Assembly (NCBI GenBank): GCA_902765225.1
Contig: CACWYV010000002.1
Location: forward strand, 4,697 to 68,696
Length of the DNA: 64,000 nucleotides
Direction of reading: 5' to 3'
Origin: Candidatus Avelusimicrobium intestinale
GTDB taxonomy: Bacteria > Elusimicrobiota > Elusimicrobia > Elusimicrobiales > Elusimicrobiaceae
Shown here: one piece after another, positions 1 through 64,000 of the stretch
Layout of the letters: the number at the start of each line of letters is the position of its first letter
Position numbering within the stretch: the first letter of the stretch is position 1
The notes under the pieces: generated by a model
Database searches by the model: none
What the model was told of the DNA's origin: nothing
The model's input: the letters and a program-made list of their open reading frames with translations, nothing else
Position numbers and translations under genes: made by a program

Positions 1-255
1 TTCATGCCTGCCGGGATGAAACTTCCGTTTAATCACAAACACAAACAAAACGAAGAAGTATATATTTTCTTAAAAGGAAATGGGGTAATGACCCTAGACA
101 CAGAAGCGGTAACGGTTACAGAAGGATCATGTGTGCGTGTATTACCGACAGTTGTTCGCACAATGGAAGCTAAAACCGATATGCAGTATATTTGTGTCCA
201 AGCCAAAGAAGGTTCTTTAGTTCAATTTGGAATGGGTGATGCGGAGCTGTGTTAA
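1..255 (+). CDS. Cupin-domain protein, 5'-truncated by window edge
   Basis: The reading frame is open from base 1, so the ATG at 4 is probably internal and the true start lies outside the window. The 84 visible residues form the second half of a small single-domain cupin: a FNHKHKQNEEVYIFLKG stretch (metal-binding His/Glu of cupin motif 1) and then a G-x-C-V-R-V-x-P motif 2 region. Small cupins of this type are often annotated as sugar-binding or mannose-6-phosphate-isomerase-like, but the substrate cannot be read from the sequence. A strong terminator follows 18 bases after the stop. This is the last ordinary gene before the defence island. Confidence 0.8.
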   Translation, partial: FMPAGMKLPFNHKHKQNEEVYIFLKGNGVMTLDTEAVTVTEGSCVRVLPTVVRTMEAKTDMQYICVQAKEGSLVQFGMGDAELC

Positions 256-273
256 TTTTCTAATCCAGGATAG

Positions 274-308
274 GCCCTCTGATGATTACATACATCAGAG
301 GGCTTTTT
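274..308 (+). terminator. Rho-independent terminator after the cupin gene
   Basis: A perfect 11-bp stem (274-284 with 293-303) and an 8-base loop are followed by five T. It ends the cupin transcript just before the repeat-rich junction DNA. Confidence 0.85.
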
Positions 309-769
309 AGTGTCCAGACTCTGTCCATTCTCCGTATAGTTTATTTGCTTAATCTTGCTTATTTACTGTGACCAAAAAGCGCACATGACACAATAAAAGC
401 GCAAGAAATCGTATCCTAGTAACCGGAAAAATCACGCGGATATAGTGTCCAAACTGTGCCCAGTATATTCATAGTTTTCGGAAATTTTTTTAGTAGTTTT
501 TATACTTCCTCGACGAGAACTAATAATTATAGTATGACAAAAATTTTCGGGAATTTAAGTTGTGCGGTTATAGTTTGCAGAAAAAGAGCGTATAATTTAG
601 ATTTTGTCGACGAGAAAAGTGAAGAATTGTAGCGTTTACTGTACACCATAGAGGGTCCACTAACAATATACAAGATTTTGCTAATTTTGCTCATTTTGCC
701 TAAAAAACACCGACGAGAAAGTATAAGAAAAAACCCGCTCTCGACGGAGAACGGGTATATTTTAAGACG
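308..769. repeat. Junction repeat block A (TAGTGTCC / CGACGAGAA motifs)
   Basis: This is a non-coding AT-rich stretch at the left island edge. It carries TAGTGTCC at 308-315 and 443-450 and CGACGAGAA at 511-519, 608-616 and 711-719. It ends with a hairpin whose loop contains CTCGACGGAG (about 734-754) just before a tRNA-Arg 3' fragment. The stretch 443-540 is almost the same as 12574-12665, and 632-700 resembles 12340-12420. Short ORFs here have no credible start or family. A role as recombinase or excisionase arm-binding DNA is inferred from its position only. Confidence 0.6.
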
Positions 770-791
770 TGCGCCCAACAGGCATCGAACT
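770..791 (-). other. Putative attachment site A: tRNA-Arg 3'-end copy
   Basis: These 22 bases match the 3' end of the intact tRNA-Arg gene (16607-16628) except for one base at 783. They cover the acceptor 3' strand and most of the T arm. A hairpin precedes this copy on the + strand, just as the tRNA's own terminator precedes the intact gene. The layout fits the distal att site left by a tyrosine-recombinase element integrated into the 3' end of the tRNA gene. Confidence 0.7.
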
Positions 792-941
792 CTCGACGGA
801 GAGGTGTCCAAAACTCTGTCCATAAATCTTATACAAAAAGTACTGAAAATTTAAGCATTTTTTTTACATAAACACAAAGCTAGTCAGACTACTATCGACG
901 ATAAGTTCGATGCGCAAACTGGGAATTGTAGACAGAAAATT

Positions 942-962
942 AGTGTCCAAACTTTGGACACT
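942..962. promoter_or_regulatory. 21-bp palindrome containing the TAGTGTCCAAA motif
   Basis: AGTGTCCAAA (942-951) is followed after a single C by its exact reverse complement (953-962). The half-site is the motif repeated singly across all three island junctions. A near-spacerless perfect palindrome of this kind suggests a dimeric DNA-binding protein site. It lies just downstream of att copy A and beyond the 3' end of the minus-strand zinc-ribbon gene. Confidence 0.45.
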
Positions 963-991
963 TGTCGTCGTAATTTGTATACTATTTTCAG

Positions 992-1222
992 TTATTTGGT
1001 GGATCGTTGGGGTGGCGAAGGTGGTAATTCTTTACCGACATCTTCTACGATTGATAGTTCTTCATAATCGTCCTCTTCTACGAAGCACCGCCCAAGATAA
1101 GCATGCCCTCCATCAATAGCGACACGTTCACATTTGCACTGTTTGAAGTCATGCCGAAAGTGGGATGTAATGACATCTCCACAGAATTTACATCTGATTC
1201 GATTTAATTTTATTCCTTTCAT
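992..1222 (-). CDS. Small zinc-ribbon-like protein (DUF7695-type)
   Basis: A 76-residue protein with the pattern IRCKFCGD near residue 10 (CxxC), then HDFKQCKC near 25 (CxC) and VAIDGGHAYLGR, followed by an acidic EEDDYEELS tail. I recognise this as a widespread small family of unknown function in mobile elements and prophages, in which four cysteines probably bind zinc. The proline-rich C-terminal end is less typical. No strong ribosome-binding site is visible. It is divergent from the zeta-kinase gene and shares with it an intergenic palindrome at 1226-1244. Confidence 0.65.
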   Translation of the reverse strand: MKGIKLNRIRCKFCGDVITSHFRHDFKQCKCERVAIDGGHAYLGRCFVEEDDYEELSIVEDVGKELPPSPPQRSTK

Positions 1223-1225
1223 GTG

Positions 1226-1244
1226 AACAGTATGCCATACTGTT
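1226..1244. promoter_or_regulatory. Perfect palindrome between divergent genes, candidate operator
   Basis: AACAGTAT and ATACTGTT flank a GCC spacer, giving a 19-base inverted repeat with perfect 8-base arms. It starts four bases upstream of the zinc-ribbon start codon and lies 34 bases before the TATAAT of the kinase gene, so a bound protein could control both genes. Confidence 0.45.
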
Positions 1245-1277
1245 GGCCTAGAAGTGTAGTCTTATTTCGTAAATTGC

Positions 1278-1283
1278 TATAAT
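1278..1283 (+). promoter_or_regulatory. -10 box for the zeta-kinase gene, probably leaderless
   Basis: TTGC precedes TATAAT, giving an extended -10. The ATG at 1291 lies only seven bases beyond the box and there is no Shine-Dalgarno sequence, so transcription would begin at or next to the start codon. The same arrangement recurs at other genes in the window. Confidence 0.55.
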
Positions 1284-1290
1284 TAAATAT

Positions 1291-1854
1291 ATGAAGACCT
1301 TGTTTATTTTAGCCGGAGCCAATGGTAGTGGCAAAAGCACGATTGCTAAGGAACTATTGCCGGAAGAAAATATCGTTTATGTAAATGCAGACGATATTGC
1401 CAAGGAACTTTGCCCCGAAAACATGCAATCAGTACGCATTCAAGCGGGTAAGGAACTCCATGCCCGAATTGATAAATTGTTTGGGGAAGGTAAATCGTTC
1501 GCTTTGGAAAGCACGTTGTCTGGTGTTGGGCATATCAAGACCATTGAAACCGCCCATAAACTAGGTTACAAAGTAATAGTTCTTTACACGTTTGTAGATG
1601 GCCCAGATTCGTGTATTGTGCGCATCCAAACCCGCGTTAAGAATGGAGGCCATCCTGTACCGGAAGAAGATGTTATACGGCGTTTTGGTCGCAGTAAACA
1701 AAACTTTTGGAACACCTACAAGGATCTCGCGGACCACTGGGTATTGTATTATAACGGTGGAGATGATATTGTATTAGTTGCGCAACAAGATAAAGGAAAA
1801 CAAGTTGAAATCTTAGCTGAAAACCTTTATACTGTATTTGAGAGGGATCTATGA
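1291..1854 (+). CDS. Zeta-toxin-like P-loop kinase
   Basis: 187 residues. The Walker A motif GANGSGKST is at residues 9-17, followed by VNADDIAKEL near 31, where zeta toxins place their substrate-binding Asp, and by ALESTLSG near 71, the Glu-Ser segment of the family. Zeta toxins phosphorylate UDP-N-acetylglucosamine or related nucleotide sugars and block cell-wall synthesis; whether this stand-alone member is toxic is not shown. It overlaps the next 53-residue gene by ATGA, as expected for a coupled two-gene unit. The start follows a -10 box by seven bases, suggesting a leaderless message. Confidence 0.8.
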   Translation: MKTLFILAGANGSGKSTIAKELLPEENIVYVNADDIAKELCPENMQSVRIQAGKELHARIDKLFGEGKSFALESTLSGVGHIKTIETAHKLGYKVIVLYTFVDGPDSCIVRIQTRVKNGGHPVPEEDVIRRFGRSKQNFWNTYKDLADHWVLYYNGGDDIVLVAQQDKGKQVEILAENLYTVFERDL

Positions 1855-2012
1855 CTGATTTAACAGCTAAATTAACCCGTATTGCTAGCAGAGCTGTACG
1901 TAAGGCGCAAGAAGAAAACCGCAAGAACGGGATACCCAATGTATATGTGATTAACGGCAAGCATGTATGGCAAATGCCGGATGGGTCGTTTACGGATAAG
2001 AACCCCTTCTAA
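1851..2012 (+). CDS. Small partner of the zeta-like kinase, possible antitoxin
   Basis: A 53-residue ORF starts inside the kinase stop codon (ATGA overlap) and ends at TAA 2010-2012. It begins MTDLTAKLTR, has a basic amphipathic helix with KAQEENRKNGIPN, and ends with a short strand-rich segment (VYVINGKHVWQMPDGS) and DKNPF. Small proteins ending in a similar IPxVYxxxGK..MPDG pattern often accompany this kinase type (from memory). Coupling and size suggest an antitoxin or regulatory partner; this is inference. A strong terminator follows. Confidence 0.6.
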   Translation: MTDLTAKLTRIASRAVRKAQEENRKNGIPNVYVINGKHVWQMPDGSFTDKNPF

Positions 2013-2034
2013 ACCGTTTTTTACGCAGAAAAAG

Positions 2035-2064
2035 GCCCCGCAAAACGCGGGGCTTTCTTTATTT
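2035..2064. terminator. Terminator between convergent kinase pair and integrase
   Basis: A GCCCCGC/GCGGGGC stem (2035-2041 with 2047-2053) with loop AAAAC is followed by a T-rich tail. The stem can also terminate the integrase transcript on the other strand, where an A-rich (T on minus) flank lies at 2029-2033. Confidence 0.75.
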
Positions 2065-3153
2065 CCCTATCAAATCCCCAAAATCCAGGCCGACTTGCTT
2101 ACATGCTTTATTGGGCTCACAGACCGTCTTTTCTTCTACACCCACTAGTGCCATTCCACGCTTAGGCAGGTTCATGACCGCTTTGTGTAAGTGAGCAGGA
2201 GCCAAATGTGCGTAAATCTCGGTCATTTGGATAGTCCGGTGGCCCAGCAACTTGCATACCGTGTAGAGTTCTACCCCATTTTGCACCAGTTGGCTGGCAA
2301 ACGTATGGCGCAATTTATGTAGGAAACTATCCACGCCTGCCGCTTTGGCTATTTTGTGGTAACAAGCCGTCAGAGAGTCTACGTTGCGCGTACGTCCGAA
2401 ATCCACCACAAACTCGCTTTCTGCCCCGATTTTGGCCCGTTCTATGGCACTTCTTAAACTCTCGGTCATTGGCACAAAACGATAATATTCCGTCTTATTG
2501 GGGGCAATATACAGTTGGTTATTAGCAAAATCTACATCTGCCCAACGCAGATTCATAATTTCGCCCCTGCGCAGTCCGGCATCGGCTCCCAATAACACGA
2601 CTAGCCGCCAAGTATCGGTCGGACAGGCTTTTAGGAGTTTATCTATCTCTTCCGGTGTGTGGAAAACAACCCGTCCGCGTGGCACTTTTAGTTCGGATAC
2701 GAGCGACCAGTCCTGTTTAGGCACATATTTCCACTTTTCGCCCATACGCATGGCGGTTTTTATGCTTTGTACTAGACGGTTTATATGGTTTTTGCCAATT
2801 TTCTTTGTGAGCAGGTGCTCTTTGTACTTTTGGACCAGGTCAGGAGTCACATCCTGTAAATGACGTGGCTTTTGTATTTCTTCCAAATAACGGATAGCCA
2901 ACTTGGTATGGGTAACGGTATTGCGTGATTTTTCCACGGACATCTGGTAAAGCAGTTTATCTTTGAAAGCTTGCCAAGTGATATTGACGGGAAAACGTTC
3001 TTTGACAGCGTCTCTGCGGCGGATAAGTTCTTGATATTTTAGTAGGGCTACTTGTTTATTTTCAGTTTGTAGTGAAATGCGCCTTCTAACCCCATTGAAG
3101 TCGTGATAATCTGCGTAATAGTACGGCCCTTTTTTGATTTTGTGTACACTCAT
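2059..3153 (-). CDS. Tyrosine recombinase (phage-type integrase)
   Basis: I place the start at ATG 3153 (MSVHKIKKG), preceded by AGGAG at a good distance; the longer open frame would run into the next gene. The product is 364 residues. It has an N-terminal arm-binding region, a SAM-like core-binding domain (about 60-150) and a catalytic domain with GLRRGEI (Arg), HKLRHTF (His-x-x-Arg) and a GHRTIQMTEIYAHL segment holding the nucleophilic Tyr. All visible catalytic motifs are intact. It is the only recombinase in the island and probably drives insertion at the tRNA-Arg 3' end. It lies within 2.4 kb of att copy A. Confidence 0.92.
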   Translation of the reverse strand: MSVHKIKKGPYYYADYHDFNGVRRRISLQTENKQVALLKYQELIRRRDAVKERFPVNITWQAFKDKLLYQMSVEKSRNTVTHTKLAIRYLEEIQKPRHLQDVTPDLVQKYKEHLLTKKIGKNHINRLVQSIKTAMRMGEKWKYVPKQDWSLVSELKVPRGRVVFHTPEEIDKLLKACPTDTWRLVVLLGADAGLRRGEIMNLRWADVDFANNQLYIAPNKTEYYRFVPMTESLRSAIERAKIGAESEFVVDFGRTRNVDSLTACYHKIAKAAGVDSFLHKLRHTFASQLVQNGVELYTVCKLLGHRTIQMTEIYAHLAPAHLHKAVMNLPKRGMALVGVEEKTVCEPNKACKQVGLDFGDLIGK

Positions 3154-3164
3154 ATGCGCTCCTG

Positions 3165-3497
3165 TTACTGTAAAGGCACTTCCTCGCCTTTTTTTACTTC
3201 GGCATGATCCGAGAGCAAGTATCCTTTGACTTTCCAACACCGGATGGTTTTACGGTTACAGTCAATCTCGTACCAATAATCCAAGTCCGTATGCACTTGG
3301 AAAGCAATTTCATAACCGTCGTCTTTGAGCTTATTGTTAATCAGTTCGTTGGCTAGGATATTTCCATCCCAGGTTTTGAGTTGTTTTTGACGTTTAATTA
3401 GGTCAAGTCCGACTGCTTCCGGATATCCGTCCCAGTGGTGATAAAGCAGAATGCTCTGTTTTAGGTAAGTTACTTTGATTTGGCATCTTGTACTCAT
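3165..3497 (-). CDS. Conserved phage/plasmid protein of unknown function
   Basis: 110 residues beginning MSTRCQIKV, with a YHHWDGYPEAVG motif near residue 20. I recognise this motif from a widespread family of small uncharacterised phage and plasmid proteins. AAGGAGAG sits just upstream of the ATG. The stop codon lies 11 bases before the integrase start, so the two genes are probably co-transcribed. Its position before the integrase is where excisionase-like factors sit in some elements, but nothing in the sequence looks like a winged-helix excisionase. Confidence 0.7.
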   Translation of the reverse strand: MSTRCQIKVTYLKQSILLYHHWDGYPEAVGLDLIKRQKQLKTWDGNILANELINNKLKDDGYEIAFQVHTDLDYWYEIDCNRKTIRCWKVKGYLLSDHAEVKKGEEVPLQ

Positions 3498-3513
3498 AGT
3501 TTCTCTCCTTAAG

Positions 3514-3568
3514 AAGGTTATTTTTTACTTCATACACATTCACGCTTCTGATAGGCCTAGAAGTCAAG
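3514..3568. repeat. 55-bp upstream-region repeat, copy 1
   Basis: The sequence running through TTACTTCATACACATTCACG to TAGAAGTCAAG lies directly upstream of the 110-residue gene. A close copy is at 13229-13284. The copies are in the same orientation and about 9.7 kb apart. The repeat probably carries the promoter or operator of the integrase operon. Confidence 0.6.
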
Positions 3569-3619
3569 CAGAATATAAGGGGATAAGTAAAGAAAATGCC
3601 AAAAGCAGGTGATTTTTAT

Positions 3620-3625
3620 TATAAT
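3620..3625 (+). promoter_or_regulatory. -10 box upstream of the candidate structured RNA
   Basis: TATAAT sits in a TTTTTATTATAATG context, predicting a start near 3632, where no ORF follows for about 250 bases. It could drive the structured region or the long leader of the nuclease gene. Confidence 0.4.
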
Positions 3626-3631
3626 GAAAAT

Positions 3632-3856
3632 ATAGAAGTACAGCCCAATAGGGCTAAAATTTAACCTGTTTTTTGGTAATCGATTTTAAGGTTACAGCTT
3701 TATAAGCGCCTCTTAAACCAGGAAACAGTCGTATTAGACAAAATGTAGTCGGATTAATTACCCGTACTATATTTTGTCGAACACTCGTCGCTTATGCGAT
3801 GGGTTACGGCTGTTTGTTTATGTGTTTAAGAGGCCATAAGCAGAGAGCCGTTTTTT
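3632..3856 (+). ncRNA. Candidate structured RNA or long 5' leader
   Basis: The region contains nested complementarity. 708-718 pairs with 824-834 (offset 3000; GCCTCTTAAAC/GTTTAAGAGGC) and is extended by GCTT..AT with ATAAGC. Inside it, 3723-3731 pairs with 3807-3815 (one G-U), 3737-3749 pairs with 3766-3778 (13 bp, one G-U), and a small hairpin forms at 3788-3799. An alternative CGGCT/AGCCG stem ends at six T (3851-3856) and may terminate transcription. Upstream is a TATAAT box. The result is a Y-shaped fold with long stems and no coding content. I could not match it to a known family. A retron-like fold was considered, but no reverse transcriptase is present. Confidence 0.4.
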
Positions 3857-3884
3857 ATGGTTAAAAGCGGCGCATAAAACAAAT

Positions 3885-4307
3885 ATGTATAGACCGCTTA
3901 TAGCTATCTTTTTATTGTTTCTTTCCTCGTCAGCCAATGGGCAAACCTATTCTAACGTAGAAGTAACCTCTGTATATGATGGCGACACTTTTAAAGTAAA
4001 TCTAGCATGTGAAGATAAGCTTCTGTGCAAATATCTTCCGGTACGGGTAAAAGGAATTGATTCTCCCGAGTTCCGGACCAAAAATTCATGCGAAAAAAAG
4101 AAAGCTAAAGAGGCAAAATTATTTACGCGCCATTTCCTTGCCCAGGGGCCTGTAACACTCAAAAAATGCGAACGTGATAAATATTTTCGTTTGTTGTGTG
4201 AAGTGTATGTTAATGACACTAATAGCCTGGCAGAGGCCCTTTTAGATGCAAAATTAGCGGTTCCCTACAATGGTGGCAAAAAAGTATCCAAAGACTGGTG
4301 CAAATAA
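3885..4307 (+). CDS. Exported thermonuclease-family (SNase) protein
   Basis: 140 residues. A signal peptide (hydrophobic residues about 5-20, ANGQ cleavage site) is followed by a compact staphylococcal-nuclease fold: VYDGDTFKV with the Ca-binding Asp, VRVKGIDSPE with catalytic Arg and Glu, and an RDKYFRLLCEVYV segment supplying the second Arg. The family cleaves DNA and RNA with calcium. The gene is on the + strand, alone between the structured region and the convergent HamB gene. An exported nuclease on a mobile element could serve DNA turnover or entry exclusion; no evidence picks between these. Confidence 0.8.
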   Translation: MYRPLIAIFLLFLSSSANGQTYSNVEVTSVYDGDTFKVNLACEDKLLCKYLPVRVKGIDSPEFRTKNSCEKKKAKEAKLFTRHFLAQGPVTLKKCERDKYFRLLCEVYVNDTNSLAEALLDAKLAVPYNGGKKVSKDWCK

Positions 4308-4327
4308 TTGACAAAACGGACAAAATT

Positions 4328-6931
4328 TTACTTACAATCCTTGAATATTTCAGGATAATTAATTTTGACATTCTCTATTGAATGTTTTAATTCAGCTGAA
4401 ACATTCTCTAGAATTTGAGGGTTGATATATATTTGTTCTGTTGTATTAGAGATATAACGAGATAGCTTAGGTTGGGCAAGTATAATAGCCTCTTCTCTTA
4501 AAAAACCGATCTTTTGTAGCATTATTACTACATTGTTACATGTTCCGTATTCTACATACTCGTACCAATCGTTAGGCAATGATGTCAAATTGTGACATTT
4601 TAGATACGTTTCAGTAAATCTCAAAAAATACATCGAAAATTTATAATTAATAATATTTTCAATATCTCTCATTATATTATTGATGACAATATTTTTATGC
4701 TCGATAGAATTATTAAATGGTACTAATTCGCGAGTATGCAAATCTTGAATTTGGCATCGACTTTGTAAATTATATTCAAGAGTGTGCCGGATAATTTCAT
4801 GCAATCCTTTCCCTTGCATCCATTGTAACAGTATTACTGAATAATATCTCAAACGATTACCTTTACCCAATGTGTCTTTTTCATAGACAGGCCATAGAAA
4901 AATATCTGATAATTTCCTTAGGAATTCAATACATGAATTATAATCGAAATTCATGGGATAATAAAGTTGCTTATTCTTAATTGAATGATATAAAGAGATT
5001 TTTTGTTGCATAGAGATATTTATATCATCATCTGTTGAATCGTAGCCTTTAAATATATTTTTAATGTCAATTATATTCTGTGGAGATAATACTTTTTCTT
5101 CTTCAAAATCTTTCACTATATAACTTCTATTATTAGTACAGATATCATGTAATAACATGTTTAAACACTTTGCAGCATACTCGTAGGTGGCCGCTGATAG
5201 TTGCTTGTCTTGATATTTTTCTTCTTGATTCACAAGATTAGTTTTTCCTTCAAGTAAACAGTTTACAATAGCTTGTTTCGTATTTTTAGAAATAGCCTTA
5301 TGCGGTAATAATGTTTGATTCGGCAATTTTTTCAAGAGGATATTATTGAAATAATCTTGAGTTTTACTATCATCGATGACAACGAACACATTTCCAAATT
5401 CGTTTAAAGAGACTCGTCCAGCACGCCCCATTAAATTAAAGGCATCAACGGCAGATAATGTTGAGGGGCCTTTTTTATGGTCAAATATAAAAAGATTATC
5501 AACTGGAACATTGACTCCTTCCAACAGTGTACTTGTACAAAAACAATATCTAATATAACCAGTACGAAGGAGTTCCTCTATTTGTGTCCTCACATCATGT
5601 GGCAATGTCCCAATATGATAGGCAATACCATGGCGAACTAAATCTGCTAAATAATATTCTTTATGTATTTTCTGTTCAATATTTTGAGCAATTTTATTTA
5701 ATTTTTCCTTAAACTGAATATTTTGGTTGTTCCTATTCTTACATTCCAAAAATTTTTTTAATGCCAACGCTTGTTCTATTGCTTTAGAAATAGATGACAC
5801 ATAAATTAGATTGCATTTATTCTTTCCCAGTTCAAACAATAGATTTTGTCTTGAACAAAATTTTGAATTCAGGGAAACGCATTGGATAAAGTCCTTCAGA
5901 ATGGGATTATATACAGAAACAGTTTGGTTTACTAAGTTGATATATATCTTGTTTTGCGTTACAGGAGAAAATACGAATGAGTGACCCGCAGATACAGCAT
6001 TGCTAAAATAATTAGTAAGTTTTAAATATATATCGGGATTGGGTATAACAGGTGATGAAAAATATATGCGAACCGAATTTTCCTTCTTTAACATGTCTAA
6101 AATCTTGTAATATAGTATACTTCTCTTATCTCGACTCGATATTTTATGGGCTTCGTCTATAAACAAATATTGAAATTTAGTTCCTTTATTTTTTAACATT
6201 GAATAATATAGTCGTTCTGGTGTGAGTACCGCAATAAATTTTTCATTTTCAAAAGGTAATGAAAGTGTTGTCACTACCCTATGTTTTCCAATACCAACAA
6301 AATTTTTAAATTCTACAATAAGTTTGTTGGCAATTTCAGAGATTAATGCTCTAGTCGGAACCAGTATCACAAAACTGGCATCAGTTTTTTGTTGTAATTC
6401 ATTCAAAATAAATTTAGTTATGACAAAAGTTTTGCCCATGGATGTCGGAGCAGAAAAGCTGTAATACTGATTCTTTGCTAACGAATTAAATACTTTTAAT
6501 TGCGTATCAAAAAAAGACTGCTCTGAAGAAGGAATTTTATTCTGAATTTTATGTGTGTGATATGCTAATTCCCCCATAAATTCTCTGTTAGTGTTAATTA
6601 ATAAATTTTTATCTTCTAATAAGGATATGGAAACAAAATTTGAAACATTTTTATATATTTTTTCTTTAAATAGTTTAACTATATCTTCACTTGGATATAA
6701 TTGAGAAAGGATGATTACAATTTGTTGGGCTATGTTATGATATTGTTCGCATTCTGAAATAGATAATAAATCCGCATATCTGAGGAGTTTATTGTATTTT
6801 TTATTATATTGACACGATGAGTTCTTTATCAAAGAGGTTGTGTATTCCACCAGCAATTCATTAAATAGTACTAGAAAATCTGGTTCTTGAAGAATGTGAT
6901 CGTACAAAATCTTAGAAAATAATTTAGCCAT
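4328..6931 (-). CDS. hamB: Hachiman defence helicase HamB
   Basis: The start is set at ATG 6931 (MAKLFSK), preceded by GGAG at nine bases; it overlaps the end of hamA by eight bases. The product is 867 residues. Superfamily 2 motifs appear in order: Walker A in APTSMGKTF near 165, motif Ia VPTRALISE, DEAH box in LFIDEAHK near 260, SSPV (motif III), CTSTLLEGVNVP and NLMGRAGRV (motifs V and VI) near 470-515. The long C-terminal half has no recognised motif. In Hachiman, HamB senses DNA and holds the HamA nuclease in check until phage infection. Assignment rests on the helicase class plus the adjacent DUF1837 protein. Base composition is AT-rich compared with the core genes. Confidence 0.85.
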   Translation of the reverse strand: MAKLFSKILYDHILQEPDFLVLFNELLVEYTTSLIKNSSCQYNKKYNKLLRYADLLSISECEQYHNIAQQIVIILSQLYPSEDIVKLFKEKIYKNVSNFVSISLLEDKNLLINTNREFMGELAYHTHKIQNKIPSSEQSFFDTQLKVFNSLAKNQYYSFSAPTSMGKTFVITKFILNELQQKTDASFVILVPTRALISEIANKLIVEFKNFVGIGKHRVVTTLSLPFENEKFIAVLTPERLYYSMLKNKGTKFQYLFIDEAHKISSRDKRSILYYKILDMLKKENSVRIYFSSPVIPNPDIYLKLTNYFSNAVSAGHSFVFSPVTQNKIYINLVNQTVSVYNPILKDFIQCVSLNSKFCSRQNLLFELGKNKCNLIYVSSISKAIEQALALKKFLECKNRNNQNIQFKEKLNKIAQNIEQKIHKEYYLADLVRHGIAYHIGTLPHDVRTQIEELLRTGYIRYCFCTSTLLEGVNVPVDNLFIFDHKKGPSTLSAVDAFNLMGRAGRVSLNEFGNVFVVIDDSKTQDYFNNILLKKLPNQTLLPHKAISKNTKQAIVNCLLEGKTNLVNQEEKYQDKQLSAATYEYAAKCLNMLLHDICTNNRSYIVKDFEEEKVLSPQNIIDIKNIFKGYDSTDDDINISMQQKISLYHSIKNKQLYYPMNFDYNSCIEFLRKLSDIFLWPVYEKDTLGKGNRLRYYSVILLQWMQGKGLHEIIRHTLEYNLQSRCQIQDLHTRELVPFNNSIEHKNIVINNIMRDIENIINYKFSMYFLRFTETYLKCHNLTSLPNDWYEYVEYGTCNNVVIMLQKIGFLREEAIILAQPKLSRYISNTTEQIYINPQILENVSAELKHSIENVKINYPEIFKDCK

Positions 6932-7877
6932 TTTTAATATCTCCAAAAGAAAACTTAGCTTCTTTATGTGTTAGTTGTTCCATGATTTTTTTTCGGTCTC
7001 TTGGAGCATCATGAAATGGCAAAAAATAGAAATTAAAATTGTAATTACTGATTTGGTGTTTTTTTATTTCGTTTCTTATTTTATCTTTATACTTTAAAAT
7101 TTGTGTTAGATTGGAACCTTTTACATTTTTTTTATAATCATCATTAGAGGCATTTAATCCCTTATAATTGGTAGTATACCCAATAAAAACGCCAAAAACG
7201 GTCTCAGTCTCTTCTGCACCTTTTCCTAGCAAATATTTTTTTAATATCTCTGCTTCATCATCCTCAATCAACTGATCTTTTAAATGTGTATCGATGAGCA
7301 TAATATCTTGTCCATTATGTTGCAGATATTTATTTATTGATACAAAAGAATCTTCAATTGCCTTTTCTAAGTTATCTTTTATTTTAGCTTCACCGATAAC
7401 AAGTTGTAATATCTTTTTGCCATCGTTAGTAGTTCTATACTTAAAATGAATTCCATCGGCACCTTTTATATAATCATTGGCACTGGTTTTGAGCTCAATC
7501 TTACTAAATAATTTTGGAGCTTGAAGACCTTGTTCTAAAAATAAATATAATAGTATTTCTCCTAATTCTCCTCCTGCCCCGGAATCCTCATTTGAATTTA
7601 CTGCTCGCAAATGACTTAGCGCATCCAAAATCAACCTTCTATTCTTATTACGCTCAGCTTTTGCATCTAGGATCTTCCGTCTGCTAAAAACATATTCGCA
7701 AATATTATTCAAAATATATTCATACAGTTCATCATATGCAAAAATTTTATTTTGAATCTTCAGAATATAAATATTTAAAAAATTATTTTGCCCGCCACAT
7801 ACAATTTCTTCTGTCGCAAGTTTTTCAAAAATATTAAATCCTTGTGCATCTGAAGTGTTTTGACAATTAATTCCCAT
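6924..7877 (-). CDS. hamA: Hachiman defence nuclease HamA (DUF1837)
   Basis: 317 residues. The conserved block GELGEILLYLFLEQGL (about 104-119) is followed by KGADGIHFKY and LVIGEAKIKD near 158, giving the E...D...ExK arrangement of a PD-(D/E)xK nuclease, as in the DUF1837/HamA family. Known HamA proteins degrade DNA when released by the HamB helicase, causing abortive infection. The gene begins 26 bases after the second methyltransferase of the restriction system and ends inside hamB. The five genes therefore probably form one transcript. No strong Shine-Dalgarno precedes the ATG (GGGAA only), which may keep the level low. Confidence 0.85.
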   Translation of the reverse strand: MGINCQNTSDAQGFNIFEKLATEEIVCGGQNNFLNIYILKIQNKIFAYDELYEYILNNICEYVFSRRKILDAKAERNKNRRLILDALSHLRAVNSNEDSGAGGELGEILLYLFLEQGLQAPKLFSKIELKTSANDYIKGADGIHFKYRTTNDGKKILQLVIGEAKIKDNLEKAIEDSFVSINKYLQHNGQDIMLIDTHLKDQLIEDDEAEILKKYLLGKGAEETETVFGVFIGYTTNYKGLNASNDDYKKNVKGSNLTQILKYKDKIRNEIKKHQISNYNFNFYFLPFHDAPRDRKKIMEQLTHKEAKFSFGDIKNG

Positions 7878-7903
7878 TTCACTTTTCCCATTACAAAAAA
7901 TTT

Positions 7904-8653
7904 TTACTTCTTAAAAACAAACAAATACTCGTGGGCAAGCAATAAAAAATTGTATTTAATGCTGTTTGTTTTCCAGTAACCTGTGGCTTTGCAGTTGTGT
8001 TGTTCCTTGATAACAATTTCTTTCAGGGTAAAGCCCGCACTCAAAAATTGTTGCATCACTTGAAACCCAAGAGGAATTACGCAACCATTTTTACGCGTAT
8101 CTCCAATAAGAACTGCACAAAACTTATCTTTTTTAAGCACCCGAAAGCAAGAATCGGCTACTTTCTTTATTTCCGGTAAAAACTCCTTTACTTTGAAGTG
8201 AGATAAATCACCGTCAATATCTTCGCTATACTGGATGATATTAGCATAAGGTGGGTGGGCGGCAATTAAATCAATACTTTCGTCCATTACACCTTTCAAA
8301 TCTCGAGCATCGCCCAATCTTACTACTACCTTGCCTGGTTTCTTACACTCGAACTTCAAATGTTTTCGGGTTAATTTAGTGGCTTCAGGGTTAATATCAA
8401 TCCCGATTCCTTTGCGCCCCAAGAGTTTAGCTTCCACTAGGGTGGTTCCACTTCCAATAAATGGGTCTAAAATCATGTCTCCTGGTTTGGAATAGCGCAG
8501 GATGATGTTTCTGGGGATAAACGGAGACCAATTACCCCGATATTTAGCATCATGGGTAGCCCAATCGCCGCGTTTCTTAAAACTCCACACGGTATTGGTT
8601 TCTAACTCAAAATCTTTCGGTTCTAGGGCGTTTTCTTTTTTCTTTTTTGCCAT
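7904..8653 (-). CDS. DNA methyltransferase of the DpnII-like system (second enzyme)
   Basis: The start is set at ATG 8653 (MAKKKKENAL), one base from the end of the endonuclease gene; the longer frame overlaps it. 249 residues. The SAM-binding motif LDPFIGSGTTLVEAK near 75 precedes the catalytic motif AAHPPYAN near 135, the order of amino-methyltransferases with motif I before IV. HPPY stands in for the common DPPY/SPPY. DpnII-type loci usually carry two adenine methyltransferases, one of them (DpnA-like) able to act on single-stranded DNA. By position this is that second enzyme, though N4-cytosine methylation cannot be excluded. Confidence 0.8.
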   Translation of the reverse strand: MAKKKKENALEPKDFELETNTVWSFKKRGDWATHDAKYRGNWSPFIPRNIILRYSKPGDMILDPFIGSGTTLVEAKLLGRKGIGIDINPEATKLTRKHLKFECKKPGKVVVRLGDARDLKGVMDESIDLIAAHPPYANIIQYSEDIDGDLSHFKVKEFLPEIKKVADSCFRVLKKDKFCAVLIGDTRKNGCVIPLGFQVMQQFLSAGFTLKEIVIKEQHNCKATGYWKTNSIKYNFLLLAHEYLFVFKK

Positions 8654-8654
8654 A

Positions 8655-9530
8655 CTATTTAAACAGTTTGTCCATAATGCCGTCTTCCATGTCTTTAATG
8701 CTATACAAATGCGGCAATATATCAAAAGTTTCTTCTAAATTGTTTCGGGCAGAAGTCCATCCTTTCCCATCAGTAAACCATACAAATGTAAATCCAGGGA
8801 TATTGCTGGCTTCCAAAGCCAATGTTTTATAACTACGAGCGGTTTCGTTGAGTTTGGACCCACCGCTTGCATAAAAGTTCGTTTCTATACCGTAAATCAT
8901 CTTGGGTGTTTTGACTACGAAATCGAAGCGTTTCTCGGCTTTTCCCCGATTAGAAATAGCTGATAAATCAATGCCCCATTTTTTTTGTATTTCACTTATG
9001 TACATTTCCGAATAATAGGACTTGGGCGCATTATCGTCTCCCTTGGTAATACCGGATTTTTGTAAATGGGACTCTACGACATGTTCCATTAAATGACCGC
9101 CACGATTTTTGCGTCCATTAGAATCTAATCCCGTTTCTACTCCGGTGGCATAATCTACCAGGTTGCTCACTAAATGTCGCTGTAAAAGGCTAAAAAGGCC
9201 CGATTTTCGCATAAACTCCGCATATTCCTGTGGAGTAGATGCAATTTTATCAAACCGATAGATACGGGAACCTTTTTCATCCGTAATCTCTACTTCTTTT
9301 CCGCGTACGGCAAGAAGCAAAGGAACGCATTTTAACACTTCAGGGTATTTCTCCACCAACCGGATAAATTCATTCTCAATATCCGAATGTCCAATAAGAG
9401 TGTTTAAAATATTTAATTCCACCTTTATAGAATCAATATTCTGATAAACTTTGGGGAAGTCCACGTAATAATCGTAAGTAGCAATAGAAGTTTTGAAATG
9501 AGACAGCCATGTATTAAAATCACGAGTCAT
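8655..9530 (-). CDS. DpnII-family type II restriction endonuclease
   Basis: The start is set at ATG 9530 (MTRDFNTW), behind AGGAGAG; the upstream in-frame start overlaps the methyltransferase. 291 residues, typical for DpnII/MboI-type enzymes. Family hallmarks are the GLDSNGRKNRGGHLME segment near 150, KRFDFVV near 215, and GIETNFYASGGSKLNE near 230, which holds catalytic acidic residues. DpnII enzymes cut unmethylated GATC. The flanking Dam-like methyltransferase supports GATC specificity, which is inferred. Confidence 0.9.
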   Translation of the reverse strand: MTRDFNTWLSHFKTSIATYDYYVDFPKVYQNIDSIKVELNILNTLIGHSDIENEFIRLVEKYPEVLKCVPLLLAVRGKEVEITDEKGSRIYRFDKIASTPQEYAEFMRKSGLFSLLQRHLVSNLVDYATGVETGLDSNGRKNRGGHLMEHVVESHLQKSGITKGDDNAPKSYYSEMYISEIQKKWGIDLSAISNRGKAEKRFDFVVKTPKMIYGIETNFYASGGSKLNETARSYKTLALEASNIPGFTFVWFTDGKGWTSARNNLEETFDILPHLYSIKDMEDGIMDKLFK

Positions 9531-9540
9531 TTGTTCTCTC

Positions 9541-10605
9541 CTAAAAATTCGCAATCAAAAGTTCTTTTATTTTCCCACGAGCAGTATCTTTGCAGTTAAT
9601 CATGCGGGAAGCAAGCACTCTTTCAATATTAAAAGCACTATATAGCTTATCGAAGAAGGAGTCCTTAGGATTTACATTGTGCGGATCAGAATTGCTCAGT
9701 AAAATCTTGGCATGTTTAGAATGCACTTTTTCCACATAATGTGCTAATTCAATTTGAGCATTGTCGTCAAACTCTTCCTTCGTATAGGAAGTAAAACTAG
9801 CCGTTTGTGTAAGGGGCCGATAGGGTGGGTCAAAATAAACCATGGTCTTTTTATCAATAAAAGCCATAGACTCTTTATAATCGGCACACACGATTTCTAC
9901 TTTTTGCAGGAGTTTAGACACTTTGCGTAGATTATCGGCATCGCAAATAAGCGGGTTTTTGTAAGAACCCATTGGCACATTAAACTCGCCCTTGCGATTA
10001 ACACGGTACAATCCGTTGAAGCAGGTATGGTTTAAGAAGATAAACAAAGCCGCCTTTTCAATTTTTTGGGTTTGCTGTTTGGCTACCAACGTATTAAACC
10101 TATCTCGTTTTTGATAATAATATGTTTTGCGTTGTGCTTCGTTCTGACCTAAAAATTCTTTTTCAATACTGGAAAGCGTTTTGATTAACTTTTCTACCTG
10201 AGTTTTAACCATCACATAGGTATTGATAAGGTCGGCATTGATATCGCTAATATATGCCTGCTTAATAGGGTAATTAGCAAGGACATGGAAAAGAACGGCT
10301 CCGCCACCAACAAACGGTTCTGCATATTTCTCAAAACGAGATAATTTTGACATGCGTTTATTGATATCCTCAAGGAGTTGTGTTTTGCCGCCAGCCCATT
10401 TCAAGAACGGTTTGGCAACAGTTCTTGTGTCCACATAGCGCAAATGGCGGTTATCGGCAGGTTTGGGCGTATTAGAGGGGATAAGCCACATGTTTCCAAC
10501 ACGACTTAACTCCGGAATACGGTTGTCCTGACAGAACACCAATACCCGTCGTTGAGAAATATTCCATTTTTCAGCTGCTTCTTTGGTCGTAAGATATCCT
10601 TGCAT
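9541..10605 (-). CDS. Dam-like adenine methyltransferase with N-terminal HTH
   Basis: 354 residues. The first about 45 residues (YLTTKEAAEKWNISQRRV...) form a helix-turn-helix of the excisionase/MerR-like kind. The D12-class methyltransferase follows: FLKWAGGKTQLL (motif X) near 68, EPFVGGGAVLF (motif I) near 95, FNGLYRVNRKGEFNVP (GATC-recognition region of Dam/DpnM) near 190, and VYFDPPYRPL (motif IV, DPPY) near 258. It protects host DNA, probably at GATC, against the downstream DpnII-like nuclease. The HTH domain may let it regulate its own operon. A TATAAT box lies upstream at 10625-10630. Confidence 0.9.
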   Translation of the reverse strand: MQGYLTTKEAAEKWNISQRRVLVFCQDNRIPELSRVGNMWLIPSNTPKPADNRHLRYVDTRTVAKPFLKWAGGKTQLLEDINKRMSKLSRFEKYAEPFVGGGAVLFHVLANYPIKQAYISDINADLINTYVMVKTQVEKLIKTLSSIEKEFLGQNEAQRKTYYYQKRDRFNTLVAKQQTQKIEKAALFIFLNHTCFNGLYRVNRKGEFNVPMGSYKNPLICDADNLRKVSKLLQKVEIVCADYKESMAFIDKKTMVYFDPPYRPLTQTASFTSYTKEEFDDNAQIELAHYVEKVHSKHAKILLSNSDPHNVNPKDSFFDKLYSAFNIERVLASRMINCKDTARGKIKELLIANF

Positions 10606-10624
10606 AAAAACCTCGCTTACCCAT

Positions 10625-10630
10625 ATTATA
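10625..10630 (-). promoter_or_regulatory. -10 box of the R-M/Hachiman operon
   Basis: TATAAT on the minus strand, 20 bases before the Dam-like ATG. It is the only clear promoter before five tightly packed genes that run to 4328. Confidence 0.5.
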
Positions 10631-10747
10631 GCTTTTTATTCTAGCTTTGGAACAATAGCAATATCAGTTTTATGATACGATTTGTTTAGCGGAGGTTCAA
10701 GTCGATCCCAAATTTGTAAGCAAAAGTTCAAACAAATGGGTGCCCTT

Positions 10748-12082
10748 TTATGCCATGAGGCCACCACCACCGTTGCCTTTTTCTGAATATGCTGAATCCC
10801 ACCCAGTTTGCCCAAGAATGCTAATTGATTTTGGAGCCATTAAATTTTTCTTGCCATAGGCATCACATATTGCCTTGAGTGGACATTGTGTTAATGCTGG
10901 TTTTATAATTTTTGAAGTTACAAAATCAGTATTTTTAATTATCATTTCTCCGTCACTATTTATGCATGGAAGATTTCGACTTAGTAATTTCGTAGGCACT
11001 TTTATTCTTTTTTCTTGAAGGCAAATTGGGCAATATTTACTGCGTGCTCCATCATTTGCGAATTTATGTCCGTTTTCACACACAAAATAACAAAGCCTTT
11101 CTCTACAAAACTGCCTACCCAAAACATTATATACGAAATAATCAAGTAAACAAGGACTAGCTATATGTTCATCAGGATATTTTTCTGACCAGATTTCCCA
11201 AACACGTCTCCATGCTTTTGCTGACATTAGGTCTATCAATCCATACTGATAACTAAAAATATCAATAAAACTTGATACCAAAGGAATTGCACAAAGAAGG
11301 ATCCCGGACTTTAATGCAATTTTTATCGTGTTAACATCGCTTGCTACATCAATTTTTTCAAATCCTCTCACTTTTTTCCAGATACCAAGCACTATCATAT
11401 CCCTTATGAACATGTCTGCTTTTTTATTGCCATATCCCGCGCCATCATAATCAATCAATGCAGTTCTAAAAGCAAACACATCTCGATCGAAACGATCAAT
11501 AATATTGTAGGGTTCGGAATGATGATCAATAAGGAATTGGGTTATTTTTTTAGCAAAATTAGCACGTTTGTCAGTCTGAGATAGCTTGGTTACGCTAATG
11601 GTTTTAATGAAAGCATCCGGATCCTCATTAATTTTTTGAATATCAAATGAGCTTGGATCTTTCTTGTATTTTTGGGCTAAATCAAAAAAACTACGAGAGC
11701 CATTAAAATCTTGATTCGCTGTCAAAAGTCTTATACGACATGCTTCTTCCGAAGTCAAACCACATGTGTCATATACTTCTGTAAAGGCTTTGCCGTTCGT
11801 TTGTAAAAAGACTCCATGAAGAGCATCGGCAACTTTTTCGCAATTTTCGTCACAAATGGAAACATTTAATATTTTTTTATGATGCTTATGCCAATACTTA
11901 TGAAAATCTGAAAAATATTTAAAATCTCGTCCTAGACAATTTATAGTACCCAAATCAACATGTGATGCAAAGAAAAAATCATTTAGTTCTTTTACAATAG
12001 AACGTTCCTGCTTAACGGTCAATTTTGTATTGTCTTTTGCTATCACTTTCAGTTTTTGAATCAATATGTCAAGTTCTGTCAT
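10748..12082 (-). CDS. HhH-GPD DNA-glycosylase-like protein with cysteine cluster
   Basis: The start is ATG 12082 (MTELDILI), five bases after AGGAG; an earlier GTG overlaps that site. 444 residues. A helix-hairpin-helix-like segment, GAGYGNKKADMFIRDM (about 215-230), is followed by VASDVNTIKIAL, where EndoIII/AlkA-type glycosylases have their catalytic Asp. A C-x4-C-x3-C motif and CPICLQ come next (about 325-355), and a TQCPLKAICDAYG segment near 405 resembles the Fe-S loop of EndoIII/MutY. The N-terminal 200 residues are unfamiliar. It could excise a base from modified or damaged DNA. Its location beside restriction genes hints at defence, but this is inference. It is probably transcribed separately from the R-M operon. 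Confidence 0.5.
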   Translation of the reverse strand: MTELDILIQKLKVIAKDNTKLTVKQERSIVKELNDFFFASHVDLGTINCLGRDFKYFSDFHKYWHKHHKKILNVSICDENCEKVADALHGVFLQTNGKAFTEVYDTCGLTSEEACRIRLLTANQDFNGSRSFFDLAQKYKKDPSSFDIQKINEDPDAFIKTISVTKLSQTDKRANFAKKITQFLIDHHSEPYNIIDRFDRDVFAFRTALIDYDGAGYGNKKADMFIRDMIVLGIWKKVRGFEKIDVASDVNTIKIALKSGILLCAIPLVSSFIDIFSYQYGLIDLMSAKAWRRVWEIWSEKYPDEHIASPCLLDYFVYNVLGRQFCRERLCYFVCENGHKFANDGARSKYCPICLQEKRIKVPTKLLSRNLPCINSDGEMIIKNTDFVTSKIIKPALTQCPLKAICDAYGKKNLMAPKSISILGQTGWDSAYSEKGNGGGGLMA

Positions 12083-12335
12083 ATACACTCCTAAAATACC
12101 GTTTACTAGAGCTCCTGATGTGCAATCTTCTCAATGTACGGAGATAACCCCATTATATATATTTACAGAGAGCTTTTATAGTAAACAAGGGATTGTAATT
12201 GAGAAAAATCCAATATTCAAGAGAGGCAGAATCGGATAATTTTATACAAGATATGTTTTATCAATGAAGAATCACAACATGGTAAAAGGAATCTATGAAC
12301 ATGGCGGTTTGATGTTATATAGTCCTAGAACTTTT

Positions 12336-12888
12336 TAGTGTCAGAGTGTACCATAAGGGTCCACTAAGAATATACACTTTTTTGTCTTTTTTGCTTTTTT
12401 TGCGTTTTTTGCCAAATCGCTACTTTCTGCCATTTTTCTGCCGAGCGTTTGTATAGCTTATGATACATAATGTTGCTTATGTTGCTTAAATTATAGTGTC
12501 CAAAAGTATGTAGGTTGGCATAATAAAAAGTGGGCATTTTCTCGTACAATTGCGGGCGTGTCGATACAGATTATAGTGTCCAAACTGTGCCCAGTATATT
12601 CATAGTTTTCGAAAAATTTTTTAGTAGTTTTGATACTTCTTCGACGAGAAATAATAATTATAGTATGTGAGGAAAATAACGGGATTTTGGGGATTTTAGT
12701 TCGATTCCCGTAGCAGGCAATACAGTTTTGATTTTCTCGACGACACTTCAAACATTCTAGTGTCCAAACTCTGTCCTTGCTTATTATAGTTTATTATTGT
12801 TCTTGTTGCTTATGTTGCTTAAAAAAGCACGTCGAGGAAGTATAAGAAAAAGCCATTTCTCGTCGAAGAAATGGCTTTTTTAAGGTCT
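12336..12888. repeat. Junction repeat block B (TAGTGTCC / CGACGAGAA motifs)
   Basis: This is the core of a 1.29-kb stretch (12083-13374) without a credible gene. TAGTGTC(C) occurs at 12336, 12494, 12574 and 12758. CGACGAGAA is at 12642-12650, with variants near 12736 and 12830. 12574-12665 repeats the A block at 443-540 nearly base for base. Several GCTTATGTTGCTTAAA and TTTCTGCC stretches recur. A hairpin at about 12851-12880, with loop CTCGTCGAAG and a T tail, precedes the second tRNA fragment. Before the block, 12083-12335 shows only AT-rich DNA. Protein-level ORFs here are unconvincing. Confidence 0.6.
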
Positions 12889-12910
12889 TGCGCCCAACAA
12901 GCGCAGAACT
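12889..12910 (-). other. Putative attachment site B: degenerate tRNA-Arg 3'-end copy
   Basis: TGCGCCCAACA is identical to the tRNA acceptor end, then the match decays and resumes with GAACT. The context (hairpin, T run, AAG, fragment) is the same as at the intact gene and at copy A. It divides the island into a 12-kb and a 3.7-kb part. The stretch 12911-13228 that follows shows no gene. Confidence 0.55.
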
Positions 12911-13228
12911 ACCGTCTAAGCGTGTACGAATTTTCTGCCGAGCTTTTTCCAAATCCACCCAAATTTGGCTTAACTTGGAATTATACATATTGCTCTATCG
13001 TCGTATAGTTCGAGTGCTCACAGCGCACAAAGATATTGGCAGATTAACCAAATTTCTGCCCTACAAACTTAAAAATGGTCAAATGCAGGGAAACCCAGGT
13101 CTCCAGCCTTAAAACCCGTTTGTGGGCCGATTTTTGGGCTTGTTTGGCGAATTCTTTTAGTCAAGCAGAACTCACTCAGAGCTATTTTTAATCTGCAAGT
13201 TGCTTTATCGTTTAGTTTTACCATATTA

Positions 13229-13284
13229 AGGAGGGTATTTTTACTTCATATACATTCACGCTTCTTATAGGCCCAGAGATCAAG
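13229..13284. repeat. 55-bp upstream-region repeat, copy 2
   Basis: This is a diverged direct copy of 3514-3568 (shared TTACTTCATAnACATTCACGCTTCT core, GATCAAG-like end). No integrase-operon gene follows it here, so it may be the scar of a lost integrase operon of the smaller element. AGTCAAGCAGAA from the same context also occurs near 13158. Confidence 0.55.
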
Positions 13285-13374
13285 GATGATTTTATCATCG
13301 ACTAAAGTTCGTTTTATCCCCAATAACTATTCAAGTGTGATATAATAATTTGAGAGATTTTTTTGGAGGCATAT

Positions 13375-14286
13375 ATGGGAGTTTCCGTAGCAGAGTATTT
13401 TGGACAGAGAACAGACGCAGATGCAAGAATTACCCCAATTAGTGATAGAGAGGCAACTTGCCCATTTTCTTGCGGTAATGTTTGTAAGAAGTTAAAGAGC
13501 AAAAATAAACCAATATGTTCTGTTAGAAAACCAGATGGTACATTGTGGATAGTCTGTTCCGAGCGTCTCTGTTCTACCAAAAAAGATATCCCATTGTGTC
13601 AGCACCAAAAGGACATATTACTTGATATTGGTAAACATATTTATAATCCATCAGTTACACCGAGAGATTTGTGCGTCAAACGGGAGGAGCGCTTAACCGT
13701 TGTAGAAGGTACAAAATATAATGCGGATTTTATTATTTCACTTAGAGATGGTCGGTCGCAGTTTTCCGGACCGGATAAGATGGTATTGGAAATGCAGGGT
13801 GGCGGTGAAACGACAAATACAGGCGACCTAACAGAAATGATACAGGCATGGGAAGACAATTCACAGCGCACGAATGAGATGCTGCGTGCGGCCTCTAATG
13901 CCTCTACCCTTGAAACAAATGCATGGAGAAGGCAACAAGAGCAATTTATCGTAAAAGGCAACATCGCAATGAAAACATGGAAAGGGTACGGTATTGCTTT
14001 CTGTGTTGGAACTATCCTTTTCGATTATCTTAAAACCAAATTGGCTTCTGCAAATTTACCCGATTTAAAAGATTACAACTGGACTTTAGCTCTAATCGGT
14101 ATTAAAGAAGATGTTAATGCACCTATTCGACCTGGGCCAATTCCATTATGTGTTGACGAAGAAAGAATGTTATTTACAAATTACCAAACCTTTGTTCAGG
14201 CACTAATAAACCAAGGAGAGCCATCTTTGGATGCTTTTCGAGGATGGTTCGTTGACTTGGAAGGGAACGAGGTACAGATTCCATAA
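13375..14286 (+). CDS. NotI-like restriction endonuclease
   Basis: The start is set at ATG 13375 (MGVSVAEYFGQ), five bases after GGAGG; an upstream TTG is in frame but overlaps that site. 303 residues. The N-terminal part has CPFSCGNVCKK, then CSVRKPDGTLWIVCSERLCS (about 29-70): the cysteine-rich iron-binding and recognition region characteristic of the NotI family. The nuclease core has NADFIISLRDG near 117 and MVLEMQGG near 136, a D...ExQ variant of PD-(D/E)xK. NotI itself cuts an 8-bp GC-rich site; the specificity here is unknown. It is convergent with a C5 methyltransferase, across a shared terminator. TATAAT at 13341-13346 is the likely promoter. Confidence 0.85.
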   Translation: MGVSVAEYFGQRTDADARITPISDREATCPFSCGNVCKKLKSKNKPICSVRKPDGTLWIVCSERLCSTKKDIPLCQHQKDILLDIGKHIYNPSVTPRDLCVKREERLTVVEGTKYNADFIISLRDGRSQFSGPDKMVLEMQGGGETTNTGDLTEMIQAWEDNSQRTNEMLRAASNASTLETNAWRRQQEQFIVKGNIAMKTWKGYGIAFCVGTILFDYLKTKLASANLPDLKDYNWTLALIGIKEDVNAPIRPGPIPLCVDEERMLFTNYQTFVQALINQGEPSLDAFRGWFVDLEGNEVQIP

Positions 14287-14288
14287 TA

Positions 14289-14316
14289 AAAGGGAGCGTT
14301 AGCTCCCTTTATTTTT
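14289..14316. terminator. Bidirectional terminator between NotI-like R and C5 methyltransferase
   Basis: AAAGGGAGC (14289-14297) pairs with GCTCCCTTT (14302-14310) around GTTA, with ATTTTT after it. It lies in the 22-base gap between the convergent genes and reaches the last codons of the methyltransferase. Confidence 0.75.
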
Positions 14317-15211
14317 CGTACTTTTTATCTACTTCCACAATTCGATGCGCTATCCACTCTATAACAGGGACAGCAACTGCATTTCCTAGGGCTCTCCATC
14401 TATTTGAGTCCAACCCTTCGGAAATCCTTGGAGTCGCTCGTATTCCAAAGGGGTCATTCGTCTTACATATAGCATCGGAGCTGCCCCTTGAGTCGCAAGT
14501 ATACGTTTCTCCATCATTTCTATATCCTTTAGCTTGTGGGCCCGCTGAAGGGCGTCGTCCAATGCCGGCATGTTGGATAGCGTAGTAATTTGTAACTCTA
14601 TCTTTTCTTTCAAGTCCTGGGGCATAGGAATGCGTCTGGAGCTCGCTCGCTTCAGTAATGATTTTAGTTGAATTCGGTTCAAAAAGTACCTCAGCGGAAC
14701 GGAGGCTTCTATAACTTGCGACAATATAGACCCTTCTACGACGCTGGGGTGTTCCAAAGTATTTTGCGTCCAGCACTCTCCACGATATACCATACCCGAG
14801 TTCTTCCATGGTGATGAGCAATCGTCGGAAGTCATCTCCTTTTCTGCTATTGAGTAACCCCGGAACATTCTCCATAAGTACCCAACGAGGTTTGTGCTTT
14901 TTTGCTTTGATGAGTTGAGCGAACATGTAGAATAGTCCGCTTCTTGCCCCTTCGAGACCTTTTCTTTTCCCTTGATTAGCAAGCGATAAATCTTGGCAGG
15001 GAAAACCTCCGCACCAGAGCTCTGCCTCAGGGATATCTTCTTCTTTGACGTCATTAATATCACCTTCCAATTGCACCGTAGGCCAATGTTTTTTAAGAAT
15101 TTTTCTACCAAATTGATTGATTTCGCATTGGAAAACAACTTGCATTCCTGCACGTTCTAGGCCCAAATCTATGCCACCTATTCCGCTAAAGAATGATGCT
15201 ACTCTTAACAT
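14309..15211 (-). CDS. C5-cytosine DNA methyltransferase, cognate of NotI-like enzyme
   Basis: 300 residues. Motif I is FFSGIGGIDLGLERAG at 7-22; motif IV has the catalytic Cys in CGGFPCQDLS near 68-77; motif VI is MENVPGLLN near 112; motif VIII is TPQRRRRVYIVA near 152. NRWRALGNAVAVPV (motif X) is near 268. The segment between VIII and X, where motif IX should be, reads AICKTNDPFGIRATPRISEG. A canonical motif IX (RRMTPLEYERLQGFPKGW) lies in the +1-shifted frame of the same DNA. The gene may carry a compensated pair of frameshifts, or both frames are used. GGAGATTTCAA precedes the ATG, and TTGCTACAAT at 15248-15258 is the promoter. Confidence 0.85.
   Translation of the reverse strand: MLRVASFFSGIGGIDLGLERAGMQVVFQCEINQFGRKILKKHWPTVQLEGDINDVKEEDIPEAELWCGGFPCQDLSLANQGKRKGLEGARSGLFYMFAQLIKAKKHKPRWVLMENVPGLLNSRKGDDFRRLLITMEELGYGISWRVLDAKYFGTPQRRRRVYIVASYRSLRSAEVLFEPNSTKIITEASELQTHSYAPGLERKDRVTNYYAIQHAGIGRRPSAGPQAKGYRNDGETYTCDSRGSSDAICKTNDPFGIRATPRISEGLDSNRWRALGNAVAVPVIEWIAHRIVEVDKKYEK
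14386..14835 (-). other. Overlapping frame inside the methyltransferase with family-like motifs
   Basis: This open frame shares its DNA with the methyltransferase and runs from 15153 to 14386 in total. From MTSDDCS at 14835 it reads SPWKNSGMVYRGECWTQNTL, then LSQVIEASVPLRYFL, LLKRASSRRIPMPQDL and finally VRRMTPLEYERLQGFPKGW. The first parts resemble a small phage protein that often accompanies phage methyltransferases (from memory). The last is a textbook C5 methyltransferase motif IX. Whether it is translated is unknown. Confidence 0.35.
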
Positions 15212-15247
15212 TTGAAATCTCCAAAACTTAAATGCGTGCTTTTTTAC

Positions 15248-15253
15248 ATTGTA
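15248..15253 (-). promoter_or_regulatory. Extended -10 promoter of the C5 methyltransferase
   Basis: The minus strand reads TTGCTACAATGT, the same extended -10 form seen at core genes in this window, 36 bases before the ATG. The spacing leaves a short leader with a Shine-Dalgarno sequence. Confidence 0.5.
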
Positions 15254-15390
15254 GCAATTTAAAGGCCTAAATTGGTCATGTAAAAGTTAAGTCCACGTCT
15301 ACATATATCTATGCTTACTTATGCTCTTTAAGTCAAGTTTATTTTGACAATATTAAGTATTGCCAATCACATCTTGTCGTTTCTATTTGC

Positions 15391-15396
15391 TACAAT
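15391..15396 (+). promoter_or_regulatory. Extended -10 promoter of the 15496 gene
   Basis: ATTTGCTACAATG on the + strand predicts a start near 15404 and a leader of about 90 bases. The rest of the gap 15212-15495 shows nothing else I can name. Confidence 0.4.
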
Positions 15397-15495
15397 GTAC
15401 TTGCCGTAGAGAATGTAGAATACGAACTTATCTGTATGTTGTCCAATAAGTCTTCTGCGACTTCCAAAAATATTTGTATATGCAGCTTGTAAAAT

Positions 15496-16179
15496 ATGGA
15501 TTATATAGCAATATTTATCAACGATACACAACAAAAAATCAAGATATATACGCAGCAAATTGAAGAACTTCATTCGTCTTTCGAGAAGCTCAACAAAACA
15601 CCCAATCGGCAATTTGCACATGAAATCGTGTTTGGTTTATTAGTTTCAGAATATATACTGAAATTAAAAAAACCTACGATTGACGATGATGTGGATGCTA
15701 TTTTTCTGTGGGGACGTAAATTACTAGAAATCCTCATTGTTATTAAATATCTGTTGCGCATCAATAGTTTTAACATGCTTTCAGAATATTGCGATAGGGA
15801 TAGATATGAATATTTGGAAGGTTTATTCTATCGGGAAAAGGCAGATGATAAATTGTTTGCGTATCTGAATATACCACATTGCGATATGTCTACTCAGAAA
15901 GAAGAGATAGAACAGATCATCAAACGTCATGGCAAAAAGCCACAAAAAATGCCTTCGATGAAACAAATGGCAGAAACTGTTGATTACATGGATGAGTATA
16001 ATTATTTTTACAAGTTAAGTTCTAAGATGCTACACTTTTGTCCTTTCACTCTGAATGGGGACTCTGATTTCAATTCTAACATCCATAAGTCAGGATATAT
16101 CCATAGAGGAACGAAATATTTAGAAGAGCTTGTTGAAGGACTTAAAAGTATGTATCAAAAAACATTGGAAGTTTCCTAA
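15496..16179 (+). CDS. Protein of unknown function (resembles DUF5677 proteins)
   Basis: 227 residues, acidic and helix-rich, with no signal peptide or membrane segment. A DAIFLWGRKLLEILIVIKYLL helix region (about 68-90) and a YNYFYKLSSKMLHFCPFTL segment near 170 carry a conserved-looking Tyr, Ser and His pattern reminiscent of DUF5677-type proteins; I hold that likeness loosely. It is the last gene of the small island element, between the NotI-like system and the tRNA. By context a defence or maintenance role is possible. It has its own promoter at 15391. No clear Shine-Dalgarno sequence is seen. Confidence 0.6.
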   Translation: MDYIAIFINDTQQKIKIYTQQIEELHSSFEKLNKTPNRQFAHEIVFGLLVSEYILKLKKPTIDDDVDAIFLWGRKLLEILIVIKYLLRINSFNMLSEYCDRDRYEYLEGLFYREKADDKLFAYLNIPHCDMSTQKEEIEQIIKRHGKKPQKMPSMKQMAETVDYMDEYNYFYKLSSKMLHFCPFTLNGDSDFNSNIHKSGYIHRGTKYLEELVEGLKSMYQKTLEVS

Positions 16180-16328
16180 TCCATTCTGCCAAAAGTATGG
16201 CAAAATGGCAGAATAAAATACCAGTTCGATTCGTATATTAGGCATAGAACTTTAAGGATTTTTTCTGCCATTTTTCTGCCGAGTACTTTTATACTTTTGT
16301 ATACATAAGTTGTCAAAGTTAACCAATT

Positions 16329-16606
16329 TCTCGTCGAGAACTAAAACAATTCTATAATTATACTGCGACTCGAACTTTTGGCTTTGTGCTCTTTTTTAGT
16401 GTCCAAATTGTACACCATTTTTGCTTCCAGAATTATAAATCGTCGTCGAGAAAATGGCAAAAATATAGTGTCCAAAATTCTGCCATTTTGTGCCAAATTT
16501 GAGCGATTTTTGAGGTTTTTGAAAAGTGATGGATTTTAAGGGATTTGTCGTCGAGAAAAGGCAAAAAAATACCCGCTCCTTTTCGGAACGGGTTTTTGTT
16601 AAGATA
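16329..16606. repeat. Junction repeat block C, next to the intact tRNA-Arg
   Basis: TAGTGTCC occurs at 16397-16404 and 16466-16473. TCGTCGAGAA (inverse of CGACGAGAA-type) occurs near 16331, 16444 and 16549. TTTTTCTGCCGAG just before (16270-16285) also occurs in block B. The block is therefore built from the same parts as A and B. The rest of 16180-16328 shows only a TGCCAAAAGTATGGCA imperfect palindrome. Confidence 0.55.
16563..16592 (-). terminator. Terminator of tRNA-Arg
   Basis: On the minus strand CCCGTTCC pairs with GGAGCGGG (one G-U) around GAAAA, followed by TA and seven T. It begins 14 bases past the tRNA 3' end. Confidence 0.75.
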
Positions 16607-16678
16607 TGCGCCCAACAGGAATCGAACTTGTATCTTCAGCTCCGCAGGCTGACACTCTATCCATTGAGCTATGGGCGC
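16607..16678 (-). tRNA. tRNA-Arg (anticodon GCG)
   Basis: A complete cloverleaf: 7-bp acceptor GCGCCCA/TGGGCGC, D arm GCTC...GAGT, anticodon stem TCAGC/GCTGA with loop CTGCGGA (anticodon GCG, codon CGC), and T loop TTCGATT. The T stem has one A-C mismatch (ACAAG/CCTGT). The neighbouring island copy at 770 carries the partner change, so the mismatch may come from recombination at the site. CCA is not encoded. The 3' end is the integration target of the island. Confidence 0.9.
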
Positions 16679-16774
16679 GAAAATCCTACACAGAAATTTT
16701 TAGCGGAAACTTTAGCGGACAATCTCCGACTACCTAGTTATTTTAACATTTTTTCGGTTGGTTTGCAATTCCTG

Positions 16775-17161
16775 TTACTTCACAACGATTTTATACGTCA
16801 TATCTTCGCGTAAACTGTTATGCACCGGGCAAGACTCCGCCGCCTTGGCATAAAAATCCTTTTGAGGTTGCGTCAAATCGGGCGGGAAGCAAAACGTCAG
16901 CGTAAAACCCGTCATGCGAGAATGTTTCTCGTCAAATGCAGGCTCTACACAAATTTCCGTTCCTTCCACTTTTTCTCCCCGGCGGTTGGCCAAAAAGCCG
17001 ATCATGGTCAACATACAAGCCCCCAAGGAATTGGCCATTAACTCTCCGGGATTCATGGCTTGCCGCGGGTCGTGAAATTCCGTCTTTACCCATGTGTTTT
17101 TCCCCTCCACCGTGCCTGTGGTGGTTAATCCGCTTCCTAACGTTACTCTTATTTTACTCAT
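16775..17161 (-). CDS. OsmC-family protein, first copy
   Basis: 128 residues. OsmC/Ohr proteins are cytoplasmic thiol peroxidases that reduce organic hydroperoxides. The two redox cysteines are in LGACMLTMIGFLA near 47 and SCPVHNSL near 110. The GKNTWVKTEF and NPGELMANS segments support the fold. At the promoter, minus-strand TTGCTACAATGAGACC lies just upstream with AGGAGG before the ATG. A second OsmC gene follows upstream on the same strand, separated by 59 bases. Confidence 0.85.
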   Translation of the reverse strand: MSKIRVTLGSGLTTTGTVEGKNTWVKTEFHDPRQAMNPGELMANSLGACMLTMIGFLANRRGEKVEGTEICVEPAFDEKHSRMTGFTLTFCFPPDLTQPQKDFYAKAAESCPVHNSLREDMTYKIVVK

Positions 17162-17220
17162 AACTTCCTCCTGGTCTCATTGTAGCAACTTACGACGTTT
17201 TTCCCTTTCTTCTTTTTTGA

Positions 17221-17619
17221 TTAGAGAATATGCACCGTTACTTTACTATCTACCCGCAAAGACTGATGAACGGGACATGCTTTGATAGCCGTAGCATAAA
17301 ATTGCTTTTGTTCCTCCGTAAAATGCGGCGGGAATGTAATTTGTAACACAAACTCCCCCACCCGGCGAGGATTTTGGGCCATAATTTTATCTATAGCTAC
17401 TTGGGCCCCGTCCAATTTTTCGCCGCGGGCAGAGGCCATTTTGCCCATAATAGTCAATACGCAAGAGGCAAAAGCCGAGGCCAACAAATCAGTGGGCGAA
17501 AATTTTCGTCCTTGTCCGCCGTTATCGGGGGGCAAGTCGGTAAATATTTTTTCTCCCGTTGGTCCGTGAACGAGTTCCGTTGTTCCGTCTCCCGTATATG
17601 TACAAGTAATTGTCGTCAT
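17221..17619 (-). CDS. OsmC-family protein, second copy
   Basis: 132 residues, paralogous to the neighbouring OsmC protein. Peroxidatic and resolving cysteines lie in FASCVLTIMGKMA near 52 and ACPVHQSLR near 115. ASARGEKLDG and LQITFPPHF match the sister protein. It lies eight bases downstream of the DnaJ-like gene, so it probably belongs to the same transcript, which would link a chaperone with peroxide defence. Confidence 0.85.
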   Translation of the reverse strand: MTTITCTYTGDGTTELVHGPTGEKIFTDLPPDNGGQGRKFSPTDLLASAFASCVLTIMGKMASARGEKLDGAQVAIDKIMAQNPRRVGEFVLQITFPPHFTEEQKQFYATAIKACPVHQSLRVDSKVTVHIL

Positions 17620-17627
17620 ATTTCCTC

Positions 17628-18607
17628 CTATTCGGTTTGAGCCAATCGCGCAAACAAGTCCTTTTGTTCCCGGGTGAGCGTACGCGGAACATCTATGGTC
17701 AAGGTAATATATAGACTCCCCTTGGCACTTAAGCCCTTACCGCTCAATTTCAATTTTTTACCGCTATGCGTACCCGCCGGCACTTTGACCTGGATCGGGC
17801 CGTCCAGCGTGGGCACGAAGATTACGCCGCCTAAAGCAGCCGTCCACGGCATAACGGTAACGGGGATATACAAATCATCCCCCTCCAGCCGATACATCGC
17901 GTGCGGGCGAATTTTGACGATTAAATACAAATCTCCGTTTCCGTTGCGAGTGGGATTTCCCATCCCTTTGAGTTTGATTTTTTTCCCTTCGCTGACTCCG
18001 GCCGGCAATTTGACCGTTACCGTACGTCCGCTAGGCAGCGTAAGTTGCATATTGCCGCCGCGGTGGGCATCTTCCAAATTCAGAGCCAGTTCGGCCTCTA
18101 CATCTCCGGCGGCTTGACCGGACGCCGCACTCCGCCCGAAATTCTGCCCAAAGCCGGAAAACCCGCCTTGACCGCCAAATCCTCCCAATCCGCCAAAGAT
18201 ACTTTGGAAAAAATCGCTGAAATCTCCGCCGGAAAAACCGCCCGAGAATTGCGCCCCGGAGTTTTGGAATCCGCCCGGACCGCCACTATACGTATATTGC
18301 TGGTAATTTTGATACGGATTGCCGGAAAAACCGCCTCCGCGCGACCGCGCAGAACCGCCACCGCGGGCGAAGTTTTGGTATCCTTGTTCGCCTACTTGGT
18401 CATAGATAGTCCGTTTTTGTTTATCGGAAAGGACGGTATAGGCCTCGTTTAAATCTTTAAACTTTTCGGTCCAGGTCGCTTTTTCGCTTTCCGGGTGCAT
18501 ATCCGGGTGGCACTTGCGTGCTTGCGTTTTGAACGCTTTTTTGATTTCTGCGTCGGAAGCATTTTCCCAACGCCTAAAATTTTATAGTAATCCTTATAAT
18601 CTGCCAT
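17628..18607 (-). pseudogene. DnaJ/CbpA-like co-chaperone with a frameshift in the J domain
   Basis: The J domain starts at ATG 18607 (MADYKDYYKILGVGK, AAGGGGGAA upstream) and then leaves frame at an A run (18562-18565 on the + strand shows four T). With one more A the reading would continue NASDAEIKKAFKTQARKCHP with the HPD motif. The rest is open from the J-domain helix III through a Gly/Phe-rich linker (about 75-150) to two C-terminal substrate-binding domains. There is no zinc-finger region, so it is class B (CbpA type). Full length would be about 326 residues. A single-base deletion in a homopolymer could be an assembly error, a true pseudogene, or slippage-corrected. A TATAAT box on the minus strand lies at about 18629-18634. 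Confidence 0.75.
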
Positions 18608-18704
18608 AGATTCCCCCTTGCTGGTATCATTATACAATTTTATCCGTGCAACGGCGCACCACACGCCGTATAAGACGTGCGATACACGGAAGAAAAAATA
18701 ACAA

Positions 18705-19658
18705 TTAAGGGTAGGCGTGACCGGTGGCTATCACATTGGTTAGGTAGTTGAACAACTGTTGTACCGAACGGAGGGAATCGGGCACCTCTACACGGCCGAC
18801 AATATGACGCGCAAACAAAGACTCCGCATCCCCCCCATTTTGAGAGAATAGGATAACGGGTGTAGAGATATGTTGGTCATATACCCATTGGGCCAAATCA
18901 AAACCGGTTTCGTCTCCCAACAACACAAAATCGGTCAAAATAATATCGTATGGTTTTTCGGATTGCGAAATCTTTTTTAGTGCCTCGGATACACGGGTAA
19001 CATACTCCCATTCACCGGGAATATCCGGGTTGTCAAAAAGAGGAGATATCGCCTTGTTACGCGAGAAATGCTTCTTCATTATGTCATACATCCGATCGTC
19101 CCCGCCCGCGAACCTATCCAGCAATTCCTTCTTCACCACATCGTCGTGCACCACCAACACCCGCGGTGCCGGGACATTCGGGTGGACATTTTGAGCGTAT
19201 TCTTCCCAATTTTCTATATAATTCTTTTCATCAAAGACCAGAATCAAGTGATTTTTTATTTCGTCCGCAACAGAGGTTTGTTCGGCCCGTTTGAAAGCAC
19301 GGTACGAGTTAATCCACTCTTCCAACTGTTCACGGGAGTAGGATTTCACATTATAATCCGGCATTCCCAAGGCGTGTGCTTCCAACCGTAGCGACTCCAA
19401 CGGCCGCCGGGTGGCAGCAACTACTTTACGCTCCAAGGCCGGGACTGACACCTGCGAGGGTTCCCAAAATTCCATATTCCCTTCCCGGTGGAAATACCCC
19501 ACCACACTTACCGACGGAATACGCCGGACAGCTTGCGTAGCAGCTGCTCTCGTACCGCCCCTAATAATCGCATCGGCCGCGCGCACTATGGGGATCTGGC
19601 CCCATGCCGACGTCGTCCACAAAATAACGCAAAAAAACGTGAAAATACGGATTCTCAT
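18705..19658 (-). CDS. Exported protein with receiver-like C-terminal domain
   Basis: Starting at 19658 (MRIRIFTFFCVILW...), the 317-residue product has a signal peptide with a cleavage-like AWGQ near residue 20. The middle is charged. The C-terminal half (about 165-310) reads like a response-regulator receiver: VLVVHDD (acidic pair), YDIILTDFVLLGDETGFD (phospho-acceptor Asp position), TPVILFSQNG. The conserved Lys near the end appears absent (VEVPDSL). A receiver fold behind a signal peptide is unusual because phosphotransfer is cytoplasmic. It may be a degenerate fold used for another purpose. No partner kinase is nearby. Confidence 0.55.
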   Translation of the reverse strand: MRIRIFTFFCVILWTTSAWGQIPIVRAADAIIRGGTRAAATQAVRRIPSVSVVGYFHREGNMEFWEPSQVSVPALERKVVAATRRPLESLRLEAHALGMPDYNVKSYSREQLEEWINSYRAFKRAEQTSVADEIKNHLILVFDEKNYIENWEEYAQNVHPNVPAPRVLVVHDDVVKKELLDRFAGGDDRMYDIMKKHFSRNKAISPLFDNPDIPGEWEYVTRVSEALKKISQSEKPYDIILTDFVLLGDETGFDLAQWVYDQHISTPVILFSQNGGDAESLFARHIVGRVEVPDSLRSVQQLFNYLTNVIATGHAYP

Positions 19659-19725
19659 ATCCGTTTTATACCATTTAGGATGCCCTGCCAACAAGGGCCA
19701 AAAGACCCAGAGACGACCTAGGTCC

Positions 19726-19862
19726 TTAAAATTGCTGGGGGAATTCGCTTTGGGGATTCTTTGAAATAAACCCGTCTATTTCACGGATTTTTCCGGTGGA
19801 CTTGTCTTCCACAACGGGGTAAAAAGCAAAACAACCAGTAGGCATACAACCCGTTTTTTCAT
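19726..19862 (-). pseudogene. Small disrupted secreted-protein ORF
   Basis: From ATG 19862 (GAGG six bases ahead) the frame reads MKKRVVCLLVVLLFTPLW, a signal-peptide-like start, but stops after 28 codons. One base over, the same DNA stays open as FYPVVEDKSTGKIREIDGF...FPQQF to a stop at 19726. The switch is at a run of five T, so one base may be lost or gained. Either a decayed short secreted protein or chance. Confidence 0.25.
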
Positions 19863-19887
19863 ATCCTCAGTATACTAAAAATTTTGC

Positions 19888-19893
19888 TACACT
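19888..19893 (+). promoter_or_regulatory. Extended -10 of the 19901 flavoprotein gene, probably leaderless
   Basis: TTTTGCTACACT ends seven bases before ATG 19901, leaving no room for a ribosome-binding site. Confidence 0.5.
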
Positions 19894-19900
19894 ATACGTA

Positions 19901-21118
19901 ATGGAAAACACGGTTTATGATGTGGTCATTATCGGGGCCGGAGCCAGCGGACTTATCTGTGCGCGGGAATGTGCGCGCGGCGGACTCAAAACGCTCGTAC
20001 TGGAGAAAGAACAAATCCCCGGACGCAAACTCCTCGCTACCGGAAACGGACGGTGTAACTTGACCAACACACACGTTTCCCCCGCCGCTTATCACGGGGA
20101 TGTTGCGTTGGTTTCGTCCGCACTCACCCAATTTCCCTACTTAACTTGCCGGAAATACTTTGAAGAGTTAGGTATCTTACTCACCGAAGAAGAACAAGGC
20201 CGTATTTTCCCGCAGACGGGTAAATCTACCGCTATTGTGGAACCCTTAAAATTAGCTGCGGTGGAAAGCGGTGCGGAAATTTTAACCGGCCAAACCGTCA
20301 CGGTTGTTCAACGGGAAACGCCTTTTATTGTCAAAACATCTTCCGGGGAAACTTTCCGCGCGCGGCGCGTTGTATTAGCCTGCGGCTCCTGCGCGTATCC
20401 GCAAATCGGCGGGAGCGAAAGCGGTTACCAACTGGCCCGCTCCCTGGGGCACACACTAACCGCTCCGCGCCCGGTGTTAAGCGGGCTTGTCTTGCAAGAA
20501 AACTTTTCCCGCTTGGCAGGGATACGCGCCCAAGTCCGGCTGACGGCGGATATCCTTCCGGCACAGCCCAGTGAGGGTGAAATCATCTTTACGGGTTACG
20601 GCATCAACGGCCCGGCCGCTTTGAATATCAGCCCGTTTATCGCTCCCGCATTGGATAACGGCCCGGTGGTTATCCACGTTAACTTCTTGCCGGAAATAAC
20701 GGACCCGGCCGCTTTTTGGGCAAACCGCTGTGCCCGGTTTGAAAACCGCCGCCCCAAAGATTTTTTTGCCGGACTCCTGCACGAATCGTTAACCAACCTG
20801 CTAATTGATTTTAAAGGACTTCGTAAAAACAAACCGATGAAAGAGCAATTCCCTTCTGCCGTTAAAAATGCGTTAAATACCGTCACAGCGTGGCCCATTA
20901 CCGTCAAAGCCTTGCGTCCCTGGACCGAGGCCATGGTAGCGGCAGGGGGTGTAAAAACGCGCGAAATAAACTATAATACATTTGAGTCCTTATGTTGCCC
21001 GGGGGTCTATGTGACCGGGGAATTGTTAGATGTGGACGGCATAAGCGGCGGGTTTAATTTGCATTTTGCGTGGGCCAGCGGATTTATCGCCGCAGCCCAA
21101 TTGATTAAGGAGAGATAG
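19901..21118 (+). CDS. BaiN/HI0933-family FAD-dependent oxidoreductase
   Basis: 405 residues. The dinucleotide-binding motif VVIIGAGASGLICA is at 8-21, followed by GRKLLATGNGRCNLTN near 46, the signature of the HI0933/BaiN flavoprotein family, and by the C-terminal FAD motif GEL(L)DVDGISGGFNLHFAWASG near 372. Family members include bile-acid-dehydroxylation flavoproteins and proteins annotated as aminoacetone oxidase, but most are uncharacterised, so the substrate is unknown. Four bases separate it from the downstream MORN-repeat gene. Confidence 0.85.
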   Translation: MENTVYDVVIIGAGASGLICARECARGGLKTLVLEKEQIPGRKLLATGNGRCNLTNTHVSPAAYHGDVALVSSALTQFPYLTCRKYFEELGILLTEEEQGRIFPQTGKSTAIVEPLKLAAVESGAEILTGQTVTVVQRETPFIVKTSSGETFRARRVVLACGSCAYPQIGGSESGYQLARSLGHTLTAPRPVLSGLVLQENFSRLAGIRAQVRLTADILPAQPSEGEIIFTGYGINGPAALNISPFIAPALDNGPVVIHVNFLPEITDPAAFWANRCARFENRRPKDFFAGLLHESLTNLLIDFKGLRKNKPMKEQFPSAVKNALNTVTAWPITVKALRPWTEAMVAAGGVKTREINYNTFESLCCPGVYVTGELLDVDGISGGFNLHFAWASGFIAAAQLIKER

Positions 21119-21122
21119 CCGT

Positions 21123-21788
21123 ATGGCAGACATTATACGTAAAACTTCCACCTTGCCCAATAACACCGGTTTCTTGCGGGTGTATTACGTGAACGAGAAA
21201 GAAGTATACCGTGAAACTTTAGATAAACATTTGGATATACAATCGTATTCCGGCACATTACCCGACGGAACGGTCAAAGAGTTTTTTGAAAACGGGAAGC
21301 CGTATTTTGAGTGTGAAGTCAAAAACGGACAACGCAACGGAATATGTAAAATTTATTTTGACAACGGGAAAGTCAACATTGAAAAATTTTATGAAAACGG
21401 TATGTTGCAGGGAAAGGCCCGTGTGTTCCACCCCACGGGACGGTTATACAAAGAATTTACGTATATTGATGACATTCAGGACGGGAAACAAATTAAGTAT
21501 TATCCCGACGGGAAAGTATTGGAAATGGCCGAATACCACAAGGGATTTTTAAACGGCATGTGCAAAGTGTACACCCCACAAGGGGAGTTGCGCTCCGAAT
21601 GTTCCTATAAAAACGACAAACTCGTCGGTGATAAAATTATCTATCACCCCAACGGCACCATTGCGCTGATTTCCCCCCATAAAGACGGGAAACCCAACGG
21701 CGTCACCAAAAAGTTCAGCGAAACAGGGGAACTGATGGAAGAATGGTTCTTTGAGGACGGTATCTTAACACTCAAAAAAGCCCGGTAG
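21123..21788 (+). CDS. MORN-like repeat (YwqK-type) protein
   Basis: 221 residues made of about seven imperfect 23-residue repeats of the form (Y)ENGKP-x-FECEVKNGQRNG / YPDGKVLEMAEYHKGFLNG, i.e. MORN variant 2. Members are often named antitoxin YwqK, but that is a loose label. The repeats form a beta-sheet ribbon that binds proteins or membranes. No signal peptide is present, so it is probably cytoplasmic. It is likely co-transcribed with the flavoprotein gene four bases upstream. Confidence 0.8.
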   Translation: MADIIRKTSTLPNNTGFLRVYYVNEKEVYRETLDKHLDIQSYSGTLPDGTVKEFFENGKPYFECEVKNGQRNGICKIYFDNGKVNIEKFYENGMLQGKARVFHPTGRLYKEFTYIDDIQDGKQIKYYPDGKVLEMAEYHKGFLNGMCKVYTPQGELRSECSYKNDKLVGDKIIYHPNGTIALISPHKDGKPNGVTKKFSETGELMEEWFFEDGILTLKKAR

Positions 21789-21808
21789 CCGGACTCTCTT
21801 TTCAAAAC

Positions 21809-21841
21809 ACGGGCGCGACCTAATTGGGTCGCGCCCGTTTG
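21809..21841. terminator. Terminator between MORN-repeat gene and etfA
   Basis: ACGGGCGCGACC pairs perfectly with GGTCGCGCCCGT (21809-21820 with 21827-21838) around six bases. The T tail is short, but the stem is very strong and sits between convergent genes. Confidence 0.75.
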
Positions 21842-21867
21842 CCTATCAAAAACAGAGCCGTGAAAAT

Positions 21868-23052
21868 TTATTTTTTCAACTGCTCCAAAACTTTGGGCAG
21901 GATTTGCCCGGCATCTCCCACCAACCCATATTTACAAACGTTGAATATCGGGGCATTGGCATCTTTGTTAATACCAACAATCACGCCGCAGTGCTCCACT
22001 CCTACTACGTGTTGTACCGCACCGGAAATTCCGCACGCCACGTAAAACTTGGCCGCCACGTTGACGCCGCTTTGGCCAATCTGTTTTTCTTTGGGTTTTA
22101 AGCCTAAATCAATCGCCGCGCGGGAGGCCCCCACGGCTGCGCCCAGGTGCTGGGCCAGATTGTCCAACAAATCAAACCCGGCCTTATTTTTCATACCGCG
22201 GCCGCCGGCAATCACCACGTCTGCTTCTTCCAGTTGTAAACCGCTGACAGGTGGATCCATGTGCGTATTGATAATACGCACTTTGGCGGCTTCGGCCGGA
22301 ACTGCTATCGTTTCCGGCACCACTTGGGCCATCTTGCCGGGCGCAGAAACGACTTTCTTAAATACGTTGGGACGGACCGTGGCCATTTGCGGACGGTAAT
22401 CAGGGCATTTAATATCTGCCAAGATATTGCCACCAAACGCAGGACGGGTTTGGATTAAATTTCCGTCTTTAATGGCAAGTCCCGTGCAATCTGCCGTTAA
22501 TCCTACAAACATCTCCGCTGCCACCCGCGGGGATAAATCACGCCCCACATACGTGGACGGGAATAACACCACACTGGGATTATATTTTTTGATCAGGGTA
22601 ATGAGCGCGTTAGCGTACGCAGCCGTGTTGTAATGAGCATAAGCGGGCGCATCCACTGCATAAATTTTATCGGCCCCGTATTGTGAAATTTCTCCGTAGA
22701 AGGCAGATATGTTGCTGCCAATGACCACGGCGCCTAATTCTTCCCCGGTCTGGTTGGCCAATTCCCGCCCTTTAGAGAGCAATTCATAACTGACGGAACG
22801 GACGTGCTGGCTCATGGCGTTTGTACCGATTTCCACCAACACCCATATTCCCTTATAGGCAGATAAATCCTTCTTAACCGCTGTATTTTGCGGTAGCGAA
22901 AGTGCCCCTACCGGGCACTGGCTCACGCACGCACCGCACATCGTGCACGCACTGGACGCCACGGCACGGCGATTCACTAAAGAGAGCGCCCCAAACGGAC
23001 AAGCCGCCGTACATTTGCCGCATCCTACACAATTTTGAGCAATTTGAATCAT
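21868..23052 (-). CDS. etfA: Electron-transfer flavoprotein alpha subunit with N-terminal ferredoxin domain
   Basis: 394 residues. The first about 55 residues hold two 4Fe-4S motifs (CVGCGKCTAACP and CTMCGACVSQCP). The ETF alpha N-domain follows, then the FAD-binding C-terminal domain with VIAGGRGMKNKAGFDLL near 283, GASRAAID near 312, and KFYVACGISGAVQH with GINKDANAPIF near 347-372. Ferredoxin-tailed EtfA subunits occur in electron-bifurcating or quinone-linked complexes such as caffeyl-CoA reductase. The gene overlaps etfB by four bases, and an acyl-CoA dehydrogenase starts the operon. Confidence 0.92.
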   Translation of the reverse strand: MIQIAQNCVGCGKCTAACPFGALSLVNRRAVASSACTMCGACVSQCPVGALSLPQNTAVKKDLSAYKGIWVLVEIGTNAMSQHVRSVSYELLSKGRELANQTGEELGAVVIGSNISAFYGEISQYGADKIYAVDAPAYAHYNTAAYANALITLIKKYNPSVVLFPSTYVGRDLSPRVAAEMFVGLTADCTGLAIKDGNLIQTRPAFGGNILADIKCPDYRPQMATVRPNVFKKVVSAPGKMAQVVPETIAVPAEAAKVRIINTHMDPPVSGLQLEEADVVIAGGRGMKNKAGFDLLDNLAQHLGAAVGASRAAIDLGLKPKEKQIGQSGVNVAAKFYVACGISGAVQHVVGVEHCGVIVGINKDANAPIFNVCKYGLVGDAGQILPKVLEQLKK

Positions 23053-23837
23053 TTGATGACACGCTCCTTTTTCAAAATCTCTACAAACTTATTGGCTAAC
23101 TCCACCGCCGAGCCGGAATATACCTCCCCCTTAGCCCGTGTGGGCGGCGGGAAAATACGGTCCACGCGCGTGGGCGACCCCTCTAAACCCAGTTTATGCG
23201 GGTCTGCCCCGATATCGGTTTCCGTCCAAGTGCGGATGATTTTATCCTGCGCTTTATGCGCCGCCATAAATGACGGATATTTAGCCACATAGTCGTGCGG
23301 CATCGTCATAGTAACCAGTACAGGCAAATCGGCCTGTAAAATTTGGTGACCGCCCTCTATTAATTTTTTTACAACCACCGTATTCCCGTTGGCATCAATA
23401 CTTTCGCAGAACGTAATTTGCGGGATATGCAAATGATAAGCCATTTCGGGCCCGGTTTGAGCCGTATCTCCGTCAATGGCCATTTGTCCGCAAAGCACTA
23501 AATCAAATGAACCGATATGTTTTACGGCCGTGGCAAGCGCATAAGCCGTAGCCCACGTATCCGAACCGGCAAAGGCACGGCTGGATAGTAACACCCCTTC
23601 ATCCGCTCCCAACGCCAATGCCAGGCGCAGTACGGCCACAGCTTGCTGCGGTCCCATAGATAAAACAGTTACTTTGGCCCCCGTTTTGGCCTTAATTTCC
23701 AGGGCTTTTTCCAAAGCGAAGTGATCGTACGGGTTTAAAATACTGGGTACCCCCGCACGGATGAGCGTACCGGTCTTGGGATCTACTTTTACTTGGGTAG
23801 AATCGGGAACTTGTTTAATACATACGATGATGTGCAT
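23049..23837 (-). CDS. etfB: Electron-transfer flavoprotein beta subunit
   Basis: 262 residues. ETF beta motifs are visible: CIKQVPD at 5-11, NPYDHFALEKALEIK near 36, and GQMAIDGDTAQTGPEMA near 122. EtfB carries AMP or, in bifurcating forms, FAD, and pairs with EtfA to move electrons between the flavin of the acyl-CoA dehydrogenase and other carriers. It begins eight bases after the dehydrogenase gene and its end overlaps etfA, so the three proteins are made together. Confidence 0.92.
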   Translation of the reverse strand: MHIIVCIKQVPDSTQVKVDPKTGTLIRAGVPSILNPYDHFALEKALEIKAKTGAKVTVLSMGPQQAVAVLRLALALGADEGVLLSSRAFAGSDTWATAYALATAVKHIGSFDLVLCGQMAIDGDTAQTGPEMAYHLHIPQITFCESIDANGNTVVVKKLIEGGHQILQADLPVLVTMTMPHDYVAKYPSFMAAHKAQDKIIRTWTETDIGADPHKLGLEGSPTRVDRIFPPPTRAKGEVYSGSAVELANKFVEILKKERVIK

Positions 23838-23845
23838 ATAATTTC

Positions 23846-25489
23846 CTATTTTTTAAAGATATCACGCAGCTTGGCAGATACAGTATCCATATCGTCAATA
23901 AGTCCGCGCATTTTGTCTTCAATGGCCACCAGATTAACCGCTTGGCTGACCTGGGCCGTATCAATTGCCGGGCAAGTGCCCAACACCAAACGCAAGCCCT
24001 CGCTAGCCGTCTTAAACGCGCTTTGGCGGGCATTTATACGCGCCATGGTACAAAGTGTAGCCAAATCAAAGCGACTGCCTTCCGTAACAATTTTGTTCGC
24101 GCATTGGCGGACAAATACGGCAGCCACTTCCATTTCGCTGATTAAATCGCCCAACATAAACGTAACGTACTGGTGACGGGTGAGTTTATTGGCACGGCAA
24201 TCCTCTAACACACGCGCCAAGGCCCGCAGCCCGAGTGCCACACTGTCCGCACCGACTTGCGGGTTCTGGGCGTGTAACGCATCAAACTCCGCCGCTTGAT
24301 TGATATAATACTGGCCGCGCGATTTCAGGTGTTCCTGCCAGCGGCCCCGGAAAATGGTCATTTCCAACACTTCGCTGGTACCTTCGTAAATGCAGGTAAT
24401 TTTCACGTCACGTTTGATTTTCTCTACGGCAAATTCTTTGGTGTAGCCAAAACCGCCCATGGCTTGGATGGCGTCCTCGGCGGCTTTGTTACCCGATTCG
24501 GTAGCATACAGTTTGGCGATGGCCCCTTCGGTGGCCAATCCGTGATTATTGACTTCCAACTGTTTGGCCGTCCAATCAATGTAAGCCCGCGCCGCTTCAA
24601 AACGGATGTAATGCGGCGTGATAAGTTTTAACATAAACCCTTGCTTTTGCGAAAGCGGTCCGCCGGCCTGAATACGCTGCCCGGCATATTCCAGGGCAGT
24701 TTCAACGGCTTCCTCGCCGCCGCCTAATCCAAACGCTGCCACCATCAAACGGGTATAACCGAATACGGCTTGGGCTTGTAAAAATCCTTGACCTTCTTTT
24801 AACCCGATTAAATTTTCCGCCGGGACATATACTTCATCAAATGCCAGTCCTGCGGTATTAGACAAGCGGATACCGTGTTTATCCTCGTGTACATCTTGCG
24901 TAAAACCGGGGGTACCCCGTTCCACAATAAACCAACTCGGCCCGCCGGGAGCCAGGGCCAAAACCGTGTAAATATCGGCTACGCCGCCGTTGGAAATCCA
25001 CATTTTACTTCCGGTAATTTTGTATCCCACCACACGCCCGTTCTGCACCACGTGTTCGGCGCGGGTGCGCAAAGAAACCAAGTCGCTCCCTGCATCGGCT
25101 TCCGTCGCCCCGTAAGCTACCAGTTTATTTTCTTGGGCAATTTTGGTAAACCATTTGGCTTTTTGCTCCGGAGTGCCGCCTACGTTGAGCGGGTCGCTTC
25201 CTAAAAATGTGGCAAATACCCCCGTAGCGATACCGAGATCAATGCGGGCCAATTGCTCGCAAATGCGGTAAATTTCGGTGGTTTGACCGCCGAGCCCCCC
25301 GTATTCTTCCGGGATAAGTAACAAGTGCACGCCCAAAATATCGTGGTCGTACATTTCTTTTAAAATATCTAAAGGAATTTCATTCTTGGCATCGTGTTCG
25401 CGCAGCAGATTAAAAGAAATACGGTTTTTGGCGTATTGGCGCAAACTATCCAACATCAAGTTGCGGGTCATCAAATCGTTTTTAGCCAT
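23846..25489 (-). CDS. Acyl-CoA dehydrogenase with extended C-terminus
   Basis: 547 residues against about 380 for butyryl-CoA dehydrogenases. The ACAD core is clear: EEYGGLGG, GATEADAGSDLVSLRTRAE (FAD/substrate loop) near 140, GSKMWISNGGVAD near 165, GGFGYTKEFAVEKIKRD near 348 and IYEGTSEV near 370, which holds the catalytic Glu. A 160-residue helical tail follows, a size seen in larger, DUF1974- or FadE-like relatives. With etfB and ferredoxin-etfA it forms an acyl/enoyl-CoA redox unit, possibly producing a reduced fermentation end product. A TATAAT is at about 25515 on the minus strand. Confidence 0.85.
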   Translation of the reverse strand: MAKNDLMTRNLMLDSLRQYAKNRISFNLLREHDAKNEIPLDILKEMYDHDILGVHLLLIPEEYGGLGGQTTEIYRICEQLARIDLGIATGVFATFLGSDPLNVGGTPEQKAKWFTKIAQENKLVAYGATEADAGSDLVSLRTRAEHVVQNGRVVGYKITGSKMWISNGGVADIYTVLALAPGGPSWFIVERGTPGFTQDVHEDKHGIRLSNTAGLAFDEVYVPAENLIGLKEGQGFLQAQAVFGYTRLMVAAFGLGGGEEAVETALEYAGQRIQAGGPLSQKQGFMLKLITPHYIRFEAARAYIDWTAKQLEVNNHGLATEGAIAKLYATESGNKAAEDAIQAMGGFGYTKEFAVEKIKRDVKITCIYEGTSEVLEMTIFRGRWQEHLKSRGQYYINQAAEFDALHAQNPQVGADSVALGLRALARVLEDCRANKLTRHQYVTFMLGDLISEMEVAAVFVRQCANKIVTEGSRFDLATLCTMARINARQSAFKTASEGLRLVLGTCPAIDTAQVSQAVNLVAIEDKMRGLIDDMDTVSAKLRDIFKK

Positions 25490-25603
25490 CGCTGAGGTCT
25501 CCCCAAATAGAATATATTATATGATACCAATTTTTGGGGGAAGCAAGAAAGAGTAATCCCCCCGCATAGAGGAAAAAGGATAACAGCACCCGTTGCGATA
25601 GGG

Positions 25604-25652
25604 GCGGGATAAGGTAAGGCAAAATGACTAGGCACACTCCTCATTATCCCGC
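25604..25652. other. Inverted repeat upstream of the acyl-CoA dehydrogenase operon
   Basis: GCGGGATAA (25604-25612) pairs with TTATCCCGC (25644-25652) around 31 bases. It lies 115-163 bases upstream of the dehydrogenase start, beyond the visible TATAAT, so it may be an operator or a remnant element rather than a transcribed leader. Confidence 0.3.
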
Positions 25653-25681
25653 ACACCGACCTTGCAAGATAATGCCCCAAT

Positions 25682-25722
25682 AAAAAGAACCAACCCCCGG
25701 GCGTAAAACACCGGGAGTAGTT
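25682..25722. terminator. Terminator at the end of the ileS-queF gene run
   Basis: Minus strand ACTCCCGG pairs with CCGGGGGT around ten bases (25693-25700 with 25711-25718), followed by TTGGTTCTTTTTA. Five T on the + strand side could also stop leftward antisense transcription. Confidence 0.6.
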
Positions 25723-25740
25723 TTTAATAAAGGGCTGTAA

Positions 25741-26496
25741 TTACAATACTTGTTTTAATTCCAACGGAAGATTATCTCTTTTGATAATTACCGCACTGTG
25801 TGTATTGGTTCTTCCTTCCGCCCCCAAAATATCTACGCGGTAAGACACAATCCGTTTGCCATCAGCTTCTTTCACATTTACAATTTCAAACACATTGTCC
25901 GGAAAGTTGCCGGCCGATTCCAACACCAACACTTGCTGCGTTTTAAAATTCGCCGTCGGATACAACCCGCGCGCCACGCGTTTAAATGCCCGGTATTGTT
26001 CCAAAGAAGTAATGACCTTTGTCCGCACGGGGACGTCCAACATAGAAATCATACTCTCGGAGGAAGGGGCTTCCGGTTCGGCTTGGGCTTCCCGGCTTTT
26101 GAGCAGGGCCAGGAACCGGTCCAACTCTTCTTGCGTCGGCGGTGTACGGCCCGGTTGTTCGGTTTGCCCGGACAGAGAGGTTTGGGGTTGTTTTTTGGTT
26201 TCTTCCGGCGGTACAATGGCCCGCACGTTGGGCAATTTGAGTTGCGCCACCTGCGAAACCGAAGTCGTTTCCACCGGGGTATCCTCTTCAGGCACCACAA
26301 CAGCTGCGGGCTCGGCCGACCCCTCGGCAACAGATTTCCCTTCAGCTTCGGTGGCTTCCAACGGAAAGAATTCCTCTTCGGCTGATGCTAAAAAAGCCTG
26401 GTCCCGGCGCAGTTGGGCGCGGTCCCACCAATGCATCAGGATAGCCCCGGCCAGAAACACCCCACACAATAAAAACGCCTTGGGCAATAATCGCAT
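25741..26496 (-). CDS. Membrane-anchored protein with PrcB-like C-terminal domain
   Basis: 251 residues. One N-terminal transmembrane or signal segment (AFLLCGVFLAGAILMHWW) is followed by a long acidic, Glu/Pro-rich linker (about 40-150). A C-terminal domain (about 160-250) reads SLEQYRAFKRVARGL, TQQVLVLESAGNF, IVNVKEADGKRIVSYRVDI. This pattern resembles PrcB_C-type domains of secreted protease inhibitors, but loosely. It is the last gene of the ileS-lspA-...-queF run, four bases after queF. It is probably periplasmic, tethered to the inner membrane. Function unknown. Confidence 0.6.
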   Translation of the reverse strand: MRLLPKAFLLCGVFLAGAILMHWWDRAQLRRDQAFLASAEEEFFPLEATEAEGKSVAEGSAEPAAVVVPEEDTPVETTSVSQVAQLKLPNVRAIVPPEETKKQPQTSLSGQTEQPGRTPPTQEELDRFLALLKSREAQAEPEAPSSESMISMLDVPVRTKVITSLEQYRAFKRVARGLYPTANFKTQQVLVLESAGNFPDNVFEIVNVKEADGKRIVSYRVDILGAEGRTNTHSAVIIKRDNLPLELKQVL

Positions 26497-26500
26497 AAAA

Positions 26501-26908
26501 CTACGGCTCCTGTTTGTATGTAGCCGTAATCACCGAGCGCAACCCACCGCGCGGCGTAAATACACCCGTTACTGTCGCGCATTTGGGTTTACAGGCCGCT
26601 ACTACATCGTCCAAAATTTTATTGGCGATATTTTCCATAAAAATTCCCATATCCCGGTATTCCAAGAGGTAATACTTCAGAGATTTGAGTTCCAAGCATA
26701 ACTCGTTGGGAATATAATCAATGGTAATCGTGCCAAAGTCCGGCAGGCCGGTTTTCGGGCAGACGGAAGTAAATTCCGGCAATTCAATTTTAATTTGGTA
26801 ATCCCGTTTGTATTGGTTTGGCCAACATTGAATTTGCGGCAAAACAGCATCCGCATTTTTGCGGGCGTGATCGGAAGTATATCCGAAGTCAATATCGTTT
26901 TTTTTCAT
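26501..26908 (-). CDS. queF: 7-cyano-7-deazaguanine reductase QueF
   Basis: The start is set at ATG 26908 (MKKNDIDFGY), overlapping the ATPase stop by ATGA; the longer frame intrudes into the ATPase. 135 residues, the short single-domain class. ELPEFTSVCPKTGLPDFG (about 48-65) holds the catalytic Cys and Asp, and LELKSLKYYLLEYR is the substrate-pocket segment. It reduces preQ0 to preQ1 with NADPH for queuosine in tRNA. queD and queE lie 22 kb away in this window; queC is not seen. Confidence 0.92.
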   Translation of the reverse strand: MKKNDIDFGYTSDHARKNADAVLPQIQCWPNQYKRDYQIKIELPEFTSVCPKTGLPDFGTITIDYIPNELCLELKSLKYYLLEYRDMGIFMENIANKILDDVVAACKPKCATVTGVFTPRGGLRSVITATYKQEP

Positions 26909-28857
26909 TTGATGCGTAATAACCCCATAGAATTTAAGATAACCAACAACAGCACCGCCACACTGCCGCCCAACGTCCAACGCCAGTCAGCCACGTGAAA
27001 CGACGCTTGCTCAAATAAAAACTCCACCCATACTACGCTAAGTAGCAATGATGCCACCGCATTAAAACGGCTGGTACGGCGGAGTTTTTGATTGATTTTA
27101 AACAAATCCATAATCGGATATAAGTCCGGCCGTTCAATCAACACATCTACCCAATGATTGTACACATTTTTACCGGAAGAAAAAGCAATCCCCGCGTCTG
27201 CCTTCAGCAAGGCCACAATGTCGTTAAACCCGTCACCTACCATTACCACCTTCTGCCCCATGGCCTGCAAATTGCCCACAATTTCCGCCTTGGTTTTGGG
27301 TAACACGTTGGAACTGCGTTTTTCAATATCCAGTTCGTCAGCTACCGCTGAAACCGATAAATCATTATCCCCCGATACCAACAATAAATCTTTTTCCTTT
27401 TGTTTCAGAAAATCTACTACATCCCGCGCACCGGGGCGCAATGCATCGGAGAGTGTCAAATACCCTAAATATACCCCGTTTTTGGCTATGCAGATGACGG
27501 CTTCCTGCACCCAGTACACTTCCTGGGGCAACTCTATACCTTGCTCTTCCATCCACGGAATACGGCCGGCAAAAATAATGTTCCGGCCCGCTACCACTTG
27601 CACCCCTACACCGGGGATCATCTCCATAGATGTAACGGGTTTAGGGAAAATGCGGTTACGCAACGTATATTTCATGACGGCTCCGGCAAACGGACCGTCG
27701 GCCTGTTGCTCGGCACAGGCGGCGGCTTCCAACAGGATTTTCTTGCTACGCGGCGTATCGGTGGCCGGATAGACCCCGCTAACGGCCAATTCACCGCGGG
27801 TCAACGTACCGGTTTTATCAAAAAACATCGTGTCGGAAAATTCCAGCAAATCCAACGCGTACCGATTTTGGATGCGGATGCCGGCCTTGCGGGCGGCACG
27901 CTTGGCAAAATAAACAGGCAGACTTTCGGCAAACAACAACGCCAGCGGCGTTCCTAACGAAAGAAGCACCAACACCACGCCGCTATAGTGCCACCAACCG
28001 CCGTTGCGGTACACCAACCACCCGTACTGCCCCATGGCTATCACTAACAAAACCGTGAGAGTAAAAGCCGAAAACGTATCCAACTGCGTGGTAAACATCC
28101 GGTGGCGCAATTCGTTGTTGCGTACAGCATTCATGACCCCCATCAATACGGACGAACCGATGGGTGCCGTCACTTCCACCGCAATGGGACTGGCTTTATT
28201 AATCGTACCCGCATAGACCGGGTTACCCTCTTTCTTGTACGCCAACATCATGTTTCCGGTAATGAGTTGTTCATCCAGGGAAGTACTCCCCTGTACGATT
28301 ATCCCGTCGCACGGTAGCCGTTCGCCTTTTTTGACGATGACTTTATCGCCGGGTTTTAATTCGTTGGCAAATACCGGCCGAACGTCCTCTCCATCCAACT
28401 TCCGGCCGGACTTGGGCAGAAAATCATCTATCTTTTGCACATATATCTGTACACTTTCCCGTTCCCGCACACGGCAAAACTGCGTCCATAACGAAAGCGT
28501 TAAAAACAACGATACGTACAAGTATAAATCATCCACCGGGCCAAACAACTGCCGGGTAACAAAGGTATTAAAGGCCGAGTAGAAGAAACCGGCATATACC
28601 ACAACACTGACCAGGAAAGGGAAACCGGCACGGGCGTGGAAAATATCCTTCCACGCGCTTTTGACGAAAATATCCGCGCACAACACCGCATTAAACAACA
28701 CCAAGATAAAGAAACTAATCGGCGCGTAGTGCAACCGTAACGAGAATAATAACAACAAAAACAGACAAGCCGATAAATAAAACCGGTATAAGAAAGCAGA
28801 GGACGGCTGGTCAAACGCCGCAGAAAAGAAAGAGTGCGATTTGCTGTGGGCTGCCAT
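26905..28857 (-). CDS. P-type ATPase-like membrane protein with altered catalytic motifs
   Basis: 650 residues with about six to eight membrane segments and no N-terminal metal-binding domain. The phosphorylation site DKTGTLT is intact near 348, as is MVGDGFNDIVAL in the hinge near 542. Compared with heavy-metal P1B pumps, the membrane CPC motif reads TPL (LLSLGTPLALLFAES), the SEHP nucleotide-binding motif reads ADGPFA without His, and the TGES dephosphorylation loop reads LITGNM without Glu. It may be phosphorylated but cycle poorly, or transport an unusual ligand. It is co-transcribed between a TPR lipoprotein and queF. Confidence 0.75.
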   Translation of the reverse strand: MAAHSKSHSFFSAAFDQPSSAFLYRFYLSACLFLLLLFSLRLHYAPISFFILVLFNAVLCADIFVKSAWKDIFHARAGFPFLVSVVVYAGFFYSAFNTFVTRQLFGPVDDLYLYVSLFLTLSLWTQFCRVRERESVQIYVQKIDDFLPKSGRKLDGEDVRPVFANELKPGDKVIVKKGERLPCDGIIVQGSTSLDEQLITGNMMLAYKKEGNPVYAGTINKASPIAVEVTAPIGSSVLMGVMNAVRNNELRHRMFTTQLDTFSAFTLTVLLVIAMGQYGWLVYRNGGWWHYSGVVLVLLSLGTPLALLFAESLPVYFAKRAARKAGIRIQNRYALDLLEFSDTMFFDKTGTLTRGELAVSGVYPATDTPRSKKILLEAAACAEQQADGPFAGAVMKYTLRNRIFPKPVTSMEMIPGVGVQVVAGRNIIFAGRIPWMEEQGIELPQEVYWVQEAVICIAKNGVYLGYLTLSDALRPGARDVVDFLKQKEKDLLLVSGDNDLSVSAVADELDIEKRSSNVLPKTKAEIVGNLQAMGQKVVMVGDGFNDIVALLKADAGIAFSSGKNVYNHWVDVLIERPDLYPIMDLFKINQKLRRTSRFNAVASLLLSVVWVEFLFEQASFHVADWRWTLGGSVAVLLLVILNSMGLLRIK

Positions 28858-28860
28858 AAA

Positions 28861-29847
28861 TTACGGTTCTGAATAGAAACGGCGCGTTTGCACTTGTTCC
28901 CTTCCTTTTTCGGTGCGCATAGCACGCATTTTGGCCTCGTAGTGTGCGGCGCGGGCCGGATCCAGTTTGCGGGCTGCCATATAATTGGCCGTGGCCGAAA
29001 TCGGGTCGGACATGGCTAACATATCTCCCATCAACTCGTAGGTGGGAGCGTACTTATCAGCCCATTTTTTTGATTCTTGCAATAACCCCAACGCACGGTC
29101 CACTTCTCCTTTGCGGAACATCAAATCCCCCATGTAGTAGTAGGCCAAGGCGTAAGTCGGTTTAATAGAAACGGCAGTTTCCAAATCGGCATAGGCATCG
29201 GCGGGATAGTCCAGCCGCATCAGGGAGCGGGCGCGCTCCAAATAAGCGCGGGCATCCTTGGGATTTAAGGCAATTAATACAGTCAAATCTCGCACGGCCG
29301 ATTCGTATTCACCCATATCAAAATACGTCAAGGCCCGGTTTAATAACAACAGCGGATCTCTCGGACGTAACTGGGCCGCCTTGTTAAAATCAATGAGGGC
29401 ATCCAACGTACGGCCTGACCGGTAGTAGGCAATAGCCCGGTTCACCCGGGCGGTAAAATAGTTGGTATTCAAATTAAGCGCATCCGTCAATACGCCTACC
29501 GCATCTATATAGCGGTTCGTATCAATATACAACGCACCTAAATTATTATACGGCTCGGCCACGTTGGGTTCAAGTTCCATGGCGCGTTGGTAATCGTGTT
29601 CGGCATTGAGTAAATATTGTTGTTTTTCTTTGTCGTTTTTGGTTTTGCGCTGCTCCCACAAAATGCCTCTGTTTAAGTAGGCCGCAAAATGATTGGGCTC
29701 CTGTTTCACCAAACGCGTATACAGCGCAATGGCTTGTTCATATTTGCCTTGCGCCGTAGCCAAGCGGGCTTTTTGAAAAAGGGCTTTGTTAGAATTGCAC
29801 GCTGTCAAAAGCAATACGACCGCTACACCTACACACAATTTTCTCAT
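28861..29847 (-). CDS. TPR-repeat lipoprotein
   Basis: 328 residues. A lipoprotein signal peptide ends in the lipobox LLTAC (Cys 17). About seven to eight tetratricopeptide repeats follow (for example AAYLNRGILWEQ, EPYNNLGALYIDTN, ALAYYYMGDLMFRKG), ending with a basic tail. Such proteins act as outer-membrane or periplasmic scaffolds. The gene overlaps lspA, which encodes the peptidase that matures lipoproteins, by four bases. Three bases separate it from the ATPase-like gene. Confidence 0.85.
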   Translation of the reverse strand: MRKLCVGVAVVLLLTACNSNKALFQKARLATAQGKYEQAIALYTRLVKQEPNHFAAYLNRGILWEQRKTKNDKEKQQYLLNAEHDYQRAMELEPNVAEPYNNLGALYIDTNRYIDAVGVLTDALNLNTNYFTARVNRAIAYYRSGRTLDALIDFNKAAQLRPRDPLLLLNRALTYFDMGEYESAVRDLTVLIALNPKDARAYLERARSLMRLDYPADAYADLETAVSIKPTYALAYYYMGDLMFRKGEVDRALGLLQESKKWADKYAPTYELMGDMLAMSDPISATANYMAARKLDPARAAHYEAKMRAMRTEKGREQVQTRRFYSEP

Positions 29848-30332
29848 ACTTCCTCCCGTTTTTTATGACCCCAAAATAAAGAAAGTACCATCAACCCGGC
29901 ACCTACACAAATCGCGGTATCGGCCACATTAAATACGGGCCATACCAAAAAATCTAAAAAATCTACCACATACCCTAAGGCTATTCTATCATAAAGATTA
30001 CCCAGTGCACCCGCTAGAATGAGTACGCCCCCCCATTTGGCCCACGGTCCCTGCGCACACAGATCTTTCCAACTATAAAGCAGGTAACCAATAATCGCCG
30101 CCGTAATAAAAACCAGTAACGTATTCCCTCCCTGAAACATACCGAAAGATGCCCCCGTATTTTCTACATAATGCAAGTGAAAAAACGGGAACACGGGTAT
30201 AGGATTTTCCCACAAGACCCGTTGGGCCGCTATTTTACTAATGCGGTCCACGCCCCACACAAAGGCCACCACCGTCAACACGCCGGCATTGGACACGAGC
30301 CAATTTTTAACAGTTCCCTTCCAGTTACGCAC
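29844..30332 (-). CDS. lspA: Lipoprotein signal peptidase
   Basis: 162 residues with four membrane helices. The Asp pair lies in GNLYDRIALGYVVDFLDF (about 111-128) and FNVADTAICVG; ENTGASFGM near 57 is also conserved. LspA cleaves prolipoproteins at the lipidated Cys in the inner membrane. It overlaps ileS by eight bases; ileS-lspA is a common bacterial pairing. Confidence 0.95.
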   Translation of the reverse strand: MRNWKGTVKNWLVSNAGVLTVVAFVWGVDRISKIAAQRVLWENPIPVFPFFHLHYVENTGASFGMFQGGNTLLVFITAAIIGYLLYSWKDLCAQGPWAKWGGVLILAGALGNLYDRIALGYVVDFLDFLVWPVFNVADTAICVGAGLMVLSLFWGHKKREEV

Positions 30333-33135
30333 GGACCGGATCCTCCACCGTCATCCCTTCGCGGGCGAGTACTTCCTCGCAACGCCCGCAGATATCGTTG
30401 TGCGCGTGCGTACCGACATCCTCTTTCCACTGCCAGCAACGGGCACATTTCGTTCCGCGCGCGTGGGAAACTTCCACCGATAGCGGTTCGGTCCCGTCTT
30501 TGATTTCTACTTGGGATACGATCAAAATTTCCGGCCACAATTCCCGGGTTTGGTCCAAAAAAGCGCGGGTAGCGGCGTCGCTAGTGCTAAAAGTAACCCG
30601 GGCTTCTAACGAAGAACCGATCACTTTCTTTTCGCGGGCACTTTCCAGTGATTTTTGGACGTCCTCCCGGATGTGACGGATTTTATTCCATTTTTCTTCT
30701 AACTTTACATCCGGAATGAGGGAAGCATTACGCGGCAGAAGCGATAAGAAAACACTCTGCTCCAACGTACGCCCGAGCGCCGTTTTACGCAGTTCCTGCC
30801 AGGCTTCTTCCGCCGTGAAAGATAACACCGGCGCCATCAATTGCAACAAGGCCAGCGTGATCTCCGCCAACACCGTCTGCGCACTGCGGCGGGCCGGAGC
30901 GGCGGCTCCTTGGGTGTAAAGACGGTCTTTAGACGCGTCCAACATAAAAGAGGACAAATCTAAAATACAAAAGTCAGCCAACGCACGCATGGCCCGACGG
31001 AAATTAAATTCCTCATACCCGTTATGCACTTCTTCTATGAGCGTATTTAACCGGCCCAACATGTATTGGTCCATTTCCGTTAAATCTTTAGCCGCTACCC
31101 GGTGCACATCCGGGTCATAATCGTACAAGTTGCCCAGGGCATAACGCACCGTATTGCGGATTTTGCGATAGGTATCTATCGGCCCACCCAAAATCTCGTC
31201 CGAAATACGCACGTCGCCTTGATAGTCGGAAAATGACACCCACAAACGCAGAATGTCCGCTCCATACTTGTTAATGACATCTTCGGGGTCAACGGCATTA
31301 CCGAGCGATTTATGCATGGGACGCCCCTGTCCGTCCAACACCATTCCGTGGGTTAAAATAGTTTTAAAGGGAGCCGTACCCTCCAAGGTGTAAGAGGGAA
31401 TGTAGGAACTTTGGAACCAGCCGCGGTGTTGGTCGGACCCTTCGGAATACACATCTGCGGGGAAGTCCAAACCGCGGTCTTTTAAGACGGCCGCCCACGA
31501 CACACCCGAATCAAGCCATACATCCAAGATATCCGTTTCCTTTCTAAATTCATGGCTGCCGCACGCACAGGTATAACCTTCCGGCATCAATTTTTCCACC
31601 GGGTCAATAAACCAAAAGTCGGACCCCTCATTCATAGCACGGGCTTTGATGAAGGCAAACAGTTCGTGATCCACCTGTGGCTTACCGCATTTTTTGCAGT
31701 ACAACACAGCCACCGGAGTTCCCCAAAAACGTTGGCGCGACAAACACCAATCGGGTCGCAAACCAATCATGGAACGCATACGCTCTTGCCCGCCGGCCGG
31801 GTAAAATTTCACTTCGGATAAATGATCCATGAGCTTCTGCCGTAAACCGTCTTTGTCAATGGACATAAACCATTGTTCCGTAGCGCGGAAAATAATCGGG
31901 TTGTGGCAACGCCAACAATGCGGATAACTATGCACAATTTGCTGTTCTTTGATTAAAGCCCCCAACTCATCTAATTTTTTAACCATGAGCGGATTGGCTT
32001 CAAACACGGGCATACCTTCAAATATACCCGCGTCTTTTGTATAACATCCTTTTTCATCCACCGGGCAAACGGTTTCCAAATTCCATTGTTTACCGGCTTG
32101 TGCATCTTCTTCCCCGTGTCCGGGCGCAATATGTACTACACCGACCCCGGCATCCATCGTTACAAAATCCGTCCAGATAACGGGATTTTCACGATGAGAA
32201 AGCGGATGGTAATACTTCATACCGACCAGTTTTCCACCGGCTACTTTACCGGCTTGGGTGCAATCCAACCCCGTGTTTTTCAGAAATTCTTCGGCCAGTT
32301 TTTCCGCCACAATGTAGTACTCACCCGTTTTGGCATCTTGCAAAACGGCGTAATCCTCCGTATTAGACACAGCAGCAGCCACGTTGGCGGGAATCGTCCA
32401 CGGAGTGGTGGTCCACACCGCTAAACTGACAGGTTTGGTATAGTCCAAATCACCCAATATCTTTTTGTCAAACGCGGCCAATTTAAAGCGCAGGTAAATG
32501 GAAGGCGAAGAAATGTCTTTGTACTCTGTTTCCGCATCCGCTAGCGCCGTTTCACAATGCGGACACCAGGTAATTGTTTTTTGGCCTTTGTAAACGTATC
32601 CTTTTTCAATTAAGTCTAAAAAGGCCCCCACGGTAATACCTTCGTAGCGCGGGGCCATCGTCAAGTAGGGATTATCCCAATCGGCTTGTACGCCCAATCG
32701 TTTAAAACCCTGGCGTTGTAAATCAATAAATTTGGCGGCAAATTCACGGGCGCGCTTACGGAAAGCCGGTACATCGGTGATGTGCTTTTTGTTCTGTTTA
32801 AGTTCTTTGAGTAATGCCTGTTCAATGGGCAAACCGTGACAATCCCACCCGGGTACATACGGCGTATAGCATCCGTTCATAGCGCGGGATTTCAAAATAA
32901 TATCCTTAATTACTTTATCCAGTGCGTGACCGATATGAATTTTCCCATTGGCGTATGGAGGTCCGTCGTGCAGTACAAAGTGCTTGCCGGACTCGTTTTT
33001 CTTGAGCACGGCTTCATACAAATTGATAGATTTCCAAAACTCCAACAGAGTAGGTTCTTTTTGCGCAAGACCGGCGCGCATCGGGAAATCCGTCTTGGGT
33101 AGCAAAACGGTATGGGAATACTTATTTTTGGCCAT
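30325..33135 (-). CDS. ileS: Isoleucyl-tRNA synthetase
   Basis: 936 residues. The class I HIGH motif is in PPYANGKIHIGHALDK near 59, the editing domain at about 200-400, and the second signature reads RPMHKSLGN near 602 where KMSKS is usual. The anticodon-binding domain and a C-terminal zinc finger (CARCWQWKE...CGRCEE) complete a bacterial type IleS. The altered KMSKS keeps the Lys-Ser pair. It charges tRNA-Ile and leads a run of tightly packed genes (lspA, TPR lipoprotein, ATPase-like, queF). A TATAAT lies on the minus strand near 33170 and CGGAG precedes the ATG. Confidence 0.95.
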   Translation of the reverse strand: MAKNKYSHTVLLPKTDFPMRAGLAQKEPTLLEFWKSINLYEAVLKKNESGKHFVLHDGPPYANGKIHIGHALDKVIKDIILKSRAMNGCYTPYVPGWDCHGLPIEQALLKELKQNKKHITDVPAFRKRAREFAAKFIDLQRQGFKRLGVQADWDNPYLTMAPRYEGITVGAFLDLIEKGYVYKGQKTITWCPHCETALADAETEYKDISSPSIYLRFKLAAFDKKILGDLDYTKPVSLAVWTTTPWTIPANVAAAVSNTEDYAVLQDAKTGEYYIVAEKLAEEFLKNTGLDCTQAGKVAGGKLVGMKYYHPLSHRENPVIWTDFVTMDAGVGVVHIAPGHGEEDAQAGKQWNLETVCPVDEKGCYTKDAGIFEGMPVFEANPLMVKKLDELGALIKEQQIVHSYPHCWRCHNPIIFRATEQWFMSIDKDGLRQKLMDHLSEVKFYPAGGQERMRSMIGLRPDWCLSRQRFWGTPVAVLYCKKCGKPQVDHELFAFIKARAMNEGSDFWFIDPVEKLMPEGYTCACGSHEFRKETDILDVWLDSGVSWAAVLKDRGLDFPADVYSEGSDQHRGWFQSSYIPSYTLEGTAPFKTILTHGMVLDGQGRPMHKSLGNAVDPEDVINKYGADILRLWVSFSDYQGDVRISDEILGGPIDTYRKIRNTVRYALGNLYDYDPDVHRVAAKDLTEMDQYMLGRLNTLIEEVHNGYEEFNFRRAMRALADFCILDLSSFMLDASKDRLYTQGAAAPARRSAQTVLAEITLALLQLMAPVLSFTAEEAWQELRKTALGRTLEQSVFLSLLPRNASLIPDVKLEEKWNKIRHIREDVQKSLESAREKKVIGSSLEARVTFSTSDAATRAFLDQTRELWPEILIVSQVEIKDGTEPLSVEVSHARGTKCARCWQWKEDVGTHAHNDICGRCEEVLAREGMTVEDPVRA

Positions 33136-33215
33136 GGTGTAAAACTCCGTAATTAAGGATATTTTATATTATATAAAATTGGAGGAGGAAACGACTACTG
33201 TTACTTGCGGAGCCA

Positions 33216-33602
33216 TTAGATGGCTTTTTCTCCGGCTATTTTATGCAGATAGGCGTGCAGTTTTTCTAAAGTTTCTTTGCCCACGGCGTGTTCCATCTTA
33301 CACGCGTCCATATCGGCTGTTTTGGGGTTGACTCCCAACACATCTGTTAAAAAACGACTTAAAATCGCGTGCCTTTTTTTGACATCTTCCGCGGCCCGAC
33401 GTCCCTTGGCGGTCAACATAATTCCCCGGTACGGTTCGTGCTTGACGTATCCACCTTCCGCCAACAGTTTCATGGCACCCGTTACACTGGGGGTTTTAAC
33501 ACCCAACATATCGCGAATATCGCTCACACGGGCCAAACCTTTTTCATCGGCACAAAACAAAACGGCTTCTACGTAATCTTCCATATTGGCGGATAATTTC
33601 AT
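33216..33602 (-). CDS. DtxR/MntR-family metal-dependent regulator
   Basis: 128 residues. An N-terminal winged helix has RVSDIRDMLGVKTPSVTGAMKLLAEGGYVKHEPYRGIMLTAKG split over residues 24-67, and a dimerisation/metal-binding helix region has RHAILSRFLTDVLGV and DACKMEHAVGKETLEKL (Cys/Glu/His ligands). It lacks the SH3-like third domain, as in MntR. It probably represses metal uptake genes in response to iron or manganese; no target gene is adjacent. AGGAG lies upstream. Confidence 0.85.
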   Translation of the reverse strand: MKLSANMEDYVEAVLFCADEKGLARVSDIRDMLGVKTPSVTGAMKLLAEGGYVKHEPYRGIMLTAKGRRAAEDVKKRHAILSRFLTDVLGVNPKTADMDACKMEHAVGKETLEKLHAYLHKIAGEKAI

Positions 33603-33644
33603 GAGTCAAAAACTCCTCTTAACGACCATAGCCGGAGCAACCGG

Positions 33645-34190
33645 TTACTTTTGATATTCGTTATATGATACCATTTTTTCAAACGGTTGCCGCGGACGCG
33701 GGTCGGGCGTTTCGTCCGGGTATCCCACGGCAATGAGGTGTTCTATTTTTTTCTGGCCGGGCAGATGAAAAAACTGGCCGGCTTTGTCCACATTGAGCCA
33801 ACCGATCCAGCACGTACCCAATCCTTGGTCCCACGCACGCAGGATAAAATGTTCACATGCAATTCCGTGGTCCACCAGGTAAAATTCCGTCCGGCGCACA
33901 AAATTGCCTACCCGGCTTTTAAAATTGCCTTTATCGGCTACCGCGGCCACCAACACCGGGGCCTTGGCAGCCCAAGCACTCATCTTGTACACACCGCTGA
34001 AAGCCTCTTGGCAAAACATTTCTTTTACAGTGGGATCGTCCATTACAATAAATTCCCACGGTTGGGAATTACAAGCCGACGGTGCCAACCGCGCGGCTTC
34101 CAGACAGGCATTTATTTTTTCCCGTTCTACCGGTTTATCCAAATACTTGCGCACGCTGCGGCGCGTGCAGATGACTTGCTCCAATTCCAT
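33645..34190 (-). CDS. Nitroreductase-family flavoprotein
   Basis: 181 residues. The FMN-binding N-terminus CTRRSVRKYLDKPV and ARLAPSACNSQPW near 35 is typical, as is the C-terminal DQGLGTCWIGWLN near 124. These enzymes use NAD(P)H to reduce quinones, nitro compounds or flavins as dimers; the physiological substrate is not apparent. The gene stands alone, divergent from dapF across 45 bases. Confidence 0.85.
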   Translation of the reverse strand: MELEQVICTRRSVRKYLDKPVEREKINACLEAARLAPSACNSQPWEFIVMDDPTVKEMFCQEAFSGVYKMSAWAAKAPVLVAAVADKGNFKSRVGNFVRRTEFYLVDHGIACEHFILRAWDQGLGTCWIGWLNVDKAGQFFHLPGQKKIEHLIAVGYPDETPDPRPRQPFEKMVSYNEYQK

Positions 34191-34235
34191 AAAATTCCTC
34201 CTGCCAGATACCCAAATATTTTATAAAATAAGATT

Positions 34236-35066
34236 ATGTATTTTACCAAATATAACGGCTTAGGGAACGATTTTATTTTTGTAGACGGGGCAGATGCCCT
34301 CCAAATCCAGAATCCTTTTGCCCTGGCCCAACAACTCTGCGACCGCCGTTTGGGCATCGGGGCCGACGGACTTGTATTGTTGTTACCTTCCGACAAGGCC
34401 GACGTGCGTATGCGCATCATCAACGCAGACGGCAGCGAAGCGGAAATGTGCGGCAATGCCTCGCGTTGTGTTCCGCTCCACTTGCGCCGCCACACAAAAA
34501 TCCAAAAAAACGCTTTTACGTTAGAAACGCTGGCCGGACTCATCCGTACGGAAATAATGGAGGAATCCCGCGGGCTTATACGCGTGGATATGGGAGAACC
34601 GCGGCTGTTGCGGCAGCAAATTCCCGTGGAAGGACCGGCCGGGCAAACGGCTTTAAATGTGCCGTTGGAGGCGTGCGGACAAACTTTTCACGTTACAGCG
34701 GTTTCCATGGGTAATCCCCACGCCGTTATTTTTGTGCCGGATATTCACCGCGTAGCATTGGCTACGTGGGGCCCCGCTTTAGAAATACACCCGTTTTTCC
34801 CGCGCAAAACCAACGTAGAATTTGTGCAAGTGCTTGCCCCCGACGCCGTGCGTATGCGCGTATGGGAACGCGGCGCCGGCATCACACGAGCGTGCGGCAC
34901 CGGAGCGTGTGCCACCGCCGTAGCCGCCGTACTCAACGGAAAAACCGACGAACGTGTGCGTGTGCAGTTGGACGGCGGCGAACTGCAGATTGATTGGTCC
35001 GGCCGCCAACATGTTTGGATGACCGGCCCGGCCCAATACGTTTTCTCAGGAGAAATTGATCTATGA
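34236..35066 (+). CDS. dapF: Diaminopimelate epimerase
   Basis: 276 residues. The two catalytic cysteines are in MCGNASRC near 72 and ACGTGACATA near 221; NGLGNDF-like [12 protein letters not shown] opens the protein. It converts LL-DAP to meso-DAP for peptidoglycan and lysine. It ends in a four-base overlap with dapL, which makes LL-DAP directly, so the last two steps are coupled. The start has a TAAAAT-type box ending six bases upstream and no Shine-Dalgarno sequence, suggesting a leaderless message. Confidence 0.95.
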
Positions 35067-36292
35067 CAGCCGTCAACCCGCACTATTTAAAACTACAAGG
35101 CAGTTATTTGTTTTCCACCATTGCCCAAAAAGTATCGGCTTACAAAACCGCGCACCCGGATGAAGAAGTAATCAGCTTGGGCATTGGGGATGTTTCCCAA
35201 CCGTTAGCTCCCGCCGTTGTAGAGGCCTTACAACACGCCTGCGAAGAAATGGGCCGTGCAGAAACTTTCCGCGGGTATGGCCCGGAGCAAGGATACGCAT
35301 TTTTGCGCCAAGCCATCGCTCAGGGAGATTATATCTCGCGCGGGGTATCCGTATCAGCCGATGAAATTTTCGTCAGCGACGGGGCCAAAAGCGACGTAGC
35401 CAACTTTCAAGAACTGTTTGACCAAACTATCTGTGTGGCGTTGCAGGACCCGGTGTACCCGGTTTACCTGGATACAAACGTCATGGCCGGCCGGACCGGG
35501 GCCTATCACAACGGGCGTTACGGCGGCATTGTATATTTACCGTGTACGGAAGAAAACCATTTTGTTCCCCAACTTCCCCGCGAACACGTGGACGTGATTT
35601 ACTTGTGTTCGCCCAATAACCCGACCGGCACCGCCCTCACCAAAAACGATTTACAACAATGGGTAGATTACGCCCGGGAACATCAGAGTCTTATCCTGTA
35701 TGATTCCGCGTATGAGGCCTACATCACACAAGCGGATATTCCTCACTCCATTTATGAAATCCCGGGAGCCCGGCAAGTGGCCGTGGAATTCCGCTCGTTT
35801 TCCAAGACCGCGGGGTTTACCGGTACCCGTTGCGCCTATTGCGTGGTTCCCCAAGAAGTATCCGTTACCGCGCCGGACGGCACCTCCGTTGCGCTGCATC
35901 AACTGTGGCTACGGCGGCAAACGACCAAATTTAACGGTGTACCGTACATTGTCCAGCGCGGGGCCGAAGCTGTCTATTCCCCGCAAGGGCGCGCCCAAAC
36001 ACAAGCAATCATCCGCAGTTACCAACAAAATGCCCGGGTCATTTCGCAAGCGTTACGCCGGGCCGGTCTGGAGGCCTACGGTGCAGAGAATGCTCCCTAC
36101 ATTTGGCTGAAAACGCCCGGGGGGCTTGACTCTTGGTCATTTTTTGATAAACTATTAACAGAGGCCCGCGTGGTAGGGACACCCGGGGTAGGTTTTGGTG
36201 CGTGCGGGGAAGGATATTTCCGCCTTACGGCCTTTAATACCCCCGAAAAAACAAAAACTGCCGCCGCGCGGATAGCCGCAATGACGTTTTAA
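35063..36292 (+). CDS. dapL: LL-diaminopimelate aminotransferase
   Basis: 409 residues, class I/II PLP aminotransferase. The opening [13 protein letters not shown]...[10 protein letters not shown]-like segment, [11 protein letters not shown] near 177 and the PLP-Lys site [16 protein letters not shown] near 237 match DapL. It converts tetrahydrodipicolinate to LL-DAP in one step, bypassing succinylated or acetylated intermediates. This route is scattered among Chlamydiae, cyanobacteria, Elusimicrobia-type bacteria and others. It is translationally coupled to dapF. Confidence 0.92.
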
Positions 36293-36314
36293 GATATAAT
36301 TAAGGAGTCAATCT

Positions 36315-36833
36315 ATGAATAAACACGGGTTTACATTGATGGAATTGTTGATTGTTGTTTTGATTATAGGGGTTTTATCCTCCTTGGCGCTGCCGCAGTA
36401 TATGCGTTCCATTGAACGTTCGCGCGCGACGGAAGCCATGAGCAGTATTAAAGCCCTCAACGATGCCGTTTACGCATACGCGGCCGGACGCAGCGGAAAC
36501 AATGCTTGCCCGACGTCTTTCCGGCGGTTGGTGGTTTCTTTCCCGGCGGAAACGCTCAACGACGACGGGGACACCATCACTACCTCCAATTTCATTTACC
36601 GCATCAACTCGGCTACCAACGCACCCATCGCCGGGACGGACTGCCCGGGAGTCACGGCTCAACGCAACGCCGGTGATACTTTTGACTACGTGATTTGGAA
36701 TCCGTACTTGGCAGGGAACACCGGCCGCAGCCGGATCTTGGCATGCTACAGTCCAAGTAGCAACGCCGCCAGCCAGGGAGTTTGCGATTCATTGGATTTA
36801 GTGACCGACCAAACGCCGGGAGCCTCTTTCTAA
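36315..36833 (+). CDS. Type IV pilin-like protein (PulG/PilA type)
   Basis: 172 residues. A short leader is followed by GFTLMELLIVVLIIGVLSSL, the prepilin peptidase site and N-terminal helix with Glu5. The remainder is a globular head with two Cys pairs (NNACPTSF, TDCPG, LACYSP, QGVCDS). Elusimicrobium genomes hold many such genes. AAGGAG precedes the ATG and AGATATAAT lies upstream. It could be a structural pilin or pseudopilin; the assembly machinery is not in the window. Confidence 0.88.
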   Translation: MNKHGFTLMELLIVVLIIGVLSSLALPQYMRSIERSRATEAMSSIKALNDAVYAYAAGRSGNNACPTSFRRLVVSFPAETLNDDGDTITTSNFIYRINSATNAPIAGTDCPGVTAQRNAGDTFDYVIWNPYLAGNTGRSRILACYSPSSNAASQGVCDSLDLVTDQTPGASF

Positions 36834-36921
36834 CCAGTAACAAAACGGCTCTTGATTTTTGGTAAAAATACAAGTAGAATATAGTCAAGTGTGTGTACGA
36901 AATCTTACCAGGGAGTTTATT

Positions 36922-38271
36922 ATGCGCATTACTCGTTTCTTGCCGTTATTACTCGTTTGTTTAGCCATTCCCGTCCGGGCCCAGCAGAACAACCAGGACC
37001 CTGTCCGCATGGTGACGTATTTTCCGGCACCCTATGTGGCCTATAGTACGTTAAATGTTGACCATAGTTTGCAAGTTGGATTAAAGGGGAACGTGAGCCG
37101 CAAACTGGTTATCGGATCTGCCGATATGAACGTCAGCAACAACAATAACCAGATACTGAATTTCTCTTCTACCTCTCCCGCGCAAGACGTTGGAGGCATT
37201 GTAGTAGATCACGGTTCATTGAATTTTCAGTCCGGTACTGCGACCGGTACTGCGATTAGAAGTGTGTTGATTAACCCGGCCGCGTCGGTTCCGACCGGCG
37301 TGGATCCCGTGATGGAACTGGGAAAGAATCCTACGCCGACGCCTGCTAGCTTTCATGCCACTATACATTTTATGGAAAACTTGCAAGTAAATACCGTCCT
37401 TTATGGGCTACAAAGTTTTTACACCAACGACTTACAAGTTAATGCTTTGAATTTGTTTGGGCTAGGTTTCCCCAGTTGCAGAGAAATAAACGGTACCGGA
37501 GAAATGAAATGGGAGTCTCTCAAGCTCTCCCCCAACGAAAATCAGGCAAAGAAGCTTTACCTCACATGTGTCCTTTCGAATAGCTGCACGCCGGGAGCTA
37601 CTTCCACAGAGACCAAATTGTGTCATCAGGTAGATCCGGATCAATGTGGCGGACAGCTTACCCGGTCAGTTACCTGCAATGAAAACGGTGTTTGGGAAGG
37701 CGGAGATTGGGATACAAGTTCCTGTACCCCAAGACCGGCCTGGAATGATTCAAATATGCCTTCACAGGTGAACTGCTCCTGTCGCAATCATGTGGACTTA
37801 CCGCCAGGTACGACTCTGGACGAAGTGTTCGGGGTGGGCAGTGATGCGGGAACGGTGTTCCACAACCGGGAAATAGAATGTCTGCAAAACAGTTCGGGCA
37901 ACTACGAGTGGCAAGTGGCCAACACTAATGACGGACACAACGGATGGGGACCGTGGTGGGAATTCAGTGAGCCCACAGTAATAGATGGTGTCACCACATA
38001 CCCGTGTTTGGGTTGGCAGGCAGTGGAGGATATTGTTGACTGGCAATCCAATAATATCCTTGTTACTTGGGATGGATGTATGGTAGACCAATCTGGGCAG
38101 TGGCCTCGTCTTGGTTATGATTGGCCTCTTCAATACTGTACGGCTGTAGGTAACGAAAGGGTCAAACTGGTAAACCAAGAGAATTGGTTGTTTTTTGGTT
38201 TCAAATGTACCTACCGGAGATATCGGTGCGTACACTTGCACGTAAAGCCCTGGGAACCCTTGAGTTGTTAG
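36922..38271 (+). CDS. Secreted cysteine-rich protein of unknown function
   Basis: The start is set at ATG 36922, after CAGGGAG; 449 residues. A signal peptide (MRITRFLPLLLVCLAIPVRA) is followed by DPVRMVTYFPAPYVAYSTLN, a segment that has a counterpart in the protein at 41770 (TFLTVLPDPVASFDKLEVAD). The middle is Asn/Thr-rich and strand-like. The last 250 residues hold about 20 cysteines, including TSCTPRPAWND and NCSCRNHVDLPPG, probably disulfide-bonded. It follows a pilin gene by 88 bases and may be a surface or pilus-associated protein; this is inference. Confidence 0.6.
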   Translation: MRITRFLPLLLVCLAIPVRAQQNNQDPVRMVTYFPAPYVAYSTLNVDHSLQVGLKGNVSRKLVIGSADMNVSNNNNQILNFSSTSPAQDVGGIVVDHGSLNFQSGTATGTAIRSVLINPAASVPTGVDPVMELGKNPTPTPASFHATIHFMENLQVNTVLYGLQSFYTNDLQVNALNLFGLGFPSCREINGTGEMKWESLKLSPNENQAKKLYLTCVLSNSCTPGATSTETKLCHQVDPDQCGGQLTRSVTCNENGVWEGGDWDTSSCTPRPAWNDSNMPSQVNCSCRNHVDLPPGTTLDEVFGVGSDAGTVFHNREIECLQNSSGNYEWQVANTNDGHNGWGPWWEFSEPTVIDGVTTYPCLGWQAVEDIVDWQSNNILVTWDGCMVDQSGQWPRLGYDWPLQYCTAVGNERVKLVNQENWLFFGFKCTYRRYRCVHLHVKPWEPLSC

Positions 38272-38295
38272 TAAAAAACACCATTTACCCGACGG

Positions 38296-39453
38296 ATGCG
38301 TAATATGTCTGTTTTGCTGAGTCAATTATCACTTCCGTCCAGTACTTTTGCATGCGGCCCGGGGCAAGCGCTCCGGGCCGTACGTTGCACACCGCTGGCC
38401 CAGACGCGTTTTGAGCGCAACCACCGCGCACCGGATATCGTCCGCGAGGTTTACCAACAAGCCGCGGAAGAACTCAAAAAACTCCTGCATTTATCTAACG
38501 AACACACGGTGTGTTTTTTCCCCGGTGGGGCCAGCCCGGCCATGGACGCCGTGCTATGGAATTTGGCGCAAGATACACTCTCTGGATTAGCGTTTGGAGA
38601 ATTTTCTAACCGTTGGGCGCTTGCGATGGCGGCCCGTATCCCCGGACTCAAAAATTCCGTACGTCTCACTCCCCCCGGCACGCTGATACCCACCCAAGAG
38701 CCGGACTACAATTCCAGCCTTATTGTACTCACCCCCAACGAAACTTCCACCGGCGTCCAACTCCCCGATGAATATTTAACTTCTGTTTGGCAACAGCGCG
38801 GCCCCGATACGTTGGTGGCTTGGGATGCCACTTCGTGTGCGGGCGGCCGCCAGTTGCCGCAGGGAGCGTGGGATATTTTGTTGTTTTCCTTACAAAAATG
38901 CTTTGGGGCTACCGGCGGAACGGGCGTGCTTATTTTAAATGAAAAAGCCGCCGCACGTTTATCCGCACCGGTTCGGCCGATACCTTATACGTTGGATTTA
39001 ACACGCGCCGTAGAACTGGCACGAAAATTTCAAACGGTTAATACGCCTAATACAACGGCCATTTGGCAGTGCTGCCAAGCAGCCCGTTGGATGAACGAAC
39101 ACGGGGGCCTGGCCGCAATGGACGGCCTTTGCCGCCAACACGCCCGGTGGCTCACCGATTGGGCCAGTAAAACCGATTTTATCAGGCCGCTCGTTCCCGA
39201 CGAGAAATTCCGTTCCTACACAACGCTTACTTTACAACTGACAGACCCGCACCTGCCGGCAGATGCTATCAACCAAGCCCTGGCAGACACCGGGCTGGCC
39301 AACCTGCAGGACGGCCTTAAACGCCACCCCTACGCGCCGGAGAATTCCTTGCGGGTGTCGTGCTTTCCGTTTGTGGATACGGACGGAACCGAGCAGTACC
39401 AAAAATTAACCGCCGCACTCAATGAAATTGTGCGGCGGCTGCGGACAAATTAA
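38296..39453 (+). CDS. SerC-like class V aminotransferase
   Basis: 385 residues (a second ATG at 38305 is as good a start). FACGPGQALRAV, CFFPGGASPAMDAVLWNL near 72, LTPNETSTGVQLP near 145 and FSLQKCFGATGGTGVL near 198 (PLP Lys in QKCFG) match phosphoserine aminotransferases of the fold-type I family. It probably converts phosphohydroxypyruvate to phosphoserine for serine and may also serve PLP biosynthesis. No clear Shine-Dalgarno sequence is seen. The genes on both sides are unrelated. Confidence 0.8.
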   Translation: MRNMSVLLSQLSLPSSTFACGPGQALRAVRCTPLAQTRFERNHRAPDIVREVYQQAAEELKKLLHLSNEHTVCFFPGGASPAMDAVLWNLAQDTLSGLAFGEFSNRWALAMAARIPGLKNSVRLTPPGTLIPTQEPDYNSSLIVLTPNETSTGVQLPDEYLTSVWQQRGPDTLVAWDATSCAGGRQLPQGAWDILLFSLQKCFGATGGTGVLILNEKAAARLSAPVRPIPYTLDLTRAVELARKFQTVNTPNTTAIWQCCQAARWMNEHGGLAAMDGLCRQHARWLTDWASKTDFIRPLVPDEKFRSYTTLTLQLTDPHLPADAINQALADTGLANLQDGLKRHPYAPENSLRVSCFPFVDTDGTEQYQKLTAALNEIVRRLRTN

Positions 39454-39466
39454 ATCTCCCCTTTTT

Positions 39467-40384
39467 CTATAAGGGTTCTTCTTCCTTGATTAGGTAACCG
39501 AATTTTTCCAAACTGGCCGTGTCATCGCGCCAGCCGGGGCAGACCGCTACGTTTAATTCTACCCGGCACGGACGGCCCAAAAATTCTTCCACCCTTTTTT
39601 GCGACTGTCGGCGCAGTTGGGCAATTTTCGCCCCGCCTTTGCCGATGAGAATCGGCTTTTGGCTCTCGCGCTCTACATAGATAGTAGCACGGATGAAATT
39701 TTTATCGCCTAAATTTTCGGTAAACTTTTCCACCTCTACACAGGTGCTGTACGGAATTTCTTTTTGATAGAGCAAAAAAATTTGCTCACGGATAAATTCC
39801 GCCGCGTAAAAACGCTCCCAACGGTCCGTCCATTGACCGGGCGGGAAATACGCCGGACTGACGGGCAGAGCAGCCGCCACAGCCTTTTTTAAAGCATCTA
39901 CGTTCACGCCCTTGGCCGCGCTAATACGGAATTTTTTGGCAATTTTTAATTCCCCCGTAATTTGCTTTTCCAGCGCATCCAACCGGGCCGGATCGCGCAC
40001 AACATCTATTTTATTTAAGACGAGAAAAATGGGGCAGTATACCTTTTTTAACTGTTCCACCAACGGTGCATTCGGCGCGTAGTCGGCCGACGCATCCACC
40101 ATAAAAAGCACTACATCGGCTTCTTCGTGTACGGCACGGTCCACACACGCGGCCATGGTCTGCTGCAACTTATACTGCGGTTTTAAAAAACCGGGCGTAT
40201 CCACAAATACAATTTGATAGTCGTCCGCCTGGGCAATGGCCAAAATATTTTGGCGCGTCGTCTGCGCTTTGGGCGTTACCGCAGAAAGTAAACCGCCCGC
40301 TACTTGGTTTAGTAACGTAGATTTGCCGGCATTGGGCAACCCGGCCAGTACCGCAAAACCGCTTTTAAAAGAAGTATGGGTCAT
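39467..40384 (-). CDS. era: GTPase Era
   Basis: The start is at ATG 40384 (MTHTSFKSGF); 305 residues. G1 AGLPNAGKST near 12, G3 DTPGF near 57, G4 NKID near 117, then the C-terminal KH domain with ERESQKPILIGKGGAKI near 240. Era binds the 3' end of 16S rRNA and assists 30S assembly. It lies convergent with the SerC-like gene with a 13-base gap. No special regulation is seen. Confidence 0.95.
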   Translation of the reverse strand: MTHTSFKSGFAVLAGLPNAGKSTLLNQVAGGLLSAVTPKAQTTRQNILAIAQADDYQIVFVDTPGFLKPQYKLQQTMAACVDRAVHEEADVVLFMVDASADYAPNAPLVEQLKKVYCPIFLVLNKIDVVRDPARLDALEKQITGELKIAKKFRISAAKGVNVDALKKAVAAALPVSPAYFPPGQWTDRWERFYAAEFIREQIFLLYQKEIPYSTCVEVEKFTENLGDKNFIRATIYVERESQKPILIGKGGAKIAQLRRQSQKRVEEFLGRPCRVELNVAVCPGWRDDTASLEKFGYLIKEEEPL

Positions 40385-40423
40385 ACGTTTATTGTACTTA
40401 TTTTGTACAACAAACGCCACCGG

Positions 40424-40930
40424 TTACGGCGTGATATAACTATCCAAAATTTGGGAAATGAAAAATGCATGATAATTGTTTTGTTGCCGGTCGTACCAAA
40501 GTTCCTGAATAGCCGGGTCCAATTTATCCGCACTCATCAGCCGGGCGTAAATCACACTGCACTCCAAGTGCATACCGGGTACATCCAATACCGGAATACC
40601 CGCCGTGCGGCCCGGCCGGGTGGAAAACCCCGTCAACGCCAATTTATCTACCGTCCGCCCCGAAACCTGCCCGAACACCGCAATGGCTTTAGCAGCTTGC
40701 ACATACGGAAACGTAATACTGAAACGGCGTGTTTCTTCCAACAATTGGTAAGAGTAACGGCTCTGGCGGACCATGGCCACAAAAACGGGTAATTTCCACA
40801 TCACCCCCAACGCTCCCCACGCGGTAACCATCACATTGGTTTTACCGGCACAGTGCGTCGTCAAAAACGCCGCTTGCGACAAAATTTCTAAATTTTTACC
40901 TGCATTAAAATTAAACGGTACCGTCTGCAT
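40424..40930 (-). CDS. Flavin reductase-like protein
   Basis: 168 residues with the split-barrel FMN-binding look: AAFLTTHCAGKTNVMVTAWGAL near 20, PVFVAMVRQSRYSYQLLEET near 48, and FSITFPY. Relatives include FMN-dependent reductases in anaerobes. The partner and substrate are unknown. Its promoter, TCGCTACAATG on the minus strand near 40950, and a GGGGG ribosome-binding site precede the start. Confidence 0.8.
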   Translation of the reverse strand: MQTVPFNFNAGKNLEILSQAAFLTTHCAGKTNVMVTAWGALGVMWKLPVFVAMVRQSRYSYQLLEETRRFSITFPYVQAAKAIAVFGQVSGRTVDKLALTGFSTRPGRTAGIPVLDVPGMHLECSVIYARLMSADKLDPAIQELWYDRQQNNYHAFFISQILDSYITP

Positions 40931-41026
40931 AAAAATCCCCCAGTTTTCATTGTAGCGAAAGGGGAACGGTTTTGCCCGCTTAAAAAAAGATTAGAAAGTA
41001 AAACCCGCGCAGACCTGTTTATTTGC

Positions 41027-41032
41027 TAGAAT
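41027..41032 (+). promoter_or_regulatory. Extended -10 of the ankyrin gene, probably leaderless
   Basis: TTTGC followed by TAGAAT, with six bases to ATG 41039. Confidence 0.5.
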
Positions 41033-41038
41033 ACCCAT

Positions 41039-41755
41039 ATGAACAGAAAATTTTTCCTTATAGTTATCATTTTAACTGTCCTATTTTTGGCGGCCGGATA
41101 TCGGGCCGCTTTGGTGCAGGACCGCGCCGAACGGCTCATTGCCGATGCGTATTACGGCCAGTTGGAAGATGTAAAAGAAGATGTGGAACAAGGTGCCCCA
41201 CTAGACTTTGTCCTGTATTTCAATGATCCGCAACGCGATTATTCCGGAGTGGAATTTAACGCCCTGCACGCGGCGGCTTCCGGCGGTAATGAAGATATTA
41301 TTAACTTTTTATTGGAACAGGGAATGGACATAGATGCCCAAACCCCGGACGGTTGGACACCGTTATTTATAGCCACCCGGGACGGCCGGGCCGAAGCCGC
41401 CAAACTGCTTGTCTTTCGCGGAGCCCGGATAGATGTGCCTACTTCCCGCGGGGCAACCGCCCTACTTATGGCCGTCACGCAACCGTATCCTACCGAAGAA
41501 GAACGGCTGGATTTAGTTACGTATCTGTTAAAGCGCGGAGCCAACCCCAATCTGGCGGCCGCCACCGGTTTTACTCCGTTGTATTACGCGGCAGCCGCTC
41601 AAAAGGAAAAGGTCGTATCGCTGTTATTGGAATACGGCGCGTACTTGGACTCTTCCGCCCAGCAACAGTTGAACAAACGGCTGAAAAATTCTCCCCAAGC
41701 CAAAAAAATAGCCGCCCTTCTGAAACGAAAAGCGGCTCGTACACCTTCCAAATAA
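41039..41755 (+). CDS. Membrane-anchored ankyrin-repeat protein
   Basis: 238 residues. An N-terminal hydrophobic segment (FFLIVIILTVLFLAAGYRAAL) acts as signal anchor. About five ankyrin repeats follow: FNALHAAASGGNEDIINFLLEQG, DGWTPLFIATRDGRAEAAKLL, GATALLMAVTQ, GFTPLYYAAAAQKEKVVSLLL. It is probably a periplasmic protein-binding scaffold. TTTGCTAGAAT ends six bases before the ATG with no Shine-Dalgarno sequence, so the mRNA is probably leaderless. Confidence 0.85.
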   Translation: MNRKFFLIVIILTVLFLAAGYRAALVQDRAERLIADAYYGQLEDVKEDVEQGAPLDFVLYFNDPQRDYSGVEFNALHAAASGGNEDIINFLLEQGMDIDAQTPDGWTPLFIATRDGRAEAAKLLVFRGARIDVPTSRGATALLMAVTQPYPTEEERLDLVTYLLKRGANPNLAAATGFTPLYYAAAAQKEKVVSLLLEYGAYLDSSAQQQLNKRLKNSPQAKKIAALLKRKAARTPSK

Positions 41756-41769
41756 AGAGGGAATTACGG

Positions 41770-42489
41770 CTAATTTTGTCTTAGCAATCGAACAGCCAGA
41801 CCTTCATCAATATCCTCCCCACTCCACTGCCAGGCGTTATTATTGTCGAGGTACGCATTTTCCGCTGCCACTAAGTGCCAGGAAGCACTTGGAGAAGGAG
41901 ATATCTCAACACCACCTCCCGAAGACGTTCCTATAAAAGCCTCTACATTCGTACGCGTTGTACAATTCCCACTAGAAATCCCCCTTATACAGAAATTCTT
42001 CGCACGTCCCACCGTTACCGTAGTAGTAGCAGGATTCATGATTTTTAACAACTTATCCCGCATAGGGCCATAGCCACCAGCACTGTGTTTGTGCGTTACC
42101 CCAATAACTAACTCAGTGGAGGGTCCGGGAGCCACCGTAGTGGCAAACAAACGTTTGGTATGCAACTCCCCAAACTGGCGCATTTTTAATGTGTGCAAAC
42201 CATAAAGCTGAACATTATTATTATCTACCAAACTCGTGCCGGGCCGCAATGTAATTTTAGGTAAATCAGGAACAACCGGACCTACGAAATCAATATTTCC
42301 CCCACTCGTATTTGGCGTACCGAATACGACATTCTGCGCAAAAGCAGGATGCTGCGTATCGGCTACTTCTAACTTATCAAAGGATGCCACCGGATCGGGA
42401 AGCACCGTTAAAAAAGTAAGTTGCTGCTGTTGGGCATAAACCACACCGGCCCCCAACATAACTGCTATTAGTCCGATTATTTTTTTCAT
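41770..42489 (-). CDS. Secreted protein related to the 36922 product
   Basis: 239 residues. A signal peptide with VYAQ cleavage is followed by QQLTFLTVLPDPVASFDKLEVAD, which matches the layout of the same region in the 36922 protein (signal, LPDPV/FPAPY, then a first strand). The remainder is Gly/Thr/Asn-rich, with few Cys (FCIRGISSGNC), typical of extracellular beta-rich proteins. It lies convergent with the ankyrin gene. Function unknown; a surface role is inferred. Confidence 0.6.
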   Translation of the reverse strand: MKKIIGLIAVMLGAGVVYAQQQQLTFLTVLPDPVASFDKLEVADTQHPAFAQNVVFGTPNTSGGNIDFVGPVVPDLPKITLRPGTSLVDNNNVQLYGLHTLKMRQFGELHTKRLFATTVAPGPSTELVIGVTHKHSAGGYGPMRDKLLKIMNPATTTVTVGRAKNFCIRGISSGNCTTRTNVEAFIGTSSGGGVEISPSPSASWHLVAAENAYLDNNNAWQWSGEDIDEGLAVRLLRQN

Positions 42490-42556
42490 AAAATTCCCCT
42501 TTTTGCCGTCTCTTTAATAAGTTTAGCATAGGTTGGGTAAAATTTCAAGCCGTATT

Positions 42557-45500
42557 TTACCGCGTGGATTGGGCCCACAACAGGTAACTTTCCGGCTGAC
42601 CGGAAGAATTTTTACATACGAACGTATGCCAGGTCATCTCCTGATAAATACCCAACGGAAGCCGTATTTCCAATTTTACATCGGTAGCTTCCCCTTCCGC
42701 CGTTTCTTTGAGCGCACTTTTCAACGCCCGTTTGGATTTTGCGGTAGAACGCACCAACTGTTCAAACAAATCCCGCCCGATTAAATTATCACTGCGCAGC
42801 CCCGTTAGGTATAACAGCGGCTCGTTGGCGGATGTAATACGTAAACTAGTATCTAACCGCAACGCAGGGACCGTCACATCTTCTAACGTTTGGGATAGCA
42901 CGTCCGAAGTCGCCCCGATGGTTTTACTGGCTTGGCGCAGTTCAATGCGTAGGCCCGCCAGCCGAGCCATCAACCCCAACATTTCTTCAGCCCCCGGCCC
43001 AAAATGACGCTGCGGGCGGCGAGCTACAAAACACAGCGCCCCCGCTACTTTTCCATCCAATACCAACGGAGCCGCTACCAACATCCCCAGTTGCAGCGCC
43101 GCATGAATACAGTGGGTACAGGGCAAACTGGCCGTGTCCGGCCACAACACCGTTTGCCCGCTCAAAACAGCACTCAGGCAGGACTCCAAGGCAAACTCCA
43201 TGTGCCGCTCTAGGTGCAACTCATTTTCTGTGACGTACTGTACCACACTGGCCGGTTGACCGGTCAGGGTAGAAAAACGCAAAACCAACCCCGCATCCGC
43301 ATGGAAGATTTCTTTCCCCAACGATAACAACCGATTCATTTGCTCGGTTAGGGTAATTTCCGTTTCCTGCGATAACCGGTACAAGGCATGCCATTGCCGG
43401 CCAGCCGTTTGCTGTTGGAAAGAAATTTTTTCGGCTTCGGGATTTGTTTCCTGCATTACCGCCAGCACGTATTCCTGGCCGGGAATATCTATGGGACAAA
43501 GTTCCGTCCGGGTCCAAAAAGAGGAACCGTCCTTGCGGCGCACCGGCAACACAAGCGTTGCCCGGCCTTGCAGTTCCAACAGATTTTCCGCCTTCATCAA
43601 GGCAGCCGCCGAAGATTGATCCTCTTTGTCCGGATCAAAGAACAAATCTCCCAGTCCGTACTGGGCCAGTTCTTCGTGTGAATAGCCCGTTTTAACGGAA
43701 AGCCAGCGGTTAAACTGCTCTATTTTCCCCAATTTTCCGTCCGTGAATGTCACCCGCAATACAGCCCCGTTTACGGCGCTGCGCAACGCACTTAACTGTG
43801 CGGAACGCTCTTCTAAAATTTTCATGACTTGCAGATGGAATGCCAAACTGCGCAGAGTAAACAGGAATGTTCCGTCCCCCCCTCTGCGGGCCGACAAACG
43901 CACTTTGCACGTTTCCAATCCGCTGGCCAGCCGGATGGTATATTCCCGGTTGGATAGTTGCCCTTCCTTATACAGCAGACGTAAATCTTGCTCCAAGAGA
44001 GGGGCTTCGTCCTGTAAAAAGATGCGGCGGATATCTTGCCCTTTCAGTTCTTCGGGCCGCAATTCACACAAAGCACAGAGAAGTTCATTGCAAGAAGTAA
44101 TCGTCAAGTCTTCGTCGCACAAAGCATACGGTTCACTCTCCGGCAAAATCAGTATTTCTCCCCCTCCGTGCGAATCAGCCGAGCCGGCCGCCGGAGCAAA
44201 CACCGGCTGTGCGGGCATAGGGGTTTGCGGCTGTAAAGATACCAAATATTCTGCCTCTACCGAACCGTCCTTGGTATCGCGTTTGGATAACGGGGTGAAA
44301 CTGGCCACCAGCGGCCACGTACCCGATACATGGATACGGCCCGGAAATTTCCGCGCGGCCCGGTCAAAATCAAAGGACACCTCGGCCTGGGCAGTCAATC
44401 CGTTTTTCATCCGTTGGCGGACAGCCAATGGAATACTCGGCCGCAGGTAAACGTTGGTATAAAACTTTTTATCGGCCGGGTCAAACCCGAATAACCGACG
44501 GGCGGCTTCGTTCATGACGGTAATATAACCGCGGACCGATAGAATGAATTGGGGAGTCGGACTACTTTCAAACGCCCGTAAGAAATTATCGCGCTCTTTT
44601 TTCACTTCACGCAACGTACGGTTAGCGGCCGTCACATCGCTGACGAACCCCAACACGATACGCCGGCCGAGATACTTGGCCGACACCGCCGCAAATTGTG
44701 TCTCCACAGGCGTACCGTCCTTGCGGATGAAACGAATATCTACCCCTTGCGTACTGGTATCGGCACCGGTACGGATGTTTTCGTATTTTTCTTTCAAAAA
44801 CGGCCGATGATCCTTGGAAGCCAAATCTAACAAAGATTTGTTCTTCAGTTCTTCCAGTCCTTCAAACCCCAATACCGAACAAAACGCATGGTTAGCATAA
44901 ATGATTTTTTCGTCTTCTACGATGACAACCCCCTCGCGGGCATTTTCCACCAGCAGGGTATTTTTATCGTTGGCTTCGCGGATTTGTTTTTCCATTTTTG
45001 TCTTGGTAGTAATATCTTCGGAAACTACCAGCAAACAATTGGGGGATCCGTCGGAATTAAACACGGGGGTTTTGACCGTGTGCATAATTTTGATACCTTC
45101 GGTAGCGGAAGAAATCAGTTCCTGAGCAATATTTTGTTCGCGTTTGCTGTCAAAAACGCGCAAGTCATTTTCCCGCATGAACTGCGCTTGGTCCTTGTTG
45201 ATGCCTTTTTGGTAGAAACGCTGGCCAATCACCTCCGGGGCCGATATTCCGAATAATTCTTCGCTCTTCTTATTCCACAAAATATATTCCCCTTCGTAAT
45301 TCTTAACCGATAACGAAACCGGCAACTGGTCAATAACCGTTTGCAAAAAGTTTTTAGACTCCACGAGTGCCCGTTCTTGTTCTTTTTTGGAAGTAATATC
45401 TTCCACCAGGGTAATCACGCAACGTTCGTCCGGGGTACTGCCTTGAACAGGCGTTTTAATCAAGTGTAATAGTTTCTTGTTGCCGCTGGGCGTCCAGTAT

Positions 45501-46918
45501 TCTTCTTCCGGAATATCTAATGTCTTTCCCGAATTTAATACCTCCCACTCCCGGTCGTGGTAAAAGGCTTTGTTGTTGCCTTCATCTTCCTCCAGCATAA
45601 CCCCACCCACATTGTCATCCAGACCGTTTTCATCTACCGGCCCGAAGATATGACCAAACACCTGCATACACTGCTTGTTGCGCAGCAATATCCGGCCATT
45701 TTCGGCCCGGGCATACAGGGCAATCGGTGCGTTCTGTACAATAGCTGTTAAGAAGGCGTTGACACGTTCAATTTCCCGTTCTTGTTCGCGGCGTTTCGTG
45801 ACATCCTCCACGATCGTCAGTACAAGCGGCTTGGGCCCGGCATCTAACAGCGGCACTTTAATTACGTGGACAATTTTTTGATGACCAAAGGCATCCGTGT
45901 ACATTTCTTCGGGGTATTCGTACGTTTTTCCTTCCTTTAAAATCTGTTGTTCGCGGTCTTTATACTCTTGCAATTGGTGCGGTTGTTGGAAAGCGTTAGG
46001 GTGATCGGCGTTATACACATTTTGCTCATTTAAAATGCGCATGCTTTGCGGATTGACATACGTGATTTTGTCATCACAATCGCGCGTGTAAAGCCCCAGG
46101 GGAATATTTTCCAAAATAGCTTGGAGTAATTTTTGGCTGCGTTGCAAATCCTGTTCCCGGGCATCCCGTTTTGTTATTTCTTCATATATCGTGACGATAA
46201 ACTGCCGTTGCAAATCCGGCCCCGGTAACAACGTTTTGGTAACGGCCAGCACTCTCGTCGTTTTTTTATCCGACTGATAAACTAACCGCATGGGTTCTTC
46301 CTGCGGTTTGCCGGCCCCGACCTCTTCATCCAACCAATGTAAGGAAGAAACTAATTTTTTGGGAAGCAACTGGTAAATCATCTTCCCCTGCGCCTCCTGG
46401 GCATTGCGGCCAAAAAGCAAACTGGCCTTTTCGCTCCAGTACACACACTTACCGGATAATTCTTGCACCGTTACCGCTCCCGTATAACTGTCCAACACCG
46501 CTGCTAAAAATTCTTTATCTTCCTGCAGGTGTTGTACTTGGGCAGATTCTTCCAACATCAAGGTAAAAAACGGAAATTCTCCCAACGCTTTGACACAAAC
46601 TTGCACCGGCACCGGATGTCCATGAGCATCCGTGATTTGCAGCGACTGTTTGGCTGATTTTTTATCTTTTATCAAATTGCGCCATTGGGCTTTGGAAATC
46701 CCCAAATCAAACACGGTTTTCCCGACCAACGCCTGGGGCGCGTAATCCAGCAGCTTCGCCGCCACCGGGTTAGCCAACGCCAGGCAACCGTCCTTATCGG
46801 CCAACAACAACGCGCAAGGCAATTGTTCCCAAAAGAATAACAACTCGGAAGATAACGTTTTTGATACATCGGCCGCAACCGTTTGTTTGGTAAAAAAAGA
46901 AAATATATTTTTCGGCAT
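42557..46918 (-). CDS. Giant PAS/GAF sensor protein without an output domain
   Basis: 1453 residues and no signal peptide or membrane segment. About ten PAS-like domains can be followed by their start (AVLDSYTGAVTVQELSGK, AILENIPLGLYTRDCDDK, VIDQLPVSLSVKNYEGEY, LLVENAREGVVIVEDEK, and others) and PAC-like ends (VITLVEDIT, VVSEDITTK). A GAF domain (about 1175-1330) with CTHCIHAALQLGMLVAAPL and one more PAS follow. No histidine kinase, GGDEF, EAL, HD-GYP or sigma-54 domain is present; the protein ends about five residues after the last PAS. It may regulate by protein contact. The whole frame is intact, so it is not obviously decayed. Confidence 0.85.
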   Translation of the reverse strand: MPKNIFSFFTKQTVAADVSKTLSSELLFFWEQLPCALLLADKDGCLALANPVAAKLLDYAPQALVGKTVFDLGISKAQWRNLIKDKKSAKQSLQITDAHGHPVPVQVCVKALGEFPFFTLMLEESAQVQHLQEDKEFLAAVLDSYTGAVTVQELSGKCVYWSEKASLLFGRNAQEAQGKMIYQLLPKKLVSSLHWLDEEVGAGKPQEEPMRLVYQSDKKTTRVLAVTKTLLPGPDLQRQFIVTIYEEITKRDAREQDLQRSQKLLQAILENIPLGLYTRDCDDKITYVNPQSMRILNEQNVYNADHPNAFQQPHQLQEYKDREQQILKEGKTYEYPEEMYTDAFGHQKIVHVIKVPLLDAGPKPLVLTIVEDVTKRREQEREIERVNAFLTAIVQNAPIALYARAENGRILLRNKQCMQVFGHIFGPVDENGLDDNVGGVMLEEDEGNNKAFYHDREWEVLNSGKTLDIPEEEYWTPSGNKKLLHLIKTPVQGSTPDERCVITLVEDITSKKEQERALVESKNFLQTVIDQLPVSLSVKNYEGEYILWNKKSEELFGISAPEVIGQRFYQKGINKDQAQFMRENDLRVFDSKREQNIAQELISSATEGIKIMHTVKTPVFNSDGSPNCLLVVSEDITTKTKMEKQIREANDKNTLLVENAREGVVIVEDEKIIYANHAFCSVLGFEGLEELKNKSLLDLASKDHRPFLKEKYENIRTGADTSTQGVDIRFIRKDGTPVETQFAAVSAKYLGRRIVLGFVSDVTAANRTLREVKKERDNFLRAFESSPTPQFILSVRGYITVMNEAARRLFGFDPADKKFYTNVYLRPSIPLAVRQRMKNGLTAQAEVSFDFDRAARKFPGRIHVSGTWPLVASFTPLSKRDTKDGSVEAEYLVSLQPQTPMPAQPVFAPAAGSADSHGGGEILILPESEPYALCDEDLTITSCNELLCALCELRPEELKGQDIRRIFLQDEAPLLEQDLRLLYKEGQLSNREYTIRLASGLETCKVRLSARRGGDGTFLFTLRSLAFHLQVMKILEERSAQLSALRSAVNGAVLRVTFTDGKLGKIEQFNRWLSVKTGYSHEELAQYGLGDLFFDPDKEDQSSAAALMKAENLLELQGRATLVLPVRRKDGSSFWTRTELCPIDIPGQEYVLAVMQETNPEAEKISFQQQTAGRQWHALYRLSQETEITLTEQMNRLLSLGKEIFHADAGLVLRFSTLTGQPASVVQYVTENELHLERHMEFALESCLSAVLSGQTVLWPDTASLPCTHCIHAALQLGMLVAAPLVLDGKVAGALCFVARRPQRHFGPGAEEMLGLMARLAGLRIELRQASKTIGATSDVLSQTLEDVTVPALRLDTSLRITSANEPLLYLTGLRSDNLIGRDLFEQLVRSTAKSKRALKSALKETAEGEATDVKLEIRLPLGIYQEMTWHTFVCKNSSGQPESYLLWAQSTR

Positions 46919-47058
46919 AAAATCCTCTCTGCGCGTAAATAGAAACCGATACGGTTATATCTTACATAAATTACGTTGTTCTGGCAACCGCACGTTGTAA
47001 CCGGCGTATAATCGTTTTCCGGCCGGAAAAAAAGGATAAAATTTGCTAGTATATGCAG

Positions 47059-47625
47059 ATGAAACGATTTTTCTTATGCGCCGGGGCCGTGTGTTGTTTG
47101 GCAGCCGCCCCCTATAAACCTACGACTGTGCGGCAACCGGCCCACTATCTGGCGACGGATGCCGCAACCGTGGAAGATACCTGTCCGGGACAGGATATTT
47201 TTACTCCGTTCACCTGTACCAAACAAACACCCCCCGGATACACGTGCTTTGATGTATATATCGTGCAAGGGGATCCTATTGCCAAAGAACGCTACACACT
47301 ACTGGACCAAACCCTCACTACGGAACAAACCTCCCCGGAGCCGCGTTGCACGTTTCAGGAACTTACCTGTGAGCATTTTTTGGAAGCACTGGCATACAAT
47401 TTGGACTTTTCGTGGTTCATTACCAATTTTCCCTCCTCTTCTTTTCCGGCCTGTGCAGAAACTTACTCCTGCACGCGGATTGCCTGCTTACTGCCGGACG
47501 CTACGTCCACTGCGCAACACCCCGTGTCTAAAAAATTATCCTGCGTATTCAAAAAGAACCAAACGTTCTTTTTGGGAACCAACGTCACCTGCCAAGACAA
47601 AAAGGCCGCCCGTACCGCTCAATAG
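47059..47625 (+). CDS. Secreted cysteine-rich protein of unknown function
   Basis: The start is set at the second ATG (47059, MKRFFLCAGAVCCLAAAP) because the TAGTAT box ends at 47052, six bases before it. 188 residues: signal peptide, then about 12 cysteines (DTCPGQ, FTCTKQ, YTCFD, PRCTFQELTC, ACAETYSCTRIACLL). The spacing suggests disulfides. I do not recognise a family. It is on the + strand ahead of the queuosine/folate cluster but separated by its own promoter from the next gene. Confidence 0.6.
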   Translation: MKRFFLCAGAVCCLAAAPYKPTTVRQPAHYLATDAATVEDTCPGQDIFTPFTCTKQTPPGYTCFDVYIVQGDPIAKERYTLLDQTLTTEQTSPEPRCTFQELTCEHFLEALAYNLDFSWFITNFPSSSFPACAETYSCTRIACLLPDATSTAQHPVSKKLSCVFKKNQTFFLGTNVTCQDKKAARTAQ

Positions 47626-47645
47626 GCATTCCCCGGCTAAATTGG

Positions 47646-47651
47646 TATAAT
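47646..47651 (+). promoter_or_regulatory. -10 box of the membrane protein-queD-folK run, probably leaderless
   Basis: TTGGTATAAT with seven bases to ATG 47659. It is the only promoter seen before seven overlapping genes. Confidence 0.5.
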
Positions 47652-47658
47652 GTAGAGT

Positions 47659-48408
47659 ATGTTTTGGATTCATCTGCAAACTATTTGTTCCTTTAGAGTA
47701 TATCACCGGCTGCTGGGCACAAGCCGAGGGTTGCGTGCGGGATTTGCCATATATATAGGGTTATTATCGGTATTGGTTTTTTATTGGTGTTGTAGCAGTT
47801 CCATCCGCCACCGCTTGCCCGTGTTATTAAAAAATTTTCCGCAAGTTACTTTTGAAAAGGGCCACTTAACCGCCCCCCAAAAACCGGTATATGCCTATTT
47901 ACCCCCGAGTGATTTTAAGATCGCCTTTGATGCCTCCCGCCAAACGCCTCCCACCTCGGCCGAACTGGTACAAAATAATTGGTTGGCATTAGTAACCCAT
48001 GATGCGTTCTATATGCCGGAATCTTCGTCGGTGCGGGCCGTTCCCATTCCGGCAGATTTCTCTGCGGTAACCACTCCCGATTTTTTGGACCGGCAACAAC
48101 CTGCCTTGCGTAACGCGTTACGGGCAGTGGCCTTTGTAGCCGCCCTCATCTTAGTTCCGCTGGTTTTTCTGTTTGATTTTTGCTTGGCCGCTGCGGTGGG
48201 TTTCTTTTTTAATTTTCTGGCCCGCCGCGCTGTATCTTCCCGCGCGATTTGGTGCTGGGCTTTATTTTTACAAGGCCCTTTGGCGGCTCTGTGGTACATA
48301 CGCTTATGGTACCCTATTCCGCTTTTTATGTGGGCACAACTGATTTTATGTATCATTTATACACAACAAATCTTTAATCTTATCCCCGAGGAATCCCATG
48401 CGCATTAA
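47659..48408 (+). CDS. DUF1189-like integral membrane protein
   Basis: 249 residues with about five membrane helices: one near 28-46 (FAIYIGLLSVLVFYWCC), then a soluble loop of about 110 residues, then four helices (ALRAVAFVAALILVPLVFLF, FCLAAAVGFFFNFLA and two more) near 155-240. This arrangement matches DUF1189 proteins. Its end overlaps queD by 11 bases. A TATAAT at 47646-47651 lies seven bases before the ATG with no Shine-Dalgarno sequence, so translation is probably leaderless, and this promoter may drive the downstream queD-folK run. Confidence 0.65.
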   Translation: MFWIHLQTICSFRVYHRLLGTSRGLRAGFAIYIGLLSVLVFYWCCSSSIRHRLPVLLKNFPQVTFEKGHLTAPQKPVYAYLPPSDFKIAFDASRQTPPTSAELVQNNWLALVTHDAFYMPESSSVRAVPIPADFSAVTTPDFLDRQQPALRNALRAVAFVAALILVPLVFLFDFCLAAAVGFFFNFLARRAVSSRAIWCWALFLQGPLAALWYIRLWYPIPLFMWAQLILCIIYTQQIFNLIPEESHAH

Positions 48409-48742
48409 ACTCATCCGTTCTTTTTCCGCTGCCCATCAACTGCCCGGTTATGACGGCCCTTGCCGCCACTTGCACGGTCATACGTGGAAAGCCGTCTTTG
48501 TATTGGAAGGCCCCGTTCAATCCAATGGAATGGTGTGTGACTTTAAAGTCATCAAGAAATTACTGGACGAACAATTACCGGACCACCAATTTCTCAATGA
48601 CCTTCTACCCAATCCCACGGCCGAGAATCTGGCCCAGTGGTTATTTACCAAAACAAAGGCCGCCCTCGCCCCGCAGGGATTGACCCTAAAAACAGTAGAA
48701 ATTTGGGAGAGCGATTATGCCGCCGCCATTGTGGAAGGTTAG
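48398..48742 (+). CDS. queD: 6-carboxytetrahydropterin synthase
   Basis: 114 residues. Zinc ligands His13, His26 and His28 (SAAHQLPGYDGPCRHLHGH) and the catalytic Cys22 are in place, as is VCDFKVIKKLLDE near 47 and PTAENLAQWLF near 70. It makes 6-carboxy-tetrahydropterin from dihydroneopterin triphosphate, the first committed queuosine step. It overlaps queE by 26 bases and the upstream membrane protein by 11. Confidence 0.93.
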   Translation: MRIKLIRSFSAAHQLPGYDGPCRHLHGHTWKAVFVLEGPVQSNGMVCDFKVIKKLLDEQLPDHQFLNDLLPNPTAENLAQWLFTKTKAALAPQGLTLKTVEIWESDYAAAIVEG

Positions 48743-49310
48743 CGAAATTTTTTACTCCGTACAGGGCGAAGGAACCCATACAGGCATGCCGGCTGTTTTT
48801 CTGCGTTTGGCCGGTTGCAAAATGGGGTGTCCCTGGTGCGATACGAAATATGCGCTCCATGGCGGGAAAGAAATGAATAATTTGCAAGTGTTGGTAGCAT
48901 TGGCCCAATTTCCCTGTAAAACCGTCATTGTAACGGGCGGGGAACCCACCGAACAAGATTTGCCGGCTTTAATTGCTTTATTAAAATCGGCCGGACATAC
49001 CGTCCACGTGGAAACCAACGGGGCCAACGATTGCGATGTCAGCCGGGCCGATTTTGTATGCGTTTCTCCCAAAAAATACGTGGACCAGGCCATGCTCCGC
49101 AAGGCAGATAGTATCAAACTGGTCGTCAATACCCAAACCGATTTGGAAGATTTGCAACGGTATTTTCAATACGAAAACGAACATACCCGTATCTATTTAC
49201 AACCCGAAAGCAACAAACAGGAGAATATAGACCTATGCGTAAAACTGGTAAAAGAACACCCGTCCGCACGGCTCAGCGTGCAGGTACACAAACTCATACA
49301 CATTGCGTAA
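48717..49310 (+). CDS. queE: 7-carboxy-7-deazaguanine synthase
   Basis: 197 residues. Radical-SAM protein with the QueE type cluster motif CKMGCPWC (Cys34, 38, 41), FYSVQGEG near 12 and VTGGEPTEQD near 70. It converts 6-carboxy-tetrahydropterin to 7-carboxy-7-deazaguanine using SAM. It overlaps queD upstream and folE downstream by 76 bases, so a single transcript is certain in arrangement if not shown by experiment. Confidence 0.93.
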   Translation: MPPPLWKVSEIFYSVQGEGTHTGMPAVFLRLAGCKMGCPWCDTKYALHGGKEMNNLQVLVALAQFPCKTVIVTGGEPTEQDLPALIALLKSAGHTVHVETNGANDCDVSRADFVCVSPKKYVDQAMLRKADSIKLVVNTQTDLEDLQRYFQYENEHTRIYLQPESNKQENIDLCVKLVKEHPSARLSVQVHKLIHIA

Positions 49311-49855
49311 GTGAAGATAAAATTTTGCAAAATTTGCGTGAAATGTTAGCCTATATCGGCGATGACCCCAACCGCGAAGGCCTGTCGGAGACCCCCCGCC
49401 GGATCGTGCGCAGTTGGCAAAAACTTTTTGGCGGGTACCGCCAAAAACCGCAGGACGTATTAAAAACATTTGTGGAAGGATCCTGCGAAGAAATGGTAGT
49501 ATTGAAAGATATTGAGTTTTACTCCACCTGCGAGCATCACTTGCAACCGTTCTTTGGTACCATTAGCATTGGATACTTACCTAACGGACGGGTGCTTGGG
49601 ATTTCCAAATTGGCCCGGCTGGTGGAAGTGTTTGCCCGACGGCTGCAAATCCAGGAAAAACTGGTCGCCCAAATTGCCGACAGTTTAATGGAAACCTTGC
49701 ACCCACACGGAGTAATGGTCGTGTGCAAAGCCAAACACATGTGCATCAGCTCGCGCGGAATTGAAAAGCACAACGCCGTAATGGTCACCAGTGCCATCCG
49801 CGGAGCTTTTAACAAATTGGAAGTACGCAGCGAATTTTTAGAAATGATTAAATGA
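49235..49855 (+). CDS. folE: GTP cyclohydrolase I
   Basis: 206 residues from ATG 49235 (AGGAG ten bases upstream); a shorter start cannot be excluded, since the conserved part begins near residue 27. YIGDDPNREGLSETPRRI, FYSTCEHHLQPFFG (zinc Cys-His) and KHMCISSRGIEKHN (second zinc Cys) are canonical FolE. It turns GTP into dihydroneopterin triphosphate, the branch point for both queuosine (queD/queE upstream) and folate (folP, folK downstream). Its 5' end overlaps queE by 76 bases. Confidence 0.93.
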   Translation: MRKTGKRTPVRTAQRAGTQTHTHCVSEDKILQNLREMLAYIGDDPNREGLSETPRRIVRSWQKLFGGYRQKPQDVLKTFVEGSCEEMVVLKDIEFYSTCEHHLQPFFGTISIGYLPNGRVLGISKLARLVEVFARRLQIQEKLVAQIADSLMETLHPHGVMVVCKAKHMCISSRGIEKHNAVMVTSAIRGAFNKLEVRSEFLEMIK

Positions 49856-49858
49856 GGT

Positions 49859-50653
49859 ATGACACCGCAAATTTGGGGAATTATTAACGCAACGCCCGAT
49901 TCTTTTTACGACGGCAATGCTGCAAACACCTTGGATACACTCTTGGTGCGTGCGGCTGCGCACGTCCAAAACGGGGCGCAGGTGTTGGATATTGGCGGAG
50001 AATCTACCCGACCCGGGGCCACCCCCGTGGACGAAAAGACTGAACTCTCCCGCGTTTTACCCCTTATACAAGCCATCCATGCCCGCTGGCCGCGAGTAAC
50101 GCTTTCCTTGGATACTCGCCACGTGTCCGTGGCCGAGGCCGGACTGGAAAACGGCGTGCACATCATTAATGATGTCAGTGGCAATTCTTCGCCAAAACTG
50201 TTTGCGCTCGTCAAAAATTACAATGCCCAACTGGTCCTTATGCACACGCGTGGTACGCCGCAAACCATGAGTTCCCTAACGGGTTACACCGATTTGCAAA
50301 ATGAAGTAAAAGATTTTTTGACAGAAAAAATCGCCCGGGCCCGGGAACACGGCTTAGCCAACCAACAACTGTGGATAGATGTAGGTTTTGGCTTTGCCAA
50401 AACGCGGGCGCAAAATTACGAACTGCTGAAACATTTATCTTTTTTTAAAAAAATGGGAGTACGTCTATTAGTTGCTCTCTCGCGCAAACGTTTTTTAAGC
50501 GAGGGAGCCGACACTCCGCAAGACCGGCTGCCCCAAACGCTGGCTGCCCAACTGATTGCCTTACAACAAGGGACGGATGCCTTGCGGGTGCATGATGTTC
50601 AAGAAGCCCGCCAACTGATTTCTTTTTACTGTGAAATGGAGGAAACGAAATGA
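49859..50653 (+). CDS. folP: Dihydropteroate synthase
   Basis: 264 residues. WGIINATPDSFYDG opens the protein; VLDIGGESTRPGATP near 43 binds the pterin; TLSLDTRHVSVAEAGLENG, INDVSGN and DVGFGFAKT follow in order. It joins 6-hydroxymethyl-dihydropterin pyrophosphate to p-aminobenzoate and is the sulfonamide target. It starts three bases after folE and ends in a four-base overlap with the PTPS-like gene. Confidence 0.93.
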   Translation: MTPQIWGIINATPDSFYDGNAANTLDTLLVRAAAHVQNGAQVLDIGGESTRPGATPVDEKTELSRVLPLIQAIHARWPRVTLSLDTRHVSVAEAGLENGVHIINDVSGNSSPKLFALVKNYNAQLVLMHTRGTPQTMSSLTGYTDLQNEVKDFLTEKIARAREHGLANQQLWIDVGFGFAKTRAQNYELLKHLSFFKKMGVRLLVALSRKRFLSEGADTPQDRLPQTLAAQLIALQQGTDALRVHDVQEARQLISFYCEMEETK

Positions 50654-51003
50654 AAAAAGTCTATCTCACTCAGAGCTCGTCTTTTACGGCGTATCATTCG
50701 CACGACGGCACCCTCAACGAAGTCCGGCACGAGCATCACTTCAACTACCAAGTTACGCTTCACGGTCCGCTTAACAAAGAAGGTTATTTAGTGGATTTTC
50801 GTGATATGGATTTATTTTTAAAAACGGTGGTTAATCACCGGCTCAACAACTTGGATTTAAATACGCTTTTTAGCCACCCCACTACGGAAAATGTGGCCAT
50901 CTGGATTTTTGAAACCGTCCGGGCCCAGTTCCCGCAAATTGTGCGCGTGCGCCTGGCCGAAGCCCCTGACCGTTGGGCTGAATATACCGGAGAAGAAAAC
51001 TAA
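50650..51003 (+). CDS. 6-pyruvoyltetrahydropterin synthase paralogue, candidate FolB substitute
   Basis: 117 residues of the PTPS/QueD fold. Zinc ligands His16, His27 and His29 are kept (AYHSHD and RHEHHF), but the position of the QueD catalytic Cys is Asn23, with Glu24 next to it. PTPS-III proteins that replace dihydroneopterin aldolase also lack this Cys and use a nearby Glu. The gene sits between folP and folK, overlapping both by four and one bases, and no folB is present in the cluster. The role is inferred from these facts. Confidence 0.75.
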   Translation: MKKVYLTQSSSFTAYHSHDGTLNEVRHEHHFNYQVTLHGPLNKEGYLVDFRDMDLFLKTVVNHRLNNLDLNTLFSHPTTENVAIWIFETVRAQFPQIVRVRLAEAPDRWAEYTGEEN

Positions 51004-51500
51004 TGGCTACCGCCGTCTTAGCCCTGGGCAGCAACATCGCCCCGGCCAAGGAAAACCTGGACCGCGCCGTAGAAGCGTTGCGTGAAATCGGCACGGTGGA
51101 ACAGGTAGCTCCGTATATTCTCTCCGCACCGGAGGGATTTGCCAATCAGGCCGATTTTGTGAATACGGTTGCGATTTTGCATACGTCTTTGGCTCCGATG
51201 GAACTGCTCAAAACCTTAAAAGCGTTGGAAACCAAACTCGGCCGGACGCCTACGTTCCCCAATGGGCCGCGCGTGATTGACCTGGATATCTTATTTTACG
51301 ACGATAAAGTACTCTTTGAAGACGATGATCAATACCCGCTTTTTATTCCGCACCCGCGTCTGCAGGAACGGGAATTTGTATTAAAACCCCTATCATACCT
51401 GCTGCCGGACTATGTGCACCCGAAGCTCAACCAACCCGTTTACCGTCTATACCGGGAATTAATGAAAAAAAAAGGTGCCCCCTCTTGCCGGATTTTGTAG
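51003..51500 (+). CDS. folK: HPPK (2-amino-4-hydroxy-6-hydroxymethyldihydropteridine pyrophosphokinase)
   Basis: 165 residues. LALGSNIAPAKENLDRAV opens the protein and NGPRVIDLDILFYDD near 82 holds the Mg/ATP aspartates; FIPHPRLQEREFVLKPL near 113 follows. It pyrophosphorylates the pterin for folP. It overlaps the PTPS-like gene by one base and is the last gene of the cluster. Confidence 0.93.
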   Translation: MATAVLALGSNIAPAKENLDRAVEALREIGTVEQVAPYILSAPEGFANQADFVNTVAILHTSLAPMELLKTLKALETKLGRTPTFPNGPRVIDLDILFYDDKVLFEDDDQYPLFIPHPRLQEREFVLKPLSYLLPDYVHPKLNQPVYRLYRELMKKKGAPSCRIL

Positions 51501-51538
51501 AATAAAGTGAAGCTGTATTTTAACTTAAGGAGAAAACG

Positions 51539-52219
51539 ATGAAGAAAGTAATGACGATATTGGTAGCCGCTCTGTTTGTGGGCGCCTGCCATTGTGCCAA
51601 ATGCACCAAGGCCCCGAACCGCTCCAACAGCTGCGTGAAACCGGTCTGCACGTGCACGGTAAAAAATCACAAAAAAGTTTGCAAATGCAAACATTGCAAA
51701 CACGGCAACTGCCAAAAACCGGTTGCTAAACCGGCCCCCGCGCCGCAACCGGCCCCGAAACCGGTAGCCCAACCTGCTCCGGCTCCCGCTCCGGCTCCGG
51801 CTGCAGTAGCCCGCATGACGGAAGATAAAGATTTGCACGAAGTCGCCGTTGTTACCAAGAAAGCGGACAACACGGCTATGTTATCATTCAAAGAACCGAT
51901 TAAATTCCGCACCAACAGCGATGAAATGGATGCGGCTTCGCTCAAACAAATCCAACAGACGGCCGACGTCTTGAAGAAATATTCCGATACGCACATCCGC
52001 GTAGAAGGACATACCGATTCCATCGGGGATGCGGCTTACAACAAAGACCTTTCCCAACGCCGCGCCCAGGCCGTTGCGGTCCAATTGATTAAGTTTGGTG
52101 TTGCCACCGATCAAGTGACCGCCGTGGGTTACGGGGAAGACCGCCCGGTAGCCGACAACAAAACGCGCGAAGGCCGTGCTGCTAACCGCCGCGTAGAATT
52201 GGAAGTCACAAACAAATAA
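51539..52219 (+). CDS. OmpA/Pal-type lipoprotein with Cys/Lys-rich N-terminus
   Basis: 226 residues. The signal peptide ends in a lipobox-like FVGAC. An unusual Cys/Lys/His-rich segment (CAKCTKAPNR, CTCTVKNHKKVCKCKHCKHGNC) follows, then a Pro/Ala repeat linker (PAPAPQPAPKPVAQ) and the OmpA-like peptidoglycan-binding domain, with HIRVEGHTDSIGDAAYNKDLSQRR split over 160-185 and GYGEDRPVADN. It should anchor the outer membrane to peptidoglycan. The metal-like Cys cluster is not typical of Pal. AAGGAG precedes the start and a strong terminator follows. Confidence 0.85.
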   Translation: MKKVMTILVAALFVGACHCAKCTKAPNRSNSCVKPVCTCTVKNHKKVCKCKHCKHGNCQKPVAKPAPAPQPAPKPVAQPAPAPAPAPAAVARMTEDKDLHEVAVVTKKADNTAMLSFKEPIKFRTNSDEMDAASLKQIQQTADVLKKYSDTHIRVEGHTDSIGDAAYNKDLSQRRAQAVAVQLIKFGVATDQVTAVGYGEDRPVADNKTREGRAANRRVELEVTNK

Positions 52220-52239
52220 CGAAACTCTTTCGTTTTTGG

Positions 52240-52267
52240 CAGCCCCCGGTAACCCGGGGGCTGTTTT
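52240..52267 (+). terminator. Terminator of the OmpA-like gene
   Basis: CAGCCCCCGG pairs perfectly with CCGGGGGCTG around TAAC, followed by four T. Confidence 0.85.
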
Positions 52268-52333
52268 ATATGAAATAGGGAACCCCGACCTGTTTCGGAT
52301 TTGCTACAATAAAACCAACCCCGGGAGACAACT

Positions 52334-52789
52334 ATGAAAGGATTTTCTTTATTAGAAGTACTGGTCGTACTCATCATTGTAGCCGTGTTAACGGCCATTG
52401 CATTGCCCTACTATCGTAACGCCGTAGAAAGCAGCCGTATGACGGAAGTAGTGATCTTGTGGGGACAACAAAAGAACTGGGCTAACGGATATAATATGTC
52501 CACGGAGCAGGCCCAAAAAGCAACCGAACGCTTACAAAAAGCTCCGTTAAAATACTATACCGGTCAGGTAATCTGCCGGGAAAAAGAAGATGCCACCCAG
52601 CTGTGTTGGGAAGCCGAATTTTCCCAACGCAACGAAGACGCTTCATTGCGCTATAAACTGGTTACCACACATAATTTTTCCCGGTTGGCGTGTATCGGGC
52701 TCAATCACGCGGGTGAAAATTTTTGTGAGTCTCAAAGCCGGCAAGAACCCTACGAAGAAAACGGCGAAAAGATATACGAAATTCGTTGA
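52334..52789 (+). CDS. Type IV pilin-like protein
   Basis: 151 residues. GFSLLEVLVVLIIVAVLTAI with Glu after a short leader (MK) is a prepilin signature. The head is basic, with two Cys pairs (QVICREKE, TQLCWE, RLACIG, NFCES). It is shorter than the other two pilins and lacks the acidic loop of the first. TTTGCTACAAT at about 52304 and GGGAGA precede the start. Confidence 0.85.
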   Translation: MKGFSLLEVLVVLIIVAVLTAIALPYYRNAVESSRMTEVVILWGQQKNWANGYNMSTEQAQKATERLQKAPLKYYTGQVICREKEDATQLCWEAEFSQRNEDASLRYKLVTTHNFSRLACIGLNHAGENFCESQSRQEPYEENGEKIYEIR

Positions 52790-52813
52790 TTCTCTTTTAC
52801 CTATAAATGCAAC

Positions 52814-52843
52814 AACGGCGCAAACCGATTGGTTTGCGCCGTT
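52814..52843. terminator. Hairpin between pilin and GGGtGRT gene
   Basis: AACGGCGCAAACC pairs perfectly with GGTTTGCGCCGTT around GATT. There is no real T run on either side, so its stopping power is uncertain. It lies between convergent genes. Confidence 0.55.
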
Positions 52844-52864
52844 ACTGCAAAAAACAACTGCGTG

Positions 52865-53860
52865 TTATTTGGCTTGGGAAACGGCCACGGCCAATGCTAC
52901 CGTCGCACCGACCATCGGGTTATTCCCCATACCAATTAGACCCATCATTTCCACGTGGGCCGGCACGGAAGAAGAACCCGCAAATTGCGCATCGCTGTGC
53001 ATGCGGCCCATGGTATCGGTCATACCGTAGGAAGCAGGACCGGCCGCCATATTATCCGGATGCAACGTGCGACCTGTACCGCCGCCGGAAGCAACGGAGA
53101 AATATTTTTTACCGTTCTCGGTCGCCCATTTTTTATATGTACCGGCTACCGGATGTTGGAAGCGGGTCGGGTTGGTGGAGTTACCGGTAATGGACACATC
53201 CACCCCTTCGTGGCGCATAATAGCAACGCCTTCGCTGACGTCATCGGCGCCGTAGCATTTTACTTTGGCGCGGTCGCCGTTAGAGAATGCTTTTTCACTC
53301 ACAATTTTCAGTTCGCCCGTTTTGTAGTTATACTCCGTTTCCACGGCGGTAAATCCATTGATGCGGGAAATAATATACGCCGCATCCTTACCGAGTCCGT
53401 TCAAAATAACGCGCAAAGGTTCTTTACGAACTTTGTTCGCCGTGCGGGCAATGCCGATGGCGCCTTCGGCCGCGGCAAAACTTTCATGACCGGCCAAAAA
53501 GCAGAAGCATTTCGTTTCTTCGCGCAGCAGCATCGCACCCAAATTTCCGTGACCGAGACCGACGGCCCTTTGGTCCGCTACCGAGCCGGGAATGCAGAAA
53601 CTCTGCAACCCCACGCCGATTTGTTCGGCCGCTTCGGCTGCTGTTTTGACACCTTTTTTAAATGCGATGGCCGCACCTACGGTGTACGCCCAGACGGCGT
53701 TTTCAAAAGCGATAGGTTGGATTCCCTTTACAATGGCTTCCACATCTACGCCCTTTTGGGTGCAGATTTCCTTGGCTTCTTCTAAGGATTTAATACCGTT
53801 TTCTTTGAGTACGGCGTTAATTTTATCAATTCTTCTTTCGTATCCTTCAAACGTAATCAT
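52865..53860 (-). CDS. GGGtGRT protein
   Basis: 331 residues. The family name comes from the segment SVASGGGTGRTLHPDNMAAG near 255-275, present here in full. The rest is alpha/beta and Gly-rich (GLGHGNLGAMLLREETK, ITGNSTNPTRFQHPVAGTY). The family is found mainly in anaerobes and has no known function. It is paired here, as usual, with an Fe-S scaffold-like protein 17 bases upstream; both probably form one transcript. The start follows GGAG. Confidence 0.85.
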   Translation of the reverse strand: MITFEGYERRIDKINAVLKENGIKSLEEAKEICTQKGVDVEAIVKGIQPIAFENAVWAYTVGAAIAFKKGVKTAAEAAEQIGVGLQSFCIPGSVADQRAVGLGHGNLGAMLLREETKCFCFLAGHESFAAAEGAIGIARTANKVRKEPLRVILNGLGKDAAYIISRINGFTAVETEYNYKTGELKIVSEKAFSNGDRAKVKCYGADDVSEGVAIMRHEGVDVSITGNSTNPTRFQHPVAGTYKKWATENGKKYFSVASGGGTGRTLHPDNMAAGPASYGMTDTMGRMHSDAQFAGSSSVPAHVEMMGLIGMGNNPMVGATVALAVAVSQAK

Positions 53861-53877
53861 ACTGTGTTCTCCTGGGC

Positions 53878-54579
53878 TTATTCTTTGCGCGGGTCAATCA
53901 CTTTAACCGCCTCATCAAAGCGGCCGTACTTGCTGATATTTTTCTCGTACGCCGTTTTGGGATCTTCGCCTTTTTTAATGGCATCCATCATTTTGCCCAA
54001 GTTGACAAACTGGTAGCCGATAATTTCGTCGTTCTTATCCAAACCGATTTTAAGCACATACCCTTCCGCCATTTCCAAGTAGCGGGGACCTTTGGCCTCG
54101 GTGCCGTACATGGTGCCGATTTGGCTGCGGTGACCTTTACCTAAATCTTCCAAGCCCGCACCGATGGCAAGCCCGTCGTCTGAAAAAGCACTCTGCGTGC
54201 GGCCGTAGACAATTTGCAGGAACAGTTCGCGCATGGCAGTATTGATAGCGTCGCAAACGAGGTCGGAATTTAACGCTTCCAAAATCGTTTTACCGGGCAA
54301 AATTTCGGCAGCCATCGCGGCCGAGTGCGTCATGCCCGAACAGCCAAGCGTTTCCACCAGGGCTTCTTTAATGACGCCGTTCTTAACGTTTAAAGAAAGT
54401 TTACACGCACCTTGTTGCGGGGCACACCAACCAATGCCGTGCGTAAAACCGCTGACATCGGAGATTTGTTTGGACTTGACCCACTTTCCTTCTTCGGGAA
54501 TCGGGGCCGGATCGTGCTTAGCGCCTTTGCAAACGCAGCACATCTTTTGTACTTCTGTGGTACATTTTTCGCAGCTCAT
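53878..54579 (-). CDS. IscU/NifU-like iron-sulfur scaffold protein, GGGtGRT partner
   Basis: 233 residues. An N-terminal Cys cluster (MSCEKCTTEVQKMCCVCKG) precedes a NifU-N/IscU-like domain: GACKLSLNVKNGVIKEALVET and LGCSGMTHSAAMAAEILPGKTI (scaffold Cys). A C-terminal extension has YGRTQSAFSDDGLAIGAGLEDLGKGHRSQIG. The usual IscU motif CxxC-type pair is only partly kept. The two-gene unit suggests the GGGtGRT protein receives or uses a metal cluster; that is inference. AGGAG lies upstream. Confidence 0.8.
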   Translation of the reverse strand: MSCEKCTTEVQKMCCVCKGAKHDPAPIPEEGKWVKSKQISDVSGFTHGIGWCAPQQGACKLSLNVKNGVIKEALVETLGCSGMTHSAAMAAEILPGKTILEALNSDLVCDAINTAMRELFLQIVYGRTQSAFSDDGLAIGAGLEDLGKGHRSQIGTMYGTEAKGPRYLEMAEGYVLKIGLDKNDEIIGYQFVNLGKMMDAIKKGEDPKTAYEKNISKYGRFDEAVKVIDPRKE

Positions 54580-54692
54580 GAAAGTCTCCTATCTAAAAAT
54601 AAATATCTTGTATATTTTACCATTTTTAATTAAGGTACAGGCAGGACTTCCCCGCATAAGCCCCGAATCAGGGGAAATTAAAAATCAGGGTG

Positions 54693-54719
54693 TTGACTTT
54701 ATATATTTTTTGCTATACT
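54693..54719 (+). promoter_or_regulatory. Promoter of the 54755 pilin gene
   Basis: -35 TTGACT (54693-54698) and extended -10 TGCTATACT (box 54714-54719) with 15 bases between boxes. It is the clearest sigma-70-type promoter in the window; a leader of about 30 bases with AAGGGAGAA follows. Confidence 0.65.
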
Positions 54720-54754
54720 GTAAGTAGCAGTAATTATTGGATAAGGGAGAAAAT

Positions 54755-55270
54755 ATGAACAAAGGTTTTACATTAATTGAACTCTTAGTTGTAGTTTTAA
54801 TTATCGGCATTTTGACCGCCATTGCTATTCCGCAATACACCACCGCGGTGGAACGTTCCCGTGGAACGGAAGCCCTTACGCTGATGAGTGCTATTACCGG
54901 TGCGGTACAACGCTTTCGGATTCAACGGGACACTTGGCCGACCAACAACGATTTTAACCGGCTGGATATAGAAGTTCCGCTGATTTCCGGCACGACGAAT
55001 CAGTTTGGCGGCACCAACTTTCAAATGACCATGGAAAGTTTGGCGGATGATGGGAACGGTAACGCCCGGTTTTTAGTACGTGCGGCCCGCCGGGTGAACA
55101 ACAGCCAGTATTTTTTAAAAACCATCGTCACCGAACAAACCAACGGTACTTTCTCCACGACGCGTTGCTGCACGGCAACACAGACCGGAGATACGTGTAC
55201 TCCTCCGACGGATGCCAAGGCTATGAAGTATTGTTCGGCCATTTCCAACGGGACTCCGGCAAGTTTCTAA
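54755..55270 (+). CDS. Type IV pilin-like protein
   Basis: The start is ATG 54755 (MNKGFTLIELLVVVLII), behind AAGGGAGAA; 171 residues. The sequence through GILTAIAIPQYTTAVERSRG is almost the consensus of Elusimicrobium pilins. The head has a Cys set CCTATQTGDTCT / YCSAI near the C-terminus. It is similar in layout to the 36315 protein (same ERSRATEA/ERSRGTEA turn). A strong terminator follows, then the prophage begins. Confidence 0.9.
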   Translation: MNKGFTLIELLVVVLIIGILTAIAIPQYTTAVERSRGTEALTLMSAITGAVQRFRIQRDTWPTNNDFNRLDIEVPLISGTTNQFGGTNFQMTMESLADDGNGNARFLVRAARRVNNSQYFLKTIVTEQTNGTFSTTRCCTATQTGDTCTPPTDAKAMKYCSAISNGTPASF

Positions 55271-55291
55271 CTACTGTTTTAATGACAACCT

Positions 55292-55322
55292 AAAAAACCC
55301 CCGGAAAAACCGGGGGTTTTTT
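55292..55322. terminator. Terminator between pilin gene and prophage lysis end
   Basis: CCCCCGG pairs with CCGGGGG around AAAAA, flanked by A-run and T-run on opposite sides, so it works in both directions. It marks the boundary between core genome and prophage transcription. Confidence 0.85.
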
Positions 55323-55527
55323 ATGGAAGTTTTAGACGGCCGCAAGCGGCTTCAAAGGCCAATACGGCACGAATATTTCGGTCATTTACATAGCCCCACC
55401 CGTCATCTCTAGTATCAAAACGAATGAGGCATAACGCCTGTGTAGCATTAATCGGTTTTGTGGCGCAAGCAGTTGCGCACAACATTATCGGGTAAGCGAT
55501 CCACCTTATTAATGACTTGTTGGACAC
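55321..55527 (-). CDS. Rz1-like outer-membrane spanin, GTG start inside the i-spanin gene
   Basis: A GTG at 55527 lies seven bases after AGGAGG. The 68-residue product starts VSNKSLIRWIAYPIMLCATAC, a lipoprotein signal ending in a lipobox-like ATAC, then a short polar tail. It overlaps the i-spanin gene in another frame by 80 bases, the classic nested Rz/Rz1 layout. The longer ATG-started frame has no matching ribosome-binding site. Confidence 0.6.
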   Translation of the reverse strand: MSNKSLIRWIAYPIMLCATACATKPINATQALCLIRFDTRDDGWGYVNDRNIRAVLAFEAACGRLKLP

Positions 55528-55654
55528 GGGCGGCCTCCTGCGCTTCTTTTTTGAGGGCTTGCAAGCGGGCGGCTTTCTGTCCGTCCTGACGCGCCCACCA
55601 AAGTGCCGCACCCAGCAAGATACAACCCATAATCAAACCACACAGCGGCCACAT
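55448..55654 (-). CDS. Rz-like inner-membrane spanin
   Basis: 68 residues. One N-terminal membrane helix (CGLIMGCILLGAALWWA) and a charged, coiled-coil tail (ALKKEAQEAARVQQVINKVDRLPD). With the lipoprotein encoded in the overlapping frame it would bridge the periplasm and fuse the membranes in the last step of lysis. It overlaps the holin-like gene by one base. Confidence 0.6.
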   Translation of the reverse strand: MWPLCGLIMGCILLGAALWWARQDGQKAARLQALKKEAQEAARVQQVINKVDRLPDNVVRNCLRHKTD

Positions 55655-55854
55655 TACTCCTCCTTTTTACCGACAAATGACCCGTCAGCATTACACAGCG
55701 ACAGGGCCGATAACACCCGAATCACTTGTCTTAAGACTGTATCATCCGCCGGCGTAGGTGTTAATTTTACAATCAACGTTGCCAACGCAACTGCCGCGCC
55801 GAGGGCTTGTAACAGTTCGGCTCCGTGTCCGGTAATCCAATCTATTGTGTTCAT
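55654..55854 (-). CDS. Holin-like small membrane protein
   Basis: 66 residues with one hydrophobic helix (LLQALGAAVALATLIVKLT) and a charged C-terminus (VGKKEE). Size and position, between endolysin and spanins, fit a small holin or antiholin. It overlaps the endolysin stop by four bases. Confidence 0.5.
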   Translation of the reverse strand: MNTIDWITGHGAELLQALGAAVALATLIVKLTPTPADDTVLRQVIRVLSALSLCNADGSFVGKKEE

Positions 55855-56246
55855 TTCGTTTCCTCCTGTATTTCAATATGTGGCCAATCTCGTAATCCGG
55901 CCCAGTATCCCCCGTAAATAAATCGGCTGGAGATTTTTCTTTTTAAACGCAAGTATTCCGCTAACGCATCAAAACGAAAAATCATTTCTTGAAAGCGGCG
56001 GATATCTTGCCAATCTAGCGGATAGGGGGCAATATCTATCGCCCGGGAAGGTTGTTGATTATGCGCACTGTGAGGCCAGTGTAACCGGCTGGCCCCGCGC
56101 GCACAAGCAGCTTCTTGGGCGGCCTGTGCGCGAAATCCTTCCAAGACAGTAAAATCATACTGCTTAATCAAGGCCCGGCAGACAATTTGCAAATCCGGGT
56201 GACACGTGGCTAGTTTGAGTTGGCTTTGCTGGCTAAATTTTGGCAT
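55851..56246 (-). CDS. Phage endolysin, M15-type peptidase
   Basis: 131 residues, no signal peptide. The M15/VanY-like D-Ala-D-Ala or L-Ala-D-Glu peptidase pattern is visible: FTVLEGFRAQAAQEAACARG, then SRLHWPHSAHNQQPSRAIDIAPYP (His..Asp zinc site) near 56-79 and RDWPHIEI (third His) near the end. It would cut peptide cross-links in the cell wall. GGAGGGAG precedes the start, which lies inside the upstream gene. Confidence 0.85.
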   Translation of the reverse strand: MPKFSQQSQLKLATCHPDLQIVCRALIKQYDFTVLEGFRAQAAQEAACARGASRLHWPHSAHNQQPSRAIDIAPYPLDWQDIRRFQEMIFRFDALAEYLRLKRKISSRFIYGGYWAGLRDWPHIEIQEETK

Positions 56247-56422
56247 AACCGAACGACTCCCTCCAACTTAAATACACGCTCTTGTAAGTGATTATACTTG
56301 TCCTGTTTTTGCTCCAACCGGGCAATATCCTTACGAATGGCCTTAAGTTCGCCATAGATAACACCGCACGCAAACACAATTCCTCCCACTTTCCAAAAGA
56401 GGCCGAGTTCTTCGCCTGTCAT
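56210..56422 (-). CDS. Small membrane/coiled-coil phage protein
   Basis: 70 residues. A hydrophobic N-terminal helix (LFWKVGGIVFACGVIYGEL) is followed by a coiled coil (IARLEQKQDKYNHLQERVFKLEGVV). XhlA-like lysis accessory proteins have this form in the opposite order. It overlaps the 56419 gene by ATGA and the endolysin by 37 bases. Confidence 0.5.
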   Translation of the reverse strand: MTGEELGLFWKVGGIVFACGVIYGELKAIRKDIARLEQKQDKYNHLQERVFKLEGVVRLCQNLASKANSN

Positions 56423-56757
56423 TGCCGTAACTCCGTTGCCAAAGTTTCAATCTCTTGGACCTTGCCCTGTACGTAGGAACTTACGGCAATCTGCCCGGCG
56501 GTAATTGTTTCCCGCAACGGTCTTGTAAGCCCCGTTTCTGCCTCTAATGCGGCTACTTGGGCCTCCACTTCCTGTTTGTGTTTAGCGGCCATATATTCTT
56601 CCGTATCGGCCCACTGGCAATTCTCAATAGGGCGCTCGCTTTCTTGCACCGTTAAACCTTCGTACTGCGGCATAAACCGTAGCGTATTTTCTAATTTATT
56701 GCGGTCGGTATCGTGCAACAGAATCTGTCCATTTTGTTCAATATAATAGGTGGTCAT
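56419..56757 (-). CDS. Phage protein after the tail fibre, possible fibre chaperone
   Basis: 112 residues. The start YYIEQNGQILLHDTDRNKLENTL is followed by an Ala/Glu-rich helical part (EVEAQVAALEAETGL). Its position directly after the tail fibre suggests a fibre-assembly protein. I do not recognise a precise family. Confidence 0.5.
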   Translation of the reverse strand: MTTYYIEQNGQILLHDTDRNKLENTLRFMPQYEGLTVQESERPIENCQWADTEEYMAAKHKQEVEAQVAALEAETGLTRPLRETITAGQIAVSSYVQGKVQEIETLATELRQ

Positions 56758-56771
56758 CTTTTACGCTCCTT

Positions 56772-58550
56772 TTAATTTGCTGGTGCACTCCCATTCGTGT
56801 AAATAAATCTAAAATAGTACACTTTATTGGTCGGCACGTTATAGGCGGCATAGAATTTTTGTCCCGCGTTCACTTGAATAGAGGCAGTCAGCACATAAGT
56901 AGAATTTCCTGTTTGTCTATCTTCTACCAAAGTGTTTACCAAATCATTTTGTAAACCGGAATTTTCGTCTTTCAATGTACCTAAACATAAAAATTGCGTT
57001 CCGGTCGTGTTTGACGCGAAAACCACATACCCATCCGCCGGGGCCGTATATACGCTATTGCTGGCAGAAAGTGTTAAATCTATGTATTTTTTGCTCGGCA
57101 GCCCCCAGGAAGAAACCATTTGTTTTTCATTGTAATCTAACACCCGCATTACGGTATGTGGATAAAATGTTGTAATCTTGCCGTTAGAATCGCGGAAAGT
57201 TTCAATCACTAAACAGGAGTTACTGGCAAGCACACTGCTGTCATTCTGCACGCGGTACATTTTGTTTTCTACCGGCTTATACCAAAGTGTTCCCGTCGTG
57301 GTCGGTTTGTCATTTTGGCTTGCGTAGTATTGGGAAACCACCATCGCCGAGTTAGTAATACTGTACACTTCGTTATGGTTGTTATATCCGGCATTGGTAG
57401 TCAATACGGAAGTCGTTTCAAATGGCGTATTATTCAAAGAGCCGTCGGCATTATACCCGTTGGGAATATATCCTTTTACACCCGGTAAAACGAACACCGT
57501 AGAGCCGATATAGCCAAAACCTTGGAACACATTCACAATTTGCGTCATACTGCTACCGGCAGATATACACACACAGAAAGGCAGCGAATAACCACTTTGC
57601 CACGTAGAACCGTTATCATTTGTCAGCTTTACGGAGTTGTTCGTCGTATCGTACCACGCCATATATTGCGAACCCGAAGGAGCCGTACTACCGGAATAAC
57701 AATTTTCCGAATTGAGAAGACTTATCGTAGCGTTGCCGGGTAAGTAAAACACCATACCCGTTTGGCCGGATGTTTCCGTGATGGAAATATCTTCCGAAGT
57801 AGTAACCGCCTCAAACACCCCTGCCCCGTTGGGAACATATAATTTACTCCCCCCTTTCAACGTAAGTGTTCCACCGGACAACGTCACCTTTACATCCTGT
57901 GGGATATACGATAAACAAGTAGTAACGTTGTTAGACCAATTGGCCAGATTTTTACCCGAAGCACTTAAATTATCAAGTGACGCGTTGGCTTTGTCAGGCA
58001 GATCCACCGGGAAAGCGGCCGCGGCCTCTGCCGCTGCTTGTGCACTGGCCGCGGCACTTTGCGCTGCCGTTACCGCTTGGCTGGAAGCTTCAACCGCTCC
58101 TTGTTTGGCCGACGTGATATCGCTTAAAAATGCTTCCGTATCCGTACCCGTAACCGGGGACGAAACCGGATATTTCACACAACGGTCTATTTGTTCGGCC
58201 AATTCCTGAACGACAAGGGTCAGTTTATCGTAACCGTCTTCCAATACTTCTGCGTCCAATTCCCCTTGCCGCAGTAAATCAATCTGCTGTGTCAGCGGTG
58301 TGCGACGAAGTAGGGTAATACTCCACCCCGTTGCCAATGGCTCCCGGCCACTGGATAGCGTCGGATAAGTCAACGTATCGGCGGTGGCATTTAACTCAAA
58401 ATCCGCCGCGACTTCCGTTTCTTCCCCCGAGGGAGAGGTTATAAATACGTGGATATCTTCGGCACATGCCACCGGAAAGTCCACTGCCCAGGTACGGTTC
58501 AGTCCGTTCCCGGCGTAAATACGTTTCGTCAGTTGAGTTGAAACTGTCAT
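56772..58550 (-). CDS. T7-type tail fibre protein
   Basis: 592 residues. The first about 140 residues (TKRIYAGNGLNRTWAVDFPV, LRRTPLTQQIDLLRQG, DKLTLVVQELAEQIDR) match the phage T7 gp17 N-terminal attachment domain. An Ala-rich coiled coil (AASAQAAAEAAAA) near 165 and a long Gly/Ser/Thr/Asn-rich beta part (about 200-590) follow. It binds the host surface; the tip is probably specific to the host and the phage lineage. Confidence 0.8.
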   Translation of the reverse strand: MTVSTQLTKRIYAGNGLNRTWAVDFPVACAEDIHVFITSPSGEETEVAADFELNATADTLTYPTLSSGREPLATGWSITLLRRTPLTQQIDLLRQGELDAEVLEDGYDKLTLVVQELAEQIDRCVKYPVSSPVTGTDTEAFLSDITSAKQGAVEASSQAVTAAQSAAASAQAAAEAAAAFPVDLPDKANASLDNLSASGKNLANWSNNVTTCLSYIPQDVKVTLSGGTLTLKGGSKLYVPNGAGVFEAVTTSEDISITETSGQTGMVFYLPGNATISLLNSENCYSGSTAPSGSQYMAWYDTTNNSVKLTNDNGSTWQSGYSLPFCVCISAGSSMTQIVNVFQGFGYIGSTVFVLPGVKGYIPNGYNADGSLNNTPFETTSVLTTNAGYNNHNEVYSITNSAMVVSQYYASQNDKPTTTGTLWYKPVENKMYRVQNDSSVLASNSCLVIETFRDSNGKITTFYPHTVMRVLDYNEKQMVSSWGLPSKKYIDLTLSASNSVYTAPADGYVVFASNTTGTQFLCLGTLKDENSGLQNDLVNTLVEDRQTGNSTYVLTASIQVNAGQKFYAAYNVPTNKVYYFRFIYTNGSAPAN

Positions 58551-58559
58551 AATTTTCTC

Positions 58560-59786
58560 CTAGCAAGTTAATAAAGTTTTGATTTTTTGCCAAATATGTA
58601 TCTGCTCCTGCTCCTCTTTTCCCTTTAAAACAGCATACGATACTTGAAAAACATCCTTCTCGGCAAATCCTTGTTGGTGCATCCAACGACCGATACCCCG
58701 CAATAACCATTCCTCGCCCGAAATATCTTGTCCGCTTTGGCGGCGGTATTGAACCGCTTGCAGACGCAAATAATCCCGCGCACTGCAACGCCCTTGGGCA
58801 AATGCTTCCGGAACCTGGGCGGAAACATTCAAATAGTTTTTGACAAACCACACTTGTTGGGCCGGTGTAGCCGGTTGGGTAAGTCTCTCTACGGCCCGGT
58901 GCAATAACGCAAGTTCATCCCCATCAAATACACGTTGTGTATATAACACCTGTTCTGCTTGATCTGCTTGCGCTTGCGCCAAACGGTTGCACACTTCGGC
59001 CTTGTTTGCCGCCGTTTTACGGTTCTGTTCAGCGGCCAACTGACCGATTTGCGCCTGCACTTGTTCCCGTAGTTCTTCATCGGGTTCATCCAGGTGTTCT
59101 AACGCATACGCACGGGCTTGATTGGCATCCGGCATCTGTTGGAGTGCTTGTTGCCAAATCCGGCGTGCCTGGCTATGGGCAAAAACCGAACGAGCCTGCC
59201 GGGCATAGGCTGCCCGGCTTTCGGCAGGAAGCACTTTTTTTTGTTGGGCCAAAACCTCTTGGGCCGTTTGCCAATCTCCCCGCGATAACGTTTGCGACAA
59301 ATGTTTTTCTACGGTTTCTTGCTGTAAGTGCGCGGCCTGTTGTGCGGCCTGCTGCGACGAGAAACCCATTTGTTCTAGCCGGGTTTGGTAGGCCGGAATT
59401 TGCAGGGATAAATACGTTTTTAAAGAAATACTGTCCGGTAAAACAGCCCCTACTTGGCTCACCCAGGCAGCTTCCTGTTGCACCCGGTCACGTTGTTGAT
59501 CTTGCAAGGCCGCGTTCTCTTCATATTGCGTTGCACGACGCAAAGCCGCGTAATCCCATCCGGCCGGTGTATCGGTCAGATCCGCCGTCCCATGCGAGAC
59601 GGCAAAACGATCCAGAAAATCAGTAGATACACTTCCTTGACGCAACACCTCTTGCCGCACGGCCGTCGCCAGTTCCCAACGAACCGATTCTGCCGGGTGC
59701 GCATGAGCCGGAGCAGGCGAAACAGATTTTACGGGCTTGTCTCCATACATCTCTTCCGAAAGCCGGGTAACAGGTACCATTGGCAT
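58560..59786 (-). CDS. Internal virion protein, large (gp15-like)
   Basis: 408 residues, strongly helical and Gln/Ala-rich (AQQAAHLQQETVEKHL, LAAEQNRKTAANKAEV), with no membrane segment. By order between a gp14-like gene and the fibre it corresponds to T7 gp15, an ejected core protein; it is shorter than gp15 (747). No lytic-transglycosylase gp16 homologue follows, so the core may be simplified. Confidence 0.55.
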   Translation of the reverse strand: MPMVPVTRLSEEMYGDKPVKSVSPAPAHAHPAESVRWELATAVRQEVLRQGSVSTDFLDRFAVSHGTADLTDTPAGWDYAALRRATQYEENAALQDQQRDRVQQEAAWVSQVGAVLPDSISLKTYLSLQIPAYQTRLEQMGFSSQQAAQQAAHLQQETVEKHLSQTLSRGDWQTAQEVLAQQKKVLPAESRAAYARQARSVFAHSQARRIWQQALQQMPDANQARAYALEHLDEPDEELREQVQAQIGQLAAEQNRKTAANKAEVCNRLAQAQADQAEQVLYTQRVFDGDELALLHRAVERLTQPATPAQQVWFVKNYLNVSAQVPEAFAQGRCSARDYLRLQAVQYRRQSGQDISGEEWLLRGIGRWMHQQGFAEKDVFQVSYAVLKGKEEQEQIHIWQKIKTLLTC

Positions 59787-59788
59787 AG

Positions 59789-60280
59789 TTAACGTCCTCC
59801 TAATAAACTAAAAAAAGATGTTCCCAATTTCCAGCGCGACGGACTATGTTGGGCCGCCCGGCGGTTTGCGGTTGCCAATTCTTTGAGCGAACGAATTTTA
59901 TCAGCGGCTTGGAGCGTGTTTTCGTACACGTCTTGCCGTAAACGGTTGGACAGAGTCTGCTCTTCCACCAATACCGCAAACCGGTTGTTACGCAAGAGCT
60001 GTTGGACCGTAGCCGAATCTCCGCGTAAACCGGACGCCGCCCATTGAACTTGCCGGTTTCCCGTTTCCCGACGGTATGCTTGATATAAGGCACGCATTTT
60101 TTCCGCCGCCGACTGCAGTAAATAACCCTGTTGGCGCTCGGCCTCGGCCGCCGTGAGTGCGGCTTGGTATTCTTGTTCAGCAGCCTGTGCGCGATAAGCG
60201 GTCCGGGCTGTTTTTTGCGTTTTGATTTCTTGAAGCGAAGAGGATAAATCCTTCCCCGCTGTTTCTACTACTCCTCCCAT
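59789..60280 (-). CDS. Internal virion protein (gp14-like)
   Basis: 163 residues, mostly helical, with ALTAAEAERQQGYLLQSAAEKM and SSLQEIKTQKTARTAYRAQAAEQ repeated heptads and a short hydrophobic C-terminus (LGTSFFSLLGG). These features and its place before gp15-like match T7 gp14-type ejection proteins. Two bases separate it from each neighbour. Confidence 0.55.
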   Translation of the reverse strand: MGGVVETAGKDLSSSLQEIKTQKTARTAYRAQAAEQEYQAALTAAEAERQQGYLLQSAAEKMRALYQAYRRETGNRQVQWAASGLRGDSATVQQLLRNNRFAVLVEEQTLSNRLRQDVYENTLQAADKIRSLKELATANRRAAQHSPSRWKLGTSFFSLLGGR

Positions 60281-60282
60281 GA

Positions 60283-60747
60283 TTACCTCCTAAATATAAA
60301 ATGTAAAAATAAGACCCCGTTATACACCGAACTTCTGCCGGTAAATTCTCCCCCCAAACACGTAATCAATTTCCGGGCCGCCTCATAGCGGGCATCCACT
60401 GCGTTGGTCAGCGTGGGATATAATTGCAACCAGGCAGCTAACCAACGTTTAGCAGAACGTACAAACGAAATGGGTACACGCGTTACCGGACTTCCGGTCA
60501 AAAGCCACACGCAAGCATCGGTTCCCAGCAAGGATGAAGCGTACACACCCGCCAACGCAATTACTTTCCCCCGGTACACTCCGCATACCCTGCACACAGA
60601 AATACAGATGAAATGCTCCAAACACTCCGCCGGCGATTGACCGGGGTGTGAAGCGGCTAACTCCCGTCGGTCAGCCGCCCGTAGGCAACGGGCCAAGGCC
60701 GGACCGTCTGCCGGTTGAGCCGGACGAAAATATAAAACCGGTTTCAT
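60283..60747 (-). CDS. Gp13-like phage protein with GNAT-like fold
   Basis: 154 residues. FRPAQPADGPALARCLRAADRREL, VIALAGVYASSLLGTDACVWLLTG and RVPISFVRSAKRW fit the DUF2833/phage Gp13-type acetyltransferase-like family found beside T7-like internal proteins. It has five Cys. In T7, gp13 helps core assembly. Enzymatic activity here is unproven. Confidence 0.6.
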   Translation of the reverse strand: MKPVLYFRPAQPADGPALARCLRAADRRELAASHPGQSPAECLEHFICISVCRVCGVYRGKVIALAGVYASSLLGTDACVWLLTGSPVTRVPISFVRSAKRWLAAWLQLYPTLTNAVDARYEAARKLITCLGGEFTGRSSVYNGVLFLHFIFRR

Positions 60748-60798
60748 AGCAATCCCGAACGTATGGCGGAAAAATCCGGCTCCCGCCGAATGAAAAGA

Positions 60799-63411
60799 TT
60801 AACCCAACCGGTATAATACCGCTAATAGCGTGACGGGAAGCGGATCCGTCTGCGTGAAGAGAAGAGACGGAGTTAAGGTATGGCTTCCGGCTAACGGCAA
60901 AACATACGGTTGTGTTTTGAGGGCCAGCGGCGTGTTATATGGCTCCAAAGCACGTTGGAGGAGGGGTTCGCCCTGTTCGCCTTCCAAAGTAACCATTCCG
61001 CCCCGGCTATCGGCTACGTGTAACACGACGGAAACAATGCGCTGTTTGTTCCCCAAAGAAGGCCCGGCCGAAGTAGGGAACACGACCGGTAACGTTTGCA
61101 ATTCTGCTGTATATAAGAGCCCCACGTGTACACAAGTCATTGCCCTCGGCAGGGTAATACACCCTTGTTCCACGCGCAGTCCTGCTAGCGGACTTCCGTC
61201 GGCCAACACCCCCACGCTTTTCCCTTCCAAATGATCTAACCCCTCCACCTGCGTAAATGGTGTGGTGGATTTTTTAGAAACACAAGCATCCAAAAAGACC
61301 TGGTCTTGCGGCTGCTGGGTAGGCAAACGGGGCTGTAATTTTTCTATCAGGTATTGTCCGTCCCGTTCTACGGCAAACCACATTTCATCGTAACCGCGGT
61401 TGGGAATGGTACAAACGCTGCGGAAATATCCTTGCGTATCGTGGTGCGTCCAAGCGCAAACCTCTTGTTCGGCCACATAGGTCAGTGAAGCCAAAGTACC
61501 ATCGGAAAGTACACACCAAATCAAGTTATCCGGCTCTTGTTGGTGGCAAATTTCCCGAATTTCCTTGTTAGCAAACAAATGTTTGGCACAAAGAGTTAAA
61601 TCCTCGCTCACGTACGCAGTCACGCTGTAATCGTAGTAAAAATCACGTAGCGAAGAACCGCGCGCCTGCACAAAAAGAGTCCGGCTTCCCACCCGGAGTA
61701 CCGGCGTACGGCTGGAACCACGCTCACTTTGTTGTTCCACCTGTACATTGTAAGGAGTCAACGCTCCGGCCGATGAAAGCGTCCACTCGCTTCCCGCCGT
61801 AAATACCCACAATTTACTGCCAACGGACACGGAATGGATGGCATTTAACTTTTTGCCGGACAGGTTAATACTGATCGGATCCGCGTCAGTCAAGGCCCCG
61901 CGGGAAGTACCAAAGTGATGATATTGCCCGGTTTTGGAAAACCAAATCGTCTGCGGTTCGGCGGAAGTACCGGCTAAACCGAGCCGGTCTTGGTAGAAAA
62001 AGACACACGTGGGATACCCGTTTTTGGGGCTGAAAGACCCCTCGGCCCAATCGGCCGTCCATTCGTCGCTGGCGCAGGGGCGCTCCAACGATACAATCAC
62101 TTGCCGGGCACTGACGAACCCCGTGACTACCACGACCCCTTGTTGGACAAACGCCGCTGCCGACAGTTCATACCCGGCTTCTCCGGTAATTCCGCAAGCA
62201 CGCAACCGCAAAGAGTAGGCCTCCCCCTGGTCCGGCAAAGTGCCCATATCGGTGATATTATCGTCATCGGCTGCGCGGATAAAATGCTTGACCGCACTCC
62301 AGGTTTCCCCCAAATCAACCGATTTTTCCAGCACCAACGTCCCTGACCATGTACCCGAAGTGCGCACCGTCCAATCCGAAGCCGTTTGTATGATAACCGA
62401 GGATGTTTCATACCCCAATATCCCCGTTTGATATTGACTTTCCACCGGGTGGGTAAGGCCAAAGCGTCCCCCTACTTGCCGCGGGGAAAACAAGTCAAAA
62501 TTACTGGCTAACACGTAGGTAATATCTCCCGTTGCAACCGGGTCCCCTTGGTTAACACCCCCCGATAGTTGTTGTTCAATCACAATAGCCGGCTCATGGA
62601 CAAAACTGTCGCGGTAGGTCAATCGCAAGGTAATGCCGTTCCACGCTCCCCCCGTGGCTTGCGGAGATGTAATTTGGATAATACCCCCCAAATTTACCGC
62701 CACTACCCCGGATGAACTGAAACGTGTGTTAAAGGCAGAAACACATGCTTCTACATCAAACCCGTAATCTCCGCCCGCAAAAAACAAGGTATCGTTAAAA
62801 TAGCCGTACACAAAATAACGGGGGTCTACCACCGGCAAAAAAGACAAGGTGGCCGCCACGCCGTCTGTCTGGATTTCCGTGTCTTGGGTGGCATACACAC
62901 GCAATTTACGGGATGTATCGGTATTTTCCAATTGGAACGGCCCAAACCGCACCGCATGCTCCTCCAAGGAAAAACGCCCGGGTGCTATCCGGGTTAACCG
63001 GTAAGGCGGGTAGGCGGGATGGGCCAAAAAGAGCATTTGGTCATATTGGGTATACTGGACATTAGCAACATCCGCCTCCGTGTACGGAGAAGCAATCTCA
63101 TAGGGAATTCCCGCTTCATTGAGTACCCGCCCGGCAGACGTATAGACGCGGATATATCCGTCCCCCAATTCCAACACGTAGGCCTCCGTTTCTCCCACCA
63201 CAAACGGAATCAGCCGGCAGGCCTTGGCGGAATATTTAGCCGCCCCCATATACCCTGTCCCCGGCCGGTTGGAAACCCCGCCTTGCGGATGTACAAAAAA
63301 GTTACGGGCGGTTTTTAACCACGAAGTATACGCCGGACTGTCCACCCGGGCGGCCAACGCCGGGCTGACTTCGCCCCCGGCAAAAGAAGACTGCATCGTG
63401 TGAAAAGCCAT
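60799..63411 (-). CDS. Tail tubular protein B (nozzle, gp12-like)
   Basis: 870 residues. The start FAGGEVSPALAARVDSPAY, KTARNFFVHPQGGVSNRPGT and LIPFVVGETEAYVLELGDGYIR match the gp12 type nozzle family of podoviruses. The remainder is beta-rich. It forms the bottom of the short tail. It overlaps the tail tubular A gene by one base (TAATG), so the two are coupled. Confidence 0.85.
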   Translation of the reverse strand: MAFHTMQSSFAGGEVSPALAARVDSPAYTSWLKTARNFFVHPQGGVSNRPGTGYMGAAKYSAKACRLIPFVVGETEAYVLELGDGYIRVYTSAGRVLNEAGIPYEIASPYTEADVANVQYTQYDQMLFLAHPAYPPYRLTRIAPGRFSLEEHAVRFGPFQLENTDTSRKLRVYATQDTEIQTDGVAATLSFLPVVDPRYFVYGYFNDTLFFAGGDYGFDVEACVSAFNTRFSSSGVVAVNLGGIIQITSPQATGGAWNGITLRLTYRDSFVHEPAIVIEQQLSGGVNQGDPVATGDITYVLASNFDLFSPRQVGGRFGLTHPVESQYQTGILGYETSSVIIQTASDWTVRTSGTWSGTLVLEKSVDLGETWSAVKHFIRAADDDNITDMGTLPDQGEAYSLRLRACGITGEAGYELSAAAFVQQGVVVVTGFVSARQVIVSLERPCASDEWTADWAEGSFSPKNGYPTCVFFYQDRLGLAGTSAEPQTIWFSKTGQYHHFGTSRGALTDADPISINLSGKKLNAIHSVSVGSKLWVFTAGSEWTLSSAGALTPYNVQVEQQSERGSSRTPVLRVGSRTLFVQARGSSLRDFYYDYSVTAYVSEDLTLCAKHLFANKEIREICHQQEPDNLIWCVLSDGTLASLTYVAEQEVCAWTHHDTQGYFRSVCTIPNRGYDEMWFAVERDGQYLIEKLQPRLPTQQPQDQVFLDACVSKKSTTPFTQVEGLDHLEGKSVGVLADGSPLAGLRVEQGCITLPRAMTCVHVGLLYTAELQTLPVVFPTSAGPSLGNKQRIVSVVLHVADSRGGMVTLEGEQGEPLLQRALEPYNTPLALKTQPYVLPLAGSHTLTPSLLFTQTDPLPVTLLAVLYRLG

Positions 63412-63992
63412 TAGCGAACCTCCGTAAACGCATCCGTAGCCGGTACCGTATGAAAGGACTCCGTCGCATTACTGCGGCGTGCTTCGGCCAAACTGAGCGT
63501 ATATTTTTGAAGCAACTGGGCAGCCAACTGCATATCGGCCGACAACACCACCGCCAAATCACACGCCAACGCCAGTGAAAAACATTTTATAAACGCCGGA
63601 TCAAACAGGTTTTCGTCGGTAATACGACAGGTATAATAAGCCCGGGCGTGTTCGGAAGGCGTTAAAATGACCCGGCTATGCAAATCGGGCCGGAAAAACT
63701 CCTGAAACGGCAACCGCTCACGTCCCGTTTCAGATATATTGCGGATAAATAGGGCTTCGCTGGGGTACTTATACGTAAAACGGCCCTGCACATCCGGTTC
63801 GCTTTCCAACAACGCTAGCGGTTCTTCTGCCCCGGCAAACGCCCAATTGTGGGTACGGAGAATCTCATCCCGTACGGGAGCATAAAACAAATTCAACCGA
63901 CGCGCCTTTTCATTTTCCTGTTCCAAGGAAGAAATAGGAGATTGACCCAATTGCGCCAAAGCTAAATTACAGATATGTATTTTTGATATCAT
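63411..63992 (-). CDS. Tail tubular protein A (gp11-like)
   Basis: 193 residues. ICNLALAQLGQSPISSLEQENEKARR, FYAPVRDEILRTHNWAFA and SNATESFHTVPATDAF are the signature parts of podoviral adaptor or gatekeeper proteins (T7 gp11). It joins the portal to the nozzle. Complete within the window; upstream capsid and portal genes should follow beyond the right edge. Confidence 0.8.
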   Translation of the reverse strand: MISKIHICNLALAQLGQSPISSLEQENEKARRLNLFYAPVRDEILRTHNWAFAGAEEPLALLESEPDVQGRFTYKYPSEALFIRNISETGRERLPFQEFFRPDLHSRVILTPSEHARAYYTCRITDENLFDPAFIKCFSLALACDLAVVLSADMQLAAQLLQKYTLSLAEARRSNATESFHTVPATDAFTEVR

Positions 63993-64000
63993 TTTTTTAA

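Follow-up and report, generated by a model that had tools for sequence, protein, structure and literature searches.

Two overlapping reading frames encode a probable M.EcoHK31I-type cytosine methyltransferase, with similar nested frames in phage relatives

Introduction

To our knowledge, well-supported bacterial cases of long same-strand dual coding, with both frames under selection, are rare. The closest described system to the locus studied here is M.EcoHK31I of E. coli, which recognises YGGCCR. We take its two chains to be 309 and 176 amino acids long, and its small ORF to be nested within the large one. The E. coli locus analysed below (L021) is also nested and has the same two lengths, and going by these lengths it may be EcoHK31I itself. 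M.EcoHK31I is made of two polypeptides, the large one carrying motifs I to VIII, a predicted target recognition domain (TRD) and motif X, and the small one motif IX only (PMC3404938). M.AquI is another two-chain C5 methyltransferase, split inside the variable region (PMC3404938).

The window, meaning the whole stretch of 64,000 nucleotides that was analysed (Candidatus Avelusimicrobium intestinale, contig CACWYV010000002.1), contains a C5 methyltransferase gene in which a sequence-only reading had placed a canonical motif IX in the shifted frame. The two options it offered were that frameshifts had occurred as a compensated pair, or that the DNA is genuinely dual-coded; it mentioned neither the M.EcoHK31I precedent nor the adjoining restriction gene.

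Results

The working frame encodes a C5 methyltransferase without motif IX

The following features belong to the working frame, called alpha (window positions):

14309..15211, minus strand: alpha subunit, C5-cytosine methyltransferase, 300 aa (PF00145, phrog_363, AF2/Foldseek)
14720..14746, minus strand: motif VIII in alpha (QRRRRVYIV), from sequence
14456..14593, minus strand: conserved block of alpha that separates motif VIII from motif X (TNYYAIQHAGIGRRPSAGPQAKGYRNDGETYTCDSRGSSDAICKTN), near-invariant in four homologues
14339..14392, minus strand: motif X in alpha (ALGNAVAVPVIEWIAHRI), from sequence

The PF00145 match covers alpha residues 3-183 only, and the rest of the protein lies outside the Pfam domain. 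The PHROG 363 match spans residues 1-299, so that the alpha frame is family-like up to its end. Motifs I-VIII and X are present, with VIII and X canonical as had been claimed, and motif IX is absent, which is the content of the large chain in the M.EcoHK31I type. An ordinary single-chain C5 methyltransferase (PF00145) would have IX between VIII and X in one chain, and the gene was rejected as a member of that class. The block at 14456..14593 is probably the target recognition part, by analogy with the TRD of M.EcoHK31I (PMC3404938). The AF2 model of alpha has a catalytic domain of the M.HhaI fold (best Foldseek match M.HhaI, E 1e-15), and its VIII-X region is undefined. Divergent from the methyltransferase, at 15496-16179 (+), lies a gene for a DUF5677 protein (PF18928, E 6e-11).

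Motif IX lies in a long nested frame

The +1 frame within alpha contains three features:

14386..15054, minus strand: putative beta subunit, 222 aa, +1 frame, carrying motif IX (open frame kept in L002, L003, L021, L013 and L150; synonymous constraint)
14407..14469, minus strand: motif IX in beta (VRRMTPLEYERLQGFPKGWT), from HMM score and from TIGR00675 and PHROG matches
15059..15066, minus strand: Shine-Dalgarno-like AAGGTGAT upstream of the beta ATG, from sequence

The shifted frame is free of stops for 255 codons. Beta lies wholly inside alpha, from an ATG at 15054 to a stop at 14386, so that the shifted-frame feature first placed at 14386-14835 is real and larger than proposed. The segment likened to a small phage protein (SGMVYRGECWTQNTL...VPLRYFL) and motif IX had been treated as separate resemblances; both are indeed in the shifted frame, where they form one continuous ORF. 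Beta holds RRMTPLEYERLQGFPKGWT, and its stop comes six codons later.

A motif IX HMM built from 22 other methyltransferases gave 40.6 bits in the +1 frame and -2.2 bits in the alpha frame. The +1-frame motif also aligns with positions 276-300 of the TIGR00675 profile and with a number of PHROG profiles for methyltransferases (best E 1e-7). Beta thus carries the motif expected of the small chain in the M.EcoHK31I type. A single-chain methyltransferase profile, PADLOC PDLC03272, has collinear matches in both chains, first in alpha (1-179) and next in beta (179-218).

Programmed ribosomal frameshifting could be imagined to fuse both frames into a single polypeptide in which motifs I-X follow one another, as the frames overlap and IX sits between VIII and X in single-chain relatives. 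The ribosome would have to shift twice, once to leave the frame and once to return. In three loci, moreover, a Shine-Dalgarno-like element precedes an ATG that belongs to beta, and the known relative functions as two polypeptides (PMC3404938). We regard this explanation as very improbable.

The Shine-Dalgarno-like element AAGGTGAT ends four bases 5' of the beta ATG. It is identical in L002, reads GGAG in L003, and is weak or absent in E. coli L021. AF2 predicted a confident helical core for beta residues 110-190 alone, with residues 1-100 unstructured and motif IX as a low-confidence helix. Structure comparison of the predicted core with the PDB gave no match. The model is compatible with beta folding on alpha as a partner, and is no proof of it.

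The open frame is not due to chance

Synonymous codons were permuted within alpha and the +1 frame was then checked for stops. For the window, the beta frame stayed open in none of 5000 shuffles, with 7.4 stops expected; the corresponding values were 0/5000 for L002, 0.3% for L003 and 0.06% for L021. The third frame has 19 actual stops across the beta stretch. In 2000 synonymously shuffled alphas, the motif IX HMM score did not exceed 19.2 bits. Chance as the source of the open +1 frame is excluded by this shuffling.

Both frames are kept in homologues

Alpha and beta were both retained in three further loci. The products of L002, from a Clostridia MAG, are 81% (alpha) and 66% (beta) identical to those of the window, and those of L003, from a Collinsella MAG, 69% and 51%. 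The L021 type was found in 81 of 5426 complete E. coli genomes; its alpha (309 aa) is about 61% identical to the window's and its nested beta (176 aa) 52%, at a DNA identity of 69%. The beta stop is at the same place in all four loci. The ATG position is common to the window, L002 and L003, whereas L021 starts about 50 codons further downstream, the window beta being longer by 47 N-terminal residues. Since these residues are missing in E. coli and weakly constrained elsewhere, the exact beta start is uncertain and less secure than the beta core. The RefSeq annotation of the E. coli L021 genome examined has alpha alone, beta missing.

The IMG/VR phage locus L150 is of the same alpha/beta type, and L013 is a longer version with a beta of 313 aa. 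A search for beta in genomes of the same genus and the same phylum gave no second full-length case, indicating that the system is sporadic. The 4.8 Mb genome that contains L002 (G341) has about 16 further methyltransferase copies, each with a +1 ORF that resembles beta and is about 134 aa long; in these extra copies (e.g. L026, L028), motif IX matches lie in nearby long frames of about 570-800 codons. For L026 and L028 the frame that holds motif IX is that of alpha.

These comparisons bear on the first option of the sequence-only reading, a frameshift pair, real or from sequencing error, that replaced motif IX and left the shifted frame as a fossil. Such a pair would account for a working frame without motif IX and for IX in the +1 frame between working-frame VIII and X. 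Yet the arrangement recurs in four independent genomes, complete E. coli chromosomes included, which excludes sequencing error. Beta is open and conserved (66%, 51% and 52% identity), whereas stops would accumulate in a fossil frame. Within the overlap, moreover, the third codon positions of alpha are frozen. With both frames intact in the homologues, a compensated frameshift scar is refuted, and we give this option hardly any weight. Close homologues that keep the working-frame segment with no conservation of the shifted frame had been named as the finding to look for against the two-frame claim; the homologues retain both frames.

Synonymous sites of alpha are constrained within beta

The third codon position of alpha is the second of beta, so that a synonymous change in alpha nearly always changes beta. 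Between the window and L002, third-position identity was 0.74 for the overlap, 0.44 for the remainder of alpha and 0.37 for the restriction gene. All pairs gave a higher value for the overlap than for the restriction gene. At conserved alpha residues, the same codon was used in 54-69% of cases in the overlap, 25-50% in the small alpha flanks and 36-43% in the restriction gene (Fisher p per pair for the excess, 3e-9 to 1.5e-3). Because the E. coli beta starts later, the alpha stretch that it does not share serves as an internal negative control; in E. coli comparisons this stretch was unconstrained (0.386, versus 0.38 in the restriction gene). In the other three loci the N-terminal extension of beta showed mild constraint (0.505). 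Alpha synonymous sites are conserved solely within the beta overlap, which supports dual coding, the second of the two options. As in the M.EcoHK31I type, a small ORF is nested in another frame and both frames are under selection.

It could be that the +1 ORF is conserved merely through conservation of alpha, and is not translated. A conserved alpha protein does lend the +1 frame some conservation, and shuffled alphas can reach as much as 19-28 bits for motif IX. But synonymous shuffling of alpha destroys both the openness of the frame and motif IX, alpha-synonymous constraint rises inside beta only and drops right after the beta end, and the same rise and drop are seen in phage relatives picked on alpha alone. 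This makes a passive origin a slim prospect, if a shade less slim than frameshifting or a fossil frame.

A restriction gene adjoins the methyltransferase

One feature lies on the opposite strand, convergent with alpha:

13375..14286, plus strand: convergent type II restriction endonuclease, 303 aa (PADLOC REase_II PDLC03464, E 2.7e-85)

A convergent restriction gene stands beside the methyltransferase in all four loci, and its E. coli homologue is annotated 'NotI family restriction endonuclease'. The methyltransferase is thus adjoined by a cognate type II restriction gene, as expected of an M.EcoHK31I-type locus. Pfam, NCBIfam and the sequences of the PDB held no useful match to the restriction gene, which was identified through PADLOC. 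The recognition site may be that of M.EcoHK31I; avoidance of YGGCCR in 400 kb of the host genome was not clear (CGGCCG 0.89 and TGGCCA 0.94 of expectation). In contigs C1 and C2 of this genome (G000, 400 kb), TCGA (0.15 of expectation), GATC (0.41) and AGCT (0.45) are strongly avoided, unrelated to YGGCCR.

Beta-like frames in phage methyltransferases

The beta core (SLSDILE...YFLSxKACxGILRRAxKRGKxLP) matches at least 576 places in IMG/VR. In all 80 loci fetched among these matches, it overlaps a C5 methyltransferase in the +1 frame of the latter; motif IX is in alpha in 51 of the 80. So that beta would play no part in the selection, a second phage set was drawn using just motifs I-IV of alpha. 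All 41 loci of this set with a canonical motif VIII match the beta model and have no stop in the +1 frame over 100 codons or more; the median open length is 164 codons in the +1 frame and 29 in the +2 frame. A fixed 130-codon stretch is open in 33 of 40 of these loci, where shuffling predicts 1.1. Codon conservation, averaged over non-independent pairs, rises from 0.28-0.43 upstream to 0.49-0.64 within the beta core and drops to 0.33-0.37 beyond it, and alpha protein identity over the second half of the core is just 0.31. The dmt gene of phage P1 also contains such a frame, an unannotated 163-codon +1 ORF with the beta core (L114:1222-1710). In most of these genes motif IX is outside the beta frame. 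C5 activity of P1 Dmt is recorded just as 'perhaps'.

In a second phage clade, alpha ends in RVDRLRGLGNAVVPQ or similar, and about 14 loci have their motif IX (LNPTWVEWLMGFPIGWT) in the +1 frame. The clade includes L154, L164, L166, L168, L173, L175, L179, L183, L184, L186, L187, L189 and L192, and also L015 and L016. An LNPTWVEWLMGFPxGWT-like motif IX closes the long +1 ORF there, and the alpha frame is without IX.

Other arrangements were seen. In L005 and about 20 IMG/VR loci (e.g. L040, L042, L057, L063), alpha stops soon after motif VIII, and an ORF of its own further downstream, which in many cases uses the beta frame, carries motif IX, together with motif X in L005. In Mycobacterium phage Thibault, the methyltransferase locus is interrupted by an HNH endonuclease gene (gp104, L111:1465-1710); the beta-like ORF persists there as an annotated gene in its own right, and gp105 holds motifs IX-X.

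Among the papers available, none was found that deals with how widespread the nested ORF is in methyltransferases of phages, and this breadth looks under-recognised; translation of the short phage ORF is putative. On balance, and with some reserve, we favour the view that C5 methyltransferases of a large clade from phages, plasmids and mobile elements, P1 dmt among them, are as a rule accompanied by a second protein encoded out of frame, which mostly goes unannotated; most of these enzymes have IX outside the beta frame. EcoHK31I-type enzymes would be the case where the nested protein also carries IX, and the second phage clade would show the same displacement of IX.

Discussion

The locus is best explained as a type II restriction-modification methyltransferase of the M.EcoHK31I kind, with alpha and beta co-encoded and beta supplying motif IX, to which we assign a probability of about 0.93. 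The anatomy of the locus, conservation of two frames, selection on two frames and the adjoining restriction gene were all observed here. One DNA stretch, read on the same strand, would yield the two proteins. Alpha would bring AdoMet binding, the catalytic PCQ and ENV motifs, motif VIII, the TRD-like block and motif X; beta, read in the +1 frame from an ATG inside alpha, would supply motif IX on a separate chain. Beta may dock on alpha, where motif IX would organise the target recognition domain, and cytosine methylation would need this assembly. The assembled enzyme would shield the host from the convergent restriction enzyme.

Dual coding here would complete the motif set of an enzyme, and gene annotation usually overlooks the second, hidden protein. 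As RefSeq lists alpha alone at the E. coli locus examined, a methyltransferase cloned from that annotation should not work if the nested frame is lost, and beta would not survive a codon optimisation of alpha. The conserved +1 ORF across phage methyltransferases raises a testable question, whether it is an unnoticed subunit or a regulator.

Among known systems, the nested genes of Streptococcus phage MM1 are annotated 'C5 methyltransferase alpha/beta subunit', the +1 ORF being beta as in the window; unlike in the window, motif IX (RKLTPRECWRLQGFP) is in alpha and absent from beta. The small chain of M.AquI carries IX and X, whereas the window keeps X in alpha, and a split of the M.AquI type was rejected on this ground. 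M.EcoHK31I divides the motifs between large and small chain exactly as the window does; the window beta differs in its 47 extra N-terminal residues, its own ATG with a Shine-Dalgarno-like element, and another host lineage. The breadth in phages is the more interesting part of these results; the window locus itself joins the known M.EcoHK31I architecture.
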